A stretch of 64,000 bases of DNA from Acidobacteriaceae bacterium. GTDB taxonomy: Bacteria; Acidobacteriota; Terriglobia; Terriglobales; Acidobacteriaceae. Shown piece after piece: positions 1 through 64,000 of this stretch (positions are counted from its first letter, which is position 1; each line of letters begins with the position of its first letter). The notes below the pieces were generated by a model. It had not been told where the DNA came from, ran no database searches, and worked only from the letters and a program-made list of their open reading frames with translations. The stretch lies in contig DAIDGW010000220.1 of the NCBI GenBank assembly GCA_027452245.1, forward strand, positions 62,001 to 126,000, in the 5' to 3' direction. The translations under genes and the position numbers were made by a program.

Positions 1-586
1 GCTCGGTGCCGGCTGGAAGAAGCGCGGAACGATGCTTCGACAGCCAGTGCGCGGTAGTGGCTCCAGCGCCGATGGCTCCCCCGACGACCAGCCCGACCGG
101 GCCGCCTGCTAAGCCGCCGATGACCATTCCGCCAAAGGTCCCGCCACCAGCCTCGAGATTGTCAGCGCGATCCCTTGTCGAGCCCTTGAATTCCCCCTCT
201 GAGTCTACGTCGGTACCTTTGCCGACATTCGTGTCAACCAGCGTCGCGTCCAAATAGAAGCGCTCGCCGTTAGGCATGATCACGGCCTCCGGCAGGATTC
301 CGATAGTGGGCTTTCCGGACAGGCGGCGTGGCTCACTGACCTTGGTTACGCGGCCTTCGATGATTGTGCCTACCGGGACCAGGGTCTTCCCATTCACGAT
401 CACGGGTTTGTTGACACTCCCGCGGAATGGATCTCCCGCCTTGTTGCTGAACGTCGCCAGCGTGGTATTAAGCTTCACCATTAGCGATGTCCCGGCGGGA
501 ACGGCTCCAACGGGTGTATCGACGGTCTGGGCCACCACCGTTCCGGCGAGCAGCAAGATGCAGGAGAGAACAATCCACTTCTTCAC
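1..586 (-). CDS. Secreted glycine-zipper protein, TrbI-like (partial)
   Basis: Reads leftward from a GTG at 584-586, with an AGGAGG Shine-Dalgarno (complement of 592-597) just upstream, and runs off the left edge after 195 codons. It opens with a signal peptide (MKKWIVLSCILLLAG, cleavage probably near VVAQT). A domain with PAGTSLMVKL and PVGTIIEGRV stretches follows, of the kind seen in TrbI/VirB10-like or surface-associated acidobacterial proteins. Near the visible end is a glycine zipper (GGMVIGGLAGGPVGLVVGG), a likely membrane-interacting hairpin. The function is not known; envelope location is inferred from the signal peptide and zipper. It is divergent from enolase across a 314-bp gap. 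Confidence 0.75.
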   Translation of the reverse strand, partial: MKKWIVLSCILLLAGTVVAQTVDTPVGAVPAGTSLMVKLNTTLATFSNKAGDPFRGSVNKPVIVNGKTLVPVGTIIEGRVTKVSEPRRLSGKPTIGILPEAVIMPNGERFYLDATLVDTNVGKGTDVDSEGEFKGSTRDRADNLEAGGGTFGGMVIGGLAGGPVGLVVGGAIGAGATTAHWLSKHRSALLPAGTE

Positions 587-776
587 AAGTGCCTCCTTGG
601 AGCTTCAGCTAATTGCTTTGACTCTAGACCAGGTCGAAAGGTAAGCACAATGGTCGTAAGTCGTTGGAACCAAAAGAAGCAAGGGGGTGAAAAGCATCTA
701 TTCAGCTTTAGTTCCACTAAGGAAATTTCATAGGCAAAATTCACGGCGGAGTCGCCGAGCACTGAGTCCGGTTCGC

Positions 777-782
777 TATAAT
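777..782 (+). promoter_or_regulatory. Candidate -10 box for enolase
   Basis: A perfect TATAAT lies 118 bp before the enolase ATG in the 587-900 gap. No convincing -35 hexamer sits at 16-18 bp, so this is only a candidate. Nothing else is recognisable in this gap. Confidence 0.3.
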
Positions 783-870
783 CGTGAGTCTCGAAGTCAC
801 GGATAAACCCGCAAGACGTGTTGCTCCCTGACCGGCGAAGTTTTTTTACATAACGGCCTTCATAAAATAG

Positions 871-2187
<1,317 letters not shown>

Positions 2188-2221
2188 ACAGCTACATTCT
2201 GGATGGCAGAAGGAGGCCCGC

Positions 2222-2779
2222 ATGGGCAGACGGCATTCTCGATTTTTTGCGGGCTCGGCTGTGGCATTCGTTCTCTTCTTTCTTCCGGTATTGGCGAAAG
2301 GGCAGTCTGGGCAACGTGAGGCGGATCTTCATTTTGCAAAATCCTACGGTCAGTGGCTCGATCAGGATGTTCGCTGGATCGTTACCGACAAGGAGCGTAC
2401 CGAGTTCGGACGGCTGTCCACCGATCAGCAGCGAGATGAATTTATCCGCGCTTTTTGGGAGCGACGCGATCCCGTTCCAGGCTCACGGGAAAACCGATTC
2501 AAAGAGGAGCACTATCGGCGGCTTGCGTACGTGAACCGTCATTTTGAGGACCAGGACCCGGGATGGATGACGGATCGCGGTCGAATCTACATCGTTTATG
2601 GCCCTCCGGACGAAATCCAGGTGCGCCCCATCTCTGGCGACGACCACGCGGGCGGAGTTACTTTTCCCTACGAAGTCTGGCATTACAAATCCGCATCTGA
2701 AGCGGGTAAAGAGGTCACGTGGAGATTTGTCGACACATGCCGGTGCGGCGAATATCGGTTGATGAATGATTCGTACTGA
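2222..2779 (+). CDS. GWxTD domain-containing secreted protein
   Basis: 185 residues, beginning with a basic N-terminus and a hydrophobic segment (SAVAFVLFFLPVLAKG) that looks like a signal peptide. The mature part carries the helical WLDQDVRWIVTDKERTEF and FIRAFWERRDP stretches, then GWMTDRGRIYIVYGPPDEI. This is the GWxTD signature of a family common in Acidobacteria, Bacteroidetes and Ignavibacteria. The family's biochemical role is unknown. It starts 34 bp after enolase and could be cotranscribed with it. Many relatives are longer and contain further domains; this one is a minimal version. Confidence 0.85.
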   Translation: MGRRHSRFFAGSAVAFVLFFLPVLAKGQSGQREADLHFAKSYGQWLDQDVRWIVTDKERTEFGRLSTDQQRDEFIRAFWERRDPVPGSRENRFKEEHYRRLAYVNRHFEDQDPGWMTDRGRIYIVYGPPDEIQVRPISGDDHAGGVTFPYEVWHYKSASEAGKEVTWRFVDTCRCGEYRLMNDSY

Positions 2780-2835
2780 GATGTGGGGCGGACAAACAGA
2801 CCATCTATACACAATGGGAATTAGAGGAGACTCTC

Positions 2836-3333
2836 ATGATCAGCGAACTGCTTTTGCCGGAATACGACGAGGAAATCAAGAAGACGCGCGCCATGCTGGA
2901 ACGCGTACCGATGAAAAGCGACTTCAAACCGCACGCGAAATCGATGCCGCTGGGAAAACTGGCTCCGCACGTGGCCGAACTGCCGGGATTTGGGCTGACG
3001 ATCCTCACGACGCCGGAACTCGATTTCGGCAAGGGTTCGCGGGAGCGGGTTCCGTTCGAATCGGCGCAGCAATTGGTCAAAGCCCTGGACGTAGTTGCAG
3101 CCAAGGCGCGCGAAGCTCTGAAGAACACACCGGACAAAGCCTGGACGGAAAGCTGGAAACTCAGCTTCAATGGTCATCCGATTTTCGGCGGATCGCGTTT
3201 TTTGGCTTATCGGCAGATGTTCTTGAATCACCTTGTGCATCATCGCGCGCAGCTGGGCGTGTATTTGAGGCTGAACGACGTCCCGTTGCCGGCGACATAT
3301 GGCCCGTCGGCGGATGACACGATGGGATTTTAG
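2836..3333 (+). CDS. DinB-family protein
   Basis: 165 residues. The helical-bundle pattern and the C-terminal FLNHLVHHRAQLGVYLRL stretch fit the DinB/YfiT metalloenzyme-like fold, where conserved histidines on separate helices bind a divalent metal. A further histidine occurs in LAPHVAELPGFG. AGAGGAG lies a few bases before the ATG. In this family, members with known activity are thiol transferases (bacillithiol- or mycothiol-dependent). The presence of bshA further right makes a bacillithiol transferase possible, but that is inference only. Confidence 0.85.
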   Translation: MISELLLPEYDEEIKKTRAMLERVPMKSDFKPHAKSMPLGKLAPHVAELPGFGLTILTTPELDFGKGSRERVPFESAQQLVKALDVVAAKAREALKNTPDKAWTESWKLSFNGHPIFGGSRFLAYRQMFLNHLVHHRAQLGVYLRLNDVPLPATYGPSADDTMGF

Positions 3334-3454
3334 AGTGATATCTTTTAATGATCCGCTGCTAATCAAAAGCGAAGACCTCTTCTGCTGAGTCCGCGTTCAT
3401 CCACCCAGGTCCGCGGGAATGGCACCTGAACTTCCGTATGCGTAGGAGCTGAAC

Positions 3455-5062
3455 TTGTCTCGTCCGAAACCGCTGGTTTTGATCATCCTCGACGGCTGGG
3501 GATATCGCGCCGAAACCAAAGCTAATGCGATTGCGATGGCCCGCAAACCGACCTATGACCGGTTGCTGCGCGAATATCCGAACACTCTGATTTACACCAG
3601 CGGTCCGTACGTTGGCCTGCCCGAAGGGCAAATGGGCAACAGCGAAGTGGGTCATTTGAATATTGGCGCTGGGCGCATCGTGCACATGGACATCACGCGC
3701 ATCGATTTAATGATCCAGAACGGAGAGTTCTTCAAAGATCCGGTGCTGCTGCAGGCGATGAAGCACGCGCAATCGGGTGGGCGCCGCTTGCACCTGTTCG
3801 GACTGGTTTCAGACGGCGGGGTGCATTCGCAGGACAAGCATCTGTATGCCCTGCTGAAAATGGCCAAGCAGAACGGATTGGAGCGCGTCTTCGTGCATGC
3901 CTTTATGGATGGCCGCGACACGCTGCCCACCAATGGCGCCGGATATCTGGAAAAGCTGCAGCAGAAGATGCGCGAATACAACTGCGGCAAAATCGCTACC
4001 GTGAACGGCCGCTATTATGCGATGGATCGCGACCGGCGCTGGGAGCGTATCGCCAAAGCCTACAACGCCATGGTGTTTGCCAACGGAGAAGGCGGGACGT
4101 ACGCCGACCCGGTGCAGGGAATGAAAGAGTCGTACAACAAGGGGGTCACGGACGAGTTCGTTATGCCGTTCGTTTGCACCGATAGCCGCGGCGATCCGAT
4201 CGCGACGATTCGCGACGAAGACTCCTGTATCTGCTTTAACTTCCGCGCCGACCGGGTTCGCCAGATTACGCGCGCGCTTGCCCGCAATAGCGGACTGAAC
4301 GAACAACGCGGCAGCGATCTTCCCGGAGCCGAAGATCTCGAGGCCACCATTCCGCGCGATCGTGTGCCAAAGAATCTGCATTACGTCTGCATGACGCAGT
4401 ACGACAAGAATTTCAGCCTGCCGGTGGTGATTCCTCCGGAGTCGATGGCCAACATTCTCGCCAACGTGATGGGCGGACTGAACATGCGCAACCTGCGCGT
4501 GGCCGAGACCGAGAAGTACGCGCACGTGACCTACTTCTTCAACGGTGGAGTAGAGAAGCCGTTTCCCGGAGAAGACCGCGTGCTGGTGGCGTCGCCGAAG
4601 GTTGCGACCTACGATTTGAAGCCGGAGATGAGTGCGACCGGAATTGCCGATGCGGTGGTCAAAGCCACGGAGCAAGGGACGTTCGATGTGGTGATCGTGA
4701 ATTTTGCCAACGCGGATATGGTGGGGCATTCCGGGAAGATTGAGCCCACGATCAAGGCCGTCGAGACCGTGGACTCCTGCCTGGAGCGCATCGAAAGATC
4801 CGTGCGCACGAAAGGCGGAGCGATGCTGATCACGGCTGATCACGGAAACGCGGAGATGATGATCGACCCGGCCACAGGCGGACCGCACACCGCGCACACC
4901 ACGAATCCCGTACCGTTTATCGTGGTCGCGGACAATGCCGAGCAGTTCACGCTGAAGTCCGGGGGATCACTGCGCGACATCTCTCCCACTCTGCTTGGAA
5001 TGCTGGGCATCGACGAACCGAAAGAAATGACCGGAGCCGACCTGCGGGTGAAGAAAAATTGA
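3455..5062 (+). CDS. gpmI: 2,3-bisphosphoglycerate-independent phosphoglycerate mutase
   Basis: Interconverts 3- and 2-phosphoglycerate in glycolysis and gluconeogenesis, using two Mn ions and a phosphoserine intermediate. 535 residues, slightly longer than the usual 510-515. Metal-binding ILDGWGYR opens the protein. The nucleophilic serine is in [13 protein letters not shown] (about residue 60), HAFMDGRDT follows, and the C-terminal metal site is [11 protein letters not shown] near 461. The start is a TTG chosen because AGGAG stands nine bases upstream and the conserved region begins at once. Its TGA overlaps the start of the next gene by four bases. Confidence 0.97.
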
Positions 5063-6069
5063 CTCAGCCGCGCCATGAGGCAATCAAGGTCCTTCTCGTG
5101 CTCCAGCACCGATTCGATCTCTGGAAGGTGCCAGCGTGGTTTGTCGAGAAGTTGAGAGCAGAATTTCCTGCGCTCCAGATTGTCCACTTCGACCAGTACG
5201 ACGACGCGGAGAACGACATTGCCGACTCCGAAGTCTTATTCACGGCATCCCTGCACCCAGACCAATTCTTACGAATGAAGAGCCTGCGCTGGATTCATGC
5301 TGCCAGCGCTGCTGTGCATCAGTTTCTGTTTCCGGAACTCGTCCGGAGCGATGTCATTCTTACCAATTCGTCCGAAGTGCACGCACCGGTAGTCGCCGAG
5401 CACGTGATGGCGCTCCTCTTCGCGGTAGCGAAGAAGATTCCTCTCGCCGTTCGTTCGCAGACGGAGCACACGTGGGCGCAGGAAGCTGTCTGGAAAGAAG
5501 CTCCCAAGCCAATGGAGGTTGCTGGTTCGACCTTGGGATTAATCGGTCTTGGCAGCATCGGACGCCATGTCGCTCGCATGGCGTCGTCACTCGGCATGAA
5601 AGTCATTGCAGTGCGCGAGCATCCGGGCAAAGAAAAGCCCGCGGGCGTGGATGCGGTTTATGCTACGTCCGAGATTGACCGACTGCTCGAGCAAGCAGAT
5701 TTCGTGGCCATGGCAGCTCCGCTGACACCAGCCACAGGAGGTCTGATGAACGCGGAGCGCTTGTCGAAGATGAAGCCGAACGCTTACTTGATCAATGTAG
5801 GCAGGGGCGCGCAAGTGGATGAATCAGCATTGGCCGAAACTTTGCGTTCCCGGAAGATCGCTGGCGCTGCGCTCGACGTCTTCGAAAAAGAACCGCTGCC
5901 GTCTGACTCTCCTCTCTGGACTTTCGACAATCTGCTGATTACTCCTCACAGCGCGGGAATTACCGACAAGCTGTGGTTCCGGCATTACGAACTCTTTTCC
6001 GATAATCTCAGACGGTATCTCGCGGGTAAGCCGCTGCGATCGGTTGTAAGCAAAAAAGAAGGATATTGA
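5059..6069 (+). CDS. D-isomer-specific 2-hydroxyacid dehydrogenase
   Basis: 336-residue NAD(P)-dependent oxidoreductase. The nucleotide-binding Rossmann motif is [17 protein letters not shown] (about residue 160). Catalytic Arg lies in [10 protein letters not shown], Glu near FEKEPLP and His in TPHSAG, the usual R/E/H set of the family. Substrate is not evident; hydroxypyruvate/glyoxylate- or phosphoglycerate-dehydrogenase-like enzymes are both possible. It starts on a TTG inside the TTGA that ends gpmI, so the two are probably translationally coupled. Confidence 0.92.
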
Positions 6070-6177
6070 GTCGAGCGTCGATTTCACCATCCGCTCAAGC
6101 TGCATCGACCGGCGGCATTCGTGCTACATTTCAGCTAGATAGCGTTATTGTCTGAACTCTAGAAAACCAGGCGAATC

Positions 6178-7527
6178 ATGGAACCGCGGCTGATCCTCAT
6201 CCATTTGCTGATCAAGTTGGGCGTCGCGGCGGCTGTGTCGAGCACATTGGTGCGCTCGAAAGAATTCAAATCGCTGCTCTTTCGCGAAGAGCGCTCGATG
6301 CGGCAGAAGTTTTATCTGGTGCTGTGGTTTGCTCTCCCAATGATGGTGGCTGTCTGGATTCGCTTCTCAGCCCCCAGCTTCCTCGCCGGGGATTTGGGTT
6401 TCGAAACCACACTTCTGTTGGGCGTGATCGGTGGCCGGTGGGCCGGTTCTCTCGGGGGCGCCATGATCGGCATGCCTGCGTTGCTACATGGCGAGTGGGC
6501 ATCGGCTCCGTTTCTGGTGCTCTCCGGATTCATCTGCGGTCAGTTGCGGGTCATGGCGAATGACAAAGACGACATCTGGTCGTTCTCTCCCTTTATCGAC
6601 CTCAGCATCTACCGCCTGATCCGACGCAATTTGCCCAAACCCCGCCTGTTTGACTGGCAGATCATGTTTTTTTGCACCATTGTCGGTTTGCGGTTTGTGC
6701 AGACGGAAATGGCTCGCTACTTTCCGCGGTCTATTTTCAGCCTCGAAAGTCCGGATAACTATTGGGTCGAGGCGGCTATTTATGCGGCAGTGATGATCGC
6801 AGTCGGAATCGAACTGAAGATCTTCAACAGCGTGCGGATACAGATCAAACTGGAGGAACAAGAGCGGCTGGTTTTGCACGCCCGCATGGAAGCGCTGCAG
6901 AACCAGATCAATCCACACTTTCTTTTCAATACACTAAATTCCATCTCGTCGTTGGTGCGCTTCGATCCTGAGACTGCCCGGGACGTCATCTTTAAACTTG
7001 CCACGATCTTGCGGAAGCTTCTGCACACGACTGAAGCCTTTGCTCCGCTGCGGGAAGAATTTGAGTTTATCGACAATTATCTCGATATCGAAGTAGTCCG
7101 CTTTGGTGACAAACTGCGGGTCGTCAAGGAACTTGATCCCAATTCGTTGGATGTGATGGTTCCCAGCATGATCTTGCAGCCACTGGTGGAAAACTCAATC
7201 AAACACGGCATCTCGTCGAAAGTGGAAGGAGGCAGCATTTATCTGCGCAGCCGGGTTTCAGATTCGAAGCTGGTGATTGAGGTGGAAGACGACGGTGTAG
7301 GCATGTCTGCCCCTCATCCGCGTGGAAACGGCGATTGGCGCGGAATGGGCATTGGGATGGCGAACATTCTCGAGCGTTTGCAGGTGCTCTACGGCAACAC
7401 TGCGCGTATGACGATTGACAGCAGCGAAGGGAAGGGAACGCTGATTCGTATCCGACTGCCGCTGCTAGAAAAGGCAAGCGCCATCCCGGAAGGATTTTAC
7501 GAAGAGCGCCCCAGTATGCGGCGGTAA
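6178..7527 (+). CDS. LytS/YehU-family sensor histidine kinase
   Basis: 449 residues. The first 220 or so hold several hydrophobic helices, resembling the 5TM sensor of LytS-type kinases. A short coiled linker (QIKLEEQERLVLHARMEALQ) leads to the His_kinase domain with the phosphoacceptor histidine in NQINPHFLFNTLN (about residue 245). The N box is LQPLVENSIKHG, and the G box is DDGVGM with GIGMANI. Kinases of this class usually pair with LytTR response regulators. None is encoded next to it here, so it appears orphaned. The 3' end overlaps the convergent bshA gene by 31 bases. Confidence 0.93.
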   Translation: MEPRLILIHLLIKLGVAAAVSSTLVRSKEFKSLLFREERSMRQKFYLVLWFALPMMVAVWIRFSAPSFLAGDLGFETTLLLGVIGGRWAGSLGGAMIGMPALLHGEWASAPFLVLSGFICGQLRVMANDKDDIWSFSPFIDLSIYRLIRRNLPKPRLFDWQIMFFCTIVGLRFVQTEMARYFPRSIFSLESPDNYWVEAAIYAAVMIAVGIELKIFNSVRIQIKLEEQERLVLHARMEALQNQINPHFLFNTLNSISSLVRFDPETARDVIFKLATILRKLLHTTEAFAPLREEFEFIDNYLDIEVVRFGDKLRVVKELDPNSLDVMVPSMILQPLVENSIKHGISSKVEGGSIYLRSRVSDSKLVIEVEDDGVGMSAPHPRGNGDWRGMGIGMANILERLQVLYGNTARMTIDSSEGKGTLIRIRLPLLEKASAIPEGFYEERPSMRR

Positions 7528-8642
7528 AACTCCTCATACTCTGCCACGACCTTGGTCGCGCAGAATTTAGACTGTGCCGCCTTCCTCGCCTGTTTACCGA
7601 TTTGTTCCAGTTGCGCCTCGTTCTGGAGCAGTTCTATCGCGTACCGCGCCATGGTGTCGACGTCACCTACGTCAGCCAGAAATCCGCTGACACCATGCTC
7701 GATCACTTCGGGAACTCCGCCCACCCGGGTCGCAATAGGAACTACCTCGCAAGCCATGGCTTCCAGCGCCGCCAAGCCAAACGATTCCATTTCGCTCGGC
7801 ATCAGCATGATGTCGGCGCACGCCACCTTGTCGTAAATCTGGTCCTGCTTACCGAGGAACAGTACGTCCTGGTGAATTCCCTTTTGTACTGCCAGCCATT
7901 CGGCCACGGATCGATCCGGACCGTCGCCAATCAGCAATAGTTTCGACGGAACGTGCTTGCGTACGCGATCGAAGATCTCGATAACATCCGTGAGTCGCTT
8001 CACCGGACGGAAATTCGATAGGTGCACCAGGAGGTGTTCCCCTTGGGGCGCGTATTCGTTCCGCAATTCTGCTCGGGATTTGTTATCGCGGTGATACACA
8101 TCGCAGTTTACCGAGTTGTAGATCACTTCAATCGGATTTTTAACATCGAGCACCCGCTGCGTCCGCTCGCGAAGGTAATTCGAAATGGCGGTCACTCCAT
8201 CACTTTGCTCGATGGAATATCGGGTGATTGGCAAATACGAGCGATCCAATCCGACCAGGGTAATGTCGGTTCCGTGAAGAGTGGTGACGAAGGGCAAGCG
8301 CCGACCACGCGGGCCGTCAGCGAGCATCTGCCGGGCCAGCAGAGCGCTCACCGAATGCGGAATCGCATAGTGCACATGCAGCAGGTCGAGATCGTACAGT
8401 TGCGACACCTCGGCCATCCGTGTTGCCAGCGCCAGGTCATAGGGTGGATAGTCGAACAGCGGGTAACGCGAGACTTCGACCTCGTGATAGTGAATATTGG
8501 GCTGTTCGCCGCGCAACCGGATAGGCTGCGCGTAGGAGATGAAGTGGATCTCATGGCCCCGCTGGGCTAATTCCAATCCAAGTTCCGTGGCTACCACTCC
8601 GCTACCGCCGTACGTGGGATAACACGTGATCCCAATCTTCAT
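7497..8642 (-). CDS. bshA: N-acetyl-alpha-D-glucosaminyl L-malate synthase BshA
   Basis: 381-residue GT4 glycosyltransferase for the first step of bacillithiol synthesis, joining UDP-GlcNAc and L-malate. The opening [19 protein letters not shown] and the [14 protein letters not shown] stretch are characteristic of Bsh[10 protein letters not shown] and [11 protein letters not shown] follow, and the C-terminal GT-B half carries the donor-site [19 protein letters not shown]. No bshB or bshC is seen nearby, so those steps must be encoded elsewhere. The last 31 bases overlap the convergent kinase. Confidence 0.93.
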
Positions 8643-8741
8643 TCCGCAAGCACCCTTTCTGTTCTGTCATTCGATGGCGAGAAGGAGCCGTGGTTGCAGA
8701 TTTTACACGGAGCAGGTGGGAATTGCGCGGATTCCGGTTTA

Positions 8742-9422
8742 TTAGCGGGTAAATTGCGGTGCTGTCGCCAGTCCGCCCGGATCGACTTGATCGAGATGAG
8801 CCTGAAAACGGCGCTTTGTGTCTTCGGTCAGTCCGGTGAACTCGATCCCCATGCCCACGCCAGGATCGCAGGTGCGCACGATTGCGGAGGTTTGCACGTG
8901 CTCTTCGCCGATCCAGAGTTCGACCTTGAGTGAAGTGGCAATCGGCAGCGGCATGACGGTCTCGACGTAGCAACCATTGCCGCTAATGTCGGTCGCATTC
9001 ACGCGCATGGGCGTGTTAACGCGCTCATCGCGTAGCTCCAGTGGAAATGAAATCTTGTGCCGGAAAAACTTCCTGCGATTGTCATACCCCACGGGCACGA
9101 CGGCGGCCTGGGCCTCGGGTGGGAGCATACTCTTCCACGGGCATTCCTGGTCCGCAACCAGTTGTACCCCGATCTGTAGTTTTTTTACGCCGCCCGCATC
9201 GACTATCCACACAACCTTGCAGCGGGCTTTCTTGGTTTCGTATTGAACGCCGATAACGTCGCCGACCTTCAGTTCCTTCTCAATGCCGTAAATGCAGGCC
9301 CCGGTGGCGCTAATATTTTGTGCGACGGCATTCTGGAAAAATGGCTGGTCGTTTGCCCCCATTCCCCAAACGCGGACACGGAGATCCATTGTCGCGCGCG
9401 GAGCGGATCCCTGTGCGGCCAT
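8742..9422 (-). CDS. Tandem PilZ-domain protein
   Basis: About 226 residues. The start is ATG at 9420-9422, preferred because GGAGG precedes it by five bases; an in-frame ATG 14 codons upstream lacks such a site. Two PilZ-like beta barrels are visible. The first has NISATGACIYG but no clear RxxxR. The second has RKFFRHK followed by DISGNGCYVE, the full RxxxR...DxSxxG c-di-GMP-binding pattern. It is therefore probably a c-di-GMP receptor acting through the second domain, with the first degenerate. Partner and output are unknown. Confidence 0.85.
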   Translation of the reverse strand: MAAQGSAPRATMDLRVRVWGMGANDQPFFQNAVAQNISATGACIYGIEKELKVGDVIGVQYETKKARCKVVWIVDAGGVKKLQIGVQLVADQECPWKSMLPPEAQAAVVPVGYDNRRKFFRHKISFPLELRDERVNTPMRVNATDISGNGCYVETVMPLPIATSLKVELWIGEEHVQTSAIVRTCDPGVGMGIEFTGLTEDTKRRFQAHLDQVDPGGLATAPQFTR

Positions 9423-9507
9423 GCGAACCTCCAGCTTTCGGCTATCAGCCTTCGAGTACATCATACTATCGCTAGTTATATGTGTAGGTTACGAGGGTAC
9501 CGTGTTT

Positions 9508-10446
9508 CTACCGTGTCGATCGTGCCAGTTCCGCAGCTAACTCATGGTAGGAAATGAGGTTGACCCCCAGTTCCGCCAGCACTTCCCGAGCCTGCGGCAA
9601 AGTCAGAACCCGCAACTCCGTTTGGCGCGATTGTTTCAGGCGCGTGTTCGCTGCTTGCAGGTCGCTATCGTTATAGCCTGGATGGCAGACGAATTCCCAA
9701 GTTCCTTTCGGAATCGTGCGCGCGATCGCGCGAAAAAGTTCCTCATCGAGTACGCCGGTGACCTCAATTCCCAGCGTGCCGTCCGGGGTGACAAATCCCG
9801 CTCGTCCGACCGCTTCCCGAAATCTTCCGGCAAATCGTTGCAGAATGCGCACTTCGGCGACGCGAGTCCACAAATTTGGGCGTGCCAGAAGTTGCGAAGA
9901 ACGCAGCGGACGGCGAGGGCCGAATGGATTTCGTAGCGCTCGCACTCCGCACGCGGCCGCAGCCCGCAATAGCGGCTGCAGCACAGCCGGAAACAAATGA
10001 GTGTGTTTGTGCGTATCAATGTGCGAAACCGCGATTCCAGCGCCCTGCAGTTTACGAATCTGCGCAGTCGCTTCCGCCTCGATCTCCTGTGGGCGCAGTC
10101 GGGTTGCGAGTGCGCGCACCGCGAAGCTCTTCAGGTTCTTGCCAAACTGAGCATCGCCCTTGGCAAGACTTGGGATTTGTGCCGCAGGAAGCACCGACTC
10201 GCCATCGATCAGTACGACATGACATCCCACAGACAGTTGCGGAGATGCCTTCGCCAGAGCCACGGCCTGCGCGAATGCCGGTCCGTTTGCCATCAAGGTG
10301 GACGAAGTAACTATGCCGCGCGTGTGCGCTTCCACAATTGCGCGGTTAACTCCCGGCGTGTAGCCGAAGTCATCCGCGTTTACGATGAGGTGCCGCACTG
10401 GGGAAGTGTAGCAGGGGCGCTCGCTCGACATCGGCGTCGCTCTCAT
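9508..10446 (-). CDS. ChbG/HpnK (YdjC-like) carbohydrate deacetylase
   Basis: 312 residues. The metal-binding NADDFG near the start, HVVLIDGE, and SHIDTHKHTHLFP in the middle match the YdjC/ChbG/HpnK deacetylase fold. Family members remove N-acetyl groups from chito-oligosaccharides or act in hopanoid side-chain synthesis. No hopanoid or chitin genes are adjacent, so the substrate cannot be chosen. The late WEFVCHPGYND stretch is the conserved C-terminal histidine motif. Confidence 0.88.
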   Translation of the reverse strand: MRATPMSSERPCYTSPVRHLIVNADDFGYTPGVNRAIVEAHTRGIVTSSTLMANGPAFAQAVALAKASPQLSVGCHVVLIDGESVLPAAQIPSLAKGDAQFGKNLKSFAVRALATRLRPQEIEAEATAQIRKLQGAGIAVSHIDTHKHTHLFPAVLQPLLRAAAACGVRALRNPFGPRRPLRSSQLLARPNLWTRVAEVRILQRFAGRFREAVGRAGFVTPDGTLGIEVTGVLDEELFRAIARTIPKGTWEFVCHPGYNDSDLQAANTRLKQSRQTELRVLTLPQAREVLAELGVNLISYHELAAELARSTR

Positions 10447-10524
10447 GGGAGAATCCCAAAGACGTTACCTACTTCAGCTGTCCCCAGATTCTTGCCCGAT
10501 TCGGCTATGGATTGCCGCAGCAGC

Positions 10525-10566
10525 CGGGTGGTTAGCTCAGTTGGTTAGAGCGCCTGCCTTAGAAGC
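10525..10566 (+). pseudogene. 5' half of a tRNA (truncated)
   Basis: The sequence reads as a tRNA acceptor strand, complete D arm (TTAGCTCAGTTGGTTAGAG) and 5' side of the anticodon arm, then loses tRNA character after the anticodon loop. The 5' half resembles tRNA-Val. No matching 3' half follows; the next sequence belongs to a transposase fragment on the other strand. Most likely a tRNA cut by insertion or deletion. Confidence 0.6.
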
Positions 10567-10727
10567 ATCCCTAAATTGTTGACTCGGCGTGTGACGAGCC
10601 AAAACACCCACATGATTAGTCGCGGATGCAAGCCCAGCTTCTTCGCGACTGCGCGAATCGAACCGGTTCCATGCGCGTGCTCCCGCCTGATCTCTTCGAA
10701 TAGCTCCACCTTGCGTCTCCTGTCCAT
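10545..10727 (-). pseudogene. Transposase N-terminal fragment
   Basis: The start ([20 protein letters not shown], then [12 protein letters not shown]) is the N-terminal helix-turn-helix region of transposases of the IS21-like type. Only about 35 residues are family-like. The reading then runs into unrelated sequence and stops at residue 60, overlapping the tRNA half. No terminal inverted repeats are visible, so this is a fragment and not a whole insertion sequence. Confidence 0.55.
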
Positions 10728-10744
10728 CGCCCTCCCGGTCCTGG

Positions 10745-11044
10745 CTAGCAGAAATCTGGGTAGGCCGATCTATCGGTCGGGGCGCTCCCAACGGTCTTTT
10801 CAGCCCGTTGGCCCAGTTCGTTGTAGACATAGCTCGCCGTCGCTCCGCTGTCGACCTGTACGACGCGATTCTCGGCGTCGTAGGTGTAGTGGTGCGAGCC
10901 GTCATAGGTCAGGTTGCCCGCGGCATCGTAGGTGTATCCGCCCTGCAATTGGTCATTCGTATTGACCGACGCCGAAAATCTGAAGCAGCATCCGCTGGTG
11001 ACGGTCTGGCCGGTGATCTTCCCCCAGGCGTCGTTGGTCCACCA
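10745..11044 (-). pseudogene. RHS/YD-repeat protein fragment
   Basis: An open stretch of about 99 codons without a good start codon encodes RHS repeats: GGYTYDAAGNLTYDG, HHYTYDAENRVVQVD and ASYVYNELGQRAEKTVG. Complete RHS proteins are over 1000 residues and form a shell around a C-terminal toxin. Here both ends are missing: a TAG precedes the piece and a stop follows shortly after the repeats. It is a remnant in the mosaic between the tRNA half and tRNA-Ala. Confidence 0.7.
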
Positions 11045-11184
11045 CTATGGATATCTATGCTCAGTTTGTCAGCGAAGCCCAGATCGAAGCGGTCCAGAAG
11101 CTGTGCCACTACGTAGACAAGTTTGTTCCAATTGAAAGCCAAAAACTTGAAAATGGTTTTCAGAATCAATCCGCAAGTTTTTGA
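11038..11184 (+). pseudogene. C-terminal fragment of a tyrosine recombinase
   Basis: STTMDIYAQFVSEAQ followed by IEAVQKL matches the tail of phage-type integrases, where the Tyr in the TTxxxY context is the nucleophile. Everything upstream of this tail is missing; the preceding bases belong to the RHS fragment on the opposite strand. The TGA at 11182-11184 lies six bases from the 3' end of tRNA-Ala. An integrase tail beside a tRNA suggests the remnant of an integrated element. The complete integrase at 59852 has a similar tail (QTTQDNYVQAID). Confidence 0.6.
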
Positions 11185-11192
11185 AAGGATGG
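11175..11192 (-). other. Possible attachment-site sequence at tRNA-Ala 3' end
   Basis: Read on the minus strand, the tRNA CCA and its 3' flank form an 18-mer matching 59758-59775, beyond tRNA-Gly, at 17 of 18 positions. Here it overlaps the end of an integrase fragment. A shared att core is inferred. Confidence 0.4.
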
Positions 11193-11265
11193 TGGAGCTA
11201 GTCGGGATCGAACCGACGACCTCATCGTTGCGAACGATGCGCTCTCCCAGCTGAGCTATAGCCCC
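11190..11265 (-). tRNA. tRNA-Ala (anticodon CGC)
   Basis: The complement folds as a complete tRNA: acceptor GGGGCTA pairs with TAGCTCC (one G-T), followed by the D arm TAGCTCAGCTGGGAGAGC. The anticodon stem CATCG/CGATG encloses TTCGCAA, giving anticodon CGC for GCG codons. The T arm is GTCGGTTCGATCCCGAC, and CCA is encoded. 76 nt. Confidence 0.95.
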
Positions 11266-11420
11266 ACATAAAGAAAGCAAATTGCTGGTGGCAAACTCAT
11301 TCTACCAGCGAAGTTTTATTCCGGCCAAACAGCGCGCCGGCAAAATCCATGGAGAATGATCCTTTGCGCCACTTCCGCAGTAGAGGCAGCGCACGTTGAA
11401 GTGGGCTGGACAATTCGGTA

Positions 11421-12239
11421 ATGTTCAAGCAGGGAGGAGCTACACGCTGCATGCTCAAGCCCCGACAACCTTTGCGCCGAGATCTTTCTGCGAGCTTTAG
11501 CTTTCGGAATATCATTCCCGGAATTGACTTTCTCAAGCACGATTTCAGTTTGCCGCGCCATCGTCATTTATCGGCCTACGCCACCGTCGTACTATCGGGC
11601 GCCTTTGAAGAAGCCGGTTACGCCGGTCGCATTCAGGCAAGCGCGGGGGATGTTTTGATCCATCCGAGGCTCGACTGTCATGCGAATCAGAAGATACGCG
11701 CCGGCGTGCGGTTGGTGCGCTTGCCCTGGTCAGACCCTGTCATCGATTCTGGCTTGTACCATATTGATCAGCTCGACCAGGTAGCCATTGCCGCTGAGAA
11801 ATCTCCGGAAGATGCAAGGCTGCTCTTGGAGGAACTTCTTCGAAAAAGTCCTGCAAAGTCGCCAAGAACGCGTAATGATTGGCCCGATCTGTTGGCTACC
11901 GAACTGGTCACCGATGCATCGATCAGGATTGGCGACTGGGCCCGGACCCGCCAACTGGCGGCCGAGACCGTTTCGCGAGGTTTTTCAAGCGCTTATGGAA
12001 TTTCTCCAGAAGTGTTCAAGGCGGAATCGCGTGCGCGCAGAGCATGGCTTCGGATCACCGGCGGGACCGATGCTCTTTCCGCGATCGCAGTGGAGACTGG
12101 CTTTGCCGATCAGGCTCATATGACTCGCTGGATCAGCCGAACCACCGGAGCACCACCGCGGGCGTGGCGGCAAACGCGAGCAGGAGCTTCTGCGGCTATC
12201 GCTGCAAATTCTTTACGAAAGTCTTCTGGACTTTCGTAA
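11421..12239 (+). CDS. AraC-family transcriptional regulator
   Basis: 272 residues. An N-terminal cupin-like region (FLKHDFSLPRHRHLSAYATV, AGDVLIHPR) resembles ligand-sensing domains. The C-terminal AraC DNA-binding domain includes GISPEVFKAESRARRAW and the second helix-turn-helix AVETGFADQAHMTRWISRTT, ending near GAPPRAWRQ. An ATG ten codons later (11451) is an alternative start, with GGAGG 13 bases before it. The 3' end overlaps the convergent acetyltransferase by 44 bases, with a hairpin inside the overlap. Target genes are not evident. Confidence 0.88.
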   Translation: MFKQGGATRCMLKPRQPLRRDLSASFSFRNIIPGIDFLKHDFSLPRHRHLSAYATVVLSGAFEEAGYAGRIQASAGDVLIHPRLDCHANQKIRAGVRLVRLPWSDPVIDSGLYHIDQLDQVAIAAEKSPEDARLLLEELLRKSPAKSPRTRNDWPDLLATELVTDASIRIGDWARTRQLAAETVSRGFSSAYGISPEVFKAESRARRAWLRITGGTDALSAIAVETGFADQAHMTRWISRTTGAPPRAWRQTRAGASAAIAANSLRKSSGLS

Positions 12240-12672
12240 ACGCATACGCGTGCCTGAGATAGAATTTGTGCGCCCGCTCTCGCACAACATTGGATCGCAC
12301 CGATATATGAAGACACCCCGAGGTACGGGCCCACTCCTCGGCGGCGAGCAAAAGCTTCGCTCCAATTCCATGACTTCGGACGGATTGCTCAACAACCAAG
12401 CCGCTGATTTCTGCGAATTCATCGACCTCCACTGCTCGGAACAGATAAACGCCAATCCACCCTATGACTTTCTTGTTCGAGTCCACAGCGACATAGACCG
12501 CGTACCGATCCCTATCCTTCATCTCTGCGATCCGCCGTTGAATTTCTTGAGCAGTACTGGGATAGCCAAGCTGTGTAGCCAGAACTGCCATATCCTCGCA
12601 GTCGAATGCATCCGCCACACGAATACAGTACTTCAAAGCAGTCAATGCCTCAGCGTTGAGATGGATTTTCAT
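12196..12672 (-). CDS. GNAT-family N-acetyltransferase
   Basis: About 158 residues from the ATG at 12672; a GTG ten codons upstream (12702) is an alternative. The fold signature is clear: IRVADAFDCEDMAVLATQLGYP at the N-terminus, VIGWIGVYL, ISGLVVEQSVRSHGIGAKLL (acetyl-CoA pyrophosphate loop) and RERAHKFYLRHAYAF. Single-domain GNATs acetylate many small molecules or proteins; the substrate is unknown. The end overlaps the AraC gene on the opposite strand. Confidence 0.85.
   Translation of the reverse strand: MKIHLNAEALTALKYCIRVADAFDCEDMAVLATQLGYPSTAQEIQRRIAEMKDRDRYAVYVAVDSNKKVIGWIGVYLFRAVEVDEFAEISGLVVEQSVRSHGIGAKLLLAAEEWARTSGCLHISVRSNVVRERAHKFYLRHAYAFTKVQKTFVKNLQR
12212..12240. terminator. 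Hairpin in overlapping gene ends
   Basis: A perfect 12-bp inverted repeat (TTTACGAAAGTC, five-base loop, GACTTTCGTAAA) sits inside the last codons of both convergent genes. It may act as a bidirectional transcription stop. Neither side has a long T run. Confidence 0.5.
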
Positions 12673-12958
12673 ATGAGATCTGGCGTCTTCACTTCCATCC
12701 ACGATCCAGTCGCTCGCCGAACAGGTTTAACAGACAAGGTGATCGAGTGGCACAGGCCAACCGAAATCCCCATAGGGATCCGGATGGCAACTAACATGGC
12801 ATCGGTTCAATCAAGTTGTATTGAATGTATTTGATGATTGGGGATTGCAAGCTTCAATGCAAGCGCAATTCGCGCCGATGAAGCAGAGAGCAATAACTTA
12901 AGAAGCAGAGTAAACCGACTGTCCCATGACCCGTTATTGATGGATAAACCTTATACGC

Positions 12959-14347
12959 TTACTCTCCCTGGTCCAGTTCTAGGGCTACGCTGCCGGCCCG
13001 AAGGTTCCTTCGTTGCCAGAAGTAAACCGGCAGGCCCGTAGCCACCAAGGTGAGCCCGGTGAGTGCGGCGCGGGGCTCCTGAATGACGTTGCTCACCACC
13101 AGGACTGCGGCTGCGCCGCAGAAGAGCAACGAAAGGAAGGGGTACCCGGGAACAGAAAAGGGACGCTGCCGCTCAGGTTGCAGCCGCCGCAATATCAGGA
13201 CGCCCGCGACTGCCAGGCCGTAGAAGATCCAAGCCGTGAACACCACGTCAGTGAAAAGCTGCTGATAGCTTCCGGATACCGCAAGCAGTGCGGCCCAAAT
13301 GCCTTGCGTTATCAATGCAAGCGTCGGCGTTCGAAAGCGGTTATTCAGCTTGCCGAAAACACTGGGAAATATGCCGTCGCACGCCATGGCGTAATACACG
13401 CGTGGACCCGTCAATATAAGGCCGTTAGTGCAACCGATCATGGACACCAGTATCAGCAAAGAGATGCATTTCGCGCTGATTGGTCCCATGACTTTGCCAG
13501 CCGCATACGAAGCAACCGCGTTGCTGCTTTGAATCTCAGTGCCGGAGAGCACGCGGTAGTAGCCTAGATTCGCCAGCAGGAAGATCAGCATAACAATCGT
13601 GCCTCCATAAAGAAGGCTCCGCGGCAAGTCCCGGCGCGGTTTTTTCATCTCTCCCCCTACAAAAGATATGACGTGCCAGCCCTCGTAGGCCCAGAGCACG
13701 GCAATGAGTGCAATACCGAACGTTGCGAGGGAAAGGGCATCTCCGCGTCTGGCGCCGGTCGTGGCCAAAAGATGAAGAGGACGCCTGCCTTTTGCCGTAA
13801 GAAGAAAAATCACTGCAGTCAGGCCACTGATCTTTGCGATCGCAAATAGGTTCTGAACGAGCTTTCCGGCACGCATGCCCAGGCAACTGACGAGCGTTAA
13901 TCCTAGAATCAGACCGGCACTGAACAGCCTTTGCTCAAGCGGAGTCAAGGTTACGACCTGCCCAAGGAAGAGCCCAAACGCCACGCCTAATGCAGCAATA
14001 CTTCCGGAGTGAATCATGAGCAGCAGAGCCCAGGCATAGAGGAAGGCACACAGGGAACCGTACGCTTCCCGTAAATACGTGCACAGACCGCCGGTGCCGG
14101 GATACATAGACCCGAGTTCTGCAAGAGACAATGCGCCGCACAATGTCAGCGCCCCTCCCACCGCCCACACGAGCAATACCGCGGCCAGAGAGTGAAGGTG
14201 AATAGCAACAAAGCTTGGAATTAGAAAGATTCCCGACCCGATGATGGTACCCACCACAACAGCCACTCCATCAAAGAGACCGAGTTCCTGTCTCAATGCT
14301 GGAAGAGGGCGTACGGAATCAACAGCAGCATGGTCACGGCGCTCCAT
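12959..14347 (-). CDS. APC-superfamily amino acid permease
   Basis: 462 residues, with about twelve hydrophobic segments. The N-terminal GLFDGVAVVVGTIIGSGIFLIP is the APC/LAT signature for substrate and ion binding in the first unwound helix, and LAELGSMYPGTGGLCTYLREAYG fits TM3. Likely an inner-membrane amino acid/cation symporter or exchanger, substrate unknown. The ATG directly abuts the stop codon of the phosphatase gene upstream, so the two form one transcription unit. Organic phosphate breakdown and amine uptake could be linked, but that is a guess. Confidence 0.92.
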   Translation of the reverse strand: MERRDHAAVDSVRPLPALRQELGLFDGVAVVVGTIIGSGIFLIPSFVAIHLHSLAAVLLVWAVGGALTLCGALSLAELGSMYPGTGGLCTYLREAYGSLCAFLYAWALLLMIHSGSIAALGVAFGLFLGQVVTLTPLEQRLFSAGLILGLTLVSCLGMRAGKLVQNLFAIAKISGLTAVIFLLTAKGRRPLHLLATTGARRGDALSLATFGIALIAVLWAYEGWHVISFVGGEMKKPRRDLPRSLLYGGTIVMLIFLLANLGYYRVLSGTEIQSSNAVASYAAGKVMGPISAKCISLLILVSMIGCTNGLILTGPRVYYAMACDGIFPSVFGKLNNRFRTPTLALITQGIWAALLAVSGSYQQLFTDVVFTAWIFYGLAVAGVLILRRLQPERQRPFSVPGYPFLSLLFCGAAAVLVVSNVIQEPRAALTGLTLVATGLPVYFWQRRNLRAGSVALELDQGE

Positions 14348-16417
14348 CTAGATTGAGAATTTGGGGTCGCCTTCGAGGATCTCCGTTTTAAAGCTTGGCG
14401 GCTCATTTTTCCGCCAAACAGACGCGCGGAACCTCACTCGATATTTCAACGCGCCGCCATCTGCACGGTCACTGCGCTCGAGCGGACGGGGTATGCAAAC
14501 GAATTCCGTTTCGATCGTATCGCTAGTGCACCGGACCAACGAATATCCGTGACCTGCCATGTCTATAAAGGAGGCGTGAGGCGACAGGTCTGGGTTTGAC
14601 AGCATCCGAGCCCTCTTTATGTCTCCGCTCTTGGCATATTCAAGGCATGACTTTACTCCGTGTCGCAGTAGCATATTGAAGGTTGGTTGCGACGTGCGAT
14701 CTTCAGGGCCCTGTCCCACATAAAGGGCGCGCAAAGGATGATTCTTCGGGATGGCGTGCTCATAGGCTTCAACAAATCCTGGTGCGGAAATAGATCCGGT
14801 TACAAACGTCAGGCCAACCGGAGAAACAGCCTGCGGCGGGAGCGACTTTGCCGCCAAACCTGCCCAAAACGCGTGCCGATCGCCCGCGATGGTAACGAAC
14901 CCTGTGATCTCCTGCTGGGAAACAAAGTCGTAAATTTCCCCCTTCTCCGTGTACGCGGTGCTCCAGTCTTGCAGGGCAAAGCCCGCGTACCCGGACCACG
15001 GCCAAGGTTTGGTAAGGCCTTGGGGAAGATTTTGCGGGTCCGCACGCATCTCAAGCGTTGCCGTAGTATTTCCCCATATTTTCCATGTCGCCCTCGAATG
15101 TTTCAGGCGATCAAGGAACCACTTCTTCTGTTCTGCTCCGAGAATCGTCTGCGGCGGCCGAACTGCCCAGATGTTTGGAATATTGACGGTTCCATCGCTG
15201 GAAGAGATCGTCGCCGGGGGCTTGCTGTCGCTGCACGTACGGCCAGCGTCAAGAACTTCCATTGCCTGCTGCGGTGTCATATCCGGGAAATCTTTGCTGG
15301 AAAGTGCCGCCGCTTCCGGCATATCAGTTGGTTCTTCCGATCGATAGCTTCGTTGATCGGTAATGATCAGTTCGACATTGCGGCCCCAGCGGATTGCGCG
15401 ATATCCCTTGAGAGAGCCCACGGCAGCCAGATTGTTCGGCTCAAGACCGAGTCCGTGGTCGTCGAACCTGGTAACGGGAGCGTCTACCACTTCGGGGGGC
15501 TCGAACTCCTCTAAGGAAGTTGTGTTTGGACGCACTAATCGCGCCGGTTGGAACTCAAAGAATGCCTGATTAGCCGCGACTTTGCGCGTTTGTCTGGCCT
15601 CGGTCTTTTCGTATTTCTCCAGCGACTGCCAGCCACGCCAACTGAACTCATGGTTATCCCACATGCTTATGAATGGAAAGCGAGCCCGTGCATCCTGAAT
15701 ATCTGGATCGTGTAAATACGCCCGGTAAATGGCTCGATAATCATCGAGGTTTGTCGGCACGTGGCAGTCGCCGATTTTCTCGCCGTTCGGGTAGTGAACA
15801 ATGTCGCGGAGCCGTCGATCGTACATCCCCTGCGGCCGATCCTGCGGGTACCACACCATCTCATAAATGAAATCGCCCAGGTGCAATACAAACTCCAAAC
15901 GATCACTCTCCGGCGCTTGCTCATCCTCGAAGATCATTCGGCGATAGGCATTTTGCGCGCCCTGATTCACATTTTGGCAACTTACAAAAGCAAATTTGAC
16001 CGGCCGAGGGTCGCTAACATCCGGAGCTGTGATCGTCCGCCCGATGCGGCTGCCCATACCGTTTTCGTCCGTAAAGCGATACCAATAGACGCGGGCAGGC
16101 TTGAGTCCACCGACCAATACGCGGCAGGTCCAATCACCTGCGGCAGAAACCGGCACCTTGGCGGCCGAAATCACGGCTGTGAATGCTCTATCCTCAGCGA
16201 CCTCCACTCGCAGATTGGCCTGAAAATTTGGATTAGCCTGCGGGTACCGCGTCCACAGCATTACGCTGTCAGCCTCAGGGTCTCCGGAGGCTACGCCTTC
16301 GGGGAAGAGTTCCCGCTGTTCGCGCCAGGGAATCCGTGACGTGGTCGCAAATGCGTCGCCCCATGCGACCGATGCTCCCATTGTCAAAGCCAACTTGGTG
16401 AATATTCGACGGTTCAT
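14348..16417 (-). CDS. phoD: PhoD-type alkaline phosphatase, Tat-exported
   Basis: 689 residues. The start MNRRIFTKLALTMGASVAWG is a twin-arginine signal peptide, expected because PhoD enzymes load metal before export. An N-terminal Fn3-like domain begins at FPEGVASGDPEADSVMLWTR. The metallophosphatase core shows FVSCQNVNQGAQ, LHLGDFIYE, SMWDNHEFSWRG and TIAGDRHAFWAG, the metal ligands of PhoD. The family hydrolyses phosphodiesters and monoesters in the periplasm or outside, with Fe/Ca at the site. It shares an operon with the permease that begins at its stop codon. No Pho box was identified. Confidence 0.94.
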   Translation of the reverse strand: MNRRIFTKLALTMGASVAWGDAFATTSRIPWREQRELFPEGVASGDPEADSVMLWTRYPQANPNFQANLRVEVAEDRAFTAVISAAKVPVSAAGDWTCRVLVGGLKPARVYWYRFTDENGMGSRIGRTITAPDVSDPRPVKFAFVSCQNVNQGAQNAYRRMIFEDEQAPESDRLEFVLHLGDFIYEMVWYPQDRPQGMYDRRLRDIVHYPNGEKIGDCHVPTNLDDYRAIYRAYLHDPDIQDARARFPFISMWDNHEFSWRGWQSLEKYEKTEARQTRKVAANQAFFEFQPARLVRPNTTSLEEFEPPEVVDAPVTRFDDHGLGLEPNNLAAVGSLKGYRAIRWGRNVELIITDQRSYRSEEPTDMPEAAALSSKDFPDMTPQQAMEVLDAGRTCSDSKPPATISSSDGTVNIPNIWAVRPPQTILGAEQKKWFLDRLKHSRATWKIWGNTTATLEMRADPQNLPQGLTKPWPWSGYAGFALQDWSTAYTEKGEIYDFVSQQEITGFVTIAGDRHAFWAGLAAKSLPPQAVSPVGLTFVTGSISAPGFVEAYEHAIPKNHPLRALYVGQGPEDRTSQPTFNMLLRHGVKSCLEYAKSGDIKRARMLSNPDLSPHASFIDMAGHGYSLVRCTSDTIETEFVCIPRPLERSDRADGGALKYRVRFRASVWRKNEPPSFKTEILEGDPKFSI

Positions 16418-16608
16418 AGAATTCGTGTGTGCTTCGTTGGTCCAATCGCAGATTCTGCGGATTGCTCTAGGAATCCGAAAGCCCCACCGGACTATCTCCT
16501 TTCTCTACGCTCGGACGGGCTTCTTTGTCTTGAAGGTATTTGATAGTGTCCGATTTCCATAAGGGGCTGCAACAAAGGCGGCTCTCACGATTCGTGAACT
16601 GCGAAGGG

Positions 16609-16636
16609 TTGCACCCGAAAATTCTTCCGCTATACT
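16609..16636 (+). promoter_or_regulatory. Sigma-70-type promoter giving a leaderless start
   Basis: TTGCAC at 16609-16614, a 16-bp spacer and TATACT at 16631-16636. The ATG of the next gene begins eight bases after the -10 box, where transcription itself should start. No Shine-Dalgarno is present. The transcript is predicted to be leaderless. Confidence 0.55.
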
Positions 16637-16643
16637 GTCGTGC

Positions 16644-16859
16644 ATGGATGTTGATCGCATCATTTCCGAAATCCAGCAACTGGAGGAAATGTTCGAAGCT
16701 GCGGACACTCGGCCGTTCAGCGCGAGTGACATCTCTGCTGCGAACCGTAGGCACGATGAAATGATGGCGCATAGCCCTTGGTTTAAGCTCTGGCAACATT
16801 ACGGAATTTGCTGCCGGCCTGAGGCTCCTGTGCTCCAACAGCCGCAATCGGGGAATTAA
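16644..16859 (+). CDS. Conserved small acidobacterial protein
   Basis: 71 residues starting MDVDRIISEIQQLEEMF, with a central TRPFSASDISAANRRHDEMM and a WFKLWQHYG motif. I recognise the pattern from small hypothetical proteins in other Acidobacteria but know of no function. The acidic N-terminal helix and aromatic C-terminus suggest a small soluble partner protein. The start is supported by the promoter placed immediately upstream and by the absence of other start codons. Confidence 0.7.
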   Translation: MDVDRIISEIQQLEEMFEAADTRPFSASDISAANRRHDEMMAHSPWFKLWQHYGICCRPEAPVLQQPQSGN

Positions 16860-17302
16860 ACCTGGGTTTCACAGATGGACTCTACCTTTAATTCAAAGGG
16901 CATTCCGAATATGAAGTGCCATTCTGCACTGTTCTCTCTGCTTGTCCTTGTTCGGCATCTGCAAACAGCCCATGCGCGTGACCCCGTTGCTCCCCACATT
17001 TGCAGGTGTAAGGACGAGAGGGCGATCCCGCACATTGCCCACTGATCTGCCGCTCTGGTGTGCGTTCTTAGATGTTCGCCTTCACACGACAGGATTCGAA
17101 ACGCGATATACTGTCAATACTTAACCTCGAAGACACGCCTAAGAACCTTGCGACCTTCGCGATTGAGAGATCGAGAGGCGTGATCCTTACATTCGTTGTT
17201 TCTGTGCGCGGCATTCCATCTGGCCTTTAAGCGGGTCCGCGTGATCGGCTGTCCAACGCGTAGTTCCAAAGCTGACAATCTTTTTCCTATCAGGAGTTCG
17301 CC
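16860..17302. other. 443-bp gap; possible promoter and long leader
   Basis: No coding signal. A TATACT at about 17105 (context gatatactgtcaa) resembles the -10 of the preceding gene and would give a leader of nearly 190 nt for the coupled operon at 17303. Such a long leader before an RNA-binding-protein operon could be regulatory; no known riboswitch was recognised. Confidence 0.3.
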
Positions 17303-17461
17303 ATGTCCGCACGCAACGGAGACAAATCCAGGTTTCACCGGGAGCGAAAACAAAAGATAGCGCGCCGGAAACGTACGCACGAACTGCTGCAGCGCGCAAT
17401 GCACGCACGCAAGTCAGCCGACTCGAGAGTTCACACACAGCCAAGGCCGGTGTCAGGATGA
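17303..17461 (+). CDS. Small basic protein, first gene of RRM operon
   Basis: 52 residues (MSARNGDKSRFHRERKQ, then KIARRKRTHELLQRAM), very rich in Lys and Arg and probably RNA- or DNA-binding. TCAGGAG lies eight bases upstream of the ATG. The TGA overlaps the next ATG in ATGA at 17458-17461, which argues strongly that this is a real, translated gene. Similar short basic proteins occur in other Acidobacteria; function unknown. Residues are consistent with a ribosome- or nucleoid-associated peptide. Confidence 0.65.
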   Translation: MSARNGDKSRFHRERKQKIARRKRTHELLQRAMHARKSADSRVHTQPRPVSG

Positions 17462-18060
17462 ATACTCCGTTGCTGGAGCTATCGGCCACCCGGCCCATTC
17501 CCGATGCCCTCAAAAAGAAGCGAGTATTGCTGATCGACACATCGCATGCGAAGCGGGATTTGCGTGCAGAAGTCATGCGGAAGCTGGGGATTGACGTCGA
17601 TAGCGCCGCGGATATCGTGGAAGGCCGTATATGGTGGAAACCTGCACTGTACGACCTGGTATTGATCAGCATGGAAAAGGGGCGGGGCCAACGCGACAAG
17701 TTTTGTGATGACCTGCGCAGCGCGGCTCCCCCGCAGCGGTTGGCTTTCCTGGTGGGGCGGCCAGAATATCTCACCGATTCGCCTAGCGCAGATCAAGAAT
17801 TGGCAATGGAGAGCGGTGACGAACAGGTTGCTATTGGCGGAGGAGACGGCAGATTTCCCGCTGTTCCAGGAGATACGACGCAGCGTTGGGGCATTCTGGA
17901 AGCTTCCCGAAAAATCTCCGCGGTGCGCTCCGCGTTCATGGCGCGCACGCAAGCTATGCGAGCCCTGCCTCCTCCGCCTCGAGATTCTGAAGGACGAACG
18001 GCGAAACCAAGTATTGCACTGGCCAGCCTAGACGATTTACTGAAAGAGGAATTGCGATGA
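17458..18060 (+). CDS. Degenerate response-regulator receiver protein
   Basis: 200 residues. The first 120 have the receiver pattern: KKRVLLIDTSHAKRDLRAEV (first strand and acidic residue), then WWKPALYDLVLISMEKGRGQ. There the phosphoacceptor Asp expected in DLVLxD is replaced by Ser. It is thus probably a pseudo-receiver that senses by protein contact and not phosphorylation. The C-terminal 80 residues are Pro/Arg-rich and lack an output domain. Both ends overlap neighbours in ATGA, tying it to the small basic protein and to the RRM protein. Confidence 0.7.
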   Translation: MNTPLLELSATRPIPDALKKKRVLLIDTSHAKRDLRAEVMRKLGIDVDSAADIVEGRIWWKPALYDLVLISMEKGRGQRDKFCDDLRSAAPPQRLAFLVGRPEYLTDSPSADQELAMESGDEQVAIGGGDGRFPAVPGDTTQRWGILEASRKISAVRSAFMARTQAMRALPPPPRDSEGRTAKPSIALASLDDLLKEELR

Positions 18061-18404
18061 AGAATGTTTATGTTGGCAATCTGCCCCACAGCACAACCGA
18101 AGCGGATTTGCGAAATCTGTTTGAGGCGCACGGTGCGGTGGAAAAGATCACACTGGTAACGGACCGGGATACAGGCCGCTCTCGCGGCTTCGGGTTCGTG
18201 GAGATGAGCAATCCGAGCGAAGCCGACAATGCTATCGCGATGCTCAATGGGACTGACCTGGGTGGACGCACGTTGACGATCAACGAAGCCAAGCCTAAGG
18301 CGGAACGCCCTCGGGGCGGAAGCCATCGCTTTGGCGGTGGAGGCGGCCGTGGGCGAGACGACTATCGCGGCCATCCCCGCCAGCCGCGGGAACCGCGCTG
18401 GTAG
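18057..18404 (+). CDS. RNA recognition motif (RRM) RNA-binding protein
   Basis: 115 residues: one RRM (residues 1-80) and a Gly/Arg-rich tail. RNP2 is VYVGNLP at residues 4-10 and RNP1 is RGFGFVEM near residue 43, with aromatic RNA-stacking residues intact. The RGG-like tail (GGGGGRGRDDYRG) usually adds nonspecific RNA binding. Bacterial proteins of this type (cyanobacterial Rbp-like) respond to cold or localise mRNAs. It is the third gene of a tightly coupled operon; rpsU and a DEAD-box helicase lie within 2 kb. Confidence 0.93.
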   Translation: MKNVYVGNLPHSTTEADLRNLFEAHGAVEKITLVTDRDTGRSRGFGFVEMSNPSEADNAIAMLNGTDLGGRTLTINEAKPKAERPRGGSHRFGGGGGRGRDDYRGHPRQPREPRW

Positions 18405-18411
18405 CTTTTTC

Positions 18412-18424
18412 GACTGTACGAAAT
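18412..18424 (+). repeat. 13-bp direct repeat, copy 1 (GACTGTACGAAAT)
   Basis: GACTGTACGAAAT occurs here, 57 bp before the small gene at 18481, and again exactly at 18761-18773, 55 bp before rpsU. The shared position ahead of two neighbouring genes suggests a common promoter or binding element. Confidence 0.45.
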
Positions 18425-18480
18425 ATGTCCGGTCAAGCCGCAAAATGCCTGTCAGCGATTTAGATTCCGGGGGAATACAC

Positions 18481-18690
18481 ATGCCAAGAGGCCGATCAAC
18501 ATTCACCAAGCGCCAGAAGGAACACACACGGCAACAGAGACAACGCGACAAAGCCGAGCGCAGGAGTCAGCGAAAGCAGGAGAAGTCTGATGTAGGGGGC
18601 GTCGACGAGATGGCGGAGTTGCGCGAACATGCTGCAGAGCAGGCAGCACTTTTCAATCTTGGCGTAGAGGATGCTGGCAACGGGGAATGA
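18481..18690 (+). CDS. Small highly charged protein
   Basis: 69 residues. The start at MPRGRSTFTKRQKEHTRQQ is chosen because the charged helical region begins there; upstream in-frame sequence overlaps the RRM gene. The N-terminal half is Lys/Arg/Gln-rich, the C-terminal half acidic (VDEMAELREHAAEQ), probably one long helix. Similar proteins recur in Acidobacteria. Function unknown; the neighbourhood of RRM and S21 suggests a ribosome- or RNA-linked role. Confidence 0.6.
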   Translation: MPRGRSTFTKRQKEHTRQQRQRDKAERRSQRKQEKSDVGGVDEMAELREHAAEQAALFNLGVEDAGNGE

Positions 18691-18760
18691 TTCACCGGTG
18701 AGCACCGCGGCGAAGAGCTCGTGTTGCCGGCTTACGAGGCCTCTGCGGGGACAAACAATT

Positions 18761-18773
18761 GACTGTACGAAAT
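18761..18773 (+). repeat. 13-bp direct repeat, copy 2, with candidate rpsU promoter
   Basis: Second exact copy of GACTGTACGAAAT. It overlaps a possible -35 (TTGACT, 18759-18764), with TATCTG 16 bp further on as -10. TGTAC is repeated inside it (TGTACgaaaTGTAC). Confidence 0.45.
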
Positions 18774-18827
18774 GTACGGCTATCTGTTGAGATCTACATT
18801 GCAGTAATCTTGTGAGGGAGGCTGAGC

Positions 18828-19052
18828 GTGGCAGAAATTCGATTGCAAGAGGGCGAATCCTTAGAGAATGCGCTCCGGCGGTTCAAACGAAAGGTTCAGA
18901 CCGAAGACATCATCAAAGAAGTGAAACGGCACTCGTACTACTTGAAGCCGGGCGAAAAGCGCCGGGTGAAATCCGCTTTGGCGCGGAAACGGGCACGGAA
19001 AAAATTCCGGAAAGAAGGATCATCTTCACGGGATTCCCGCCGGGAAGCGTGA
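18828..19052 (+). CDS. rpsU: 30S ribosomal protein S21
   Basis: 74 residues with the S21 pattern: IRLQEGESLENALRRFKRKV, then SYYLKPGEKRRVKSALARKR. S21 joins the small subunit near the anti-Shine-Dalgarno end of 16S rRNA and assists initiation. GTG start with GGGAGG nine bases upstream. The C-terminal tail is basic and Ser-rich, as in many S21 proteins. It lies convergent to the DEAD-box helicase. Confidence 0.95.
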   Translation: MAEIRLQEGESLENALRRFKRKVQTEDIIKEVKRHSYYLKPGEKRRVKSALARKRARKKFRKEGSSSRDSRREA

Positions 19053-19076
19053 GCAATCCGGCATTTGCATCGGTGG

Positions 19077-19112
19077 CAGGTTGCCGGGACGGTTGACCCT
19101 CCCGGCAACCTG
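19077..19112. terminator. Bidirectional hairpin between rpsU and the helicase
   Basis: A perfect 13-bp inverted repeat (CAGGTTGCCGGGA with its complement) around a ten-base loop lies between the two convergent stops. There is no T tract. Confidence 0.6.
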
Positions 19113-19121
19113 CTTACCACA

Positions 19122-20318
19122 CTAGACGAATATCTCGCCCGGCAACGCGGTGAGGGTCCGCGAGGCTAGCGTATTTTGAATGATTGGCCTTGGTGCCCCC
19201 GCCATTGCCGTTTCGGCCTGCAAACGTTCAATCTTCAATCTGAGAGTACGTTCGATCTGGCGCAATTCCACCACCTCGGCTCCAGCCGCCAACGTCGAGG
19301 CGCGTCCCTGAAGTCCGGCTCTACCAGTCCGGCCAACGCGATGAATGAAGTCTTCGGCCATTTTGGGCACATCGTAGTTAATGACGTGGGCAACGTCATC
19401 CACGTGCAAACCGCGGGATGCGATATCAGTTGCGACCAGCACCTGGAAACGGCCTTCCTGAAATCCGCTCAAAGCTCCGTTGCGTTGTGACTGCGAGCGA
19501 TCGCCATGAATCATGGCGACCGCAAAACCGTCGCGTACCAACTCCTTGGTCAGGCGGTCGGTGCCTCGCTTCGTGCGCGTAAAAATCAGCGTCTGACCTG
19601 ATTCGGCATAGAGCAGTTGGCGGAGAACGTCGAGTTTTTCTCCCGGACGTACTTCGTACGCTGTGAGTTGCACCGTCTGGGCCGGCTTGAGCACCGAGCC
19701 TAAAGCGACCCGCACGGGATCGTGCATATAGTCATTGATGAGGCTGGCAACCGACTGCTGCATCGTGGCTGAGAAGCACAGGGTCTGGCGCTGCTTGGGC
19801 AGGGTTGCAAGTATCCGCCGAATCGCTGGCAGAAATCCCATATCCAACATGCGATCCGCTTCATCGAGTACGAGTAGCTTGACGTGTTGCAAGTCAGCGA
19901 AAGTGCGGTTGACCAGATCTTGCAGTCGTCCCGGAGTGGCAATCACTAGTTGCGACCCAGTCCGGAGACTTTGGATCTGCGCCTTCTCAGAGACGCCACC
20001 GATGATGAGGGCTGCCTTAGGCATCGTCTTCGTTCGGAGTTGTTCGTACTGTTCGTGTACTTGCATCGCGAGTTCGCGTGTCGGTAGCAGCACTAACGCG
20101 ACGGTATGGCGTGCTGGCTCCCGGTTCAGGGTCTCAATGACCGGGAGGAGAAATGCCAGTGTCTTACCAGTTCCTGTGTCGGCGGTGCCAATGACATCCC
20201 GGCCTTCGAGAGCAGGAGGGATGGCACGTTCCTGGATGGGGGTGAGGCTAATGAACTGAGCTGCCGCGAGCTTCCGCTGTAGCGCAGAAGACAGGGGCAG
20301 TTCTGAGAATTTGGTCAT
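19122..20318 (-). CDS. DEAD-box ATP-dependent RNA helicase (RhlE-like)
   Basis: 398 residues, the bare helicase core plus a short tail. Motifs in order: Q motif FISLTPIQERAIP, Walker A TADTGTGKT (near 47), PTRELA, TPGRLQDL, Walker B DEAD with LDEADRMLDMGF, SAT, VLVATDIASRGLHV and HRVGRTGRAG. It unwinds short RNA duplexes using ATP, in ribosome assembly, mRNA decay or cold adaptation. The short C-terminus lacks the DbpA/CsdA RNA-binding domain, so RhlE/SrmB-like is the best guess. Confidence 0.95.
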   Translation of the reverse strand: MTKFSELPLSSALQRKLAAAQFISLTPIQERAIPPALEGRDVIGTADTGTGKTLAFLLPVIETLNREPARHTVALVLLPTRELAMQVHEQYEQLRTKTMPKAALIIGGVSEKAQIQSLRTGSQLVIATPGRLQDLVNRTFADLQHVKLLVLDEADRMLDMGFLPAIRRILATLPKQRQTLCFSATMQQSVASLINDYMHDPVRVALGSVLKPAQTVQLTAYEVRPGEKLDVLRQLLYAESGQTLIFTRTKRGTDRLTKELVRDGFAVAMIHGDRSQSQRNGALSGFQEGRFQVLVATDIASRGLHVDDVAHVINYDVPKMAEDFIHRVGRTGRAGLQGRASTLAAGAEVVELRQIERTLRLKIERLQAETAMAGAPRPIIQNTLASRTLTALPGEIFV

Positions 20319-20634
20319 TCGAATTTGTTTCTTTCTTGAGCGGTTAGTTGTCGCGCACGCTCTGACACACGTCCAGAGTCGCGAAGCCGCTCACATTTGT
20401 CTTTTGATTTTCACGCAAATAAACGGCGGGCAGGAAAGGCGGAGATGAATCTGGTCTAAAGAAGTGACCACCGCGTGACGAGCTAACCGTAGCAAAAGCG
20501 TCATCCACAGTATAGCAGTCGATCGTCCAATTGTGGTCCAGCATTTGTTACGACGGCTCGTCACCCTCGTAACTACGCAGATATTCGGATGTTATGCACA
20601 GAAGGCGCCTGCGCTTCGCGCTGGAAACCGCCAG
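20319..20634. other. 316-bp gap upstream of the helicase
   Basis: No supportable gene. It presumably contains the helicase promoter and leader, but no hexamers, riboswitch or strong hairpin stand out. Confidence 0.3.
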
Positions 20635-22458
20635 CTAAGCTGCAGGAGTAACCGTTGGCCCTGGGCTGTGCGCTAGATTGTCTATGCAGTCAGGAAATCC
20701 TGCCGCTAGAGCGTCGGTTTGCGTCTCATCGGTAAATGCCTTCCGCTTCTGCCAACGCATGAACGCTAGCGCGATTGTCAGCAGGCTCACACCCACCGGC
20801 AGCGTCCCCCACATGATTCCTTGCCACAACGGAGGTCGTAACGGTGACGGAATGTCATACGCCGCCCGAATGCCGATCGTCGTCCAGACAGTAACCTCGC
20901 CGTCGTTATAGTCCTCGATCTTGCGCCACCCCGCAAAAGTGAGCATCGGCTCGTAGTATGCGTCGTGCACGAAAATGTAACGAAGGCCATAGTGATCGGC
21001 ATGTTTCAGCATCGCGGCCAGCGACTCCATTCCCTGCGACCCGTAAAACTTTGCGCTGCTCAACTGCCCGGCACCGTATTTCGTCATTTCCGGCAGTGTT
21101 CGACCGGAATTGTATTCGCCATCCACGCTCGGAGCGTTGCTGTAGCACATCACCCTCGAAAGCGCGTTGCCGAAGCCCAAAGTCATGTAACGGTATTTCG
21201 CATGATCGCCTTGGTTCAGAAAGTTCACCACCGGCCTCACATCGATCGGAGCAGCCAACAGGGGAAAATACGTATTCCAGGCGGCGGCCAGCGCCCCGCA
21301 ACCGATTGCCAGCACCGCGATTCCTGCGACGGCTTTCATCTGGAAGCGGTCAATGAGCGTGGCGGCGAGCATTCCAACGAAAGGCAGGGCCAGCAGCACC
21401 GCCCAGAAGGTGAATCGCTCAAACGTTAGAATCTCATAGGCCCTGCCGAGCAAAAGACGGGGTAGTGGCGTCGTCCCGCCCAGCCCAAAGAGCAGCGCAA
21501 AATAGAATCCCAACAGCAGCGGACGCAACCTCCGCTCGGCTCCTTTGTAGAAAATGTACGGCAACGCCAGCACCACGAAACTGAAGGGCATCAGCCAGTA
21601 ATGCAATCCCCAGATCGGATGCAATAGAAAGTTCGACCGGCTCATGTGAGGGATCGGCACCTGATTGATCGGGTTCTTCATCATGATCAGGATGTAGGGC
21701 AGCAGCACCAGAGCCATCCCGGCTAGGCTGAGCCCGGCAAATATCCCCATTCGCTGAACCGGCTTGGTAATCGATACCTCCGGGTGGGACTCGCGATAAT
21801 CCCGCACCGCGATCCAGAGCGTTGGAGGGATGAAGAACACCATGCCGAATAACAAGGTCGCATGGTGGGCCGCAGCCGCGGTGCAGCAAATGCAGACTCC
21901 GAGCCACAAATCCTGCTTCTTGCCCCATACGATGTATTGATAAAGATACGGAATGGCTAACAAAAACAACGTCGTCGCCGCCGTCGTTCCAATCTGCCCA
22001 TCCTGATAAACCAGCAGCGCCAGCGATCCCGTAAAGATCGACAGCAGTGCCGCGTAGCTCGCCGCGCGTTCATCCGTCCATAATTTCGCGAAACGATACA
22101 CCGCAAAGGGAAGCAGGAAAATCGCGATCCCCTGGACGATCATGAACCCATAATCCAGCCCGACAACGTGAGAGAAGATGGCGATCCACTGATGCGTCAG
22201 GGGCGGATACGTCGTCTCCGAAAATCCTGCCAGCGCCTTCTTGTTCCACGGATCGAACCAGTGCTGCGCATAGTGCGACGCCATCGACATGTGAAAATTG
22301 GCGTCGAAGCTGTGCGCCGGCAGCTTCATCAACAGCAGCGGACCGTGAAACGCCAGCGTGCAGAAAAATATGATCGAAAGCGGAATGGGTCGCTTCAAGT
22401 ACGACGCCGCGGCAGAATTCATGTCTGGCTCCAAAGCGGGGAAATCCGACAAGATCAT
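20635..22458 (-). CDS. Multi-pass membrane protein, GT-C-like
   Basis: 607 residues with a dozen or so hydrophobic segments. An early acidic loop (HSFDANFHMSMASHYAQHW) follows TM1, then FSETTYPPLTHQW, resembling the first periplasmic loop of GT-C glycosyltransferases and of the 6-pyruvoyl-tetrahydropterin-synthase-related membrane family. A soluble C-terminal domain (YMTLGFGNALSRVMCYSNAPSVDG) follows. It probably transfers sugar from a lipid carrier or remodels envelope glycans. A later ATG at 22422 could be the start. Divergent from the MoaD-MoaE gene across 87 bp. Confidence 0.7.
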   Translation of the reverse strand: MILSDFPALEPDMNSAAASYLKRPIPLSIIFFCTLAFHGPLLLMKLPAHSFDANFHMSMASHYAQHWFDPWNKKALAGFSETTYPPLTHQWIAIFSHVVGLDYGFMIVQGIAIFLLPFAVYRFAKLWTDERAASYAALLSIFTGSLALLVYQDGQIGTTAATTLFLLAIPYLYQYIVWGKKQDLWLGVCICCTAAAAHHATLLFGMVFFIPPTLWIAVRDYRESHPEVSITKPVQRMGIFAGLSLAGMALVLLPYILIMMKNPINQVPIPHMSRSNFLLHPIWGLHYWLMPFSFVVLALPYIFYKGAERRLRPLLLGFYFALLFGLGGTTPLPRLLLGRAYEILTFERFTFWAVLLALPFVGMLAATLIDRFQMKAVAGIAVLAIGCGALAAAWNTYFPLLAAPIDVRPVVNFLNQGDHAKYRYMTLGFGNALSRVMCYSNAPSVDGEYNSGRTLPEMTKYGAGQLSSAKFYGSQGMESLAAMLKHADHYGLRYIFVHDAYYEPMLTFAGWRKIEDYNDGEVTVWTTIGIRAAYDIPSPLRPPLWQGIMWGTLPVGVSLLTIALAFMRWQKRKAFTDETQTDALAAGFPDCIDNLAHSPGPTVTPAA

Positions 22459-22545
22459 GCAAAGATGCCATCTGCCCCCGAAAGGTTTATTGGCGCCGCC
22501 TGCCGATAACCTTTTCCGCCTAAAAACAGTAAACTCTTACCATCC

Positions 22546-23268
22546 ATGCGCATACGCGTGCTCTTCTTCGGAGTCCTGAAAGATCTGGTCGGCAGGCCAG
22601 CCGATTCCATCGAACTCCGCGATCACGCTTCCGCCCGCGAAGTGCTCGATTATTACCAGTCGCAATTCCCGCAATTGAAAAATGCCGCAGCGTCGCTAGC
22701 CATCGCGGTAAACCAGCAATACGCCGATCCTTCAACTACGCTGAAATCCAACGACGAAGTTGCCCTGCTTCCTCCGGTAAGTGGAGGATCGGAACTTCAG
22801 CCAACCGCTACTACCACCTCCCACTGCGCGATCCAGCGTTCGCCCATCGAGACGCAGACCATTCTCAACCGGCTCAAGCAGGGAAGTGACGGCGCCGCCG
22901 TAGTATTTGAAGGCGTCGTGCGCAATCAGACCCGCGGTCGCAAGACGCTGTATCTCGACTATGAAGCTTACGAATCCATGGCCATGCAGCAGATGGACGA
23001 ACTGGCGGCCAAAGCCCTCGCGGATTTCAAAATCCGCGACGTCGCCATCGTTCACCGCCTCGGCCGCCTCGAGATCGGCGAGATCAGCGTATTGATCGTC
23101 GTCGTCTCCGCTCATCGTGCCGCGGCCTTCGACGCCTGCCGCTGGCTCATCGACACCCTCAAGCGCACCGTCCCCATCTGGAAAAAAGAGTATTTCGAAG
23201 ATGGCGCCGTTTGGGCCGACGGTGACCCCTTTCCCCCCGAAATTCCTCGCGCCACCCCCGCCCCATAG
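22546..23268 (+). CDS. Molybdopterin synthase, MoaD-MoaE fusion
   Basis: 240 residues. Residues 1-81 are MoaD (FFGVLKDLVG, NDEVALLPPVSGG); residues about 95-235 are MoaE (VVFEGVVRNQTRGR, YEAYESMAMQQM, VAIVHRLGRLEIGE, WKKEYFEDGAVW). The enzyme inserts two sulfurs into cyclic pyranopterin phosphate to make molybdopterin. MoaD normally ends in Gly-Gly, which is thiocarboxylated; here the GG is followed by SELQP and a linker. Either the chain is cut after GG, as reported for mycobacterial MoaX, or this copy acts differently. No other moa gene is near. Confidence 0.92.
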   Translation: MRIRVLFFGVLKDLVGRPADSIELRDHASAREVLDYYQSQFPQLKNAAASLAIAVNQQYADPSTTLKSNDEVALLPPVSGGSELQPTATTTSHCAIQRSPIETQTILNRLKQGSDGAAVVFEGVVRNQTRGRKTLYLDYEAYESMAMQQMDELAAKALADFKIRDVAIVHRLGRLEIGEISVLIVVVSAHRAAAFDACRWLIDTLKRTVPIWKKEYFEDGAVWADGDPFPPEIPRATPAP

Positions 23269-23389
23269 GCAGCCCGCGTTCGGCCTGCGCATCTAACGGA
23301 ATGAATCCCCGTGGGCTGGCGTCATTTTTCGATCTTCAAGCCGCAGAAGGCTGAGGAGATTTTTGCAAAGGTATAATCAACTCCATCCG

Positions 23390-24361
23390 ATGAGACCATC
23401 GTCGATTCTGGGGCGCCGTATCCCGAACTGCAAAATCATTCTTCTTACGGGATTGCTGTGGAGCGCCGCAATCCCAGCATGGTCCCAGCCCAGCCATCCC
23501 AAGCAGTCAGATGATCCCCAGCTTAAAGTCGAAGTCAAACTTGTCAACGTCTTCGTCAGCGTGACCGACGCTCACGGAGCCCCCGTCGCCGGCCTGACCA
23601 GGGACAACTTCCTTGTGCAGGAAGACGGGCAAGACCAGAAGATCGCTATTTTCGAAAAGCAATCTGCTCTGCCGCTGTCGATCGCTCTCGCAGTCGACAC
23701 CAGTCTTAGTACCCGCACCGATCTTTCTCTGGAACAGGCTTCGGCCAAGCGTTTCGCCAAGGATATTCTCCGTCCCATCGACGCCCTCTCGGTTTTTTCC
23801 TTCAGCGAAATTGTGCGCCAGCAGAGCGCCTACACTCCGGACCTCAAGCGGCTGGATGAAGCCATCGATCACATCCATCTGGGCGCAGCCACCGCCCTCT
23901 ACGATGCTCTTTATCTGACTTCCCGCTCGCTCGATCGTCGCGACGGACGCAAGGTCATCGTGCTGATTACCGACGGCGGCGACACCGTCAGCAAGGTCAA
24001 CTATCAGGAAGCCTTGCGCGCCGCCCAGGAAGCCGAAGCGATCGTTTACTCCATCATCGTTGTGCCCATCGAGAACAGCGCCGGACGCGATACTGGCGGC
24101 GAGCACGCCCTGATTCAAATTTCCGCCGACACCGGCGGCAAGTACTACTACGCTACCTCGATCCAGCAGCTCGACGATGCCTTCCACAAGATCAGCGAGG
24201 AGCTGCGCACCGAGTACCTGCTCGCCTACTATCCGACGCAACGGACGTCCTGGTCCCAGTTCCGCCGCATCAGCGTCCGCCTTACCGGGGTTCCGAACGC
24301 CACAAGCTATGAGACTCGCCACCGCGCCGGCTACTACACCGTAAAGACCGAATCCGACTAG
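23390..24361 (+). CDS. Secreted VWFA-related acidobacterial protein
   Basis: About 323 residues from the ATG at 23390. A hydrophobic signal segment (IILLTGLLWSAAIPAWS) precedes VEVKLVNVFVSVTDAHGAPV and FLVQEDGQDQKI, the N-terminal beta domain of the family. The von Willebrand A domain has an intact metal site, DTSLST, and ITDGGDT as its later Asp loop. The end is the typical YLLAYYPTQ...RISVRL block. Such proteins are abundant in Acidobacteria and probably mediate extracellular adhesion or assembly. A TATAAT at 23372-23377 just before the ATG predicts a very short leader. Confidence 0.9.
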   Translation: MRPSSILGRRIPNCKIILLTGLLWSAAIPAWSQPSHPKQSDDPQLKVEVKLVNVFVSVTDAHGAPVAGLTRDNFLVQEDGQDQKIAIFEKQSALPLSIALAVDTSLSTRTDLSLEQASAKRFAKDILRPIDALSVFSFSEIVRQQSAYTPDLKRLDEAIDHIHLGAATALYDALYLTSRSLDRRDGRKVIVLITDGGDTVSKVNYQEALRAAQEAEAIVYSIIVVPIENSAGRDTGGEHALIQISADTGGKYYYATSIQQLDDAFHKISEELRTEYLLAYYPTQRTSWSQFRRISVRLTGVPNATSYETRHRAGYYTVKTESD

Positions 24362-24946
24362 AAGACGGGTCACTCCTGCACTCGATCGAGGCAGGTTTCA
24401 CAAGATCCAATCTTTGACTTCTGCAAGGCCTCGGATTTGGCCGTGCTGCTAGCCTGCCAAGACGCATTCCTCAACTTTGAAAGGGCTCTGCTTTAGACGG
24501 GCCGCCCGAGCCCCAAGAAACAAGAAAGATGTGGCGCTTTAACGCCCGAGGCATCAACTTTGCCCTCACTTTGATTCAATTTCACAAAAGAGAAATATGA
24601 AATTGCGGATGTTTTCCTGACAAAACAACTCGTTAATCGAACCGTTAATTGCTCGAAGACACTAGGTAAGTCACTGAATATAAAACAGCTACCAAGATTC
24701 CCGTATACCTCGGGTGCGCCTGGCGCTCAAATTGCTTAATCCACAGCCAAGCTAGTGCCATATGGGGATGTGTGGGCGAAGGCCAAGCGCTAGCCAACTG
24801 AATTCTCAGAACCATCTTTAGAGCGCCACGGTGCCAGCGTAGCCCAGGCGTCACTTGCACAGGTTTTGAACTTATTCGATTTCCCGGTAATTGTTCGTGA
24901 TCGAACCCGGAATCAGTTTCCGGATATCCCGAAAGGTAGGTGGACG
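24362..24946. other. 585-bp gap before the TonB-dependent receptor
   Basis: Relatively A/T-rich and without a supportable gene. The leader presumably carries the receptor promoter. No riboswitch or operator was recognised. Confidence 0.3.
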
Positions 24947-27900
24947 ATGTTCAATTCCGCTTCCTCCAGCCGCAGCGCTCGATTTAGCCTGCTGGCCCTC
25001 CTCGTTGTATTTGCGTTTCTCTTCTCGTCCCTGGCAGTCGCCCAGACCACGTTGGCCACTGGCAGTATCGTCGGAACCGTTACCGACACCACCGGCGCCG
25101 TTGTCCCGGGTGCCAAGGTGACGATCACATCGACGACCACTGGCCGTACGGTTGCAGCTACCACGACCGGTTCCGGAACATACAACTCCGGTCCTCTGGT
25201 TCCCGGGCCTTACACCGTGAAGATCGAAGCCAAGGGCTTCAAGACCGCGCAGCTTACGACCACCGTTCTGGTCGACAACGTCGCCAACGGCAACATGAAG
25301 CTCGAGATCGGACAAGAGAGCACCGTCGTTGAAGTGCAGGGCTCCGAAGTCCAGGTCAACACCGAGCAGCCCACCGTGCAGGGCGTGCTCACCGCCAACC
25401 AGATCGAGAACCTGCCGGTCAACGGCCGCAACTTCCTTGACCTGGCCCAGCTCGAGCCGGGCGTACAGATTCAGGACGGCCAGAATTTCGACCCCACCAA
25501 GGCCGGATACTCGTCCATCTCGTTCGGTGGCCGTTTCGGACGTACCGCCCGCATCGAGGTTGACGGCGTTGACGTCTCCGACGAGACCGTAGGTACCACC
25601 ACTGAAGACATCCCCGCCAGCGCCATTCAGGAATTCCAGGTCAGCCAGTCCAGCTTGGATATGTCCACCGAGCTCACTTCATCGGGCGCGGTCAACGTAA
25701 CCACCAAGTCCGGAACCAACGGCTTCCATGGCGAGGCCTTTGGTCAGTTCCGCGACAGCCGCACCGGCGACGCCGCTCTGCCCACGCCCCCGGGATTCAC
25801 CGCGCCCTTCCAGCGCAGCCAGTACGGCGGCAACTTCGGCGGCCCGGTCATCAAAGACAAGCTCTTCTTCTTTATGGATGGTGAGCGCACCATCCAGCAT
25901 ACCCAGGTTCCGGTGCCCATTTCCGCGCCTTTTGCCCAGTACTCCGGCACATTCGCCGATCCTTTCCACGAAGGCGAATTGCTCGGCAAGGTCGACTATC
26001 AGCTTCCCCATGGCGCGCATGCCTTCTACCGGTTTTCGTACTTCAAGAACCTGTTGGGGGCGACCTTCGGGTTTGGCTACTCCCTGTACGACAACATGGA
26101 CATCACCCGCAACCATGTCGTCGGGCTTGATTTCAACACCGGCAGCTTCACTCACTCCATCCGCTTCTCGTATTTGAAGTTCCAGAACCAGATCGTGGAT
26201 GCGACAACCGGTAACAGCTCATTGCCCTTCAATAGCCTCGGTGCCGAGATTTTCATGGGCGGTTCCGGCCTGGTTGCCGGGCCGAACCTTCTCGCGCCGC
26301 AGAGCACGCCCCAGAGCGATCACGAAATCAAGTACGACGGCACCAAAATCTGGGGATCGCACGTCGTTCGCTTCGGCGCTGCCTATGACCACATTCAGGG
26401 CGGCGGCTTTGCATCATTCTTCAAGAACGGTCCGCAGGTCATCTCGGCCGTCTCCACTGGTGAGATAGGTCACGCTGCGGCTGGCCCATTCCCGGGAGGT
26501 GCATCGAATCCTCTGAATTACCCCGCCGATTCAGTCACGATTGCGAATGGATTGGGTTTTTCGACCATCAACCCGGCTCTCGGTTTCCCGGCTGGCGGCT
26601 TGGGCCCGGATAACCGCATGCTGCTCTACCTCGGAGATACCTGGAAAATTCGTTCGAACTTCGCTCTGACCTACGGTCTCCGCTACGACCGCGATACCGG
26701 CCGTACCGATAGCCAATATCCGGCAATTCCGGCGTTGAACGCTTTGATTCCGGGACTGGGCAATACTGTGACCCAGCCCAATACCAACCTCGCTCCTCAA
26801 TTGGGATTTGCCTGGGATCCAAACAGCAAGGGTAAAACCTCCATCCGCGGCGGTATCGGATTGTTCTACGAAAACGCCATCTGGAATAACGTCCTGTTTG
26901 ACGGTCCGTTCCGCGAAGCTACCGGCGCATTCTTGCAGTCGTTTGGAACCTGCCCTGCACCTGGGCTGCAGACACAAATACCCATTGCTGGTGGAACCCT
27001 GAATGCCGCCGACCCGACCGACTTCGCTGCGGTATGTGCGTCTACTCCTAATGGCTTCCCGCTGATCGGCAACATCCTGCCGAATATCCGCGGACTGCAG
27101 GCGGCCTATCAGGCTCATTCTCCTCTGAACTTGCAGGCTCCGAATCCGTCCTACGTAGCCCCTGGTTTAGCCGGTTGCGCCTCGGGAACAGCAGGATCCT
27201 GCTTCTTCCCGCCCGCGCTGGCGATGTTCAACCCCAATTACAAATCCCCGCGCTCCATCCAGATGAACATCGGTATTCAGCATGAACTTCGCCCCGGCAT
27301 GATCCTGAGCGTTGACTATGTCCGCAACGTCCAGACACACTTCCTGCTCGGTGTCGATCAAAACCATGCTGGCGATATCCGCTACTTCCGGGCTGGCGCG
27401 GCCAAAGCCGCAATCGCTACCACCCTTGCCAATTGTGGCGCGGCTACGGTGGCGGCATCATACTCTGGCAACTGCCTAACGGATCCGGCGAATGGAACCA
27501 CCGACAATGGAACCTGGACGCCGCGCCCCGCTGCTATGGGTGACTATGCAGCCAACGGCTTGGGTTCTGCTACTGACATGGGTGGCGCTAGTTGCGTGTC
27601 TGCACTGGGCCGTCCCTGTGCTTTCGGCGGAATCAATCCCAACGCTCCTCCCATGTCATTCCTCTCGCCCGTGGGCCGTTCCGTATATAGCGGCTTGCAG
27701 GCCAAGTGGATGGATAACGTAAAGAACCCCATGCGCGGTGTAGACGCCGTGAATTTCACGGTGTCCTATGCGCTATCACGCTTCGATAACTCGGGCGGCG
27801 CAGTGGGTGCCGACGCTGCCGTTACCGCAGCCAGCGGCGACCAGGACTTCATCGTTCCGGCTCTCGACAATAACAACGTCAATCAATACTTCGGGCCTTC

Positions 27901-28576
27901 CACCCTCGACCGTACCAACCAGCTTTCCTTCGGTGGTTATGTCAACCTGAAGAAGGGCTTCCAATGGGGCATGATGTCCCACTTCTATAGCCCGCTTTCA
28001 TCGACGCTGACCGTTCCCAATACTGCTATCGGCGCCGGCGAAATCTTCCGCACCGACTTCATGGGTTCTGGCGTCACGCAGGATCCTCTGCCGGGCACGC
28101 ATGTCGGCAACTTCATGCGCGGCATCAACGCCAGCAACATCAACGCCGTGCTCACCAACTACAACAACACCGTGGCTGGAAAGCCGACGCCCGCAGGCAA
28201 CACGCTCATTCAAAATGGTCTGATGACCGCAGCCGACCTCTCTGCTTTGGGCGGCGTCGCCCCGACGGTGCCCCTGGCGCCTCCGGGACAGGTCAACATG
28301 GGCTGGCTGAAGGCGTTCGATACCACTTTCGGCTGGACCTATAGCTACCACGAGCGCTTCACCATCAACCCGTCCGTGGGCTTCTACAACGTCTTCAACT
28401 TCGCCAACTTCGATCTTCCGACCAGCATGATGTCGGGACTGCTCGCGGGCAGCCCGGGCACCATCAACGGTACCGACTTCAACGGACACTTCGTCAATCG
28501 AGTCGGCGTGGGCACCGGCGTGTATACACTCGGTTCTCCGCGTGAAATCGAATTCAGCTTGAAGATGATGTTCTAA
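24947..28576 (+). CDS. TonB-dependent receptor with carboxypeptidase-like domain
   Basis: About 1209 residues; the ATG at 24947 is chosen because it puts the signal peptide (FSLLALLVVFAFLFSSLAVAQ) at the N-terminus. A carboxypeptidase regulatory-like beta sandwich follows (GSIVGTVTDTTGAVVPGAKV, PGPYTVKIEAKGFK). Next come the plug (QIENLPVNGRNFLDLAQLEPG) and a long outer-membrane barrel ending in a C-terminal Phe (FSLKMMF). Architecture and size match the Oar-like receptors expanded in Acidobacteria, which probably import plant or microbial polymers. The substrate is unknown. A strong terminator follows. Confidence 0.95.
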   Translation: MFNSASSSRSARFSLLALLVVFAFLFSSLAVAQTTLATGSIVGTVTDTTGAVVPGAKVTITSTTTGRTVAATTTGSGTYNSGPLVPGPYTVKIEAKGFKTAQLTTTVLVDNVANGNMKLEIGQESTVVEVQGSEVQVNTEQPTVQGVLTANQIENLPVNGRNFLDLAQLEPGVQIQDGQNFDPTKAGYSSISFGGRFGRTARIEVDGVDVSDETVGTTTEDIPASAIQEFQVSQSSLDMSTELTSSGAVNVTTKSGTNGFHGEAFGQFRDSRTGDAALPTPPGFTAPFQRSQYGGNFGGPVIKDKLFFFMDGERTIQHTQVPVPISAPFAQYSGTFADPFHEGELLGKVDYQLPHGAHAFYRFSYFKNLLGATFGFGYSLYDNMDITRNHVVGLDFNTGSFTHSIRFSYLKFQNQIVDATTGNSSLPFNSLGAEIFMGGSGLVAGPNLLAPQSTPQSDHEIKYDGTKIWGSHVVRFGAAYDHIQGGGFASFFKNGPQVISAVSTGEIGHAAAGPFPGGASNPLNYPADSVTIANGLGFSTINPALGFPAGGLGPDNRMLLYLGDTWKIRSNFALTYGLRYDRDTGRTDSQYPAIPALNALIPGLGNTVTQPNTNLAPQLGFAWDPNSKGKTSIRGGIGLFYENAIWNNVLFDGPFREATGAFLQSFGTCPAPGLQTQIPIAGGTLNAADPTDFAAVCASTPNGFPLIGNILPNIRGLQAAYQAHSPLNLQAPNPSYVAPGLAGCASGTAGSCFFPPALAMFNPNYKSPRSIQMNIGIQHELRPGMILSVDYVRNVQTHFLLGVDQNHAGDIRYFRAGAAKAAIATTLANCGAATVAASYSGNCLTDPANGTTDNGTWTPRPAAMGDYAANGLGSATDMGGASCVSALGRPCAFGGINPNAPPMSFLSPVGRSVYSGLQAKWMDNVKNPMRGVDAVNFTVSYALSRFDNSGGAVGADAAVTAASGDQDFIVPALDNNNVNQYFGPSTLDRTNQLSFGGYVNLKKGFQWGMMSHFYSPLSSTLTVPNTAIGAGEIFRTDFMGSGVTQDPLPGTHVGNFMRGINASNINAVLTNYNNTVAGKPTPAGNTLIQNGLMTAADLSALGGVAPTVPLAPPGQVNMGWLKAFDTTFGWTYSYHERFTINPSVGFYNVFNFANFDLPTSMMSGLLAGSPGTINGTDFNGHFVNRVGVGTGVYTLGSPREIEFSLKMMF

Positions 28577-28613
28577 CCCGCTCCGCGGGCAACTGCTCTT
28601 GCCCCGAACGGCT

Positions 28614-28648
28614 AAGGCCATGGCTCATCGCCATGGCCTTATTTTTTC
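28614..28648 (+). terminator. Rho-independent terminator of the receptor gene
   Basis: Perfect 11-bp stem AAGGCCATGGC/GCCATGGCCTT with a five-base loop, followed by ATTTTTT. Confidence 0.9.
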
Positions 28649-28665
28649 GCCTCCTCAGAAAATGC

Positions 28666-28724
28666 GTCATCCTGAGCGCAGCCGCTTTTTCCAGGCGCAG
28701 CGAAGGACCTGGCGCGCAGCGAAA
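28666..28724 (+). repeat. 59-bp intergenic direct repeat, copy 1
   Basis: Starts GTCATCCTGAGCGCAGCCGC and is nearly identical to 28788-28846 (a handful of substitutions). GTCATCCTGAGCG...GCGAAGGAtCT is a familiar dispersed element in acidobacterial intergenic DNA. Confidence 0.75.
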
Positions 28725-28787
28725 ACAAACAAACAGAGAGCGCGTTGGCTGGCATCTTCAGCGAGCTCTTTGCCCCCAAGAGCATGA

Positions 28788-28846
28788 GTCATCCTGAGCG
28801 CAGCCGCTTTTTCCAGGCGGAGCGAAGGATCTGGCGTGCAGCGAAA
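28788..28846 (+). repeat. 59-bp intergenic direct repeat, copy 2
   Basis: Second copy, starting 122 bp after the first; same length, ending GCGTGCAGCGAAA. Confidence 0.75.
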
Positions 28847-28863
28847 CGACCTTCACCACCCCA

Positions 28864-29220
28864 TTACGGTTTCAGTTCGTTCCTCAACTGCTTCGACAAT
28901 TTCTCGATCTGCTTGAGCTTTTGCAGGATGTCCTTGGGCAGCATACCCTTGGTAACGCTATCGATATCCGCCGGAAGCGATTCCGCCGCTTTGGCCAGGT
29001 CCGCCGCCTCCTGCTTTATTTTCTGTGGATCGATATGCCTTTGAATGGGAGGCATCTCCCGGTCCGTCACGATCAGATCATGAGACCGGGCCATGGGAGC
29101 CCGCCCTGGCATTACTTGCGCACTCGCTCCCGTAGCCAGTCCCGCCGTCAATACGCAAACAACGAAAATGGGAAACCGTGTCACGTTGAACGCCCCTCGC
29201 GAACTGAATTTGCGCGGCAT
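28864..29220 (-). CDS. Small secreted helical protein
   Basis: 118 residues with a signal segment (FPIFVVCVLTAGLATGASAQ). The mature part is mainly helical and charged: PQKIKQEAADLAKAAESLP, KDILQKLKQIEKLSKQLRNEL. It resembles the C-terminal half of the protein at 44416-44790 (LKKDTEQLLKLATELKAYV, VVKKAEQIEKLAHNVKDKM), so the two look like paralogues. Probably periplasmic; function unknown. Confidence 0.7.
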   Translation of the reverse strand: MPRKFSSRGAFNVTRFPIFVVCVLTAGLATGASAQVMPGRAPMARSHDLIVTDREMPPIQRHIDPQKIKQEAADLAKAAESLPADIDSVTKGMLPKDILQKLKQIEKLSKQLRNELKP

Positions 29221-29369
29221 TCTACCCCTAAATTGCTTGTATGCAAGCCAAAAATCTTCTGTGAAAAAGCCGGTCTCACATCGTGAAATCGAGTCCGGCC
29301 GCCACTTCGAACGCCTTCTGAAAGGACGCTCCTTTCAGCCGCCCTACAGGCTTGTGTACAATCCCTTCT

Positions 29370-29645
29370 ATGTCTTTCCGGCCGCCCAATAATCACAACA
29401 ACAATTCCGGCAAGCGCGGACGCACCCCGCCCCCCGAAGACACTTTGGAAGAAGCTTCCTTTCTCAAGACCCTCGGCGAAAAACAGAAGCCCGTCTCGGT
29501 CAAGCTGATGGACGGCACCACCGTCCACGGCTGGGTCGAGTATTACGACAAGAACATGATCCGCCTCACCCGTGAGGGCGCTCCCAATCTCTTCATCTTC
29601 AAGCACGAAATCATGTACATCACCGAAGAAGTAAAGAAGAAGTGA
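29370..29645 (+). CDS. hfq: Hfq-like Sm RNA chaperone
   Basis: 91 residues from the ATG at 29370. A Pro/Asn-rich N-terminal extension of about 30 residues precedes the Sm fold: Sm1 is KPVSVKLMDGTTVHGWVEYYDKN and Sm2 is LFIFKHEIMYI, where FKH corresponds to the YKH motif of Hfq. Expected to form a hexamer pairing small RNAs with mRNAs. A TACAAT box seven bases before the ATG and no Shine-Dalgarno suggest a leaderless message. The next gene starts immediately after its stop codon. Confidence 0.82.
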   Translation: MSFRPPNNHNNNSGKRGRTPPPEDTLEEASFLKTLGEKQKPVSVKLMDGTTVHGWVEYYDKNMIRLTREGAPNLFIFKHEIMYITEEVKKK

Positions 29646-30503
29646 ATGGCGGACCGAATGCCCCGCACTGAAAGCTTCCTTCCGGCCATGTTCGAGATCG
29701 CGCGCGAAGCCGGCGCGCTCCTCATGCACCACTTCCACCAGCATCTCAAAGTCGAGTACAAGGGCGAGGCCGACCTGGTCACCGCCGCCGATCGCGCCTC
29801 CGAGAAGCTGATTCGCGAGCGTATCCGCGAGCGCTGGCCCGGTCACGACGTCCTCGGAGAAGAGCAGGGGCTCAACGATCAGGGCAGCGACTACCGCTGG
29901 TACGTCGATCCTTTGGACGGCACCACCAACTTCGCCCATGGGTTTCCCGTGTTTTGCGTCTCCATGGCGCTGGAACAACGCGTGCAGGGAGAAGTGCGCC
30001 GCCGCATCGCCGGCGTGGTCTACGATCCCACCCGCGACGAATTGTTTTCCGCCGAACTGGGTTGCGGCGCGCACCTGAACGGCGAAAAGATTTGCGTTTC
30101 CAAAACGAACAGGCTGAACGAATCACTCGTTGCAACGGGATTCCCGAGCCATAAGCGCCACAAGAATCCCAACATTTTCTTCTATCACCAGATCACGTTG
30201 CGTACCCACGGCGTCCGCCGCGCCGGCTCTGCCGCCCTCGATCTCTGCAATGTCGCCTCCGGTCGTTTCGAGGGTTTCTGGGAATTCAATCTCAATCCCT
30301 GGGACACCGCCGCCGGAGTCCTCATCGTCGAAGAAGCTGGCGGCCAGGTCACCCGCTTCGACGGTTCAGAGTTTGAGTTGAACAGCCGCGAAACCCTGGC
30401 CACCAATGGCCATATTCACGAGGCGCTGATCCACGAGTTCCAGGAAATCTTTGCCGGACGTGGCCTCGACCCTTTGCCCGATCCCCGCGCCTTCGCCCGC
30501 TAG
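29646..30503 (+). CDS. Inositol monophosphatase family protein
   Basis: 285 residues. The Mg-binding signature WYVDPLDGTTNFAHGFP is complete (near residue 85), with GEEQG before it and the C-terminal WDTAAGVLIVEEAGG after it. The family hydrolyses inositol-1-phosphate, fructose-1,6-bisphosphate or PAP; the sequence alone does not decide. The ATG follows the hfq TGA without a gap, so the pair is one operon; SuhB-type members can also affect RNA processing and transcription, which fits that partner. Confidence 0.93.
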   Translation: MADRMPRTESFLPAMFEIAREAGALLMHHFHQHLKVEYKGEADLVTAADRASEKLIRERIRERWPGHDVLGEEQGLNDQGSDYRWYVDPLDGTTNFAHGFPVFCVSMALEQRVQGEVRRRIAGVVYDPTRDELFSAELGCGAHLNGEKICVSKTNRLNESLVATGFPSHKRHKNPNIFFYHQITLRTHGVRRAGSAALDLCNVASGRFEGFWEFNLNPWDTAAGVLIVEEAGGQVTRFDGSEFELNSRETLATNGHIHEALIHEFQEIFAGRGLDPLPDPRAFAR

Positions 30504-30663
30504 TGCGCCGGTTGCCCATACTTGTCGGGCCTTTTGCGGCAGGATGGGGATTGCCATCCTCGTGGTCGGGATGGGCTCGGTGGTGAACCTGCAAACTCCA
30601 GCGTTACAATAAATAAGTTCTGTGGAGATAATCGCCGCTCCGCCGCGGCGCAGGAGAGTCCTG

Positions 30664-32745
30664 GTGCTCAGCTCATTACTGGAACGCAAGATCGAAAAAC
30701 GTCCTGATAAAGTCCGCCTCGCCGGACGCATTCTTTTTCTTACCGAAGATCCTGAACTCATCAAAAAGCAACTGGCCGGTGAAGACCTCCCTTGGGACAC
30801 GAAGAATTCCGCCAACAATCCCAAGCTGCGTGACGACATCTCGACCGACGAAATCACGCCTGCTCACTACTGCTTCTACTTCGACGAGACCCTCGGCGAG
30901 ATTCCCTACATGGGCTTGAAGTGCGGCAACACGCTGCCCATCGGCCGCGGAGATGTGAAGCGCGGCGGCTTCGTCTGCGCCGTCAGCGGCAAGCGCCGCG
31001 GCAAGGGATCGAGCCGTGAGCAGTCTCCCTACGCCGAAATGTGTGCTGGAATTCGCGTCGTCATCGCTGAAAATATCGAGCGCATCTACAAGCAGAACTG
31101 CCAGAATCTCGGCCTGCTCACTTCGACGAATTTTTCCCTGATTGGCAAGATCCGCGCCGGTGAAGAAATCCCGCTCAGCGAGTTTACCGCCGGCGAAGAT
31201 GACATCACGCGCCAGGTCATCGAATACGGAGGCCTTTTCCCGTTCAACGTCGCTCGCATGCAGAAGAAAGTCTTCCTGCCGCCGATCAAGACCGCCGGAG
31301 AATCTGTCGCAGGTGAGGGAAGTGCCGTCACCAAGCTGGGCACCGTGCGTCCCATGACCGTCGCCGAAAAGATCTTCGCCCGTCACATGATCAACGAGCG
31401 CGGCGAAGTTGGCGTCGCAGCCGTGAAGCCCGGAGACACCGGATTCGCCCGCGCCGATCTGCGTTTCAGCCACGAATACGTGACACCCATGGCCGCGATC
31501 TTCTTCGAGCAATATGTCGGCAAAGACGCGCAGGTCAACGATCCCCATAGCATCGTCTTTTTCCGCGATCACCTCACCTTCCTCGACGAAGTCATTTCCG
31601 AAGAGAAAAAGAAAATCGGCCTGCTCGATCTCGCCACGCAACTGAAACTGAAGCAGCAGGATTTCGCCAAAAAGCAGGGCATCCGCCTGCACGGCGAACT
31701 GAAAGACCGCAAGGGATCGGAAGGCATCTGTCACTCCATCATTCTCGAAAGCTACGCGCTTCCCGGACAGCTCAACATCGGCTCCGATTCGCACACGCCT
31801 CACGTCGGCGCCATCGGCTGCGTCGCTTTCGGCATTGGCACGACTGACGTCTTCAACGCCTGGATCACCAAAGATGTGCGCGTGAAAGTTCCCGAGTCGG
31901 TGAAGATCATGATCCGCGGCAAGCGCCACCCGAACGTCACCGCGAAAGACTTCATCCTGAAGATTCTCAGCCTCGACTATGTTCGCAGCGGCAAGGCCCT
32001 CGCCAAGGTCATGGAATACGCGGGCGAAGCCATCGAAGAACTCAGCGTCGATGAACGCGCCACCATGACCAACATGGCCGCCGAAATCGGAGGCTTCACC
32101 GGCATCGTCGCACCCGACAAAAAGGCTGTCGATTTCCTCGTCGAACGGCGTGGCATCGATCGCCGCGAAGCCGAAAAGACGATCGCCGGACTCACCAGCG
32201 ACCCTGATGCGCAATACGCCCAGGTCATCGAACTTGATGCCGCCGAGATCACGCCCATGGTCGCCACGCCTGGCGATCCCGGAAATGGCAAATATATCCG
32301 CGACATGCACACCCCGGTTCCAGTCGAGATCGCCTATGGCGGCACCTGCACGGCTGGGAAGAACGAAGATATGGATATGTACGCGCTTGTTCTCGCCGAC
32401 GCTCTCAGGCACGGCAAGCGGGTTGCCAATTCCTGCCAGTTCTTCATCCAGTTCGGATCGCAGGAGACGCGCGATTACTGCGTCCGTAAAGGCTATCTGA
32501 AGATCTTCGAGCAAGCCGGAGCGCACGTCATCGAGCCCAGTTGCGGAGCCTGCATCAATGCTGGCCCCGGAGTCTCCTCGCGTCCCGATCAGGTCGTGAT
32601 CAGCGCGCAAAACCGCAATTTCCCCGGCCGCAGCGGCCCCGGCCAAATGTATCTGGCCTCTCCGCTGACCGTCGCTGCCAGCGCCGTAGCCGGATATATT
32701 GTGGAATATCACCCCTCCGAAACACGCGAGCTAGCCTCAGTTTAG
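30664..32745 (+). CDS. Aconitase-family hydratase with N-terminal swivel domain
   Basis: About 693 residues from GTG 30664, chosen because AGGAG stands eight bases upstream. The swivel (small-subunit) domain comes first (ISTDEITPAHYCFYFDETLG, GKGSSREQSPYAEM), then the catalytic domains with GSDSHTPHVGAIG (about 373). The cluster-ligand regions are GGTCTAGKNED (about 560) and PSCGACINAGPG (about 627). This order matches AcnB without its HEAT domain, not AcnA. It probably isomerises citrate to isocitrate in the TCA cycle; a homoaconitate or isopropylmalate substrate cannot be excluded. Confidence 0.85.
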   Translation: MLSSLLERKIEKRPDKVRLAGRILFLTEDPELIKKQLAGEDLPWDTKNSANNPKLRDDISTDEITPAHYCFYFDETLGEIPYMGLKCGNTLPIGRGDVKRGGFVCAVSGKRRGKGSSREQSPYAEMCAGIRVVIAENIERIYKQNCQNLGLLTSTNFSLIGKIRAGEEIPLSEFTAGEDDITRQVIEYGGLFPFNVARMQKKVFLPPIKTAGESVAGEGSAVTKLGTVRPMTVAEKIFARHMINERGEVGVAAVKPGDTGFARADLRFSHEYVTPMAAIFFEQYVGKDAQVNDPHSIVFFRDHLTFLDEVISEEKKKIGLLDLATQLKLKQQDFAKKQGIRLHGELKDRKGSEGICHSIILESYALPGQLNIGSDSHTPHVGAIGCVAFGIGTTDVFNAWITKDVRVKVPESVKIMIRGKRHPNVTAKDFILKILSLDYVRSGKALAKVMEYAGEAIEELSVDERATMTNMAAEIGGFTGIVAPDKKAVDFLVERRGIDRREAEKTIAGLTSDPDAQYAQVIELDAAEITPMVATPGDPGNGKYIRDMHTPVPVEIAYGGTCTAGKNEDMDMYALVLADALRHGKRVANSCQFFIQFGSQETRDYCVRKGYLKIFEQAGAHVIEPSCGACINAGPGVSSRPDQVVISAQNRNFPGRSGPGQMYLASPLTVAASAVAGYIVEYHPSETRELASV

Positions 32746-32759
32746 CGGATTAACTGCGA

Positions 32760-32777
32760 ATCAAGAGTAATCTTGAT
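32760..32777. promoter_or_regulatory. Palindromic operator of the toxin-antitoxin pair
   Basis: ATCAAGA-GTAA-TCTTGAT, 7-bp perfect arms, 47 bp before the antitoxin ATG, with a further half site ATCAAGG at about 32780. Position and symmetry fit autoregulation by the antitoxin. Confidence 0.6.
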
Positions 32778-32824
32778 TTATCAAGGGTCAGGCATAGAAT
32801 TGAGCCAACAAGAGGTTGCAATCT

Positions 32825-33058
32825 ATGCCTGCTTCCACAAAGAAATTCACTCCCGAAATTGACGCGAAACTCTACCGCGAATTTGTGGCTGTTGCCGAGA
32901 AGAATGGTCAGACCAAGCGCCACGTGCTGGAAGAGGCGCTCCGCTTTTATCTTAAGAACGTCGTGCCGTCCCAGCATTTAGTTCGCCGGGAAGTGATGGA
33001 AGATTTTGAACGCTCGGTGTCTCGCAATCGCGACCTGCTGGAACGGCTCGCGAAATAA
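32825..33058 (+). CDS. Antitoxin of a Doc-type module
   Basis: 77 residues. The N-terminal FTPEIDAKLYREFVAVAEKNGQ with RHVLEEALRFYL resembles a ribbon-helix-helix or similar dimeric DNA-binding unit; the charged C-terminal helix (EDFERSVSRNRDLLERL) would wrap the toxin. Its stop is followed directly by the GTG of the Doc-like gene, the standard antitoxin-first order. A palindrome upstream is a likely operator. Confidence 0.72.
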   Translation: MPASTKKFTPEIDAKLYREFVAVAEKNGQTKRHVLEEALRFYLKNVVPSQHLVRREVMEDFERSVSRNRDLLERLAK

Positions 33059-33447
33059 GTGGCCCAGTACCTCACAATCGCCGAAGTGTACTGCATGCAG
33101 CGAATCCTGATCGAACGATTCGGCGGCCTGCATGGCGTGCGCGACCCGGGCGCGGTCGAAGCCGCGGTTTTCCGTCCTCAAATCGGATACTACAATTCGC
33201 TTGAAGAAGAGGCGGCTGCTCTGATGGAATCGCTCGGAGCCAATCACGGATTTGTCGATGGGAATAAGCGGATCGCATTCGCCGCGACCGATGTCTTCCT
33301 GCGGCGCAATGGATTGTACTTAGATGTTTCGGCCGATGAAGGCTCGACTTCATCTACGGTTCCATGGACCATCAGGAATTCCGTTTTCCTGGAATTCTGG
33401 ACTGGATCCGCCGCCACGCACAGCCGCTCGATGACCGCAGCCGCTGA
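33059..33447 (+). pseudogene. doc: Doc/Fic-family toxin, frameshifted
   Basis: The first 94 residues are typical of death-on-curing toxins: LTIAEVYCMQRILIERFGG, GVRDPGAVEAAVFRPQIG and the Fic core NHGFVDGNKRIAF. After SADEG (about 33340) the frame gives unrelated residues to a stop at 33454. Read one frame over, the next bases encode LDFIYGSMDHQEFRFPGILD then WIRRHAQPL and a stop at 33445-33447, the expected Doc C-terminus. One base appears to be missing near 33338-33345. Intact Doc phosphorylates EF-Tu. Real inactivation or sequencing error cannot be distinguished here. Confidence 0.8.
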
Positions 33448-33533
33448 ACGCTAAAAACCCCCCAGACACGCCGCTTCTGCCGGCAACCCCTTCTATTCCG
33501 CCGCTCATCGGACTTCCAAAGGAGTGCGGTACC

Positions 33534-34103
33534 ATGAATCCCACGCGGATCTTATCGATTTCAGCTGTCTTTTTGCTTGCGTTTTGCCTGCCCGGCTTTG
33601 CGCAGAGCAGCAACGGCAACAACAACTCTGCCATGCAGAATTCCGGTCAAAACCAATCCACCACTGGGCAGAACCACAACAACATGCGCTCAGGCACGGC
33701 CAACGAGCAGAATGGAAGTGAGGCCAATCAAAACAACTCCATGGCCAATAACGGCAGCGAGCGCTCCATGGAAGGCTGCATCGTCAGGGAAAACACCTAC
33801 TACTTCCTGCAGCCGGAACGCGGAGCAGCCATTCGCCTTGCCCCCTCGAACCAGGTGGCCCAGAACGAAGGACACCACGTGCGCGTCCACGGCCATCAAT
33901 CCCAACAGAACGCGAACAGCGGTACCGCCAACGAAAATGCCGCGAACAACGGCTCATCGCAAGCTACCACTGGTGGGAACCAGAACATGTCCGGATCGCA
34001 ACATCATCGTGGTACCAACCAGGAGTTCCTCGTGGATAAGCTTCAGGTCGTCTCCGAAAGCTGTCCCGCAGGCATGCATTCGAATCAAATGCGCCAGCAC
34101 TGA
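33534..34103 (+). CDS. Secreted Asn/Gln-rich protein
   Basis: 189 residues with a signal peptide (ILSISAVFLLAFCLPGFAQ). Two low-complexity Asn/Gln/Ser/Gly tracts (residues about 25-80 and 122-155) flank a small folded unit. That unit has MEGCIVRENTYYFLQPE and HHVRVHG, resembling DUF5818-like beta domains of acidobacterial secreted proteins. AAAGGAG precedes the ATG by ten bases. Function unknown; probably extracellular or periplasmic. Confidence 0.75.
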   Translation: MNPTRILSISAVFLLAFCLPGFAQSSNGNNNSAMQNSGQNQSTTGQNHNNMRSGTANEQNGSEANQNNSMANNGSERSMEGCIVRENTYYFLQPERGAAIRLAPSNQVAQNEGHHVRVHGHQSQQNANSGTANENAANNGSSQATTGGNQNMSGSQHHRGTNQEFLVDKLQVVSESCPAGMHSNQMRQH

Positions 34104-34127
34104 TAACGACTGCTCGACTCAATTACG

Positions 34128-34174
34128 CTCCCTGTCTTGATCGGCGACGCGCAAGGCAGGGAGTCGCATTTTCG
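34128..34174 (+). terminator. Rho-independent terminator
   Basis: CTCCCTGTCTTG and CAAGGCAGGGAG pair over 12 positions (one T-G) around a 12-base loop; a weak T run (ATTTT) follows shortly after. The rest of the 34175-34549 gap holds nothing recognisable. Confidence 0.7.
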
Positions 34175-34549
34175 CCGTTACTTCAACGCTCGAACTCACG
34201 CGCGACGCTCTGATTTCGTGATCCTGACGCCTACGTTTTCTCCAGCCGCTGAGGGATCTGCCTGCAATAGATCCATTCAGTGCCCATAGCTTGCCGCGCT
34301 AAGAAAAACCAACAGCAGCATCTTGCTCGCACATACGTACGTGCCGCTGGTAACCATTGCCCGTAACTGGTTGATTTCAACCACTATGGCTCAAATCACT
34401 CATCCAGATTCCTGCAACTTTTCCTGCCCGTGCGAGTTCCAATCAGTAGGTCCCGAGAAATCGAGGAGACCGGAAACAAAAAGCATCACGGCCTGCTTCG
34501 AGATCGGATCTGAGATTTCAAAGATCGACGGTCCGGGACGGAGGTGAGT

Positions 34550-35230
34550 ATGCGATACCTGAAATACTTCGCGCTGCTGGCGGTGGTGGTGATGCTTCCG
34601 TTGACGTACTCGCAAGCGCAAGTCTCGGTGGGCATCGGAGTTGGTCCCGTCGGAGCCTACATTGGCGCGCCGCCGGTCTGCCCCTACGGATACTACAGTT
34701 ACTATCCTTACGCCTGCGCACCCTACGGCTACTATGGCCCGAATTGGTTTGTGAATGGTGCCTTCATTGGTGCTGGGCCTTGGTACAACGGATGGGGAGG
34801 CGGTTGGGGCGGTTGGGGTTGGGATCATGATGGCTGGAGAGATGGTTGGGGCCACGATGGCTGGAGAGATGGCTGGGGTCACGACGGATGGCGAGGCGGT
34901 TGGGGACATGATGGCTGGCACGGTGGCTGGAACCATGGCGGAGCATGGGCTGGGGGCGGCAACGGACGTGGCTGGGCTGGTAACGGCTTCCACGGCAACC
35001 ATCCGATCTATGGTCAGGGATATCGCGGTGGCGCCATGCACGCCTATAACGGCGGATTCCGCGGCGGGGCTGGATTCCACGGCAACGCTGGCTTCCGCGG
35101 CCCAGCTGGAGGCGGATTCCACGGAGGTGGCTTTCACGGTGGAGGCGGCTTCCACGGCGGAGGAGGGTTCCACGGTGGCGGTGGCTTCCATGGTGGCGGC
35201 GGATTCCACGGTGGCGGCGGTCGCCGCTAA
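34550..35230 (+). CDS. Secreted Gly/Trp/His-rich repeat protein
   Basis: 226 residues; ATG at 34550 with a strong GGAGGTGAG just before it. A signal peptide (YFALLAVVVMLPLTYSQAQ) is followed by a Gly/Tyr/Pro region (CPYGYYSYYPYAC). Next comes a nine-residue repeat HDGWRDGWG about four times (93-130). The C-terminus has FHGGGG repeated five to six times. The composition suggests an extracellular, possibly metal-binding (His) or structural protein. Related Gly/Trp/His-rich proteins occur in soil Acidobacteria, without known function. Confidence 0.75.
   Translation: MRYLKYFALLAVVVMLPLTYSQAQVSVGIGVGPVGAYIGAPPVCPYGYYSYYPYACAPYGYYGPNWFVNGAFIGAGPWYNGWGGGWGGWGWDHDGWRDGWGHDGWRDGWGHDGWRGGWGHDGWHGGWNHGGAWAGGGNGRGWAGNGFHGNHPIYGQGYRGGAMHAYNGGFRGGAGFHGNAGFRGPAGGGFHGGGFHGGGGFHGGGGFHGGGGFHGGGGFHGGGGRR
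34826..34939 (+). repeat. 27-bp tandem repeats encoding HDGWRDGWG
   Basis: About four imperfect 27-bp units, differing mainly at third codon positions, encode residues 93-130 of the secreted protein. Confidence 0.75.
35108..35227 (+). repeat. 18-bp tandem repeats encoding FHGGGG
   Basis: Five to six units of TTCCACGGTGGCGGCGGA type form the C-terminus; prone to slippage and length variation. Confidence 0.75.
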
Positions 35231-35256
35231 TCTGGTCCCCATCAACTAACAGTTGC

Positions 35257-35296
35257 AGGAACGGTCGGCGCGGAATGCCGGCCGTTCCTTTTTCCA
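35257..35296 (+). terminator. Rho-independent terminator
   Basis: AGGAACGGTCGGC pairs with GCCGGCCGTTCCT (one wobble) and is followed by TTTTT. Confidence 0.85.
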
Positions 35297-35491
35297 CCCC
35301 TTCGTACAGTCCATGTGGGAACAGCCTCATCGGTCGTCCGGTGTACAGGATTCGTCGGGCCAATTTTCTCCCACGCGTCCTTGCCTCCTTATCCAGCCGA
35401 ACGCAGATTGAAATATCCCAGTTGTTCGCCTCACTCTCAAATCTGTACACTTTACCGTTGCATTCAAGCCTAGTCACCAGGGGACTCTCGC

Positions 35492-37444
35492 GTGATTCAC
35501 ACTCTTTTACGCCGTAGAAGAAATCTGCTTGCCTTCGTCATCGCCATCGGATTGGCAGCTCAGCTCGCCGCCCAGCAGGCCGGCAGTCTGCCCTCGGAAA
35601 CTCCAGCTCAGTTCCGCCCCGACACTTCCAGTTTTGACTACGTCAAATATGACGTGATGATCCCCATGCGCGATGGGGTGAAGCTGCACACGGTCATCGT
35701 CATCCCGAAAGGCGTGAGCAACGCTCCCATGCTGCTTACGCGCACGCCGTACAATGCGAGCGCCCAGGTCAGTCACGCCGGCAGCTCTCATCTTGCCCCG
35801 ATCCTCAACGGATACGACAATCCCGACGACGTCATTGTCCAGGGACGCTATATCCGCGTCGTGCAGGACGTGCGCGGGAAATACGGCTCTGAGGGCGACT
35901 ACGTGATGACGCGCCCGCTGCACGGGCCGCTCAATCCCACGGCGGTCGACCATTCAACCGACACCTACGACACCATCGACTGGCTGGTGAAAAACATCCA
36001 CGTCAGCAACGGCAAAGTTGGCATTCTCGGAATCTCCTACGACGGATTCACCACGCTGATGGGCCTGGTCAATCCGCATCCGGCGCTGAAGGTCGCCGTT
36101 CCCATGAACCCCATGGTCGATGGATGGAAGGGCGACGACTGGTTCCACAACGGCGCGTTCCGGGAACAGAACCTGCCCTACATCTACGAGCAGGAAGCCA
36201 CGCGCGCGAACCAGGAAAGCTGGTGGGGAAGTCACTTCGATGATTACAACAATTATCTCGATGCAGTCTCTGCCGGTGAATTAGCCAAGCAGCACGGCAT
36301 GGAGCAGCTCGGCTTCTGGCGCCAATTGCTCGAGCATCCCAGCTATGACTGGTGGTGGCAGGACCAGGCCATGGACAAGATCCTCGCCCAGCAACCGCTC
36401 AAAGTTCCGACTATGCTTGTCGACAGCTTGTGGGATCAGGAAGATATCTACGGAGCACCCGCAGTCTACAAGGCTCTGAAGGCAACGGGAACCGACGATG
36501 CAAATCTGTTCCTCGTTCTCGGCCCGTGGCATCACGGGCAGGAGATCGGCGAGGGCAGTGCTCTCGGCGCAATCCGATTCGACAGCGACACCGGACTCTA
36601 TTTCCGCCAGCATATTCTTGCCCCCTTCCTCGCTCACTATCTGCAGGACGATGCGCCGCCGCTAACCGTGCCGCATGTCTCCGCTTTCGAAACCGGAACG
36701 AACACCTGGCGCCAGCTCGATACCTGGCCCTCAGGATGCCAGTCCGGTTGCTCGATCAAGCCGCAGCCGCTCTATCTGCACGCCGGACTGAAAGCCAGCT
36801 TCTCGGCTCCGCAAAGCGGGGAATCGGCCTACGACGAATATGTTTCCGATCCGGCGAAGCCGGTTCCATACCGGACGCGCCCGGTGCAGCCGGTGGGCTA
36901 TACCGGAGAATTCACCTGGGCGCAGTGGCTGGTTGATGATCAACGCGAGCCCTCCGGCCGCCCGGACGTGCTCAGCTTCGAAACCGATCCGCTCACCGCG
37001 CCCTTGAAAATCAGCGGCCAGCCGATCGTCAATCTGATTGCTTCCACTAGCGGCACCGATTCCGACTGGGTCGTCAAAGTCATCGACGAATATCCGCCAG
37101 AAATGGCTCCCGATCCGCACATGGGTGGATACGAGCTGATGATCTCCGCCGACATCTTCCGCGGCCGCTACCGCGAAAGTCTCGATCATCCGGCGGCAAT
37201 CGAATCCAACACAGCGCTGCTCTACAAGTGGACGCTGCCCACAGCCAACCACGTCTTTCTGCCGGGACATCGCATCATGGTACAGATCCAGTCCAGCTGG
37301 TTCCCGCTCTATGACCGGAATCCGCAGACGTTTGTGCCGAATATTTTTCTGGCCAAACCGGAAGACTACAAGAAAGCGATGCAGCGCATCTATCACGGCC
37401 GGGGAGAAGAAACCTATATCGAGTTGCCGGTTGTCCAGCAGTAA
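35492..37444 (+). CDS. CocE/NonD-family (S15) serine hydrolase, exported
   Basis: 650 residues with a signal peptide (LLAFVIAIGLAAQLAAQQ). The alpha/beta hydrolase domain has MIPMRDGVKLHTVIVIPKG and the nucleophile GISYDG near residue 180. The acid is probably the Asp in VDSLWDQED and the His lies in GPWHHGQ. A C-terminal jelly-roll domain (IVNLIASTSGTDSDWVVKVID, HRIMVQIQSSWFP) completes the X-Pro dipeptidyl-peptidase/CocE architecture. It may be a peptidase, glutaryl-7-ACA acylase or esterase. GTG start with AGGGGAC upstream. It lies in its own transcription unit. Confidence 0.93.
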   Translation: MIHTLLRRRRNLLAFVIAIGLAAQLAAQQAGSLPSETPAQFRPDTSSFDYVKYDVMIPMRDGVKLHTVIVIPKGVSNAPMLLTRTPYNASAQVSHAGSSHLAPILNGYDNPDDVIVQGRYIRVVQDVRGKYGSEGDYVMTRPLHGPLNPTAVDHSTDTYDTIDWLVKNIHVSNGKVGILGISYDGFTTLMGLVNPHPALKVAVPMNPMVDGWKGDDWFHNGAFREQNLPYIYEQEATRANQESWWGSHFDDYNNYLDAVSAGELAKQHGMEQLGFWRQLLEHPSYDWWWQDQAMDKILAQQPLKVPTMLVDSLWDQEDIYGAPAVYKALKATGTDDANLFLVLGPWHHGQEIGEGSALGAIRFDSDTGLYFRQHILAPFLAHYLQDDAPPLTVPHVSAFETGTNTWRQLDTWPSGCQSGCSIKPQPLYLHAGLKASFSAPQSGESAYDEYVSDPAKPVPYRTRPVQPVGYTGEFTWAQWLVDDQREPSGRPDVLSFETDPLTAPLKISGQPIVNLIASTSGTDSDWVVKVIDEYPPEMAPDPHMGGYELMISADIFRGRYRESLDHPAAIESNTALLYKWTLPTANHVFLPGHRIMVQIQSSWFPLYDRNPQTFVPNIFLAKPEDYKKAMQRIYHGRGEETYIELPVVQQ

Positions 37445-37522
37445 AGAGCAGGAAGTTAGCACAGCAATGTGACCCGTATTTTCCGGCATCCCGTTGGCGG
37501 ACAGGGAGGCATCTTAAAGCCG

Positions 37523-37762
37523 ATGCCAACCGAGATCTCAACCGCAAACTGTCCGGAATGTACGCGTCTCCAGGACGCAACCCAGGACGCACTGCGACAG
37601 CTTGTGCGCCTGACAAGCTCGCAGCTTGAGGCTTTTCAGGCAGGAGATAACGGGCGGTTCGCCCGGCTCGACAAGGAAGTGGAGCAGGTTATGGGCGCAA
37701 AGGAGCGCACCATCGGCGCCTTTCACCAACATCAGAAAGAGCACGACAACGCCCGCCGCTAG
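37523..37762 (+). CDS. Small helical conserved protein
   Basis: 79 residues from the ATG at 37523. A Cys pair (CPECTRLQDA) opens a single long helix (ALRQLVRLTSSQLEAFQAGD, LDKEVEQVMGAKERTIGAFH). Seen in similar form in other Acidobacteria; function unknown. CxxC could bind zinc. Confidence 0.6.
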   Translation: MPTEISTANCPECTRLQDATQDALRQLVRLTSSQLEAFQAGDNGRFARLDKEVEQVMGAKERTIGAFHQHQKEHDNARR

Positions 37763-37843
37763 GAGGCTTCGCTCCCGGCCTGTCCACCTCACCTCATCGT
37801 GGCGAAAAGCTTCGCCCGTTAACGACTTCTTTGTGATCCGCCA

Positions 37844-38662
37844 TTACTGCTGCGGAGTTTTCTCCCCCGGATTTTGAATCGAGAGCAGTTCGACCTGGAA
37901 GACCAGCGCATCACCTGGCTGGATGTCTTGTCCGGCACCGCGATCTCCGTAGGCCAGATCTGAGGGGATGTAAAGTTCCCATGTGGAACCGACCGGCATT
38001 AGTTGCAGCGCTTCGGTCCATCCCTTGATTACGCCGCTGACCGGAAACGTGACTGGCTGGCCTCGCTTGTAGGAACTGTCAAACTCTTTGCCATCGATCA
38101 GCGTGCCCTTGTAGTTGCAGACAACAGTGTCTTTGGCCGTCGGTTTCGGCCCGGTGCCTTCCTTAATGATCTTGTATTGCAAGCCGCTGGGCAGAGTGAC
38201 CACGCCGGGCTTGCTCTTGTTGGCGGCCAGGAAGTCCTCTCCCTTTTTCTTGTTGGCCGCAGATTCCTGTTGCATCTTTTGCATTTGGACAGCCCTCATC
38301 TTGTCTTGCATTTGCGAGAGCACAGTGTGCGCTTCTTCGTCGGTCAATTGAGTCTTGCGGCCGGCCATGGCGTCTTTCAAGCCGCGCATGAAAGTGGTCG
38401 GATCGATCTCGACCGACTGGTGATGCAGGTTGCCGCCGAGGTTCATTCCCAGCGCATAGCTGAACTTTTGCTTATCGGTGGTCAGCGGCGGAGCGGCGGT
38501 GGTCGTCGCCTTGTGCGTCGTCGTTGTCTTTGCGGTTGAGGATTTGTGGGTCGTCGAAGAGGATGGGGTTTGGGTTGAGGCGGAGGACGTTTGCTGCGCG
38601 AACAGATTGGCGGTCAGCATGGTGCCCAGCGCCATGGTAAGCAACGTGCAAGTTTTTTGCAT
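37844..38662 (-). CDS. FKBP-type peptidyl-prolyl isomerase, secreted (Mip/FkpA-like)
   Basis: 272 residues. A signal peptide (LLTMALGTMLTANLFAQQ) and a Ser/Thr linker precede the N-terminal dimerisation domain (FSYALGMNLGGNLHHQ, MRGLKDAMAGRKTQLTDEEA). The C-terminal FKBP domain (TLPSGLQYKIIKEGTG, VCNYKGTLIDGKEFDSSYKRG, WTEALQLMPVGSTWELYIP, YGDRGAG) has the usual substrate-pocket aromatics. It folds outer-membrane or secreted proteins in the periplasm by prolyl isomerisation and chaperoning. Confidence 0.95.
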   Translation of the reverse strand: MQKTCTLLTMALGTMLTANLFAQQTSSASTQTPSSSTTHKSSTAKTTTTHKATTTAAPPLTTDKQKFSYALGMNLGGNLHHQSVEIDPTTFMRGLKDAMAGRKTQLTDEEAHTVLSQMQDKMRAVQMQKMQQESAANKKKGEDFLAANKSKPGVVTLPSGLQYKIIKEGTGPKPTAKDTVVCNYKGTLIDGKEFDSSYKRGQPVTFPVSGVIKGWTEALQLMPVGSTWELYIPSDLAYGDRGAGQDIQPGDALVFQVELLSIQNPGEKTPQQ

Positions 38663-38683
38663 TTTCTATTCTCCCATATTGTT

Positions 38684-38755
38684 CCTCAGGGGCTAAAGCC
38701 CGTATTTTCCGGGACTGCATGCGGCGCGGCGGAAGCCGCGCCCTTTCAGAGCGAC
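38684..38755. repeat. REP-like intergenic palindromes
   Basis: GGGGCTAAAGCCC and GGCGCGGCGGAAGCCGCGCC form two short hairpins between divergent genes; the style matches acidobacterial REP elements. The rest of the 38663-38962 gap shows no gene. Confidence 0.5.
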
Positions 38756-38962
38756 AATTTCCAGAGCGTTTCAACCTGGCTGCGCAAAAGTGACTGGCTC
38801 AGGACGATCGCCAAACGGACACTTTTGCGACCGTCAATCGGGATGCGTGTGCCGTGATTTCTTGCTAAAATGTCGAGTTCTGTCGGAGACCCCGGCACGC
38901 CATCCAGCCGGAACGAACCGGTAGTAAGATAATCAAAAGAACTAACTGGAGACTGATCCGTT

Positions 38963-39223
38963 ATGGCTTACGTCATTGCAGAGCCTTGCATCGGCACCAA
39001 GGACACCGCCTGTGTCGACGCCTGCCCCGTAGATTGCATTCATCCCAAGAAGGATGAAGCCGCCTATGCCACTTCCGAGTTGCTCTACATCGATCCGGTG
39101 GAGTGCATCGACTGCGGCGCCTGCGTTCCGGTTTGCCCGGTCTCGGCGATCTTCGCGCTCGACGATCTGCCGGAGAAGTGGAAGGACTTCACCGAGGTGA
39201 ACGCCAAGTATTACGGCCGCTGA
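38963..39223 (+). CDS. Ferredoxin family 4Fe-4S protein
   Basis: 86 residues. The C-terminal cluster set is CIDCGACVPVCP; the N-terminal set is Cys in AEPCIGTKDTACVDACPVDC, the spacing seen in FdxA-type 7Fe/8Fe ferredoxins. It transfers single electrons in the cytosol; partner unknown. ACTGGAGA precedes the ATG. A terminator follows closely, so it is monocistronic. Confidence 0.93.
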   Translation: MAYVIAEPCIGTKDTACVDACPVDCIHPKKDEAAYATSELLYIDPVECIDCGACVPVCPVSAIFALDDLPEKWKDFTEVNAKYYGR

Positions 39224-39244
39224 CCGGCCTGCGTTTGCGAGTTT

Positions 39245-39278
39245 AAGGCGCGCTGCTCAACGGCGCGCCTTTGCGTTT
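39245..39278 (+). terminator. Terminator of the ferredoxin gene
   Basis: AAGGCGCGC/GCGCGCCTT stem with a nine-base loop, then TTGCGTTTA (weak T run). Confidence 0.7.
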
Positions 39279-39382
39279 ATCACTCGATTCCCGTGTGATC
39301 GAAGTAACTTGAACCTCACCGAGCGCGTGCAGTACTATTCGCTGCGAATCTTCCCCGAATCTTAGAAAATGAAGGAGCAAGA

Positions 39383-39853
39383 ATGAACAAGATTCTTGCC
39401 GTAATTCTGTGCATTTCGGTATCCATCGCTGTATTTGCCGCCGAGGAAAATAGCTACAAAGTGATGTACGACGGCGGATCGATTCAGGGACAGAAGGCTG
39501 GAGCGGGGATGAAGCTGTTCATCGAGCCGAACCAGATCCGGCTGGTCAAAGATAAGCAGGATGTTGTACTCATTCCGGCCTCTTCGGTCACCGAAATCAG
39601 CTATGGCCAGGACGTCCATCGCCGGGTTGGCGCTGCGATCGGATTGGCTGTGGTTTCCCTTGGCGTCGGCGCGCTGATGGCACTGACCAAATCGAAGAAG
39701 CATTACGTCGGCCTGACTTGGGCGAACGGAGACAAAAAAGGCGGACTCGCGATGCAGTGCGATAAGAGGGACTATCGCGGCATTCTTGCCGGACTGGAAG
39801 GCGTAACCGGCAAGAAGGCGGTCGATTCAGATGCGATGACCGTAAAGAACTGA
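39383..39853 (+). CDS. Secreted protein with a hydrophobic hairpin
   Basis: 156 residues with a signal peptide (ILAVILCISVSIAVFAAE). A beta region follows (YKVMYDGGSIQGQKAGAGM, LFIEPNQIRLVKDKQ, VVLIPASSVTEISYGQ). A Gly/Ala hydrophobic stretch (VGAAIGLAVVSLGVGALMAL) could be a membrane segment. The rest is soluble. It resembles PH-like stress or surface sensors in acidobacteria; function unknown. GAAGGAG lies just before the ATG. Confidence 0.7.
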   Translation: MNKILAVILCISVSIAVFAAEENSYKVMYDGGSIQGQKAGAGMKLFIEPNQIRLVKDKQDVVLIPASSVTEISYGQDVHRRVGAAIGLAVVSLGVGALMALTKSKKHYVGLTWANGDKKGGLAMQCDKRDYRGILAGLEGVTGKKAVDSDAMTVKN

Positions 39854-39883
39854 ATCTGCCATTCCGGATAGCCGAACCAAATG

Positions 39884-39923
39884 CCCGCGCCTGGGAAATC
39901 AAGAGGCGCGGGTATTTCTTTTT
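39884..39923. terminator. Terminator between convergent genes
   Basis: CCCGCGCCT/AGGCGCGGG stem with an 11-base loop, then TATTTCTTTTT on the plus strand. Its end reaches the stop of the convergent S4 gene. Confidence 0.85.
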
Positions 39924-40302
39924 ACAGTCCCTGGCGGAACTGGATGATGCGGCGGCGGTCGCGTTTATTCGGGCGGGCCGCCGGAAGAACTTCGAATTCG
40001 CGTGCGGCACGTTTTTCCGCGGCGACTTGCAGACGGCGTTCGCGACTTTCTTCGGTTTCGCGGTAGAGCTTCTGCGCCTCCGACGCGGGCCCGCGGAGGT
40101 CGGTGACTCCGAGTACTTCCACTTCGAACTCACCACCTTCGGTGGTGACGCGCAGCATGTCTCCGATGCGGACTTCGCGGGCTGGGCGTGCGGCCTGACC
40201 GTTCGACAGGATGCGTCCCAGATCGCAATTTTTTTTGGCCAGCGTGCGCGTCTTGAAGAAGCGCGCCGCCCAGAGCCAGGCATCGATGCGAATGCCGTTC
40301 AT
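39922..40302 (-). CDS. hslR: S4-domain RNA-binding protein (Hsp15/HslR-like)
   Basis: 126 residues. The N-terminal S4 domain (IRIDAWLWAARFFKTRTLAKK, GRILSNGQAARPAREVRIGD) is followed by a basic Arg/Lys-rich tail (ESRERRLQVAAEKRAAREFE). Hsp15 binds stalled 50S subunits carrying peptidyl-tRNA and recycles them. Length and architecture agree, so HslR-like is the best call, though other S4 minimal proteins exist. Confidence 0.85.
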   Translation of the reverse strand: MNGIRIDAWLWAARFFKTRTLAKKNCDLGRILSNGQAARPAREVRIGDMLRVTTEGGEFEVEVLGVTDLRGPASEAQKLYRETEESRERRLQVAAEKRAAREFEVLPAARPNKRDRRRIIQFRQGL

Positions 40303-41061
40303 GCGAACATCTTACTGGAACGCACGCGCGTGCCAAGGGATATCGATATCTCACAGAAGAAATAGCGCATCTTGCAAACCCATGAAAGAAAAGGAGTTGC
40401 GGGACGCTGATATCCACGAATATGGGCAAAACCCTCAGTCACAAGGAGTTAGAGGTAAAATCCTGAGCCGTAAGCAGTTAGATCGCTTTTTGATTAGGCT
40501 TTGGTTTTCCATTTTTGCAAGTCATTGATTTCGCGATATCCCATTTGGGTGAGGCATGGGAGATATCTGCAAGATACTGATGTCAAATAACTTAGCATAG
40601 CAACCTTCGCTCGACGGCGATCCGAGGGTGCCGTGTGGCCTGGGCCAATACCATCATTGCGAATGAGATTTCCACACGCAAGGACATCCGTCACATAGAG
40701 ATTGTGGAAAAAGTGTGGAAGATTTTCCCTGGGCTGACGTCCTAGCCTGATGAATTCCGCCCTTTCGGGTCTGGGAGCGAGATGGTTCGTGCGTTCGCGC
40801 GAGGCGGGCGGGGCGGGGTTCAGGCGTGGCCTCGGGCACGCGGGTTCTTACGTGGTGGTGGCGACCCAGGGTTGCAACGCTGGGCTGCTGTCGGGCGTCC
40901 CCGGCCGGGGGCGCGTATTGAAGGAATCAGAGGCCCGATGGGAGCGGTGCGACGAACAGCAGCGAGAATGAAATGGGGGCGGCCGACAGCCCACGGGCCG
41001 CAGTTCCCACGCGAGCCGCGAGTTGGTTGCTGCAATGCTCCTGGATCGAGGTCAAAAGCGA
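40303..41061. other. 759-bp gap with acidobacterial intergenic repeats
   Basis: No convincing gene. Around 40745-40945 is a G/C-rich composite with GAATTCCGCCCTTTCGGGTC (a near copy of a piece at 42280-42303) and the palindromic CCCAGGGTTGCAACGCTGGG. Such blocks are common between acidobacterial genes. The first 400 bases show nothing. Confidence 0.45.
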
Positions 41062-42114
41062 TCAGTTGCAGGATTGGAGCGTCCCCGATCTGGTGCTCCC
41101 CATGGAGGTGTTGCCACCGAGGCAATAGCGAGCCAGGTCCTCGCCGGGGAAGACAGGGCCTGAGTAGGATTGCTTCACGCCGGCCGCGAATTGTGCGCCG
41201 TCGGCGGCACCGACGAGGTGGGACAGGATCACAGCTTTTACTTGCGCTCTGGAAGCCATCTCGCCCAGCGTTTTCATCGGCAGATGCTCTTTGTACATAT
41301 GTTCGGCCATCTTGTCGCCCGACTTTGAGACCGGCCAGCGTCCGGGATGCTCGGCGGAATCCAGATAGATAACCTCCGAGATCAGCACATCCGCGCCATT
41401 CGCCAAGGCCTCGACGGCGGCGCTCGGTCCCGTGTCTCCCGTAAAGACAATCGCTCCGTAAGGCGTCTCGAAGCGGTATGAGTACGACTGCATGGTCGCG
41501 TGATATTTGCTGGGAACCAACTGGTAGTGAGTGTTTTCGGCTGCGGTTACGCGAATCTTGTCATCCTGATAAACGAGGCCGTCGTGAGCGACCACATGGA
41601 CTTTGAACGGATCCGTGAGGGTGCTGGCGCCAAGAGGTTCGGCGGCAAAAGTTCCGTAGGGAATCTTGATGTAATTGAATGCGGCGGCGACGAGGGCCGG
41701 GGTTCCGGGCGGCCCGTAGATATCGAATTCTTTGCGGGCACCGGGAATGCCGAAGTCGATGGGGAGAAAGTCGTTGGCCAGGACGTCGACGAGCCCGAGA
41801 GCGTGGTCGGGATGATTGTGCGTCATGAAGATAGTTCCGATCGTTGGGGATTGGACGCCTGCATCGAGCATGCGGCGCATGGTGCCGATGCCGCAGTCGA
41901 TCAGATACGGCCGGCCATCAACGATGAGCAGGGTCGCCGGTTCGGAGCGCTTCTGGGAGAGCACCGGGCCTCCCTGGGTTCCGAGCAGGAGAATCTGAAC
42001 GCCCTTGGGTGTTTCGGGCGTACCCGTGTTTTGTGCGGAGGAGGGGAGTGGGGCGATGAATAGGGCGAAGATGGCCACGGTCGTAGAAAATCTGTTCAGG
42101 GGATTAAAGGTCAC
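41062..42114 (-). CDS. Secreted metallo-beta-lactamase-fold hydrolase
   Basis: 350 residues from a GTG with GGAG six bases upstream. A signal peptide (VAIFALFIAPLPSSAQ) is followed by VQILLLGTQGGP, the dinuclear zinc motif HNHPDH near residue 98, FTGDTGPS as the third ligand region and ILSHLVG. The closest pattern is RNase Z-like or arylsulfatase-type (AtsA) MBL proteins. Because it is exported, an extracellular ester or sulfate hydrolase is more likely than tRNA processing. Substrate unknown. Confidence 0.88.
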   Translation of the reverse strand: MTFNPLNRFSTTVAIFALFIAPLPSSAQNTGTPETPKGVQILLLGTQGGPVLSQKRSEPATLLIVDGRPYLIDCGIGTMRRMLDAGVQSPTIGTIFMTHNHPDHALGLVDVLANDFLPIDFGIPGARKEFDIYGPPGTPALVAAAFNYIKIPYGTFAAEPLGASTLTDPFKVHVVAHDGLVYQDDKIRVTAAENTHYQLVPSKYHATMQSYSYRFETPYGAIVFTGDTGPSAAVEALANGADVLISEVIYLDSAEHPGRWPVSKSGDKMAEHMYKEHLPMKTLGEMASRAQVKAVILSHLVGAADGAQFAAGVKQSYSGPVFPGEDLARYCLGGNTSMGSTRSGTLQSCN

Positions 42115-42650
42115 GAGAATCTCCGGTTATCAAGCTAGAGACTACATGAGAAGGAGGCAGGGCGTCGGAAGGCCCGTTTGTGGCTGGTTCGCGACGCGGA
42201 TGTTTGTGAGCTGTGGAGCCGCCCCTGGCGGGATTTGCTCCCACCTGTTTGTTTTCCCCGGGGTTACGCCCCGGGCCAGAAGGAATTCCGCCCCTGCGGG
42301 GCTGGGATTGTCAGTGCTCAGTTGGGCCGTTTTCTGGCTAAATAGGGCAGGAGGAAGTAGGTTCTGGGCTTAAAATTCCCTTGACCTTCCACCGCATCCG
42401 TTCTACAGTAGCGAGTTCCTCGGATATGGAAGACGAGTTCCGGCGGAAGTTCTGAAGCAAGCGCCAACGGGTAAACCCATTAAAAGTAAGCATCTTCGAA
42501 TCCCTTTGGTGCATCTATTGAAAGTGAGCATGGCGCTCAATTCCTTCCCAACCTACTTGGAATCTGTGACTTAGGGTTCGGTTGAGTCACCTGCCCAGGC
42601 GAATAGGAAGAAGGCGTAGGCCCAATTCATAAAAGGAGAACGGAAGCAAC
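42115..42650. other. 536-bp gap with REP-like hairpins
   Basis: CCCCGGGGTTACGCCCCGGG (about 42257-42276) and GAATTCCGCCCCTGCGGGGC (about 42282-42301) form adjacent G/C hairpins; the second is shared with 40750. The 300 bases before the next gene probably hold its promoter; nothing specific was recognised. Confidence 0.45.
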
Positions 42651-42866
42651 ATGCGTTCTGATCGTGTGTTTGATGCTTTACAGACTCTGAGAAATCGTTA
42701 TATGCTCTGTCAGCTTGCCTCGAAGGCCACGCGGAAGTTCCATCGGCCCAGCACCCGCATTCAGGAAACGATGAACGGCGTATTGGACCGGATCGCAGGA
42801 TCAGACCGGCAGGCGGTATTGACGGAACCAGAGAACTTTAACGAGGCACAACGGCGGGCTGCCTGA
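42651..42866 (+). CDS. Small conserved protein, possible RNA polymerase omega
   Basis: 71 residues. NRYMLCQLASKATRKFH and RIQETMNGVLDRI resemble the omega/Rpb6 core pattern (NRYxLxxLxSKxxRxxxxx, then a conserved helix). In Acidobacteria, short proteins with this opening (MRSD, then VF) have been called omega subunits. If so it would stabilise the beta-prime subunit; the following gene, rho, is also a transcription factor. The match is modest and function unproved. AAAGGAG lies 12 bases before the ATG. Confidence 0.6.
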   Translation: MRSDRVFDALQTLRNRYMLCQLASKATRKFHRPSTRIQETMNGVLDRIAGSDRQAVLTEPENFNEAQRRAA

Positions 42867-42976
42867 ACCAGCCCCGCCTTCCTGCCTAGTGGTGTTTTGT
42901 CTCCCTGAGTACCCTCCTTTGAAAATCTCCCGTTGACACTTCCGAATACGCTCAAGTGCACGGGTTTAGGTGAATC

Positions 42977-44227
42977 ATGACCATTGCTGAATTAAAAGAA
43001 AAGAACATCACCGAGCTGACCAAGATCGCAAGGACCTTGGATCTGCCCGGCGCCAGCGGCATGCGCAAGCAGGACCTCATCTTCAAAATCCTGCAGGCGC
43101 AGAGCGAAAAAGAGGGGCACATTTTTGCCGAAGGTGTCCTGGAAATCCTGCCAGATGGTTACGGATTTTTGCGCTCGCCGGATTACAACTACCTTCCAGG
43201 CCCAGATGATATTTACGTTTCGCCGTCGCAGATCCGCAAGTTTGATCTGAAGACCGGCGACACGATCAGCGGACAGGTGCGGCCTCCGCATGAAGGCGAG
43301 AAGTATTTCGCGCTGGTGAAGATTGAGGCGGTGAATTTCGAGTCTCCCGACGAAGCGCGGAACAAGATCCTGTTCGACAATTTGACGCCGCTGTATCCGC
43401 AGGAGCGCGTGAAGTTGGAAACGACGCGAGATAACGTGAGCGCGCGGGTGATGGACCTGCTGACGCCGCTCGGCAAGGGACAGCGCGGATTGATTGTTTC
43501 GCCGCCCCGCGCAGGCAAGACGATGCTGCTGCAGAACGTGGCAAACTCGATTACGACGAACCATCCGGAAGTGGTGCTGATGGTGCTGCTGATCGACGAG
43601 CGTCCGGAAGAAGTCACGGACATGCAGCGCTCGGTGAAGGGGGAAGTGATTTCCTCGACTTTCGACGAACCGGCCGCGCGACACGTGCAGGTTGCGGAAA
43701 TGGTGATCGAAAAGGCCAAACGACTGGTGGAGCACAAACGCGATGTAGTGATCCTGCTGGATTCGATCACGCGTCTGGCGCGCGCGTATAACACGATTGT
43801 TCCGCCTTCGGGCAAGGTGCTGTCGGGCGGCGTGGATTCGAACGCGTTGCAGCGTCCGAAACGGTTCTTTGGATCGGCGCGAAATATCGAAGAAGGCGGC
43901 TCGCTGACGATTATCGCGACGGCGCTGATCGATACGGGATCGCGCATGGATGACGTGATCTTTGAAGAGTTCAAGGGTACGGGCAACTCGGAAATCATCC
44001 TGGAGCGCAAACTGGTGGACAAGCGCGTCTTCCCGGCGATCGACATTCAGCGCTCAGGTACGCGAAAAGAAGAGCTGCTGATCCCGAAAGAAGACCTGAC
44101 GAGAATCTGGGTGCTGCGCAAGGTGCTGAATCCGCTGTCCCCGGTGGAAGCGATGGAGTTGCTGATCGACAAGCTGAGCAAGACGAAGTCGAACGGAGAG
44201 TTCTTGTCGAATATGAGTTCGTTGTAA
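42977..44227 (+). CDS. rho: Transcription termination factor Rho
   Basis: 416 residues. N-terminal Rho_N helices ([19 protein letters not shown]) and the cold-shock-like RNA-binding domain ([20 protein letters not shown]) are followed by the ATPase: Walker [12 protein letters not shown], Walker [15 protein letters not shown]-loop and R-loop ([31 protein letters not shown]). Hexameric helicase that ends transcription at untranslated C-rich RNA. A terminator hairpin follows. Confidence 0.98.
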
Positions 44228-44271
44228 CCGTTCGGAATTAAGGTCAGGTCTGAAGTAATTTCGATGTTACT

Positions 44272-44303
44272 AAGCCAGGGCACACAGCTCTGGCTTTTTT
44301 TAT
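44272..44303 (+). terminator. Rho-independent terminator after rho
   Basis: AAGCCAGGGC pairs with GCTCTGGCTT (one wobble), loop ACACA, then TTTTTTTA. Confidence 0.9.
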
Positions 44304-44415
44304 TGAGCACAACACCAAAGCGCCAACCCATAGCGGAGATTGAGACTCTACATTTTTGCAGCCGACGTATAATTTCTGCGATCAGTATCGCCGGTCGATT
44401 GCTGCGAGGCCCACC

Positions 44416-44790
44416 GTGATTCCGAACCTGAAGATCTGCCTTCTGCTTGCTTTTGGAGTGCTATTAAGCGCTGGCTCCTTGCGGGGACAAAATGCACCAC
44501 CGATCCCCCCGCAGTGGCCACAGATGCCGGCGCCGACTACCAGCACGGCGCCGGATGATCCCGACCCGAACCGCGCACGCATCATGCGTGAGATGCAAAA
44601 GAGGGCGAATGAAGACCGGCAGGCTGAGCTGAAGAAGGACACCGAACAACTGTTGAAGCTGGCAACGGAATTGAAGGCGTATGTCGATAAGACGAATGAG
44701 AATGTTCTGTCGATTGACGTCGTGAAGAAGGCGGAACAGATCGAGAAACTGGCGCACAACGTGAAAGACAAGATGAAGGGGCCGAACTAG
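44416..44790 (+). CDS. Small secreted helical protein
   Basis: About 124 residues from GTG 44416, chosen because the signal peptide (LKICLLLAFGVLLSAGSLRG) starts there and a possible -10 box (TATAAT, 44368-44373) lies between it and the only earlier start. A Pro-rich linker (PPIPPQWPQMPAP) precedes a charged helical domain (KDTEQLLKLATELKAYVDK, DVVKKAEQIEKLAHNVKDK). This resembles the protein at 28864-29220. Probably periplasmic; function unknown. Confidence 0.7.
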   Translation: MIPNLKICLLLAFGVLLSAGSLRGQNAPPIPPQWPQMPAPTTSTAPDDPDPNRARIMREMQKRANEDRQAELKKDTEQLLKLATELKAYVDKTNENVLSIDVVKKAEQIEKLAHNVKDKMKGPN

Positions 44791-44873
44791 ATTGGTAATT
44801 TGTAAATCGGCGACCTGGGAATTCATGTCTTGCATACGTTGGCGGCTGTTCCTGCAAGTGACGAAATGCCCTA

Positions 44874-44907
44874 AACAAATGGCGCTGCCGGAGCAGCGCC
44901 ATTTGTT
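44874..44907. terminator. Long hairpin between convergent genes
   Basis: A perfect 15-bp stem (AACAAATGGCGCTGC and complement) with a four-base loop lies 18 bp from the pyrophosphatase stop. On the minus strand it ends TTTGTTT. Probably terminates both directions. Confidence 0.75.
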
Positions 44908-44924
44908 GTCATGCGGGAGCCGAA

Positions 44925-47459
44925 CTAGCGCAGGACTTTTTCTTCTTCGAGTGCCGGAGTTTTCATTTCCATGGCAGCCGTGCGGATGCGCATTCCGTAG
45001 AATGACTTGTAGACGAAGAAGTACGAAACGAGGAAGAAGGCCAGAGCCAGCACGCGGGTGAGGGTGGATCCGTTCGCGCCGTTGGCGTGTAACGAAACGG
45101 CCAATTCCACGGCCAGCAATCCAAACAGGGTGGTGAATTTGATGACGGGGTTCAGAGCCACCGAAGAGGTGTCTTTGAAAGGATCGCCGACGGTATCGCC
45201 GATGACCGTGGCGTCGTGCAAGGGAGTGCCTTTCTGCTTGAGTTCGACTTCGACGATCTTCTTCGCGTTATCCCAGGCGCCGCCGGCATCGGCCATGAAA
45301 ATTGCCTGGTAGAGGCCGAAGATTGCGATGGAGATGAGATAGCCGATGAAAAAGAAGGGCTCGACGAAGGCAAAGGCCAAAGTTCCGAAGAACACGGCGA
45401 GGAAGATGTTGAGCATGCCTTTCTGGGCATACTGGGTGCAGATGGCGACGACCTTCTTGCTGTCGGTCACCGAGGCTTTTTCAACGCCTTCCAGGCGGAT
45501 GTTCGCTTTGATGAACTCGACTGCACGATAAGCACCGGTGGTGACGGCTTGGGTGGAAGCGCCCGTGAACCAGTAAATCATGGCTCCGCCGGTGATCAGG
45601 CCGAGGACGAAGGGGGCGTGCAGCAACGAGAGCTTGCCAACGTTCTCCGTAAGGCCGTTGGTGAGCGCCATGATGATGGAGAAAATCATGGTGGTGGCGC
45701 CGACGACGGCGGTTCCGATGAGCACCGGCTTGGCGGTTGCCTTGAAGGTGTTTCCGGCGCCGTCATTGGCTTCGAGCAGGTGCTTGGCACGATCGAAGTT
45801 GATGCTGAGACCGAAGTCTTTTTTCACTTCAGATTCGACGTTGGGAACCTGCTCGATGAGAGAGAGTTCGTAGACGGATTGTGCGTTGTCGGTGACCGGT
45901 CCGTAGGAGTCGACGGCGATGGTCACGGGACCCATACCGAGGAAGCCGAAGGCTACCAGTCCGAAGGCGAAGACAGCGGGCGCGAGCATGCCCGCGGCGG
46001 CGGCCAGTCCCATGGTGCTCATGTAGTAGCCGATGGCCATCAGGATCATCATGGACAAGCCGAGGTAGTAGCCGGAGAAGTTGCCGGCGACGAATCCGGA
46101 GAGGATGCCGAGCGAAGCGCCGCCTTCCCGGGCCGAGGTGACGACTTCCTTGACGTGGCGTGATTCGACGGAGGTGAAGACTTTCACCAGTTCGGGAATA
46201 ATGGCGCCGGCAAGGGTGCCGCAGGAGATGATGGTTGCCAGCTTCCACCACTGGGTGGTATCGGCGCCGAGCGTGGGAATCACGTAGTAGGAGATGAGGT
46301 AGGTCAGGCCGATAGAGACCAGGGAGGTGATCCAGACCAGAGAGGTGAGCGGAGACTCGAAATTCATCTCGTTGGAGGAACCGTAGCGGGCCTTGGCGAT
46401 GGCGCCGTTCAGGAAGTACGAGCCAGCGCTGGAGACCAGCATCATAACGCGCATGACGAAGATCCAGACCAGCAGTTGGACCTGAACGGTCGGGCTCTTT
46501 ACGCCCAGAAGAATGAAAGTGATGAGGGCCACGCCGGTGACGCCGTAGGTTTCAAACCCGTCGGCAGAGGGGCCAACCGAGTCGCCCGCGTTGTCACCGG
46601 TGCAATCGGCGATGACGCCCGGGTTGCGAGCATCGTCTTCTTTGATCTTGAAGACGATCTTCATCAAATCGGAACCGATGTCGGCGATTTTGGTGAAGAT
46701 GCCGCCGGCGATTCGAAGTGCAGCCGCGCCCAGCGATTCACCGATGGCAAACCCGATGAAGCAGGGGCCAGCATAGTCTCCGGGGACAAACAGGAGGATG
46801 ATCAACATCATGATTAACTCGACGCTGATCAGCATCATGCCGATGCTCATTCCGGCTTCAAGCGGGATCTGGTAGACGGGATACGGCTTGCCGGGGAGGG
46901 AAGCAAAGGCGGTGCGGGAGTTGGCAAAGGTGTTGACACGGATGCCAAACCAGGCGACGCCGTAGCTGCCTGCGATGCCGATAAGGCTGAAGGCGAGAAT
47001 AATGCCAACCCGGAGGGCTTCCATGTGCTGCAGAGCTCCGAAATAGAGCAGGATGATGACGGCAATGAAGGCCCACAAGAGAAGGATGAACTTGCCCTGG
47101 GTGAACAGATAGGTTTTGCAGGTCTCGTAGATGAGTTCCGAGATCTCGCGCATGGAGCGGTGCACGGGCAAGTTCTTGAGACGCATGTAGATGGCCATGC
47201 CGAAAATGAATCCGAAGACGCAGAAGACGATTCCGATCAGCAGGAGCTTGTGGCCATCAATGGCACCGTTAAAAAAAGAGACCTGAGACAGATCCGGGAG
47301 CTTAAGCGAGGCCTCGCCGCCTGCGGATTCGGCGGCAGGCTGGGCGAGCGCGGCGGATGCGCCGAGGGTGAGCAGAGTGGCGAGAGTAAGCACGCTTCGC
47401 AGTGAAGCGGAAGTAAAACGCCGTCCTTGGTACGCAAGACTCGCGAGCCAGGTACGCAT
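44925..47459 (-). CDS. hppA: Membrane-bound proton-translocating pyrophosphatase
   Basis: 844 residues, longer than the usual 660-770. The N-terminus has a signal-like segment (LTLATLLTLGASAALAQ) before the first core helix. The substrate loop GGIFTKIADIGSDLMKIVFK...EDDARNPGVIADCTGDNAGD is a variant of the standard (DNVGD). GNTFKATAK has the Lys that marks K+-independent enzymes, in place of GNTTAA of K+-dependent ones. It couples PPi hydrolysis to H+ (or possibly Na+) export. GGAGGA lies six bases before the ATG. Confidence 0.95.
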   Translation of the reverse strand: MRTWLASLAYQGRRFTSASLRSVLTLATLLTLGASAALAQPAAESAGGEASLKLPDLSQVSFFNGAIDGHKLLLIGIVFCVFGFIFGMAIYMRLKNLPVHRSMREISELIYETCKTYLFTQGKFILLLWAFIAVIILLYFGALQHMEALRVGIILAFSLIGIAGSYGVAWFGIRVNTFANSRTAFASLPGKPYPVYQIPLEAGMSIGMMLISVELIMMLIILLFVPGDYAGPCFIGFAIGESLGAAALRIAGGIFTKIADIGSDLMKIVFKIKEDDARNPGVIADCTGDNAGDSVGPSADGFETYGVTGVALITFILLGVKSPTVQVQLLVWIFVMRVMMLVSSAGSYFLNGAIAKARYGSSNEMNFESPLTSLVWITSLVSIGLTYLISYYVIPTLGADTTQWWKLATIISCGTLAGAIIPELVKVFTSVESRHVKEVVTSAREGGASLGILSGFVAGNFSGYYLGLSMMILMAIGYYMSTMGLAAAAGMLAPAVFAFGLVAFGFLGMGPVTIAVDSYGPVTDNAQSVYELSLIEQVPNVESEVKKDFGLSINFDRAKHLLEANDGAGNTFKATAKPVLIGTAVVGATTMIFSIIMALTNGLTENVGKLSLLHAPFVLGLITGGAMIYWFTGASTQAVTTGAYRAVEFIKANIRLEGVEKASVTDSKKVVAICTQYAQKGMLNIFLAVFFGTLAFAFVEPFFFIGYLISIAIFGLYQAIFMADAGGAWDNAKKIVEVELKQKGTPLHDATVIGDTVGDPFKDTSSVALNPVIKFTTLFGLLAVELAVSLHANGANGSTLTRVLALAFFLVSYFFVYKSFYGMRIRTAAMEMKTPALEEEKVLR

Positions 47460-48018
47460 AAAAGATTCCTCCGATAGATACCTTCTACTGAATTATGAGC
47501 TTCCAGACGAGAGTTTTCCGCAGCGAAAACGCTGTGGATCACTCCGGCCGTCCTGTTTTGAAACCAGGCTGCCGGCACGTCCTTGGGTGCGCAATAATTT
47601 TCAGGAGTTTTCCCCGGGCGCGCTTCCACCGCAAGACCTAGAAGGAGTGTTGGAGCTTGGCCGCGTCCGATTTTGCATTCGAACGGCTGGCGAAAGAAGG
47701 CCATCGTTCTTCGTATGCAAAACGGGCATTTATAACATTTTGGGGAACGGCGGTCAATCGGAAGGAAGGGGTAGCGGCGGTGTTGGCTCGCCATATCGAT
47801 TTGGCGGACCGACGCGGTAGGAGGGTTAACTTTCAAGACATGGCATCGAGTGATGTAACTGCGGCGGAGTCTTTCGTCTGTTTCGAGTGTACAGAGGGCT
47901 ATGGTAAAGTCCGGCCTGCATTCCTGCGGTAACAACGGACGTTTCCATCATGGGCTGCGGTGCGCGTTGAGTCTGCAGCCAGACATTGTTTCCTAGAGAC
48001 GAAAGAGAGAGAAAAAGA
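47460..48018. other. 559-bp divergent gap
   Basis: Separates the pyrophosphatase and the propeller gene. Short frames here have poor codon content and no recognisable motif. No strong promoter or hairpin was recognised beyond the Shine-Dalgarno sites. Confidence 0.3.
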
Positions 48019-49311
48019 ATGAGTCTTCGCAGATATGGGTTTGTCCAGCCAATCCTAGCGGTTCTTGGGATGAGTGCCTTACTGCTTCTGTTAGCGGCGA
48101 CGATGCAAGCGCAGCAGGAGACGACGATGTACAGCTTTGGAAGTGCTCCTCCAAATCTGCCGATAACCGGGTTAACGTTGGCGCCGGATGGGAGTCTCTA
48201 TGGAGTTTTGCCCAATGGAGGCGATGCGGGGGCGGGTGTGGTCTACAAGTTGTTTCGGGCGAACGGAAATTGGCAGTTCGAGGAAATCTACAGCTTTAAG
48301 GGGAATGGTGATGGCAGCTATCCCACGACCGAGCCGGTTTTTGGCCCGTCAGGGAATCTGTATGGGGCGACAGGGATGGGCGGAGCCTACGGGTTCGGTA
48401 CGATTTACCGTTTGAGTCCAACTACGAACGGGCAGTGGGCGGAGAGCGTTTTGTACTCGTTCACGGGCGGGAGCGATGGGGGGTATGGCGCGGGGAACCT
48501 GATCTTCGATGACGCCGGCAACCTGTATGGATCGAATCTCAAGGGTGCCAATCAGCAGACGGTGGCGTGCCAGAACACAGCCGGGTGCGGCGTGGTGTTT
48601 CAGCTTTCTCCGACCAGTACCAATGGATGGAAATTCCAGGTACTGCATACCTTCAGCGGGGGATGGGACGGTGTGGGGCCTGCATGGCTGAGCATGAGTC
48701 CCAAGAAGCAACTGTTTGGAGCAGCGGCGGGTGCCTGGACGGGGTCTGGGTTGCCGAACCAGCCGGGTTTGATTTTCCAACTGAGCGAGGTAACGGGAAA
48801 CGGTCCGTGGAAGGATATCGAGGTGCACGGGTTTAGCGGCGGTACGGATGGAGCGCTGCCGTCAGGAGTGATTTTTGATGGCCAGGGAAACATGTATGGA
48901 ACCGCCGCCGGGGGCGGCTTTGAGAACTGCTCGTCTGCATCGGGTCCCATAGGCTGCGGTTTGGTGTTTGAGCTAAGGCCGACGAGCGACGGCAAATGGC
49001 GGGAAATAGCGCTGTACCTGTTCTATGGAGGTTCGGATGGAGGTGTGCCCAGCGGAGGAGTGATTGCCTATGGCGGGGTCCTGTGGGGGACAACCTTGAG
49101 CGGCGGAAATAATAATGGGGGGGTGCTTTACAGCGTTTCCAATACGTACGAAGCAAACTGGACGGAGAACGTGTGGCATGCCTTCACGGGGAGTGATGGA
49201 CTGTCTCCGCAAGGACCGCTGGCGTGGGATAAAAAAGGCAACCTGTATGGCACGACACAAAGCGGAGGAGCGAACGGGACGGGTGCGGCGTTCGTCTTCA
49301 ACGAGTTCTGA
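48019..49311 (+). CDS. Secreted repeat protein with GNLYGTT propeller motifs
   Basis: 430 residues from the ATG at 48019. A signal peptide (ILAVLGMSALLLLLAATMQA) precedes about seven repeats of some 45-60 residues. Each combines a Gly/Asp loop (FTGGSDGG, FSGGTDGA), an aliphatic strand and GNLYGTT or GNMYGTA, the signature of the TIGR03803-type repeats in Gloeobacter and Verrucomicrobia. They are expected to form a beta-propeller. Function unknown; extracellular. Confidence 0.85.
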   Translation: MSLRRYGFVQPILAVLGMSALLLLLAATMQAQQETTMYSFGSAPPNLPITGLTLAPDGSLYGVLPNGGDAGAGVVYKLFRANGNWQFEEIYSFKGNGDGSYPTTEPVFGPSGNLYGATGMGGAYGFGTIYRLSPTTNGQWAESVLYSFTGGSDGGYGAGNLIFDDAGNLYGSNLKGANQQTVACQNTAGCGVVFQLSPTSTNGWKFQVLHTFSGGWDGVGPAWLSMSPKKQLFGAAAGAWTGSGLPNQPGLIFQLSEVTGNGPWKDIEVHGFSGGTDGALPSGVIFDGQGNMYGTAAGGGFENCSSASGPIGCGLVFELRPTSDGKWREIALYLFYGGSDGGVPSGGVIAYGGVLWGTTLSGGNNNGGVLYSVSNTYEANWTENVWHAFTGSDGLSPQGPLAWDKKGNLYGTTQSGGANGTGAAFVFNEF

Positions 49312-49403
49312 TCGGTCAAAACTCAATGCAGTCATTCCACTGTGGTTCCGCAAGCGGCGCGGAGACAAGAGCAGTGCAAACCGCGCCGCCCTCGTTCTAG
49401 TCG

Positions 49404-49450
49404 AACTAAAATCTCCCACCCTGTCGCGGGAACGCGACAAGGGTGGGGCA
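49404..49450. repeat. REP-like palindrome
   Basis: CCCACCCTGTCGCG, loop, CGCGACAAGGGTGGG (one bulge) in the style TCCCACCCT...AGGGTGGGGCA. A related element lies at 52928-52964. Confidence 0.6.
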
Positions 49451-49465
49451 ATTCCGCGACAAGAT

Positions 49466-52171
49466 TCAGTAATGCGTGCGTTGGCTGGCGTACGCGTCGG
49501 TGATGGACAGAAGCTTCATGGAGCCTTGAAGTTGATCGAGCGTCGCCGGACTTTCCACCTGGACAGTGACAGTCTCGCCGGGAAGCAGGTCGAAGTAGTT
49601 GTCGGAAAGATGGGTGTCGAGGTCGCCGAAGGAAATGCAGACGCTACGGGCTAGTTCGGAGGACTTCAGCATAAGGGTGTATCCGGTGGATGATTTTGTG
49701 ATGTGACTCTCGATTTTCGGGCGCGGCGGCAAATCAAGATTGTGAGTCACGTCGAAATAGAGGGTGTTGCGGGAAGCGTGCTGGCCCACGATCTCCAGAT
49801 CCACGACAAGGAAATCTTTATCGCGATCAGTGTTTGAAGGATCGGAGAATAAATTCTTCTCGTCGAGAGTGAGATAGGAAGCGCTGGAGGCGGCAGGGAC
49901 ACGCACGTCTTGCGTCTTATCAAAAAGCTGGTTGCCGGAGAAATCCAGAAGGCGAACGTGAATTCTTCCCATCAGCGGCTGCAATTTGTCCGAGACGACG
50001 TAAATATCGACTTTGCCATCGTGCGCATAGGGTGACACGAGCACGTCATCGTAGAAGCGGCGGGCATAGTATTGCAACGCCTTCCAGCGTCCGTAGTAGT
50101 CGACGCTGGCCCAGGAGGCGACCGGCCAACAATCATTCAATTGCCAGTAGAGGGATCCCATGGTGCGGGGGCGCATGCGGCGGAGGTGCTCTGCGCCGAG
50201 TTTAATGACTTCGGCCTGCTGCACCTGACTTAGATAGACAAACGAAGGGAAGTCCTTGGGCTCGCGGTACTCGCGCAGCATGTAGGTGAGGATGCGCTCG
50301 TTGCCGCCGTGATTTTTCTGATGGGCCTGCATCACGACGGAACGGATATCCATGTCCTCAGGTTTGGCGAAGGAGCGGATGGTGCGCATCTCGGGAAACG
50401 ATTGGAATCCGTATTCGGACATGAAGCGCGGATTGACGGTGAGATAGTCGCTCGGCGGGGCGAGCGCGTGCCACACAGCCCAATAGTGCATATCGCCGGC
50501 ATGGTCCTGATCAGGAGGCTCGACGAAGTTGGCGCTGGGCGAACTGGGCGTGTAGGGAACGGGATCGGTGTATTCGTGCACGGCGGTTTTCAGGATGTCG
50601 GCGAACATCAGCAGGTAGTCCTGCCAGACCTGCTGGCTGACGCCGTAGGGTTGGTTGGAGCGGAATTCTTCGCGGTCTCCCCAGTGCAGCCATCCGGTTT
50701 CAACTTCGTTGTTGCCGCACCAGACGACGATGCTGGGATGTTCGCGCAGGCGTTTGATCTGATCGATGGCTTCTTGCCTGACGTTCTGCTGGAAGGCGAC
50801 GTCGCCAGGAATCATGTCTCCGCCGAACATGAATTCCTGCCAGACCATGATGCCGAGTTCGTCGGCAGTCTCGTAGAAATCGTCAGGTTCGTAAAGGCCG
50901 CCGCCCCACTCGCGAACCATGTTCATGTGGGCGTCGCGGGCGTCTTCGAGGATCTTGCGACGCTGCTGAGGGGTGACGCGGCTGGGGAAGCTGTCGTAGG
51001 GAATCATGTCGGCTCCCTTGGCAAAGACCGGGATGCCATTGATTACGAACTCGAAGCTGATGCCCCACTGATCGGGCTGGCGACGGAGTTCGACGGAACG
51101 GAGGCCAGTGTTGAGATCGGCATGAGCGGCGGTGGTTTTGCCGGTGCGAACGGCGGCAGAGAAGTGATAGCGGTCCTGCGCGCCGTAGCCGAGGGGATAC
51201 CAGAGTTTGGGCGAAGTAATGCGGATCGGCAGCGAGACGCGATTCACGCCGGGATCGAGTTGAACGGTAGTCGATCCGTCATTGACCGGTTTTCCGCCGA
51301 GTTCATTGTGGGTGAATGCGACCGAGACTGTGGCGGGCGAAGCGGCTTCAATTTCGAGTTCTGCGGTTAATTTCGCCAGATCCCGGGTGATGCTCTGCTG
51401 ATGGATGTGGAAGTTCTCGATGCGGAGGCCGTCCCAGGTTTCGAGGTGAACGGGCCGCCAGATTCCTTCGGTGACGAAGCGTGGTCCCCAATCCCATCCG
51501 TACTGGTAGGGAGCTTTGCGGGTGTAGGGTGCGGTGGGGATTCCTTCTTCATTGCCGCCATTGATCGAGGAGATGGCGGGAAGGATGTACGGCAAAGATT
51601 TCACATACGGCAGCATTTTCGTTATCGGGGAATGAAAGGTGATCTGCAGTGTGTTGTTGCCGGCGTGCAGGAATTGTTTCGCGGGGACACGCCAACGGCG
51701 AAACATGTTATCGCTGTGCAGGAGCAGGTGATTGTTGAGGGCGACATCGGCAAAGGTGTCGAGTCCGTCGAAAACGAGATCGAGATGGTCGTGGGCGAGA
51801 GCGGCGGCGTCGAGATTGAAAGAGTTCTGATACTCCCAGTCAGACTCGCCGATCCATTGCAGGCGCGATTCGTTGTCCTGATAAAAGGGCTCGGGGATGA
51901 GATGGTTCGCGAGCAGGTCGGTCTGCACAACTCCGGGAACCTGAGCTTTATGCCATTGGCCGAGGGCGGCGGTTGGGATTGGCGGATTGCCTTGCGGTTG
52001 GTCGCCGTCGGGTTGGTCGTCCGGAAAAACTTTGAGCGTCACAATGCGAAATTGCCAGTTGGAGTCCAGATCTCGGGACAACGGTTCGGACGCGTAGAGA
52101 AAAAGTGAGGAGGAAAGGAGAAAAAAGAGCAGGAGAATCCGGACAGGAGCAGGGAATTTCGTCCACTGCAT
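49466..52171 (-). CDS. GH2 beta-mannosidase-like glycosidase, exported
   Basis: About 901 residues from the ATG at 52171 (GAGGTG nine bases upstream, signal peptide ILLLFFLLSSSLFLYAS). The N-terminal sugar-binding domain (WQFRIVTLK, GVVQTDLLANHLIPEPFYQD, LVFDGLDTFADVALN) identifies the beta-mannosidase subgroup of GH2. The (beta/alpha)8 catalytic domain has the acid/base Glu in WCGNNEVETGW (about 488) and the nucleophile in MSEYGFQSFPE (about 584). It removes beta-mannosyl ends from mannan or N-glycan fragments, outside the cytosol. Possibly coordinated with nearby polysaccharide-related genes. Confidence 0.93.
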   Translation of the reverse strand: MQWTKFPAPVRILLLFFLLSSSLFLYASEPLSRDLDSNWQFRIVTLKVFPDDQPDGDQPQGNPPIPTAALGQWHKAQVPGVVQTDLLANHLIPEPFYQDNESRLQWIGESDWEYQNSFNLDAAALAHDHLDLVFDGLDTFADVALNNHLLLHSDNMFRRWRVPAKQFLHAGNNTLQITFHSPITKMLPYVKSLPYILPAISSINGGNEEGIPTAPYTRKAPYQYGWDWGPRFVTEGIWRPVHLETWDGLRIENFHIHQQSITRDLAKLTAELEIEAASPATVSVAFTHNELGGKPVNDGSTTVQLDPGVNRVSLPIRITSPKLWYPLGYGAQDRYHFSAAVRTGKTTAAHADLNTGLRSVELRRQPDQWGISFEFVINGIPVFAKGADMIPYDSFPSRVTPQQRRKILEDARDAHMNMVREWGGGLYEPDDFYETADELGIMVWQEFMFGGDMIPGDVAFQQNVRQEAIDQIKRLREHPSIVVWCGNNEVETGWLHWGDREEFRSNQPYGVSQQVWQDYLLMFADILKTAVHEYTDPVPYTPSSPSANFVEPPDQDHAGDMHYWAVWHALAPPSDYLTVNPRFMSEYGFQSFPEMRTIRSFAKPEDMDIRSVVMQAHQKNHGGNERILTYMLREYREPKDFPSFVYLSQVQQAEVIKLGAEHLRRMRPRTMGSLYWQLNDCWPVASWASVDYYGRWKALQYYARRFYDDVLVSPYAHDGKVDIYVVSDKLQPLMGRIHVRLLDFSGNQLFDKTQDVRVPAASSASYLTLDEKNLFSDPSNTDRDKDFLVVDLEIVGQHASRNTLYFDVTHNLDLPPRPKIESHITKSSTGYTLMLKSSELARSVCISFGDLDTHLSDNYFDLLPGETVTVQVESPATLDQLQGSMKLLSITDAYASQRTHY

Positions 52172-52350
52172 TGTGGAAGCACCTCGCGAAAGCACAGAAT
52201 CGAGCGGCCTGACCCATCAGCGTACATGAAGGAAAAGCGGATGGGAAATGGAGGAGTCTGATACGTCTGCTTGGTGGCTATACTTGGCAAATCTCTGTGC
52301 CTGTCATCGGGACGAACGTACGGCCGACGATAAGCCAAGGAAAATAACGA

Positions 52351-52920
52351 ATGTCGAATGGGGACGGCAACAAGATAATCTACAGCCGGACGCCGGAATC
52401 AGCGGCGATGTTGGCGAACGTGAAACGAGCGATGGCGATCACCGCCGCAATCAACCGGTTGACCTTCAACGATGCAGAGAAAATTCGAGACCTATTCAGC
52501 CAACTCATCGGAAAAAAGGTAGACGAGAGCTTTTTATTAATTCCGCCCTTCTATACGGCGGGTGGAGACGAGATCCGGGTTGGGCGGAATGTTTTCGTAA
52601 ATCAAAACTGCACTTTTTACGATCTGGGCGGCCTCGACATCGCGGACGATGTGATGATCGGGCCGAACGTGAGCATTATCACTGCGGGCCATCCTCTTGA
52701 ACCTTCGCAGCGCCGCGCCGTCACGATCGGGAAACCCATTGCGATTGAGAGAAACGTCTGGATCGCGGCCGGCGCAACGATTATCGGCGGCGTGACAGTG
52801 GGAGAAAACTCAGTTGTGGCTGCGGGTGCAGTGGTCACCAAGGATGTTCCTCCGAATACGCTGGCCGGGGGAAATCCGGCGCGGGTTATTCGTTCGATTG
52901 GCGAAGACCTAAAGGAATAG
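52351..52920 (+). CDS. Hexapeptide-repeat sugar O-acetyltransferase
   Basis: 189 residues. An N-terminal helical cap (ESAAMLANVKRAMAITAAINR) precedes the left-handed beta-helix: IRVGRNVFVNQNCTFYDLGG, IADDVMIGPNVSIITAGHP, IERNVWIAAGATIIGGVTVG, VAAGAVVTKDVPPNTLAGGN. The His in TAGHP is the catalytic residue of the Maa/LacA/NodL group, which transfers acetyl from CoA to a sugar hydroxyl. Substrate unknown. Confidence 0.92.
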   Translation: MSNGDGNKIIYSRTPESAAMLANVKRAMAITAAINRLTFNDAEKIRDLFSQLIGKKVDESFLLIPPFYTAGGDEIRVGRNVFVNQNCTFYDLGGLDIADDVMIGPNVSIITAGHPLEPSQRRAVTIGKPIAIERNVWIAAGATIIGGVTVGENSVVAAGAVVTKDVPPNTLAGGNPARVIRSIGEDLKE

Positions 52921-52927
52921 TGAAATG

Positions 52928-52964
52928 TTTCCCACTTCTCGCGAAGGCTGCGAGAGGTGGGGCA
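52928..52964. repeat. REP-like palindrome
   Basis: TCCCACTTCTCGC and GCGAGAGGTGGGGCA form a hairpin of the same style as 49404-49450, between convergent genes. Confidence 0.6.
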
Positions 52965-52982
52965 TCCTATGAAATCGTGTAG

Positions 52983-54845
52983 TTACCATTGCACGCCGGG
53001 GTAAAGACTGGGCATGCGGAAGGCGCGGTATTGCGACGCTCCGGGGGTGGTGGCTTGCCAGGCGACTTGCTCGCTGCCCGGGGACTGGGTGAATTCCTGA
53101 ATGATGGCCCCGCCTTTAGGAGTGCAGAAGTCGACTTCGGCGTTGCCGTTGGCGAGCACATCGACGTTTCCTCCAAAGAAGCTATACAACGTGGGAGGCG
53201 GGGTGTAGTTGATGAGCAGCGTTGCCGTGAGGGCGCTCTCGTCGATCTGCATGATCTCGGCGGTCGAATACAAGCAGGGCGGAGCGCCGGTGGATCCGCA
53301 AACTACGCTGGCGGGAAATTGGCGGTCGTCCCCGTTATCCATGACGCCTAGCTGGAAAACTCCGCTGGTATTAGGAGTGAAATAGTTGGGCCCATGCTGA
53401 GCGTAGAACCAGTCGGTGGGATCGGTGCCGCCGAGCAGTTTGAAATCGCCGCCCGGGCCGAGACGCCAGATAATGTTGCCGCTGCCCTTGCCATCCTCAT
53501 AGTCGATCTTGATGATCCAGTTCTGATGACGCATGGAAAAAAGAATATTGTGATCATCGGAGTAGAGCAGGGCATTCCCGTGCGTCCAGTCGGGAAACAG
53601 ATAAGGGTGGCGATTTATATCGAGATGATCGAAAGAGTTCCACACCCAAACCGGATGGTAGTTCTGATCGACGTCGACGAGGACATCTCCAAGCACAAGA
53701 CTTGTTCCTGGATAGCCCGGCAGATTGTTATAAGGCACGTGCATGGAGGTGAGAACGAGAGTGTGACCGTTGGGCAGGGGCAAAGCGTCGTGATGGAATC
53801 CCAGCAAATTGTAGTTGTAGCCGAGCGCCTGAAGCGATTGGGTGAGTTGGTCGATGGAGAGCTCGCGTACCGTGTTTCCGGCGAGATCGATCTCGCGAAT
53901 GACGTCGATGGTGCCACTGGATCCCCCCGGAGTCGGAGGGATGGGAAGGAACGATGTAGAGGAGACGACAATCAGGAAGTCTCCATTGGTCATCAAGTGG
54001 GCACCCTGCACGATATCGGAGGAAGATCCGGGATATTGGTAAGTCCAGATGACGTGTCCCTGAAGGTCGGTGGCGAACAGTTGTGAGCCGGATTGTGGAA
54101 TGACGGTGTCGAACAACTCGATGCCGGGCTGTGGCACCAGGCCAGTGGGATTGGTGATCTTGAGGGATGCAGTCTGAGGCGCCGCACTGGTGGTGAATTG
54201 CCGGTCTGCATCGGAGAACGAAATCGAGTGCGGGAGAGATGCGATGGCGTGCATCTGGTAGGTAGTGTTCTGCTGCATACCCGCAACGTAGACGTGCACC
54301 ATGCCTCCATTGGGAGAAGGCGTGGGCTGGGAAGAGGTCATCAGGTTGGACGGGCCGAACTGCACGCTGAGATTTCCCGGGGCCGGAAGGTAGAGCGAGT
54401 AGGCAACGACCTGAGGGTTTGGGGTCGGGGTGAGAATTCCAGCGCCCATCACGGCAACAACCGCGGTGGCGAAATTGGTCTGCGGGGATGCAGCGAGCGC
54501 GGCCGTGATGACAGCATTGGTGCTGAGCTTGACCGAGGGAGCGGTGAAGGTGCCGGTGCTGTCGACGGTCCCGACCGTCGAGTTGCCGCCTACGATGTTG
54601 TTGACTGACCATTGCAGGGAACTGCCGGCGGGCGCATTGGCCGTGAATTTTGCCGTCTGACCGGCCGAGAGGGCGGCGTACTGCGGAGCCACGGTGACAG
54701 AGCCGCTTTGCTGGGCGACGGGGGGTGGTTGGGATGGAGGCGGCGCCTGGGGCAGTTGGTATTGGCGGTTCTGGCCCCCGCCACAGCCACAAAGGGAGAG
54801 CGCAGAGATGCCGAAGCAAATCCAGAGCAGAGCAAATTTCGACAC
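52983..54845 (-). CDS. Aryl-sulfate sulfotransferase-like lipoprotein
   Basis: 620 residues from GTG. The lipobox LCGCGGG follows a short hydrophobic stretch, so it is a lipoprotein. A Pro/Gln linker and a BIG2-like Ig domain (VTVAPQYAALSAGQTAKFTA) precede the arylsulfotransferase propeller (FATDLQGHVIWTYQYP, FHHDALPLPNGHTLVL, DWTHGNALLYSDDHNILFSM, WRLGPGGDF, QHGPNYF). His in DWTHGNAL would be the sulfated intermediate in ASST enzymes. It probably exchanges sulfate between phenols; physiological substrate unknown. Confidence 0.85.
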   Translation of the reverse strand: MSKFALLWICFGISALSLCGCGGGQNRQYQLPQAPPPSQPPPVAQQSGSVTVAPQYAALSAGQTAKFTANAPAGSSLQWSVNNIVGGNSTVGTVDSTGTFTAPSVKLSTNAVITAALAASPQTNFATAVVAVMGAGILTPTPNPQVVAYSLYLPAPGNLSVQFGPSNLMTSSQPTPSPNGGMVHVYVAGMQQNTTYQMHAIASLPHSISFSDADRQFTTSAAPQTASLKITNPTGLVPQPGIELFDTVIPQSGSQLFATDLQGHVIWTYQYPGSSSDIVQGAHLMTNGDFLIVVSSTSFLPIPPTPGGSSGTIDVIREIDLAGNTVRELSIDQLTQSLQALGYNYNLLGFHHDALPLPNGHTLVLTSMHVPYNNLPGYPGTSLVLGDVLVDVDQNYHPVWVWNSFDHLDINRHPYLFPDWTHGNALLYSDDHNILFSMRHQNWIIKIDYEDGKGSGNIIWRLGPGGDFKLLGGTDPTDWFYAQHGPNYFTPNTSGVFQLGVMDNGDDRQFPASVVCGSTGAPPCLYSTAEIMQIDESALTATLLINYTPPPTLYSFFGGNVDVLANGNAEVDFCTPKGGAIIQEFTQSPGSEQVAWQATTPGASQYRAFRMPSLYPGVQW

Positions 54846-55015
54846 AGGGCTGGTCGGTATCCTTTCGTCCGACGACGATGTGCAGGCTAATGACTAATTA
54901 TAGAGATTCCAGAAATGCGTTTAAGGTTTTCTCTGTAGGAATGGCGAGTAGCACAATTACTTCCAAAGGTGGCAGTGAATAGGAATTACGCACGATCATA
55001 TTGAACAACACGCAA

Positions 55016-56962
55016 TCATTCTCGCGCTGAAGTGCCCTGGGCAGGCGTATCAGTCGTGGAGTCGGACGGTTCGGCCTGCCGCGCTGGGACCGGTTGCGGA
55101 AGATTCAGTTTGCTCTGCTTGGGTGCGGACTGCTTGTCGGTCGAATCCACAGAGAACAGCATGTAGTGATCAAAGCTGTGCACGCGGTGATAGTAGTGGC
55201 GGTTAAGTTCGAGATAGATATCCACGCGCTGGGGCAGCCAGAGGTCCACATTTTTCTTGGGGAAGTGAATGGGGCCGTATTCCACGATCTGATGCTGCAC
55301 CGGGAATCCCGGCAAGGGGGTGGCGAGGTCGGACTCAATGTGCACGATTTCGAAATTGTTGGCAGCGATCCAAGCGCGGCCTTTCAGCTTCATCGGATAG
55401 TGCTCACTACCAATCACGTAGTCGGCCATGCGGCTGGGCTTGTCATCGCGCTGGCGGAAGTGCATGATCCAGGTCGCCTGGCCATGCCAGTCGCCCAAGC
55501 CCTCGCAGGTCATCTGGTAGTTGTCGCGCATGCTGGGATGGAAGACCAAGGCAAGACTGACGAAGCCGCTGGTAACAAAATGATCGGGCAGGTCGGCGGT
55601 ACCGTAGCGGGTGTTGCGATTCTCGGTTGTGCCCAGCAGCCCATGAGAGCTTTCGGAAATGGAGGCGACATAATCGAATTTGCGGGTCTCTTTTGAAATC
55701 GGATTTCCGGTCTTGTCGAGTTGCTGGTGGACGAGGTCTTCGACGGCGGCGAACTTGCCGATATTGTCAGCCAGTTCTTTCACGCGTTCGCCGGAGTTCT
55801 CGATCACCTGCTGGAAGGGGCAGGCTACATTGGTGGCAACGGTCGGCTTGACGTCATCGATGCCGGGAGGGCCCCAGGCACTTTCGGGCAAAGTAGGCTG
55901 GGATGCGGCCAGGGTCAAATTGCCGGAGGTTAGGTTTGCGGCCTCGCCTTCCTTGCGGTTCTTGATCTGGGTAATCAGACCTTGAACCTGGGGAGCGGCG
56001 GGATTCTGGGGATTGGTGACAAGGAATCTCTGCAAGACCGCAATCGCTTCCTGATTGTGACCAAGATTGGCGAGCGCTTCCCCGAGGACAAGATTGGCCA
56101 CGCTGCCGACAGCGTTTCCTTTATTGATGGCGATCTGGGCCTGTTGTTTAGCTTTCTCGTAATCTTTGTGGCGAAGGCAGGCGTCGGCGAGCAGGTTATG
56201 CGCCATCCAATATTCAGGGTCGACCAGTACGGCACGATCCAGAGTTTTCAGGGCAGCGTCGTTATGTTCGTTCTGCAATTGGACGCGGCCTAACAGGGTG
56301 AGTGTCTGTCCATTCTGCGGATCAAATTGTGCGGCTTTGGCGAAGTAGGTCTCTGATTTGGGGAACTGATGTAGTTCCATGAACAAATAGCCGTAAAGGA
56401 AATTCACTTTGGGGCTATTGGGGGCGACTTTGTAGGCAGCGTCAAGCTTCTTCTCGCCCTCTTTCAATTTGCTGGACTTTAGCGCATAGACCGCCTGATT
56501 CACGGTTTTGCGAGCCTTCGGCGGAAGACTCTCATCGGAGCCATTCAGATCGACGGCCATGGGATCCTTCGACATCAGAACTTCAACTTCCATGGTGCGA
56601 ATGGTGCGGCCGACTTGCACGTGCTTGTGCTGGGTCAAATATCCGACAGCATTGACTTCGACGTCATACTCCCCGAAATCCTCAGTGCAGAAAAATGTCT
56701 TGGAATCCAATGCTGTTGTCTGCCACTGGGCGTTATTGCGGACCGAGTCCTGGAGCTTGACCACCGCCTGACGGTCAAGCTTGTGCCGGGATTGATCCAG
56801 TACGGTGACTTGAACGCTCTGCAGTTCCGCGCAATTATCCTGCGCGACTTCATTCATACGCAGGCTAATGTTGCCTTGCCCCCAAAGGGGGCTGACGGTC
56901 ATGAGGGAACAGGCGGCCAGGGCAAAAAGATAGGAAGAAAAACGATACTTGCTATGACTCAC
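55016..56962 (-). CDS. Secreted TPR-repeat protein
   Basis: About 648 residues from GTG 56962, chosen because GGAG lies six bases upstream and the signal peptide (YLFALAACSLMTVSPLWGQ) begins there. A carboxypeptidase-regulatory-like domain (VQVTVLDQSRHKLDRQAVV) is followed by four to five TPRs (KVNFLYGYLFMELHQFPKSE, GQTLTLLGRVQLQNEHNDA, YWMAHNLLADACLRHKDYE, SVANLVLGEALANLGHNQE). The C-terminal 260 residues form an unknown domain with beta character. Likely periplasmic scaffold. Confidence 0.8.
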   Translation of the reverse strand: MSHSKYRFSSYLFALAACSLMTVSPLWGQGNISLRMNEVAQDNCAELQSVQVTVLDQSRHKLDRQAVVKLQDSVRNNAQWQTTALDSKTFFCTEDFGEYDVEVNAVGYLTQHKHVQVGRTIRTMEVEVLMSKDPMAVDLNGSDESLPPKARKTVNQAVYALKSSKLKEGEKKLDAAYKVAPNSPKVNFLYGYLFMELHQFPKSETYFAKAAQFDPQNGQTLTLLGRVQLQNEHNDAALKTLDRAVLVDPEYWMAHNLLADACLRHKDYEKAKQQAQIAINKGNAVGSVANLVLGEALANLGHNQEAIAVLQRFLVTNPQNPAAPQVQGLITQIKNRKEGEAANLTSGNLTLAASQPTLPESAWGPPGIDDVKPTVATNVACPFQQVIENSGERVKELADNIGKFAAVEDLVHQQLDKTGNPISKETRKFDYVASISESSHGLLGTTENRNTRYGTADLPDHFVTSGFVSLALVFHPSMRDNYQMTCEGLGDWHGQATWIMHFRQRDDKPSRMADYVIGSEHYPMKLKGRAWIAANNFEIVHIESDLATPLPGFPVQHQIVEYGPIHFPKKNVDLWLPQRVDIYLELNRHYYHRVHSFDHYMLFSVDSTDKQSAPKQSKLNLPQPVPARQAEPSDSTTDTPAQGTSARE

Positions 56963-57453
56963 AATGAACTCCAAAAGCAGACGAATGGCTTCACCACGGT
57001 AATCACTGCGGAATCATTCTATTGCGAGATTCTGCTTTAAGCGACTACTTTTTAGTGCGATTGCATTAAGGTGGCAATTGGCCCACCATGCAATTGATCC
57101 GGGACTATAACTTGAAGTTATTGAGGCTCACGCAGGATTAGCGATATGGTCGAGATTCGCTAAGTTGAACCGCTGATTTCTGTCGTCTAGGTTAAATGAC
57201 TGATTCTACGGGATGTTGTGTAGAACCCCTGGGACTTGCTCCTAAGGGTGGGAATGCTTACCGTAGAGGAATCAACCGATTGCTGTACCGCTTTTTGTTT
57301 GTGTGACAGTCGGGTAGTTCCAAGAGAGCACCTTAGTCCTCCGCTCCTCTGGCCATTGGTGATCTGGTCGGCTCCCTCACACCGAAGTAAAGTCCAGAAA
57401 AATTCAGGATTCTCCGCTCGAGTTTCCTCGCAATCCATTCGAGAGGTCGAGAT
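56963..57453. other. 491-bp divergent gap
   Basis: No supportable gene. It must carry promoters for the TPR gene (left) and lipoprotein (right); no c-di-GMP or other riboswitch motif was identified. Confidence 0.3.
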
Positions 57454-58644
57454 ATGTTTAAGCGCTTTCCGTATGGGGAGCTACAGGAGTGCGCAGGCGC
57501 ACTTCGACGAAAGGGCGGAGTCCTTGGCAGTCTGTGCTTGTTTGCGATGTTGACCGGGTGCGGAGCATCGAATGCCGCGCACCAGAACAACAGCACGCCT
57601 CCGGCATCGGCCGAAACGCTGACGATTTCCGACACACTTCCGCAAGCCACGCAGGGTTCCGGCTATAACGGCACGATCAGTGTGATGGGAGGAACGGCAC
57701 CGTACACATTTGTGGTTGCGTCAGGGCAGCTTCCGACGGGACTGGCACTAGGGAACAATACCGGAACGGTTTCCGGCACTCCGAGCCAAAGCGGAACCTA
57801 CAGTTTTGCCGTTCAGGTTCTGGACTCTAAGGGAACGACGAAGCAGAAGGCGTTGCAGATCGGGGTTGCCACTCCAGCTCCGACGACCCCGCCGAGCAAT
57901 CCCCCGACCAGTAACCCCCCAAGTTCGACAGGATCGAGTTCAGGCCAATCGTTTACAAACGTACAACACGCCGGTGGATGGGGACAGTACGGGCAAGGTC
58001 CACCGAATTTCGTGGACTGCTCGCCGTCGCCGTGCGATGGAATTTCATTTTCAATGGCGCAGAACGTAAGCAATCCATCGATGAGCGGACAGGCGAGCGA
58101 GTACAGCCTAGGAGGAACGACGGCTTATTCGGATGCGCTGTGGAACAATCACCTGATTGGGCCGGGTTCTTCGCAGGGAATGCCGGATGGAAATGGCACG
58201 ATCGTCCCCGGCCTTCATAATTTCACCTATGACGTTTACTTTTACAGCGACGACTTGAGCCTCTCGCAGGCGGTGGAATTCGATATCAATCAATTCTTCG
58301 ACGGCATGGGATTTATCTTCGGGCATGAATGCCGGATTGCGGGCGGAAATCAGTGGGATGTCTGGGACAACCAGAATGCGAAATGGGTTCCGACCGGAAT
58401 TCCGTGTTATCCCAACAGCAATGCCTGGAATCATGTCACGATCCAGGTGCAGCGGACATCGAATGATCAATTGCTGTATCAGTCGATCACGCTCAACGGA
58501 CAAACCAGCAACCTGAACTGGACCTTCAATCATGGTTCGGCGCCGAACTGGTATGGCGTCACGATCAACTACCAGATGGATGGGAACTCGAGCCAGGATT
58601 CCTACAACGTCTATCTGGACCAGTTGACGTTTACGTATCAGTAA
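57454..58644 (+). CDS. Lipoprotein with Ig-like and lectin-like domains
   Basis: 396 residues. The lipobox in LFAMLTGCGAS is preceded by a charged N-terminus. A putative Ig domain (LPQATQGSGYNGTISVMGGT, LPTGLALGNNTGTVSGTPSQ, GTYSFAVQVLDSKG) is followed by a Pro/Ser linker. A C-terminal beta domain (YDVYFYSDDLSLSQAVEFDI, HVTIQVQRTSNDQLLYQSIT, YNVYLDQLTFTYQ) resembles concanavalin-like lectin folds. Probably surface-anchored carbohydrate binding; target unknown. Confidence 0.8.
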   Translation: MFKRFPYGELQECAGALRRKGGVLGSLCLFAMLTGCGASNAAHQNNSTPPASAETLTISDTLPQATQGSGYNGTISVMGGTAPYTFVVASGQLPTGLALGNNTGTVSGTPSQSGTYSFAVQVLDSKGTTKQKALQIGVATPAPTTPPSNPPTSNPPSSTGSSSGQSFTNVQHAGGWGQYGQGPPNFVDCSPSPCDGISFSMAQNVSNPSMSGQASEYSLGGTTAYSDALWNNHLIGPGSSQGMPDGNGTIVPGLHNFTYDVYFYSDDLSLSQAVEFDINQFFDGMGFIFGHECRIAGGNQWDVWDNQNAKWVPTGIPCYPNSNAWNHVTIQVQRTSNDQLLYQSITLNGQTSNLNWTFNHGSAPNWYGVTINYQMDGNSSQDSYNVYLDQLTFTYQ

Positions 58645-58653
58645 GCGAGCGGC

Positions 58654-59229
58654 TCAGGCAGTCTGCGAGCGCGAGCCAGCTTTAGCGCGTGCCGGCGGCG
58701 CGGGCTTTCGCGGCTGAGTTACGGAGGCGAACATCAGGTGCTGCTCGGCCTCGGCGTAGGGGTTGTAGAGAGTGTCGGGGTACCAATTGCCGGCGAACAA
58801 TTCGGGCTGGCGAGCGATCGTACAGCGCTGGACGTGAACGGAATCCACGAAAGTGTGGGGAATCTGAGGCGATCCCCAATCGCCGCCCCAGATGAGAGCG
58901 CAACTGTGCGCCAGTTGTCCGAGAAAAGAGTAGTCACCCTTCCAACAGGGTTCGTTGCCGACGATCCGCACGATATCGCAAGCTAATCCGTAGTGATGCA
59001 CGCCGACGGTGCGCAGCTTAGTGGCGCCATGATTGAAAAGATTGAGTTGACGCTCCTGGCTGCGGTAGGTTTCGAAGACCATGACGGGCATGCCCATCTG
59101 GGCGGCAGCAGAAACAATCTTTTCGACTAGCTGGCGGGTCGTGGGTTCCAGCAGATCAAGGTCGGCAATGCGGTCGGGGGAATCGAAGAGGGGATGGCGA
59201 CGAAGGACGTCGATGTAGAAGCTGTTCGT
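58654..59229 (-). CDS. M15-family peptidase, apparent ACG start
   Basis: The frame holds an M15C (CwlK/VanY-like) peptidase: FETYRSQERQLNLFNHG, zinc His and Asp in GVHHYGLACDI, and DSVHVQ as the second His motif. Conserved-looking residues extend upstream of the first ATG (59097): NSFYIDVLRRHPLFDSPDRI and DLLEPTTRQLVEKI. The first codon where ATG would be expected is ACG (59227-59229), with AGAGG six bases upstream and a stop before it. Either ACG is used or the start was mutated; 191 residues if whole. It cleaves peptidoglycan peptides or is cytosolic. Confidence 0.75.
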   Translation of the reverse strand, partial: TNSFYIDVLRRHPLFDSPDRIADLDLLEPTTRQLVEKIVSAAAQMGMPVMVFETYRSQERQLNLFNHGATKLRTVGVHHYGLACDIVRIVGNEPCWKGDYSFLGQLAHSCALIWGGDWGSPQIPHTFVDSVHVQRCTIARQPELFAGNWYPDTLYNPYAEAEQHLMFASVTQPRKPAPPARAKAGSRSQTA

Positions 59230-59398
59230 AAGTCACCTCTGGATGGTGGCATCGCCGATGGTGATCGCCGGAATGGTCCCGGCTGATTTTCAGTGGATCA
59301 CATTTGGGTGGGCTGTCAACAGGAAGTTGGGTTTTGTTTGGAAACTGGAACAGGGCGAGACCCGATTTGGGAATCATCTTCGGGCTCTCCAGCCGCTT

Positions 59399-59593
59399 TC
59401 ACTTCTTTGTAGGGCGCCGGGTCGTTTTCTTTCTGGAGCCTGGCTTCGACTCAGTCGTGACCTGCACGCTCGCGCGGTTTCTGCCTGAGCCAACGGGGAC
59501 AACTTTGCTGGTCTGATTGATGGCAGGTTCACCGTCTTCGCGATGGCTTCTGAATTTGTCTACTGCCCGTTTTGTGGTTGGCTCCATAGCCAT
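59399..59593 (-). CDS. Possible small basic protein
   Basis: 64 residues with an ATG start and a basic tail (GSRKKTTRRPTKK) resembling histone H1-like tails. No Shine-Dalgarno, promoter or homologue is evident, and overlapping frames exist. The rest of the 59230-59685 gap holds nothing else. Confidence 0.3.
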   Translation of the reverse strand: MAMEPTTKRAVDKFRSHREDGEPAINQTSKVVPVGSGRNRASVQVTTESKPGSRKKTTRRPTKK

Positions 59594-59685
59594 TGGATGT
59601 GAATGCGGAGGATGGGTTTGGCAGAAATCTGAAAAGAGGCCGGTAATTGACAGAAAGCGGCAGCGCTCGGATAATCAGCAAGAAA

Positions 59686-59760
59686 GCGGGAGTAGTTCAG
59701 CGGTAGAACGCCAGCTTCCCAAGCTGGATGTCGTGGGTTCAATTCCCATCTCCCGCTCCA
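59686..59760 (+). tRNA. tRNA-Gly (anticodon CCC)
   Basis: GCGGGAG pairs with CTCCCGC; D arm TAGTTCAGCGGTAGAA; anticodon stem CCAGC/GCTGG encloses TTCCCAA, giving anticodon CCC for GGG codons. T arm GTGGGTTCAATTCCCAT, CCA encoded. It is followed 91 bp later by an integrase, the usual arrangement of a tRNA-targeted integration site. Confidence 0.95.
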
Positions 59761-59775
59761 TCCTTTCAACAACTT
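59758..59775 (+). other. Candidate attL of the island
   Basis: From the tRNA CCA into the element. This 18-mer matches the sequence 3' of tRNA-Ala (11175-11192, opposite strand) at 17 positions. Confidence 0.45.
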
Positions 59776-59851
59776 ACAGACATTGACAGAATGGTTGGTC
59801 AGCAGTAGGTTAGCACTGGATGTCACTTTCATGCCCGGAAAGGGTGTCATC

Positions 59852-60994
59852 ATGCGATTGCAGAACGGATATGTAACCCAGAGGTGCGGACGCTGGCGAG
59901 CGCATTACCACCGATACATCACTGATCCGCTGACAGGGGAAAAGAAACGAGAGCAGAGATGTGTCACTTTAGAGCCAGATGTGAAAACAAAAACCAAAGC
60001 GAGGGAAGAACTGAGGAAAATCCTAGTCAGCGAACTAGGATTGAATGCCGATGCTGGCATCACGGTGAAGGGATTCATCAAGCAGCGCTGGCAACCCTTG
60101 AAGGAAGGGAGATGGCGGGATTCCACAGCCCGGACGAACAAAGAACTAATTGCCCGAATCACTGACAGGTTCGGGGATGTGCCACTGCGGAAAATTGACA
60201 ATGTGGAATTGCAGCGCTGGCTTACTGAGACAGCAAAAACCAAATCAGCATCGGTTGTGAAGCATCTCAGGATTTTTCTGCGCTCAATTTTTGCTGAGGC
60301 ACTTGCACAGAAATACATAGATCGTGATCCTGCCCGGTTGCTCATACTCCCCAAGACGAAAGCAGTGATCCGGCCATACCTGACAGTTCAGGAAGTACAG
60401 GCGCTACTCTCGAAAGCTGAGTCTCAGCGTGATCTAACGTTGCTGCGTATTTTGTTCGTGACAGGGATGCGACCTAGCGAACTGCTGGCGCTGCGCTGGC
60501 AGGATGTGAACCTGTCAGATGGAACTCTCACGCTGAATCAGACGATCTATAGGGGCAAGATTCGGCCATTCACGAAAACGACTGAGGAAGGGGAAGTGCA
60601 GAGGCTTGCGATTCCACAGCAAGCAGTTGATGCGCTGACACAGTGGCACGCTGCGCAGTGGGAGTATGAGGCAAAGGACCGGCATAACGGTCCCGATGAT
60701 TACGTGTTCCCCGCGCCTGACGGTAGTTTTTGGTGGAAGGAGAATTACCAGAGGCGAGTGTTAGCAGTGATTGCCAAAAAAGCAGAGGTTCCGAGGGTAA
60801 ACTTTCAGATCATTCGGCGCACAGTTGCAACGTGGGCAAACTCGCTTGGCACCCTGAAAGACACCCAGACGATCATGCGGCACAAACGAATGCAGACTAC
60901 TCAAGACAATTACGTACAAGCGATTGATGCGACAGTGAAGCAGACACTTGAAAAACTAGATTCAACGTTCAATCCCGCCCTTAGACTTCAGTGA
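59852..60994 (+). CDS. int: Tyrosine recombinase (island integrase)
   Basis: About 380 residues from ATG 59852 (AAGGG upstream; earlier in-frame starts exist at 59783 and 59831). An AP2-like arm-binding N-terminus and SAM-like core-binding domain (WQPLKEGRWRDSTARTNKEL) precede the catalytic domain: Arg in TGMRPSELLALRW (about 206), QIIRRTVAT (about 322; Gln where His is usual), His in MRHKRM (about 342) and nucleophile Tyr in TTQDNYVQ (about 353). It integrates and excises the element at tRNA-Gly. Confidence 0.93.
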   Translation: MRLQNGYVTQRCGRWRAHYHRYITDPLTGEKKREQRCVTLEPDVKTKTKAREELRKILVSELGLNADAGITVKGFIKQRWQPLKEGRWRDSTARTNKELIARITDRFGDVPLRKIDNVELQRWLTETAKTKSASVVKHLRIFLRSIFAEALAQKYIDRDPARLLILPKTKAVIRPYLTVQEVQALLSKAESQRDLTLLRILFVTGMRPSELLALRWQDVNLSDGTLTLNQTIYRGKIRPFTKTTEEGEVQRLAIPQQAVDALTQWHAAQWEYEAKDRHNGPDDYVFPAPDGSFWWKENYQRRVLAVIAKKAEVPRVNFQIIRRTVATWANSLGTLKDTQTIMRHKRMQTTQDNYVQAIDATVKQTLEKLDSTFNPALRLQ

Positions 60995-61051
60995 TCCAGA
61001 AACAAAAATAGCGGGGCATAGCGGTTGAATGCTATGCCCCTTGCTGAGTGC

Positions 61052-61795
61052 CTAGCGAACCTGAGTCACCCAGCGATTCTGCCCCGCCGTGGCGGATGGC
61101 GGATGCATCGGACGTTGCTGCATCTGCTGCATCTGTATCTGCTGCTGCATCTGTGCGAGTGTCGCCGTTAGTCCGCTTACGTCAGTGGTCTTGTAGTGTC
61201 CGGCTGCAATCTGGGTGTGTGTCCAAACTCGCAGGCCGTGCTTACGGACTAATCGAGAAAAGTACACATCCTCACCGACTCCGCCGTTTTCAGGTGTGAG
61301 CAGTTCATTATCGCCATACTGCCACCTGAACCACGGTCCCTTGGGAATTTCCCGCCACACGGTTTTATGAACCATCAGGACGCCACCGCCCACAGCCTCT
61401 ACTTCGCGGAATGGCGATGCACAGGGTTGCACTGGAGGAAAAAACTTATACCCCGACTCCCAACTCCCGATTCCACAGGTCAGGCCGATAACGTGGTGCT
61501 GGTTTGAATCAGCACTGCTCAGCACATCCAATGGAGTTTGGTTCTGCTGTGGAGGGATGAAATTGTCATTGTCGAACGACAGCAGCCAATCAACACCATT
61601 GTCCCTTGCTAGGCTCAGCGTCAGATTCCGCGCTGCGTCCCAAGGCCGCATCCCGCGAATGGGGACATAGATCACATCAAAGCGGGAATCCCGCGCCATT
61701 CGATAGATGTTCCCACTCAGTTCCGGATTGATCCAATCGCCCCGCTCAGGACCGCACAGGACTGCTAATAACACTTTTTGCTTCGCTTCGCTCAT
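61052..61795 (-). CDS. GT-A glycosyltransferase of the island
   Basis: 247 residues. A DxD-like nucleotide-sugar motif lies in WLLSFDNDNFIPP, and the catalytic-domain pattern EAVGGGVLMVHKTVWREI with GGVGEDVYFSRLVRKHGLRV follows. The tail is Gln/Met-rich (QMQQQIQMQQMQQRP). In mobile elements such enzymes may modify DNA, phage parts or cell-surface sugars; target unknown. Its ATG overlaps the stop of the winged-helix gene (ATGA), and it converges on the integrase. Confidence 0.8.
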   Translation of the reverse strand: MSEAKQKVLLAVLCGPERGDWINPELSGNIYRMARDSRFDVIYVPIRGMRPWDAARNLTLSLARDNGVDWLLSFDNDNFIPPQQNQTPLDVLSSADSNQHHVIGLTCGIGSWESGYKFFPPVQPCASPFREVEAVGGGVLMVHKTVWREIPKGPWFRWQYGDNELLTPENGGVGEDVYFSRLVRKHGLRVWTHTQIAAGHYKTTDVSGLTATLAQMQQQIQMQQMQQRPMHPPSATAGQNRWVTQVR

Positions 61796-62502
61796 TGCGG
61801 TAATCCCTCCAGTCCCTTCCCGTGCTTCGCTTCGATTGCATCCCAGTCGATGCTAGGCTGCTCTGAATTTTGTACAGTGTGAACTCCATTCCCAAGGGTG
61901 GGAATGGACGCTCCGGACAAAGTGGCTACGCCACTCTCAGGCTGTCCCTGATTTTCTAAAAATCCAGCCCCAGCCCGGACTGAGCTAGTTTTTACAGAGA
62001 TTTCTTTTACAGAGCTATCTATTACAAAGCTATGTCCCAAGGGTGGGACTGGCTCTTGTTGATTTTGGGACTGGCTCGCCTCGATTTTGGGACTGGCTCC
62101 ATTCCCACCCTTGGGACTGGCTTTTGCATCTTCCATTCCCGTACTTGGGACTGGCTCATCTCCGCACGTGTCAGTGCCGTGCTGCGCTGTCCACTGATCG
62201 TGATTCAGCACATGGTATTCCGTGCGCTCATAGCGCTGGTTGCTTGCGGCACGTTTCTTACCGCTGCCATTCAGAGGCACCAGCCAGCCGTCCCGCTCTA
62301 AACGTTCAACAGACCGGTATATGCTCGACTTGTTTGCTCCCACGCCAGAAAACCATGTGGCTACGCTGTGACCGTTGAAAAACAGCGTTCGCTTCCCGCC
62401 GTGTGTGATCCGCAGCAGCACAGTCAGCAGCCCGAAGTCGGCGGGGCTCATGTGCTGGCTTTCAAAACATCGCTTTGGAAGTTTTCGCAGAGGGTTAGAC
62501 AT
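61792..62502 (-). CDS. Winged-helix protein, putative replication initiator
   Basis: 236 residues. Residues about 15-90 form a winged helix (MSPADFGLLTVLLRITHGGK, SGVGANKSSIYRSVERLERD, GWLVPLN), similar in kind to replication-initiation and helix-turn-helix proteins of phages and plasmids. Residues 115-175 are low-complexity Pro/Ser/Gln linker; their DNA holds iteron-like repeats out of codon phase and an A/T-rich repeat run. The C-terminus is short. This suggests a lambda O-like initiator with the origin in its gene; a plain regulator is the alternative. Confidence 0.65.
   Translation of the reverse strand: MSNPLRKLPKRCFESQHMSPADFGLLTVLLRITHGGKRTLFFNGHSVATWFSGVGANKSSIYRSVERLERDGWLVPLNGSGKKRAASNQRYERTEYHVLNHDQWTAQHGTDTCGDEPVPSTGMEDAKASPKGGNGASPKIEASQSQNQQEPVPPLGHSFVIDSSVKEISVKTSSVRAGAGFLENQGQPESGVATLSGASIPTLGNGVHTVQNSEQPSIDWDAIEAKHGKGLEGLPQ
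61888..61905. repeat. Palindrome TCCCA-AGGG-TGGGA, three copies
   Basis: ATTCCCAAGGGTGGGAAT at 61888-61905, GTCCCAAGGGTGGGAC at 62034-62049, and the reverse orientation ATTCCCACCCTTGGGAC at 62101-62117. The second and third overlap or adjoin the iteron-like array. Confidence 0.6.
61989..62033 (+). repeat. A/T-rich run of three 15-bp repeats
   Basis: TTTTTACAGAGATTT, CTTTTACAGAGCTAT and CTATTACAAAGCTAT follow each other directly; 33 of 45 bases are A or T. They lie next to the iteron-like array and would suit an unwinding element. They do encode a five-residue protein repeat. Confidence 0.55.
62045..62156 (+). repeat. Iteron-like array of five 10-mers
   Basis: GGGACTGGCT occurs at 62045, 62067, 62089, 62113 and 62147, that is at 22, 22, 24 and 34 bp. 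Copies two and three share 17 bases (GATTTTGGGACTGGCTC). The 22-bp step is not a multiple of three, so the host protein is not repeated and selection must be on DNA. Two turns of helix per step fits protein binding on one face. Confidence 0.7.
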
Positions 62503-62695
62503 GGCTCGCCTCTGTGGATTCCTCGGCTAGGATTTCCGCAACTGCGGTCATCTCATCATCACTGAGAGCACGCAGAATCATGCTCTGCGCTCGCTTTGTA
62601 ATCAGCCCACTTTCACGGCTGAGCTTTCTTAGTGCATTGATCTTGCTCACTGCCTCTTGCACGTTGGAGGACAGCGCCATTCTCGATTGCATCAT
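62495..62695 (-). CDS. Small island protein, helical
   Basis: 66 residues: VQEAVSKINALRKLSRESG and LITKRAQSMILRALSDDEM form a charged helical protein. AAGGAG lies nine bases before the ATG, and the stop overlaps the winged-helix start by eight bases, so it is cotranslated with it. No family recognised. Confidence 0.6.
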   Translation of the reverse strand: MMQSRMALSSNVQEAVSKINALRKLSRESGLITKRAQSMILRALSDDEMTAVAEILAEESTEASHV

Positions 62696-62724
62696 TCGTT
62701 CATTCTCCTTAGTTTGGCCGTTCG

Positions 62725-62925
62725 CTACTGCTGTGCTGTGGTTCGTTCGGTTTCCTGCCGGATAAACTGCTCAACTGCTTCGCGGCCGAATCGCACAATC
62801 GACCGGGCTAACCGCATCGCTGGGAGACGGCCGGATTTCCGCCATCGGCTAATAGTCCGTGGGGTGACTGAAAACATCTCAGCTAATTCAGATGTGGTGA
62901 AAACTTCCTTCTGCTGTGTGGTCAT
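62725..62925 (-). CDS. Excisionase/AlpA-like HTH protein
   Basis: 66 residues from the ATG at 62925, with GGAGG seven bases upstream. The fold (VFTTSELAEMFSVTPRTISRWRKSGRLPAMRL) is the MerR-like excisionase type HTH_17. Such proteins control excision or regulate the integrase in islands. An upstream in-frame ATG (62961) overlaps the previous stop codon in ATGA. Confidence 0.85.
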   Translation of the reverse strand: MTTQQKEVFTTSELAEMFSVTPRTISRWRKSGRLPAMRLARSIVRFGREAVEQFIRQETERTTAQQ

Positions 62926-62957
62926 TGCAAATCCTCCATCCTTCAGACTTTTTGCTC

Positions 62958-63551
62958 TCATGAATGCCTCTGTGCTGCGAGTGCTGCTGATTCTTCGTCA
63001 ATGTCTTGCTGTGTCAGGCCATACCCTGATTTCCGTTGCACTCGCGGTTTACTCGGCTGGTGGAATCTGATCGGCTGATACCGCAGATCACGCTGTGAGT
63101 CAGGCGAGAATCCCGGTATCTGCTCAGGGTGTGGTCCCAGCGCCGTAACACCAGTGCTGCTGCCGAAATAATTTCCAAACGAATCCGGTACCTCGCCGTT
63201 TCGGTACTTTTCAGCAAAGGCCAGATCAGCCAAGATGCGCTGCTCGCAATTCGATGGTGGTGGTGTAGATGGTTCCGGTTCTGAGGCAGAGACAGATGGC
63301 TGCTCTGGGGCAGGGGACTCCTCTGGGGCAGGTTGTTCGATCTTGGGCAACCCCAGCCGCGCCCTTAGCTGTGTCTCATCTGCAATGCCTAGATATTGGC
63401 CGATTGCTGCCAGCGAGATTGAAACCGTTTGTTCAAAGTAGTCAGTTGCTGGTGTGCGCTCAACAGCTAGCTTGCCTGCCGCGATGTGTCTGTCTAGCGT
63501 TCGCAGTGAGATGCCAATCATTTTGGCCGTCTGTTTTCGTGTGAATGTCAC
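62958..63551 (-). CDS. Island HTH protein with Pro/Glu-rich linker
   Basis: 197 residues from GTG 63551 (AGGAG six bases upstream; a longer start exists). An N-terminal HTH (FTRKQTAKMIGISLRTLDRHI) and Pro/Glu/Ser-rich linker (PAPEESPAPEQPSVSASEPE) are followed by an uncharacterised C-terminal region (SGYGLTQQDIDEESAAL). It may be a regulator of the leftward operon. The stop overlaps an ATG of the next gene. Confidence 0.7.
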   Translation of the reverse strand: MTFTRKQTAKMIGISLRTLDRHIAAGKLAVERTPATDYFEQTVSISLAAIGQYLGIADETQLRARLGLPKIEQPAPEESPAPEQPSVSASEPEPSTPPPSNCEQRILADLAFAEKYRNGEVPDSFGNYFGSSTGVTALGPHPEQIPGFSPDSQRDLRYQPIRFHQPSKPRVQRKSGYGLTQQDIDEESAALAAQRHS

Positions 63552-63808
63552 AATGTGCTCCTGAAGTGATTTGCGGGGCAGTCTGCCCATCCGTGGCAAC
63601 CGCCCCGCACCGTCTGGAGGTTTTCTGAACAATCAGACGGGAACTATCGGGCTGTGTTTCATGAGGTGCAGCAATGCGCCCGTTGCGGCATCTCGCCGCA
63701 CACCATACAGCCCGCCCCGCACTGCGGGAATATCAGGGGATGCCGGACACGGTATGGGCATACCAGTTGCATCCCCGCCCTGAGTCAGGTTCGGCTCAGG
63801 AATGTTGC

Positions 63809-64000
63809 TCAGTTGCCAGCATCGCTGTCGATACCTGGCGTCGTGCTCTGGAAGCTCTTTCCATCCTCACGATAGAACTTCGAGTTTTGCTGTCCGGCCA
63901 TCTGCTCGCGTGGTCCGGGCGGATTGGTGATTCGGTCCATTGCTGGCTTGGCACTGTCACCAGCCTTACGGAAATCGCCCGGAGTGCTGCCCGTGATCGT
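63809..64000 (-). CDS. Unknown island protein, C-terminal part
   Basis: The frame enters from the right edge and ends at TGA (63809-63811), giving the last 63 residues. GSTPGDFRKAGDSAKPAM and REQMAGQQNSKFYREDGK are polar and disordered-looking. No family recognised. The 257-bp gap to the next gene shows no convincing coding sequence. Confidence 0.5.
   Translation of the reverse strand, partial: TITGSTPGDFRKAGDSAKPAMDRITNPPGPREQMAGQQNSKFYREDGKSFQSTTPGIDSDAGN

Follow-up and report, generated by a model that had tools for sequence, protein, structure and literature searches.

It was asked what is encoded by three genes that overlap end to end, a small basic peptide gene, a receiver-like gene and an RRM gene, and whether their arrangement joins a signalling fold to RNA binding. 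An earlier note had read them as a three-gene operon with a fixed ratio of products, in which a pseudo-receiver might control RNA binding. The stretch of 64,000 nucleotides that was analysed, from an Acidobacteriota genome in a group of soil bacteria, is called the window below, and the features found in and around the operon are listed in Table 1. The window was compared with 61 relative genomes and with a separate collection of 43 related loci, two sets that share some genomes.

The overlapping genes and their neighbours

The identities and coordinates proposed for the three genes proved exact. The RRM protein matched Pfam RRM_1 at E 4.5e-25 (87.7 bits against a cut-off of 20.7) and NCBIfam Rbp_regulator NF058537 above its cut-off (104.5 against 100 bits). 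It contains RGFGFVEM and VYVGNL, which we take to be RNP1-like and RNP2-like motifs of a putative RNA binder, and its Gly-rich tail ends in RQPREPRW. The basic peptide has the motif MSxxNGDKxRFxRxRxxKIxRR, and its window member matched no Pfam or NCBIfam family.

Table 1. Positions of the features discussed (window coordinates unless a locus is named)
Feature	Position	Strand	Basis or remark
TATACT, likely -10 box	17107-17112	+	sequence
Conserved 54-base leader, box 1 CTTAACCTCGAAG and box 2 CTTCGCGATTGAG	17120-17173	+	comparison of related loci
Basic peptide gene, 52 aa	17303-17461	+	Shine-Dalgarno AGGAG at 17292-17296
Pseudo-receiver gene, 200 aa	17458-18060	+	Response_reg-like, model matches receivers
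Single-RRM protein gene, 115 aa	18057-18404	+	Pfam RRM_1, NCBIfam Rbp_regulator
69-aa basic, charged-helix protein (MPRGRSTFTKRQKE..)	18481-18690	+	constant companion of RRM gene
rpsU, ribosomal protein S21, extra copy	18828-19052	+	Pfam Ribosomal_S21 6.5e-18
GC-rich hairpin between convergent rpsU and helicase genes	19070-19120	.	sequence
DEAD-box RNA helicase (CshA/RhlE-like), convergent	19122-20318	-	Pfam DEAD 2.4e-51, Helicase_C 8.3e-31
Second upstream RRM genes	L031 579-938; L032 4828-5112; L033 4477-4785; L053 4611-4886; L071 4660-5031	opposite strand

Both junctions of the trio are 4-base ATGA overlaps in the window, as had been noted, and they are kept in relatives. The peptide/receiver overlap of 4 bases was found in 41 of 44 loci (the window and the 43 related ones; ATGA in 37, GTGA in 4), the other three junctions being unreadable at contig ends (L034, L069) or in a run of N (L068). 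Both genes of the receiver/RRM junction were readable in 42 related loci, and 40 of these have the ATGA, 39 of them at -4; L054 has the same ATGA with a broken RRM frame, the spacing differs in L065 (-1) and L053 (+276), and L070 was outside this count, its contig ending before the RRM gene.

The full-length receiver occurred in 23 of the 61 relative genomes, at 24 loci, all in members of the genus. At each of the 24 loci a homologous NGDK peptide lies upstream and the RRM gene begins at the receiver end, with a 4-base overlap in 23 and a 1-base overlap in L023, so that the trio is indeed conserved, every one of the 23 genus genomes with this receiver having the cassette. The dN/dS ratio was 0.13-0.20 for the receiver (8 pairs, about 200 codons) and 0-0.06 for the RRM protein (8 pairs); for the peptide, three window pairs gave 0.13-0.20 and the L044/L045 pair gave 0.60, the value for L030 being unusable because the peptide is frame-shifted there. 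Gene order, overlaps, co-occurrence and dN/dS together establish that the trio consists of real genes kept together under purifying selection. Among named relatives, MAGs of Candidatus Sulfotelmatobacter come closest in the RRM tree.

Duplicated and decaying copies were also seen. One MAG (JOPF018 = G030) has two trio copies, L030 with the frame-shifted peptide and L033 with an intact one. The isolate JOPF126 carries a decaying cassette (L054 5995-6955, with the broken RRM frame, no fourth gene and no leader match) beside a second copy, L034. Five loci have a second RRM gene some 1 kb ahead of the cassette (Table 1).

The overlaps had been taken to suggest a fixed ratio of products, which is not established since Shine-Dalgarno-like sites lie inside the upstream genes at both internal starts. 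An energy of -5 or below was found at 26/37 receiver starts and 29/37 RRM starts, in comparison to 23% of background windows; L053 and L065, in which the RRM start is not at an ATGA, were left out of the count. The last receiver codons, which encode the C-terminal tail LDDLLKEEL, contain the RRM Shine-Dalgarno sequence; in the window it reads AGAGGA. Judged by these signals, the overlaps alone do not fix the product ratio.

The trio is real, but the unit is larger than the three genes of the earlier note: it includes a leader, the 69-aa protein, sometimes rpsU and usually the convergent helicase. The gene of the 69-aa protein, which in the window scored above no Pfam or NCBIfam cut-off, was found in 41 of the 43 related loci and in 45 of the 61 relative genomes. 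The cassette rpsU is restricted to the closer clade (7/43 loci), and the window's own genome has a second rpsU copy elsewhere. The helicase gene was present in 32/43 loci, and the hairpin between it and rpsU is probably a two-way terminator, as far as its sequence tells; a mir-196 Rfam match on the hairpin was sub-threshold and was rejected as spurious. An upstream 71-aa ORF (16644-16856) was not counted as part of the system, since of 28 loci searched by tblastn the window alone has it. Further downstream, the window contains a 240-aa ORF (22546-23268) that we take to resemble a MoaD-MoaE fusion.

The middle protein, its loss and its relatives

The window receiver scored 15.1 bits against Pfam Response_reg (PF00072), below the curated cut-off of 30.2. 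Among 39 receiver orthologues 28 matched the receiver family at E<=0.1, and a profile search of the PDB gave response regulators, the best with E 1.3e-4. Receivers were also the top structural matches of the AlphaFold model (best Z 9.8, rmsd 2.8 over 80 residues), which has a mean pLDDT of 64.9 and values of about 80-90 over most of the core. A REC fold is predicted over residues 20-105 only, from beta1 to beta4; beta5 with the usual Lys is absent from the model. Residues 102-141, after beta4, are an unmodelled or disordered linker, followed by a helix (146-169) beside an invariant W-G..E-A segment and then by a short C-terminal helix. The conserved helix motif is QRWGILEA..IS.VR, and 40 positions are invariant in the 39 orthologues, some of them outside the REC core.

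The columns that we take to be the phospho site and the acidic pair were assigned from the PDB-profile alignment and the usual layout of receivers. Ser occupies the phospho site in the window; the orthologues carry Asn (27), Ser (5), Asp (5) or His (2) at this position, so 34 of 39 have no Asp there. The first residue of the acidic pair is Asp in all 39, and the second is Thr (29), Ala (7), Ser (2) or Val (1). By sequence and model, the middle protein belongs with the aspartate-less receivers and has its own kind of tail. The classical phospho-Asp is absent, and phosphorylation of the usual kind would hardly be possible.

The receiver is an optional part of the cassette. The 69-aa protein is encoded in 29 of 37 genus genomes (the window's own included), 23 with the receiver and 6 without it, and the remaining 8 have neither. 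The six genomes G002, G019, G021, G022, G028 and G031 keep the peptide, RRM and basic protein genes, and so does G168 from another genus, in which the receiver is absent as well. In G021 a 44-aa in-frame remnant joins the first and last receiver residues and overlaps both neighbours, and in G002, G019 and G022 the RRM start is still preceded by the last receiver codons. The receiver is missing in 7 of the 51 cassettes placed on a tree (L054 and L070, having no fourth gene, were not included), which takes 5 changes, at least 4 of them forced by well-supported branches. This pattern and the remnants indicate that the receiver was lost more than once. Separation of the genes in relatives had been named as the observation that would count against the trio. 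Within the genus the full-length receiver was never seen apart from the cassette, but the cassette does occur without the receiver, in the six genus genomes and G168 just given.

Outside the genus, too, the co-occurrence is one-sided. An HMM search found the receiver family in 64/399 class genomes. Near-full-length cassettes are present in other genera (L074, L077, L079 and L080, the last at a contig end), and in L081, L082 and L091 more distant receiver members are followed by an RRM gene, L081 having two such pairs, of which the first again shows an ATGA junction. A diverged paralogue precedes an RRM gene in L026, within the genus, and in L089 the RRM gene is upstream of the receiver-family gene. 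Most other distant members have no RRM gene within about 1.5 kb, and some adjoin an mrcA-like gene, cspA or a 161-aa gene. RRM genes are few: 10 were found in five genomes (1-3 per genome) and 7 of them adjoin a receiver-family gene, the genomes having been chosen for having one. The peptide family occurred in 20/396 phylum genomes, the weakest matches probably being due to chance, and most loci with peptide homologues in other Acidobacteriota have neither an RRM nor a fourth gene called.

In another genus, L088 (1468-2558) and L086 (1255-2558) have a receiver-family gene followed by a gene for a 161-167-aa protein with no Pfam family; in L088 the two overlap by 4 bases and a DEAD-box helicase gene lies just upstream.

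The upstream leader

The predicted transcription start is at about 17118-17121. No good -35 sequence was seen, and the consensus promoter scan did not call the proposed -10 box; most of the loci listed have a GTATACT-type box about equally far from the leader. The leader begins 8 bases past the end of TATACT and about 180 bases upstream of the peptide gene. Its two boxes are near-invariant and nearly complementary (11/13 RNA pairs). It was found by pattern in 39 of the 43 related loci and in L053 by a covariance model, 40/43 in all; the contigs of L034 and L069 end too early, and the degenerate copy in L054 gave no match. It is retained in 6 of the 7 receiver-less loci, a contig end being close in the seventh (L139).

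The window's own genome contains a single leader copy. Among 299 class genomes 11 gave one match each: ten stand before this cassette or ahead of a receiver gene, and the eleventh, in G326 (L112, E 0.006), was dropped as a chance hit inside a coding frame. In G196, G097 and contig C203 of G323 the leader precedes a receiver whose locus has no RRM call. In L110 (1399-1800) the leader lies directly before a different receiver-like gene, apparently also without the phospho-Asp. An Rfam search of the region gave no match for the leader.

As RNA, the boxes pair in 98.6% of 517 cells in 47 rows, in an alignment that was fitted to the structure and includes one spurious row, a minus-strand match in L052 (E 0.21) that is the complement of the true leader. 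The covariance search covered 59 sources. Covariation amounts to one double change, the pairs being mostly invariant, which is no proof of a helix, and the leader folds no more stably than shuffled sequences (z -0.17). A possible pairing of the leader loop with a downstream GGCG was noticed by eye in several loci. Three readings of the leader are possible: a structured RNA, an RNA site bound by a protein, and a DNA operator.

A candidate modulator of an RRM operon

The ingredients of this locus have known counterparts. In cyanobacteria rpsU is a neighbour of rbpA1, and we know of no receiver or NGDK peptide with the cyanobacterial single-RRM Rbp proteins (Rbp1/RbpA1 type). Regulators of the EutV/NasR type have REC and ANTAR in one polypeptide, whereas here two polypeptides are encoded, an RRM takes the place of ANTAR, and no ANTAR match is among the families listed for the 39 receiver orthologues at E<=0.1. 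Those REC-ANTAR antitermination regulators tie a signal domain to RNA binding (PMC3369931, PMC7496416). Cyanobacterial Rbp genes have conserved 5'-UTR boxes and a role in the cold, as PMC9333190 relates; a conserved leader is found here too, with a transcript start that is predicted only, and the likeness noted is the presence of boxes. RbpB of Bacteroides thetaiotaomicron, like the protein studied here a bacterial RRM-1 protein, is a global RNA binder, and the available text of PMC11697453 mentions neither a receiver partner nor a coupled operon. Aspartate-less receiver (ALR) domains are reported to be common in Acidobacteria and to be enriched together with ANTAR modules, which bind RNA (PMC4395418); like them the window receiver has a REC fold without phospho-Asp, but it and the presumed RNA-binding partner are separate proteins, and a helical C-terminal part of its own takes the place of a known effector domain. 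Searches of open-access literature brought up no separate receiver gene that overlaps one for an RRM protein, and the combination is new within that literature.

The best explanation, with a probability of about 0.5, is a leader-controlled RRM ribonucleoprotein operon of stress or cold type, to which the aspartate-less receiver would have been added as an optional protein-protein modulator. The leader would be a control site at the mRNA 5' end, possibly bound by the RRM protein itself. Owing to the overlaps the three proteins would be made side by side on a single mRNA, which would favour assembly over a strict ratio. The receiver might bind a partner (the RRM protein or a basic protein), using the conserved helix and the REC-like surface before it, and such binding would tune RNA binding. 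This explanation is drawn from the conserved order and overlaps, purifying selection, the REC fold, the leader kept with and without the receiver, the confinement of the genus receiver to the cassette, the receiver-RRM neighbourhood recurring in other genera although RRM genes are few, and the boxes and cold role of the cyanobacterial Rbp genes. The dispensable receiver, the receiver-family genes beside other genes, the single double change and poor folding of the leader helix, and the low mean pLDDT and unmodelled linker were counted against it. By comparison with known systems the cassette is probably a stress or cold-acclimation type operon; we infer this role, the self-binding of the leader and the receiver-RRM contact, and the signal-dependent control of RNA binding proposed in the earlier note stands as a hypothesis. 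Rather doubtful as a whole is the narrower proposal that a phosphorylation-independent receiver binds the RRM protein and controls how it binds RNA, and that the two together act back on the leader of their operon.

The main competing account is that the receiver only shares a stress-induced transcript and has its target elsewhere, such as a kinase or the cell envelope, never touching the RRM protein. The varied neighbours of receiver-family genes, one of them joined by a 4-base overlap, the leader before receivers without an RRM call and the seven relatives that keep the cassette without the receiver all speak for it, but in the genus the full-length receiver always precedes the RRM gene and the pairing recurs in separate genera despite the rarity of RRM genes; we consider co-expression alone somewhat unlikely. 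That the middle gene is kept mainly for the passage of ribosomes from the peptide to the RRM gene, its protein mattering little, would fit the G021 remnant and the three other receiver-less loci in which the final codons, the RRM Shine-Dalgarno within them and the overlap at the RRM start survive. Such a relay is improbable in view of the low dN/dS over about 200 codons, the invariant core residues, and L160, L161 and L109, in which the peptide and RRM genes lie apart without any relay.

An ordinary phosphorylated response regulator working through the RRM partner could be imagined from the five orthologues with Asp at the phospho site and from several diverged relatives that keep Asp at the end of beta3. 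The prevailing Asn, Ser and His, the replaced second acidic residue in 39/39 and the model without beta5 and the usual Lys make it highly improbable. For the leader alone, and compatibly with the modulator explanation, the boxes might be inverted half-sites for a transcription factor. They do form an imperfect, nearly invariant inverted repeat whose folding as RNA is no better than that of shuffles, but RNA pairs form in almost all cells of the structure-fitted alignment, and the commonest variant, A-U to G-U (17 rows), retains RNA pairing and not DNA symmetry, so a DNA operator is possible but on the unlikely side.

The regulation of bacterial RRM proteins is little known and the RNA biology of Acidobacteria has hardly been studied. 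Cassettes with and without the receiver constitute a natural experiment, and the defined leader gives a handle on how a signal may control RNA binding.

Follow-up and report, generated by a model that had tools for sequence, protein, structure and literature searches.

A candidate replication origin inside a winged-helix gene on an integrated island of an Acidobacteriaceae bacterium

Can the gene for a putative replication initiator also carry the origin on which its product would act? This question is raised by a leftward gene near the end of the DNA studied here, a 64-kb stretch of an Acidobacteriaceae genome that we refer to as the window. An initial annotation had noted iteron-like and A/T-rich repeats within the coding sequence of this winged-helix gene and had compared them with the origin in the O gene of phage lambda, proposing that the surrounding island replicates autonomously once excised. 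Here we examined the repeats, their independence from the protein code and their fate in related genes.

The winged-helix gene and its island

The gene (61792..62502, minus strand) is an intact ORF encoding 236 aa, and its description as a winged-helix initiator-like gene is based on this ORF, an AlphaFold model and homology to two genes from the same bacterial family. A winged helix is predicted for residues 12-108 (encoded by 62179..62469, minus strand; pLDDT 78 for the N-terminal domain), followed by a linker at about residues 114-200 and a short tail. No DnaA box within one mismatch was found in the gene or its flanks. Upstream, and within the same leftward gene cluster, lies a gene for an AlpA/excisionase-like HTH_17 protein (62725..62961, minus strand; Pfam 2.4e-12, phrog_66 1.2e-9), while the next gene, for a phage-type glycosyltransferase-like protein (61052..61795, minus strand; phrog_1574 3e-7, phrog_34859 1.4e-4), is translationally coupled, its start overlapping the stop of the initiator-like gene (ATGA).

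A tRNA-Gly (CCC) gene (59686..59760, plus strand), the sole Rfam match, provides the insertion site of the island and is followed by the gene for its tyrosine integrase (59783..60994, plus strand; Pfam Phage_integrase 6.4e-18, phrog_1 1.3e-56). The candidate attL (59710-59778) is 80% alike over 69 nt to a candidate attR beyond the window (68757-68825; L005 9258-9326), and this integrase and tRNA setting supports the earlier placement of the winged-helix gene within an island. The same island also contains, beyond the window end, a 61-bp direct duplication (window 65857-65978; L005 6358-6479) and a serine recombinase gene (window 66281-67057; L005 6782-7558), so the island may be composite. Near its right end, again beyond the window, the candidate island also contains a tRNA-Ser gene (L005 8490-8581).

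Dyads and an A/T-rich block in the linker-coding DNA

Exact copies of GGGACTGGCT start at 62045, 62067, 62089, 62113 and 62147, and these five copies with their spacing of 22, 22, 24 and 34 bp are just as originally reported. Only one more exact copy occurs outside the array in the whole window, and when up to one mismatch is allowed there are 14 sites against 4.0 expected (0/100 shuffles), far above chance; GGGACTGGCT is also the top-repeated 10-mer within 160 bp in the 64 kb scanned. What had been missed is the dyad nature of the repeat. On the gene strand the motif reads CCAGTCCC, which is a single arm of a 22-bp dyad of the form CCAGTCCC-N6-GGGAATGG, so that the five copies are half-sites of inverted repeats, three of which are near-perfect or perfect. 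In gene order, all on the minus strand, dyad sites 1 (CCAGTCCCAAGTACGGGAATGG, 62133..62154) and 2 (CCAGTCCCAAGGGTGGGAATGG, 62099..62120), each of 22 bp with 7/8 arm pairs, are followed by half-sites 3 (62089..62096) and 4 (62067..62074), both CCAGTCCC, and by site 5, a partial dyad (CCAGTCCCACCCTTGGGACATA, 62031..62052) adjoining an A/T-rich block. Site 6, a perfect 22-bp dyad (CCATTCCCACCCTTGGGAATGG, 61886..61907), lies on the far side of this block; the extent first assigned to the array, 61989-62156, therefore holds for the five copies but leaves out this sixth site. The sites are near-identical to one another and all fall 350-620 bp into the coding sequence.

The A/T-rich block consists of about three 15-bp tandem repeats (61985..62033, minus strand), and tandem-repeat finding (TRF) together with duplex stability marks it as a candidate unwinding element. 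TRF reported 2.8 copies of a 15-bp repeat with 85% matches at 61992-62033, and 33 of the 45 bases in 61989-62033 are A/T, equalling the maximum for any 45 bp in the window, which confirms the three A/T-rich repeats as real. The position of array and block in the part of the gene that encodes the linker, for which disorder is predicted, is likewise supported.

Two lines of evidence indicate that the pattern is not a by-product of the protein. First, the GGGACTGGCT copies, at gene positions 349, 383, 407, 429 and 451, use all three reading frames, so the frame argument put forward for them holds. Second, we swapped codons among synonymous positions while keeping the protein, and found that the 50 repeated 9-mers of the window gene compare with a shuffle mean of 3.8 and a maximum of 17 (0/5000 as high). 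The repeats were thus never reproduced, consistent with the proposed upkeep of the pattern at the DNA level, and the protein alone is unable to explain it. The gene contains four 22-bp dyads against 0.22 by shuffling (2/5000), the one outside the linker being probably due to chance. Duplex stability over 45 bp reaches its minimum in the gene at the A/T block, a result matched by 1/3000 synonymous shuffles; the 15-bp repeats of the block are in frame, and here frame alone proves nothing, whereas the codon-shuffle test does. Six loci contributed 118 ORFs of 150 aa or more to a screen for protein-independent DNA repetition, in which the window gene ranked first (z 15.4), a relative from genome G018 second (z 11.3) and an ORF covering the array beside a relative in G082 third (z 9.9). 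Elsewhere in the window, 27-bp and 18-bp tandem repeats (34817-34918 and 35107-35220) lie in an ORF (34400-35245) with a modest DNA-level repeat excess only (z 4.3).

Relatives with arrays inside and outside the gene

A profile search across the bacterial family of the window returned two relatives, in G018 (L006 9567-10451) and G579 (L024; L032 9109-10092). Compared with the window protein, that of G018 is about 31% identical over 115 aa and that of G579 27% over 192 aa, and the two share 34% identity over 306 aa. Both belong to mobile elements with an integrase, that of G018 being about 19 kb with a tRNA-Ser and that of G579 about 39 kb with a tRNA-Met. When the site layout of the three genes was lined up after the fact, all had the order winged helix, dyad or half-sites, A/T block and further dyads, although the site sequences differ from those of the window (CCTGTCCG...CGGACTGG in G018; CC(A/G)TTCCC...GGGAATGG in G579). 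Site spacing is 34/24/22/22 in the window, 33/21/21 in G018 and 31/21/21/21 in G579; the A/T block contains 3 x 15 bp and 2.2 x 13 bp tandem repeats in G018 and G579, and the sites flanking it are 81 bp apart in both. Both relatives therefore keep the layout while differing in linker residues and in site sequence, which answers a check proposed in the initial annotation; a linker retained without its repeats was found in neither. We found just these three members of the intragenic class.

In both relatives nearly all sites are in frame and their spacing could partly be held by the protein, so the DNA-level evidence there is that of the synonymous shuffles. The repeat excess was 58 against a mean of 8.6 for G018 (0/5000) and 22 against 7.9 for G579 (18/5000), the latter weaker than the other two. 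No dyad in the G579 gene passed the 22-bp threshold, its arms being 23 bp apart or carrying a one-base deletion. In each of these genes too the least stable 45 bp coincides with the A/T block (1/3000 shuffles for G018, 0/3000 for G579).

The AlphaFold model of the G018 protein predicts a winged helix, a disordered segment at 109-199 and a helical C-terminal domain, and the part predicted to be disordered is the part whose DNA carries the sites and A/T repeats. A disordered linker would leave its codons free to carry signals acting in cis. The helical C-terminal domain present in G018 and G579 is missing from the window protein. In both relatives a small ORF overlaps the stop of the initiator-like gene (L006 10448-10711; L032 8813-9112; 45% identical), and although these ORFs match no Pfam or PHROG family, they lie where a helicase loader would be expected and are candidates for that role. 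We found no counterpart in the window island, where the glycosyltransferase-like gene sits in this place. Lacking both the domain and the coupled ORF, the window protein may be a reduced initiator or one that needs a helper, or it may be decayed.

Three more distant homologues, L030 (G082), L038 (G642) and L039 (G583), were linked to the family by profile-profile comparison (97.9%) and reciprocal search (E 3e-9 to 1e-4), and a linker is absent from their proteins. Arrays of 22-bp dyads start no more than about 30 bp past the stop codon in L030 and L038, with a TRF period of 22 and scores of 140 and 158. We note these arrays (L030 1885-1984; L038 1043-1151) as candidate phage origins. Both regions appear prophage-like, as judged from neighbouring ORFs read from the sequence alone (an integrase and a large terminase near L030, a small terminase near L038), and by eye no A/T block was seen beside either array. 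An array of period 11/22 about 390 bp downstream of the L039 gene was too unclear to count. The binding array thus seems able to sit inside or outside the gene.

The protein family has no trusted-score match in Pfam or PHROGs, the best weak PHROG match of the window protein being a primosomal protein (phrog_11896, E 6e-4). In Pfam-A, Phage_rep_O (PF04492) was unlisted at E<=1 for the window protein and at E<=5 for those of G018 and G579, and RepA_N (PF06970) gave no match. The nearest initiator-type profile was HTH_36 (PF13730), with E 0.0011 for L038 and 0.11 for the window protein, and its scores of 12.7 bits for the window and 19.1 and 16.1 bits for outer relatives all lie below the curated cut-off of 25. 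In a fold search, solved staphylococcal RepA_N initiators (4pql, 4pt7, 4pta and 5kbj) came among the higher-ranking structures, with Z 6.8-7.6, but many winged helices of no relation scored equally well, and searches of PDB and BFVD returned generic winged helices, none with E below 0.001. No protein relative was found by tblastn against phage and plasmid records or in scans of viral and genome contigs, and a search of 200 genomes of the family for the same iteron recovered only its own locus. Scanning viral contigs for the iteron pattern gave ten matches in low-complexity repeat proteins or unrelated genes, with no winged-helix relative, and weak profile matches at L004, L025-L029 and L031 proved to be unrelated ORFs.

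A likely intragenic origin and its alternatives

Several known replicons have a similar layout. The lambda iteron, located inside O, is an imperfect inverted repeat of 19 bp, and the lambda origin shares with the window inverted-repeat iterons with TCCC/GGGA cores, an A/T-rich tract beside them and a position in the middle part of the initiator gene (PMC7466680). The window differs in that its dyads span 22 bp, its protein does not match the lambda O family in Pfam at E up to 1 and has no large C-terminal domain, and no homologue of the helicase loader P is present, the next gene being glycosyltransferase-like. The label "lambda O-type" therefore stands as an analogy of layout but not as family membership. 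Staphylococcal pSK41 RepA, of the RepA_N family, likewise has an N-terminal winged helix; the origin occupies the middle of rep, and the linker encoded there is dispensable for function (PMC5703833), but the window protein also lacks a RepA_N-type C-terminal domain. In phage SPP1, the A/T-rich unwinding element of oriL and its direct repeats both lie within initiator gene 38 (PMC6316719); we found no sequence relation to it, and SPP1 has a loader and helicase next door, which the window island does not. The origin of Rhizobium etli p42d also lies inside its initiator gene, repC, where silent changes in an A+T-rich stretch abolish replication (PMC3155836), although repC has no iterons and belongs to another family. 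Among HTH_36 initiators, the N-terminal domain of pPR9 Rep is coupled with its own origin segment (PMC5703833).

Based on these findings, we consider it likely that the array is an intragenic origin, active or recently so, that is bound by the winged helix of its own gene and includes an A/T-rich unwinding element. Dimers of the encoded protein would occupy the 22-bp dyads and the half-sites, which follow one another at intervals of about two helical turns, and would wrap or bend the DNA; the adjacent A/T-rich repeats would then open and let the replicative helicase load onto the element in its excised, circular form. By analogy with lambda ori, SPP1 oriL and pSK41 rep, systems for which binding and opening are known, own-gene binding, A/T opening and helicase loading form the most likely mechanism. 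For the window island we infer protein binding, melting, helicase loading and replication alike; its autonomous replication is a hypothesis, as neither the C-terminal domain nor the coupled small gene of the relatives is present. A more specific form of this reading, to which we give limited credence, is that the island encodes a stripped-down initiator of an undescribed family. With winged helix, iterons and unwinding element, but with neither a domain to recruit the helicase nor a dedicated loader, it would open the origin and depend on a helper phage for the loader, and in the course of the family's history the array would have shifted from inside the gene to outside it or the reverse.

The missing domain and coupled ORF, together with att repeats just 80% alike, would equally suit a former intragenic-origin replicon that has lost its C-terminal domain and helicase-loader partner and whose array is a relic. 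This explanation overlaps with the preferred one, which allows for a recently active origin; we regard it as possible yet doubtful, since a neutral relic would erode the perfect dyad and the A/T block, and the ORF is intact with near-identical sites.

It is less likely still that the array is an operator through which the winged-helix protein controls its own operon, setting copy number or lysogeny, with the A/T block incidental. Dyads suit a dimeric repressor, the protein has no C-terminal effector domain, and two promoter-like matches lie upstream on the gene strand, their count being about that of chance. All sites, however, are well inside the coding sequence rather than at a promoter, the arrays of two outer relatives follow the stop codon, and the A/T block recurs in the same place in three genes, where it is the least stable segment beyond codon demand.

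Another reading is that the winged-helix protein binds a centromere-like, partition or incompatibility site and that replication starts elsewhere; iteron arrays can act in partition or handcuffing, and by sequence the protein is unlike any initiator family. We find this improbable, given that none of the island genes scanned looked like one for a ParA-like ATPase, unwinding-type A/T repeats recur, and the relatives are phage-like elements, which need replication rather than partition. A low-complexity repeat of the protein with no role for the DNA has least in its favour and is already contradicted: the in-frame 21-bp spacing in G018 and G579 does give peptide repeats (PVRS..., SPFP...), but the window copies fall in all three frames, synonymous shuffles fail to reproduce them, opposite-strand arms form dyads and the linker is predicted to be disordered.

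Taken together, intragenic origins are already known, and the protein family described here is absent from Pfam and PHROGs at trusted scores; the locus would thus add an undescribed initiator family to the few cases in which the initiator gene contains the origin, and would do so for a host group whose replicons are little studied. The family offers a natural comparison, in which the same winged helix is accompanied by an array either in the linker or just past the gene. Since the site sequence varies while the spacing stays, the emergence of intragenic origins and the co-evolution of sites and protein become directly testable. In addition, the segment provides a compact candidate origin for vectors in bacteria of the host group.
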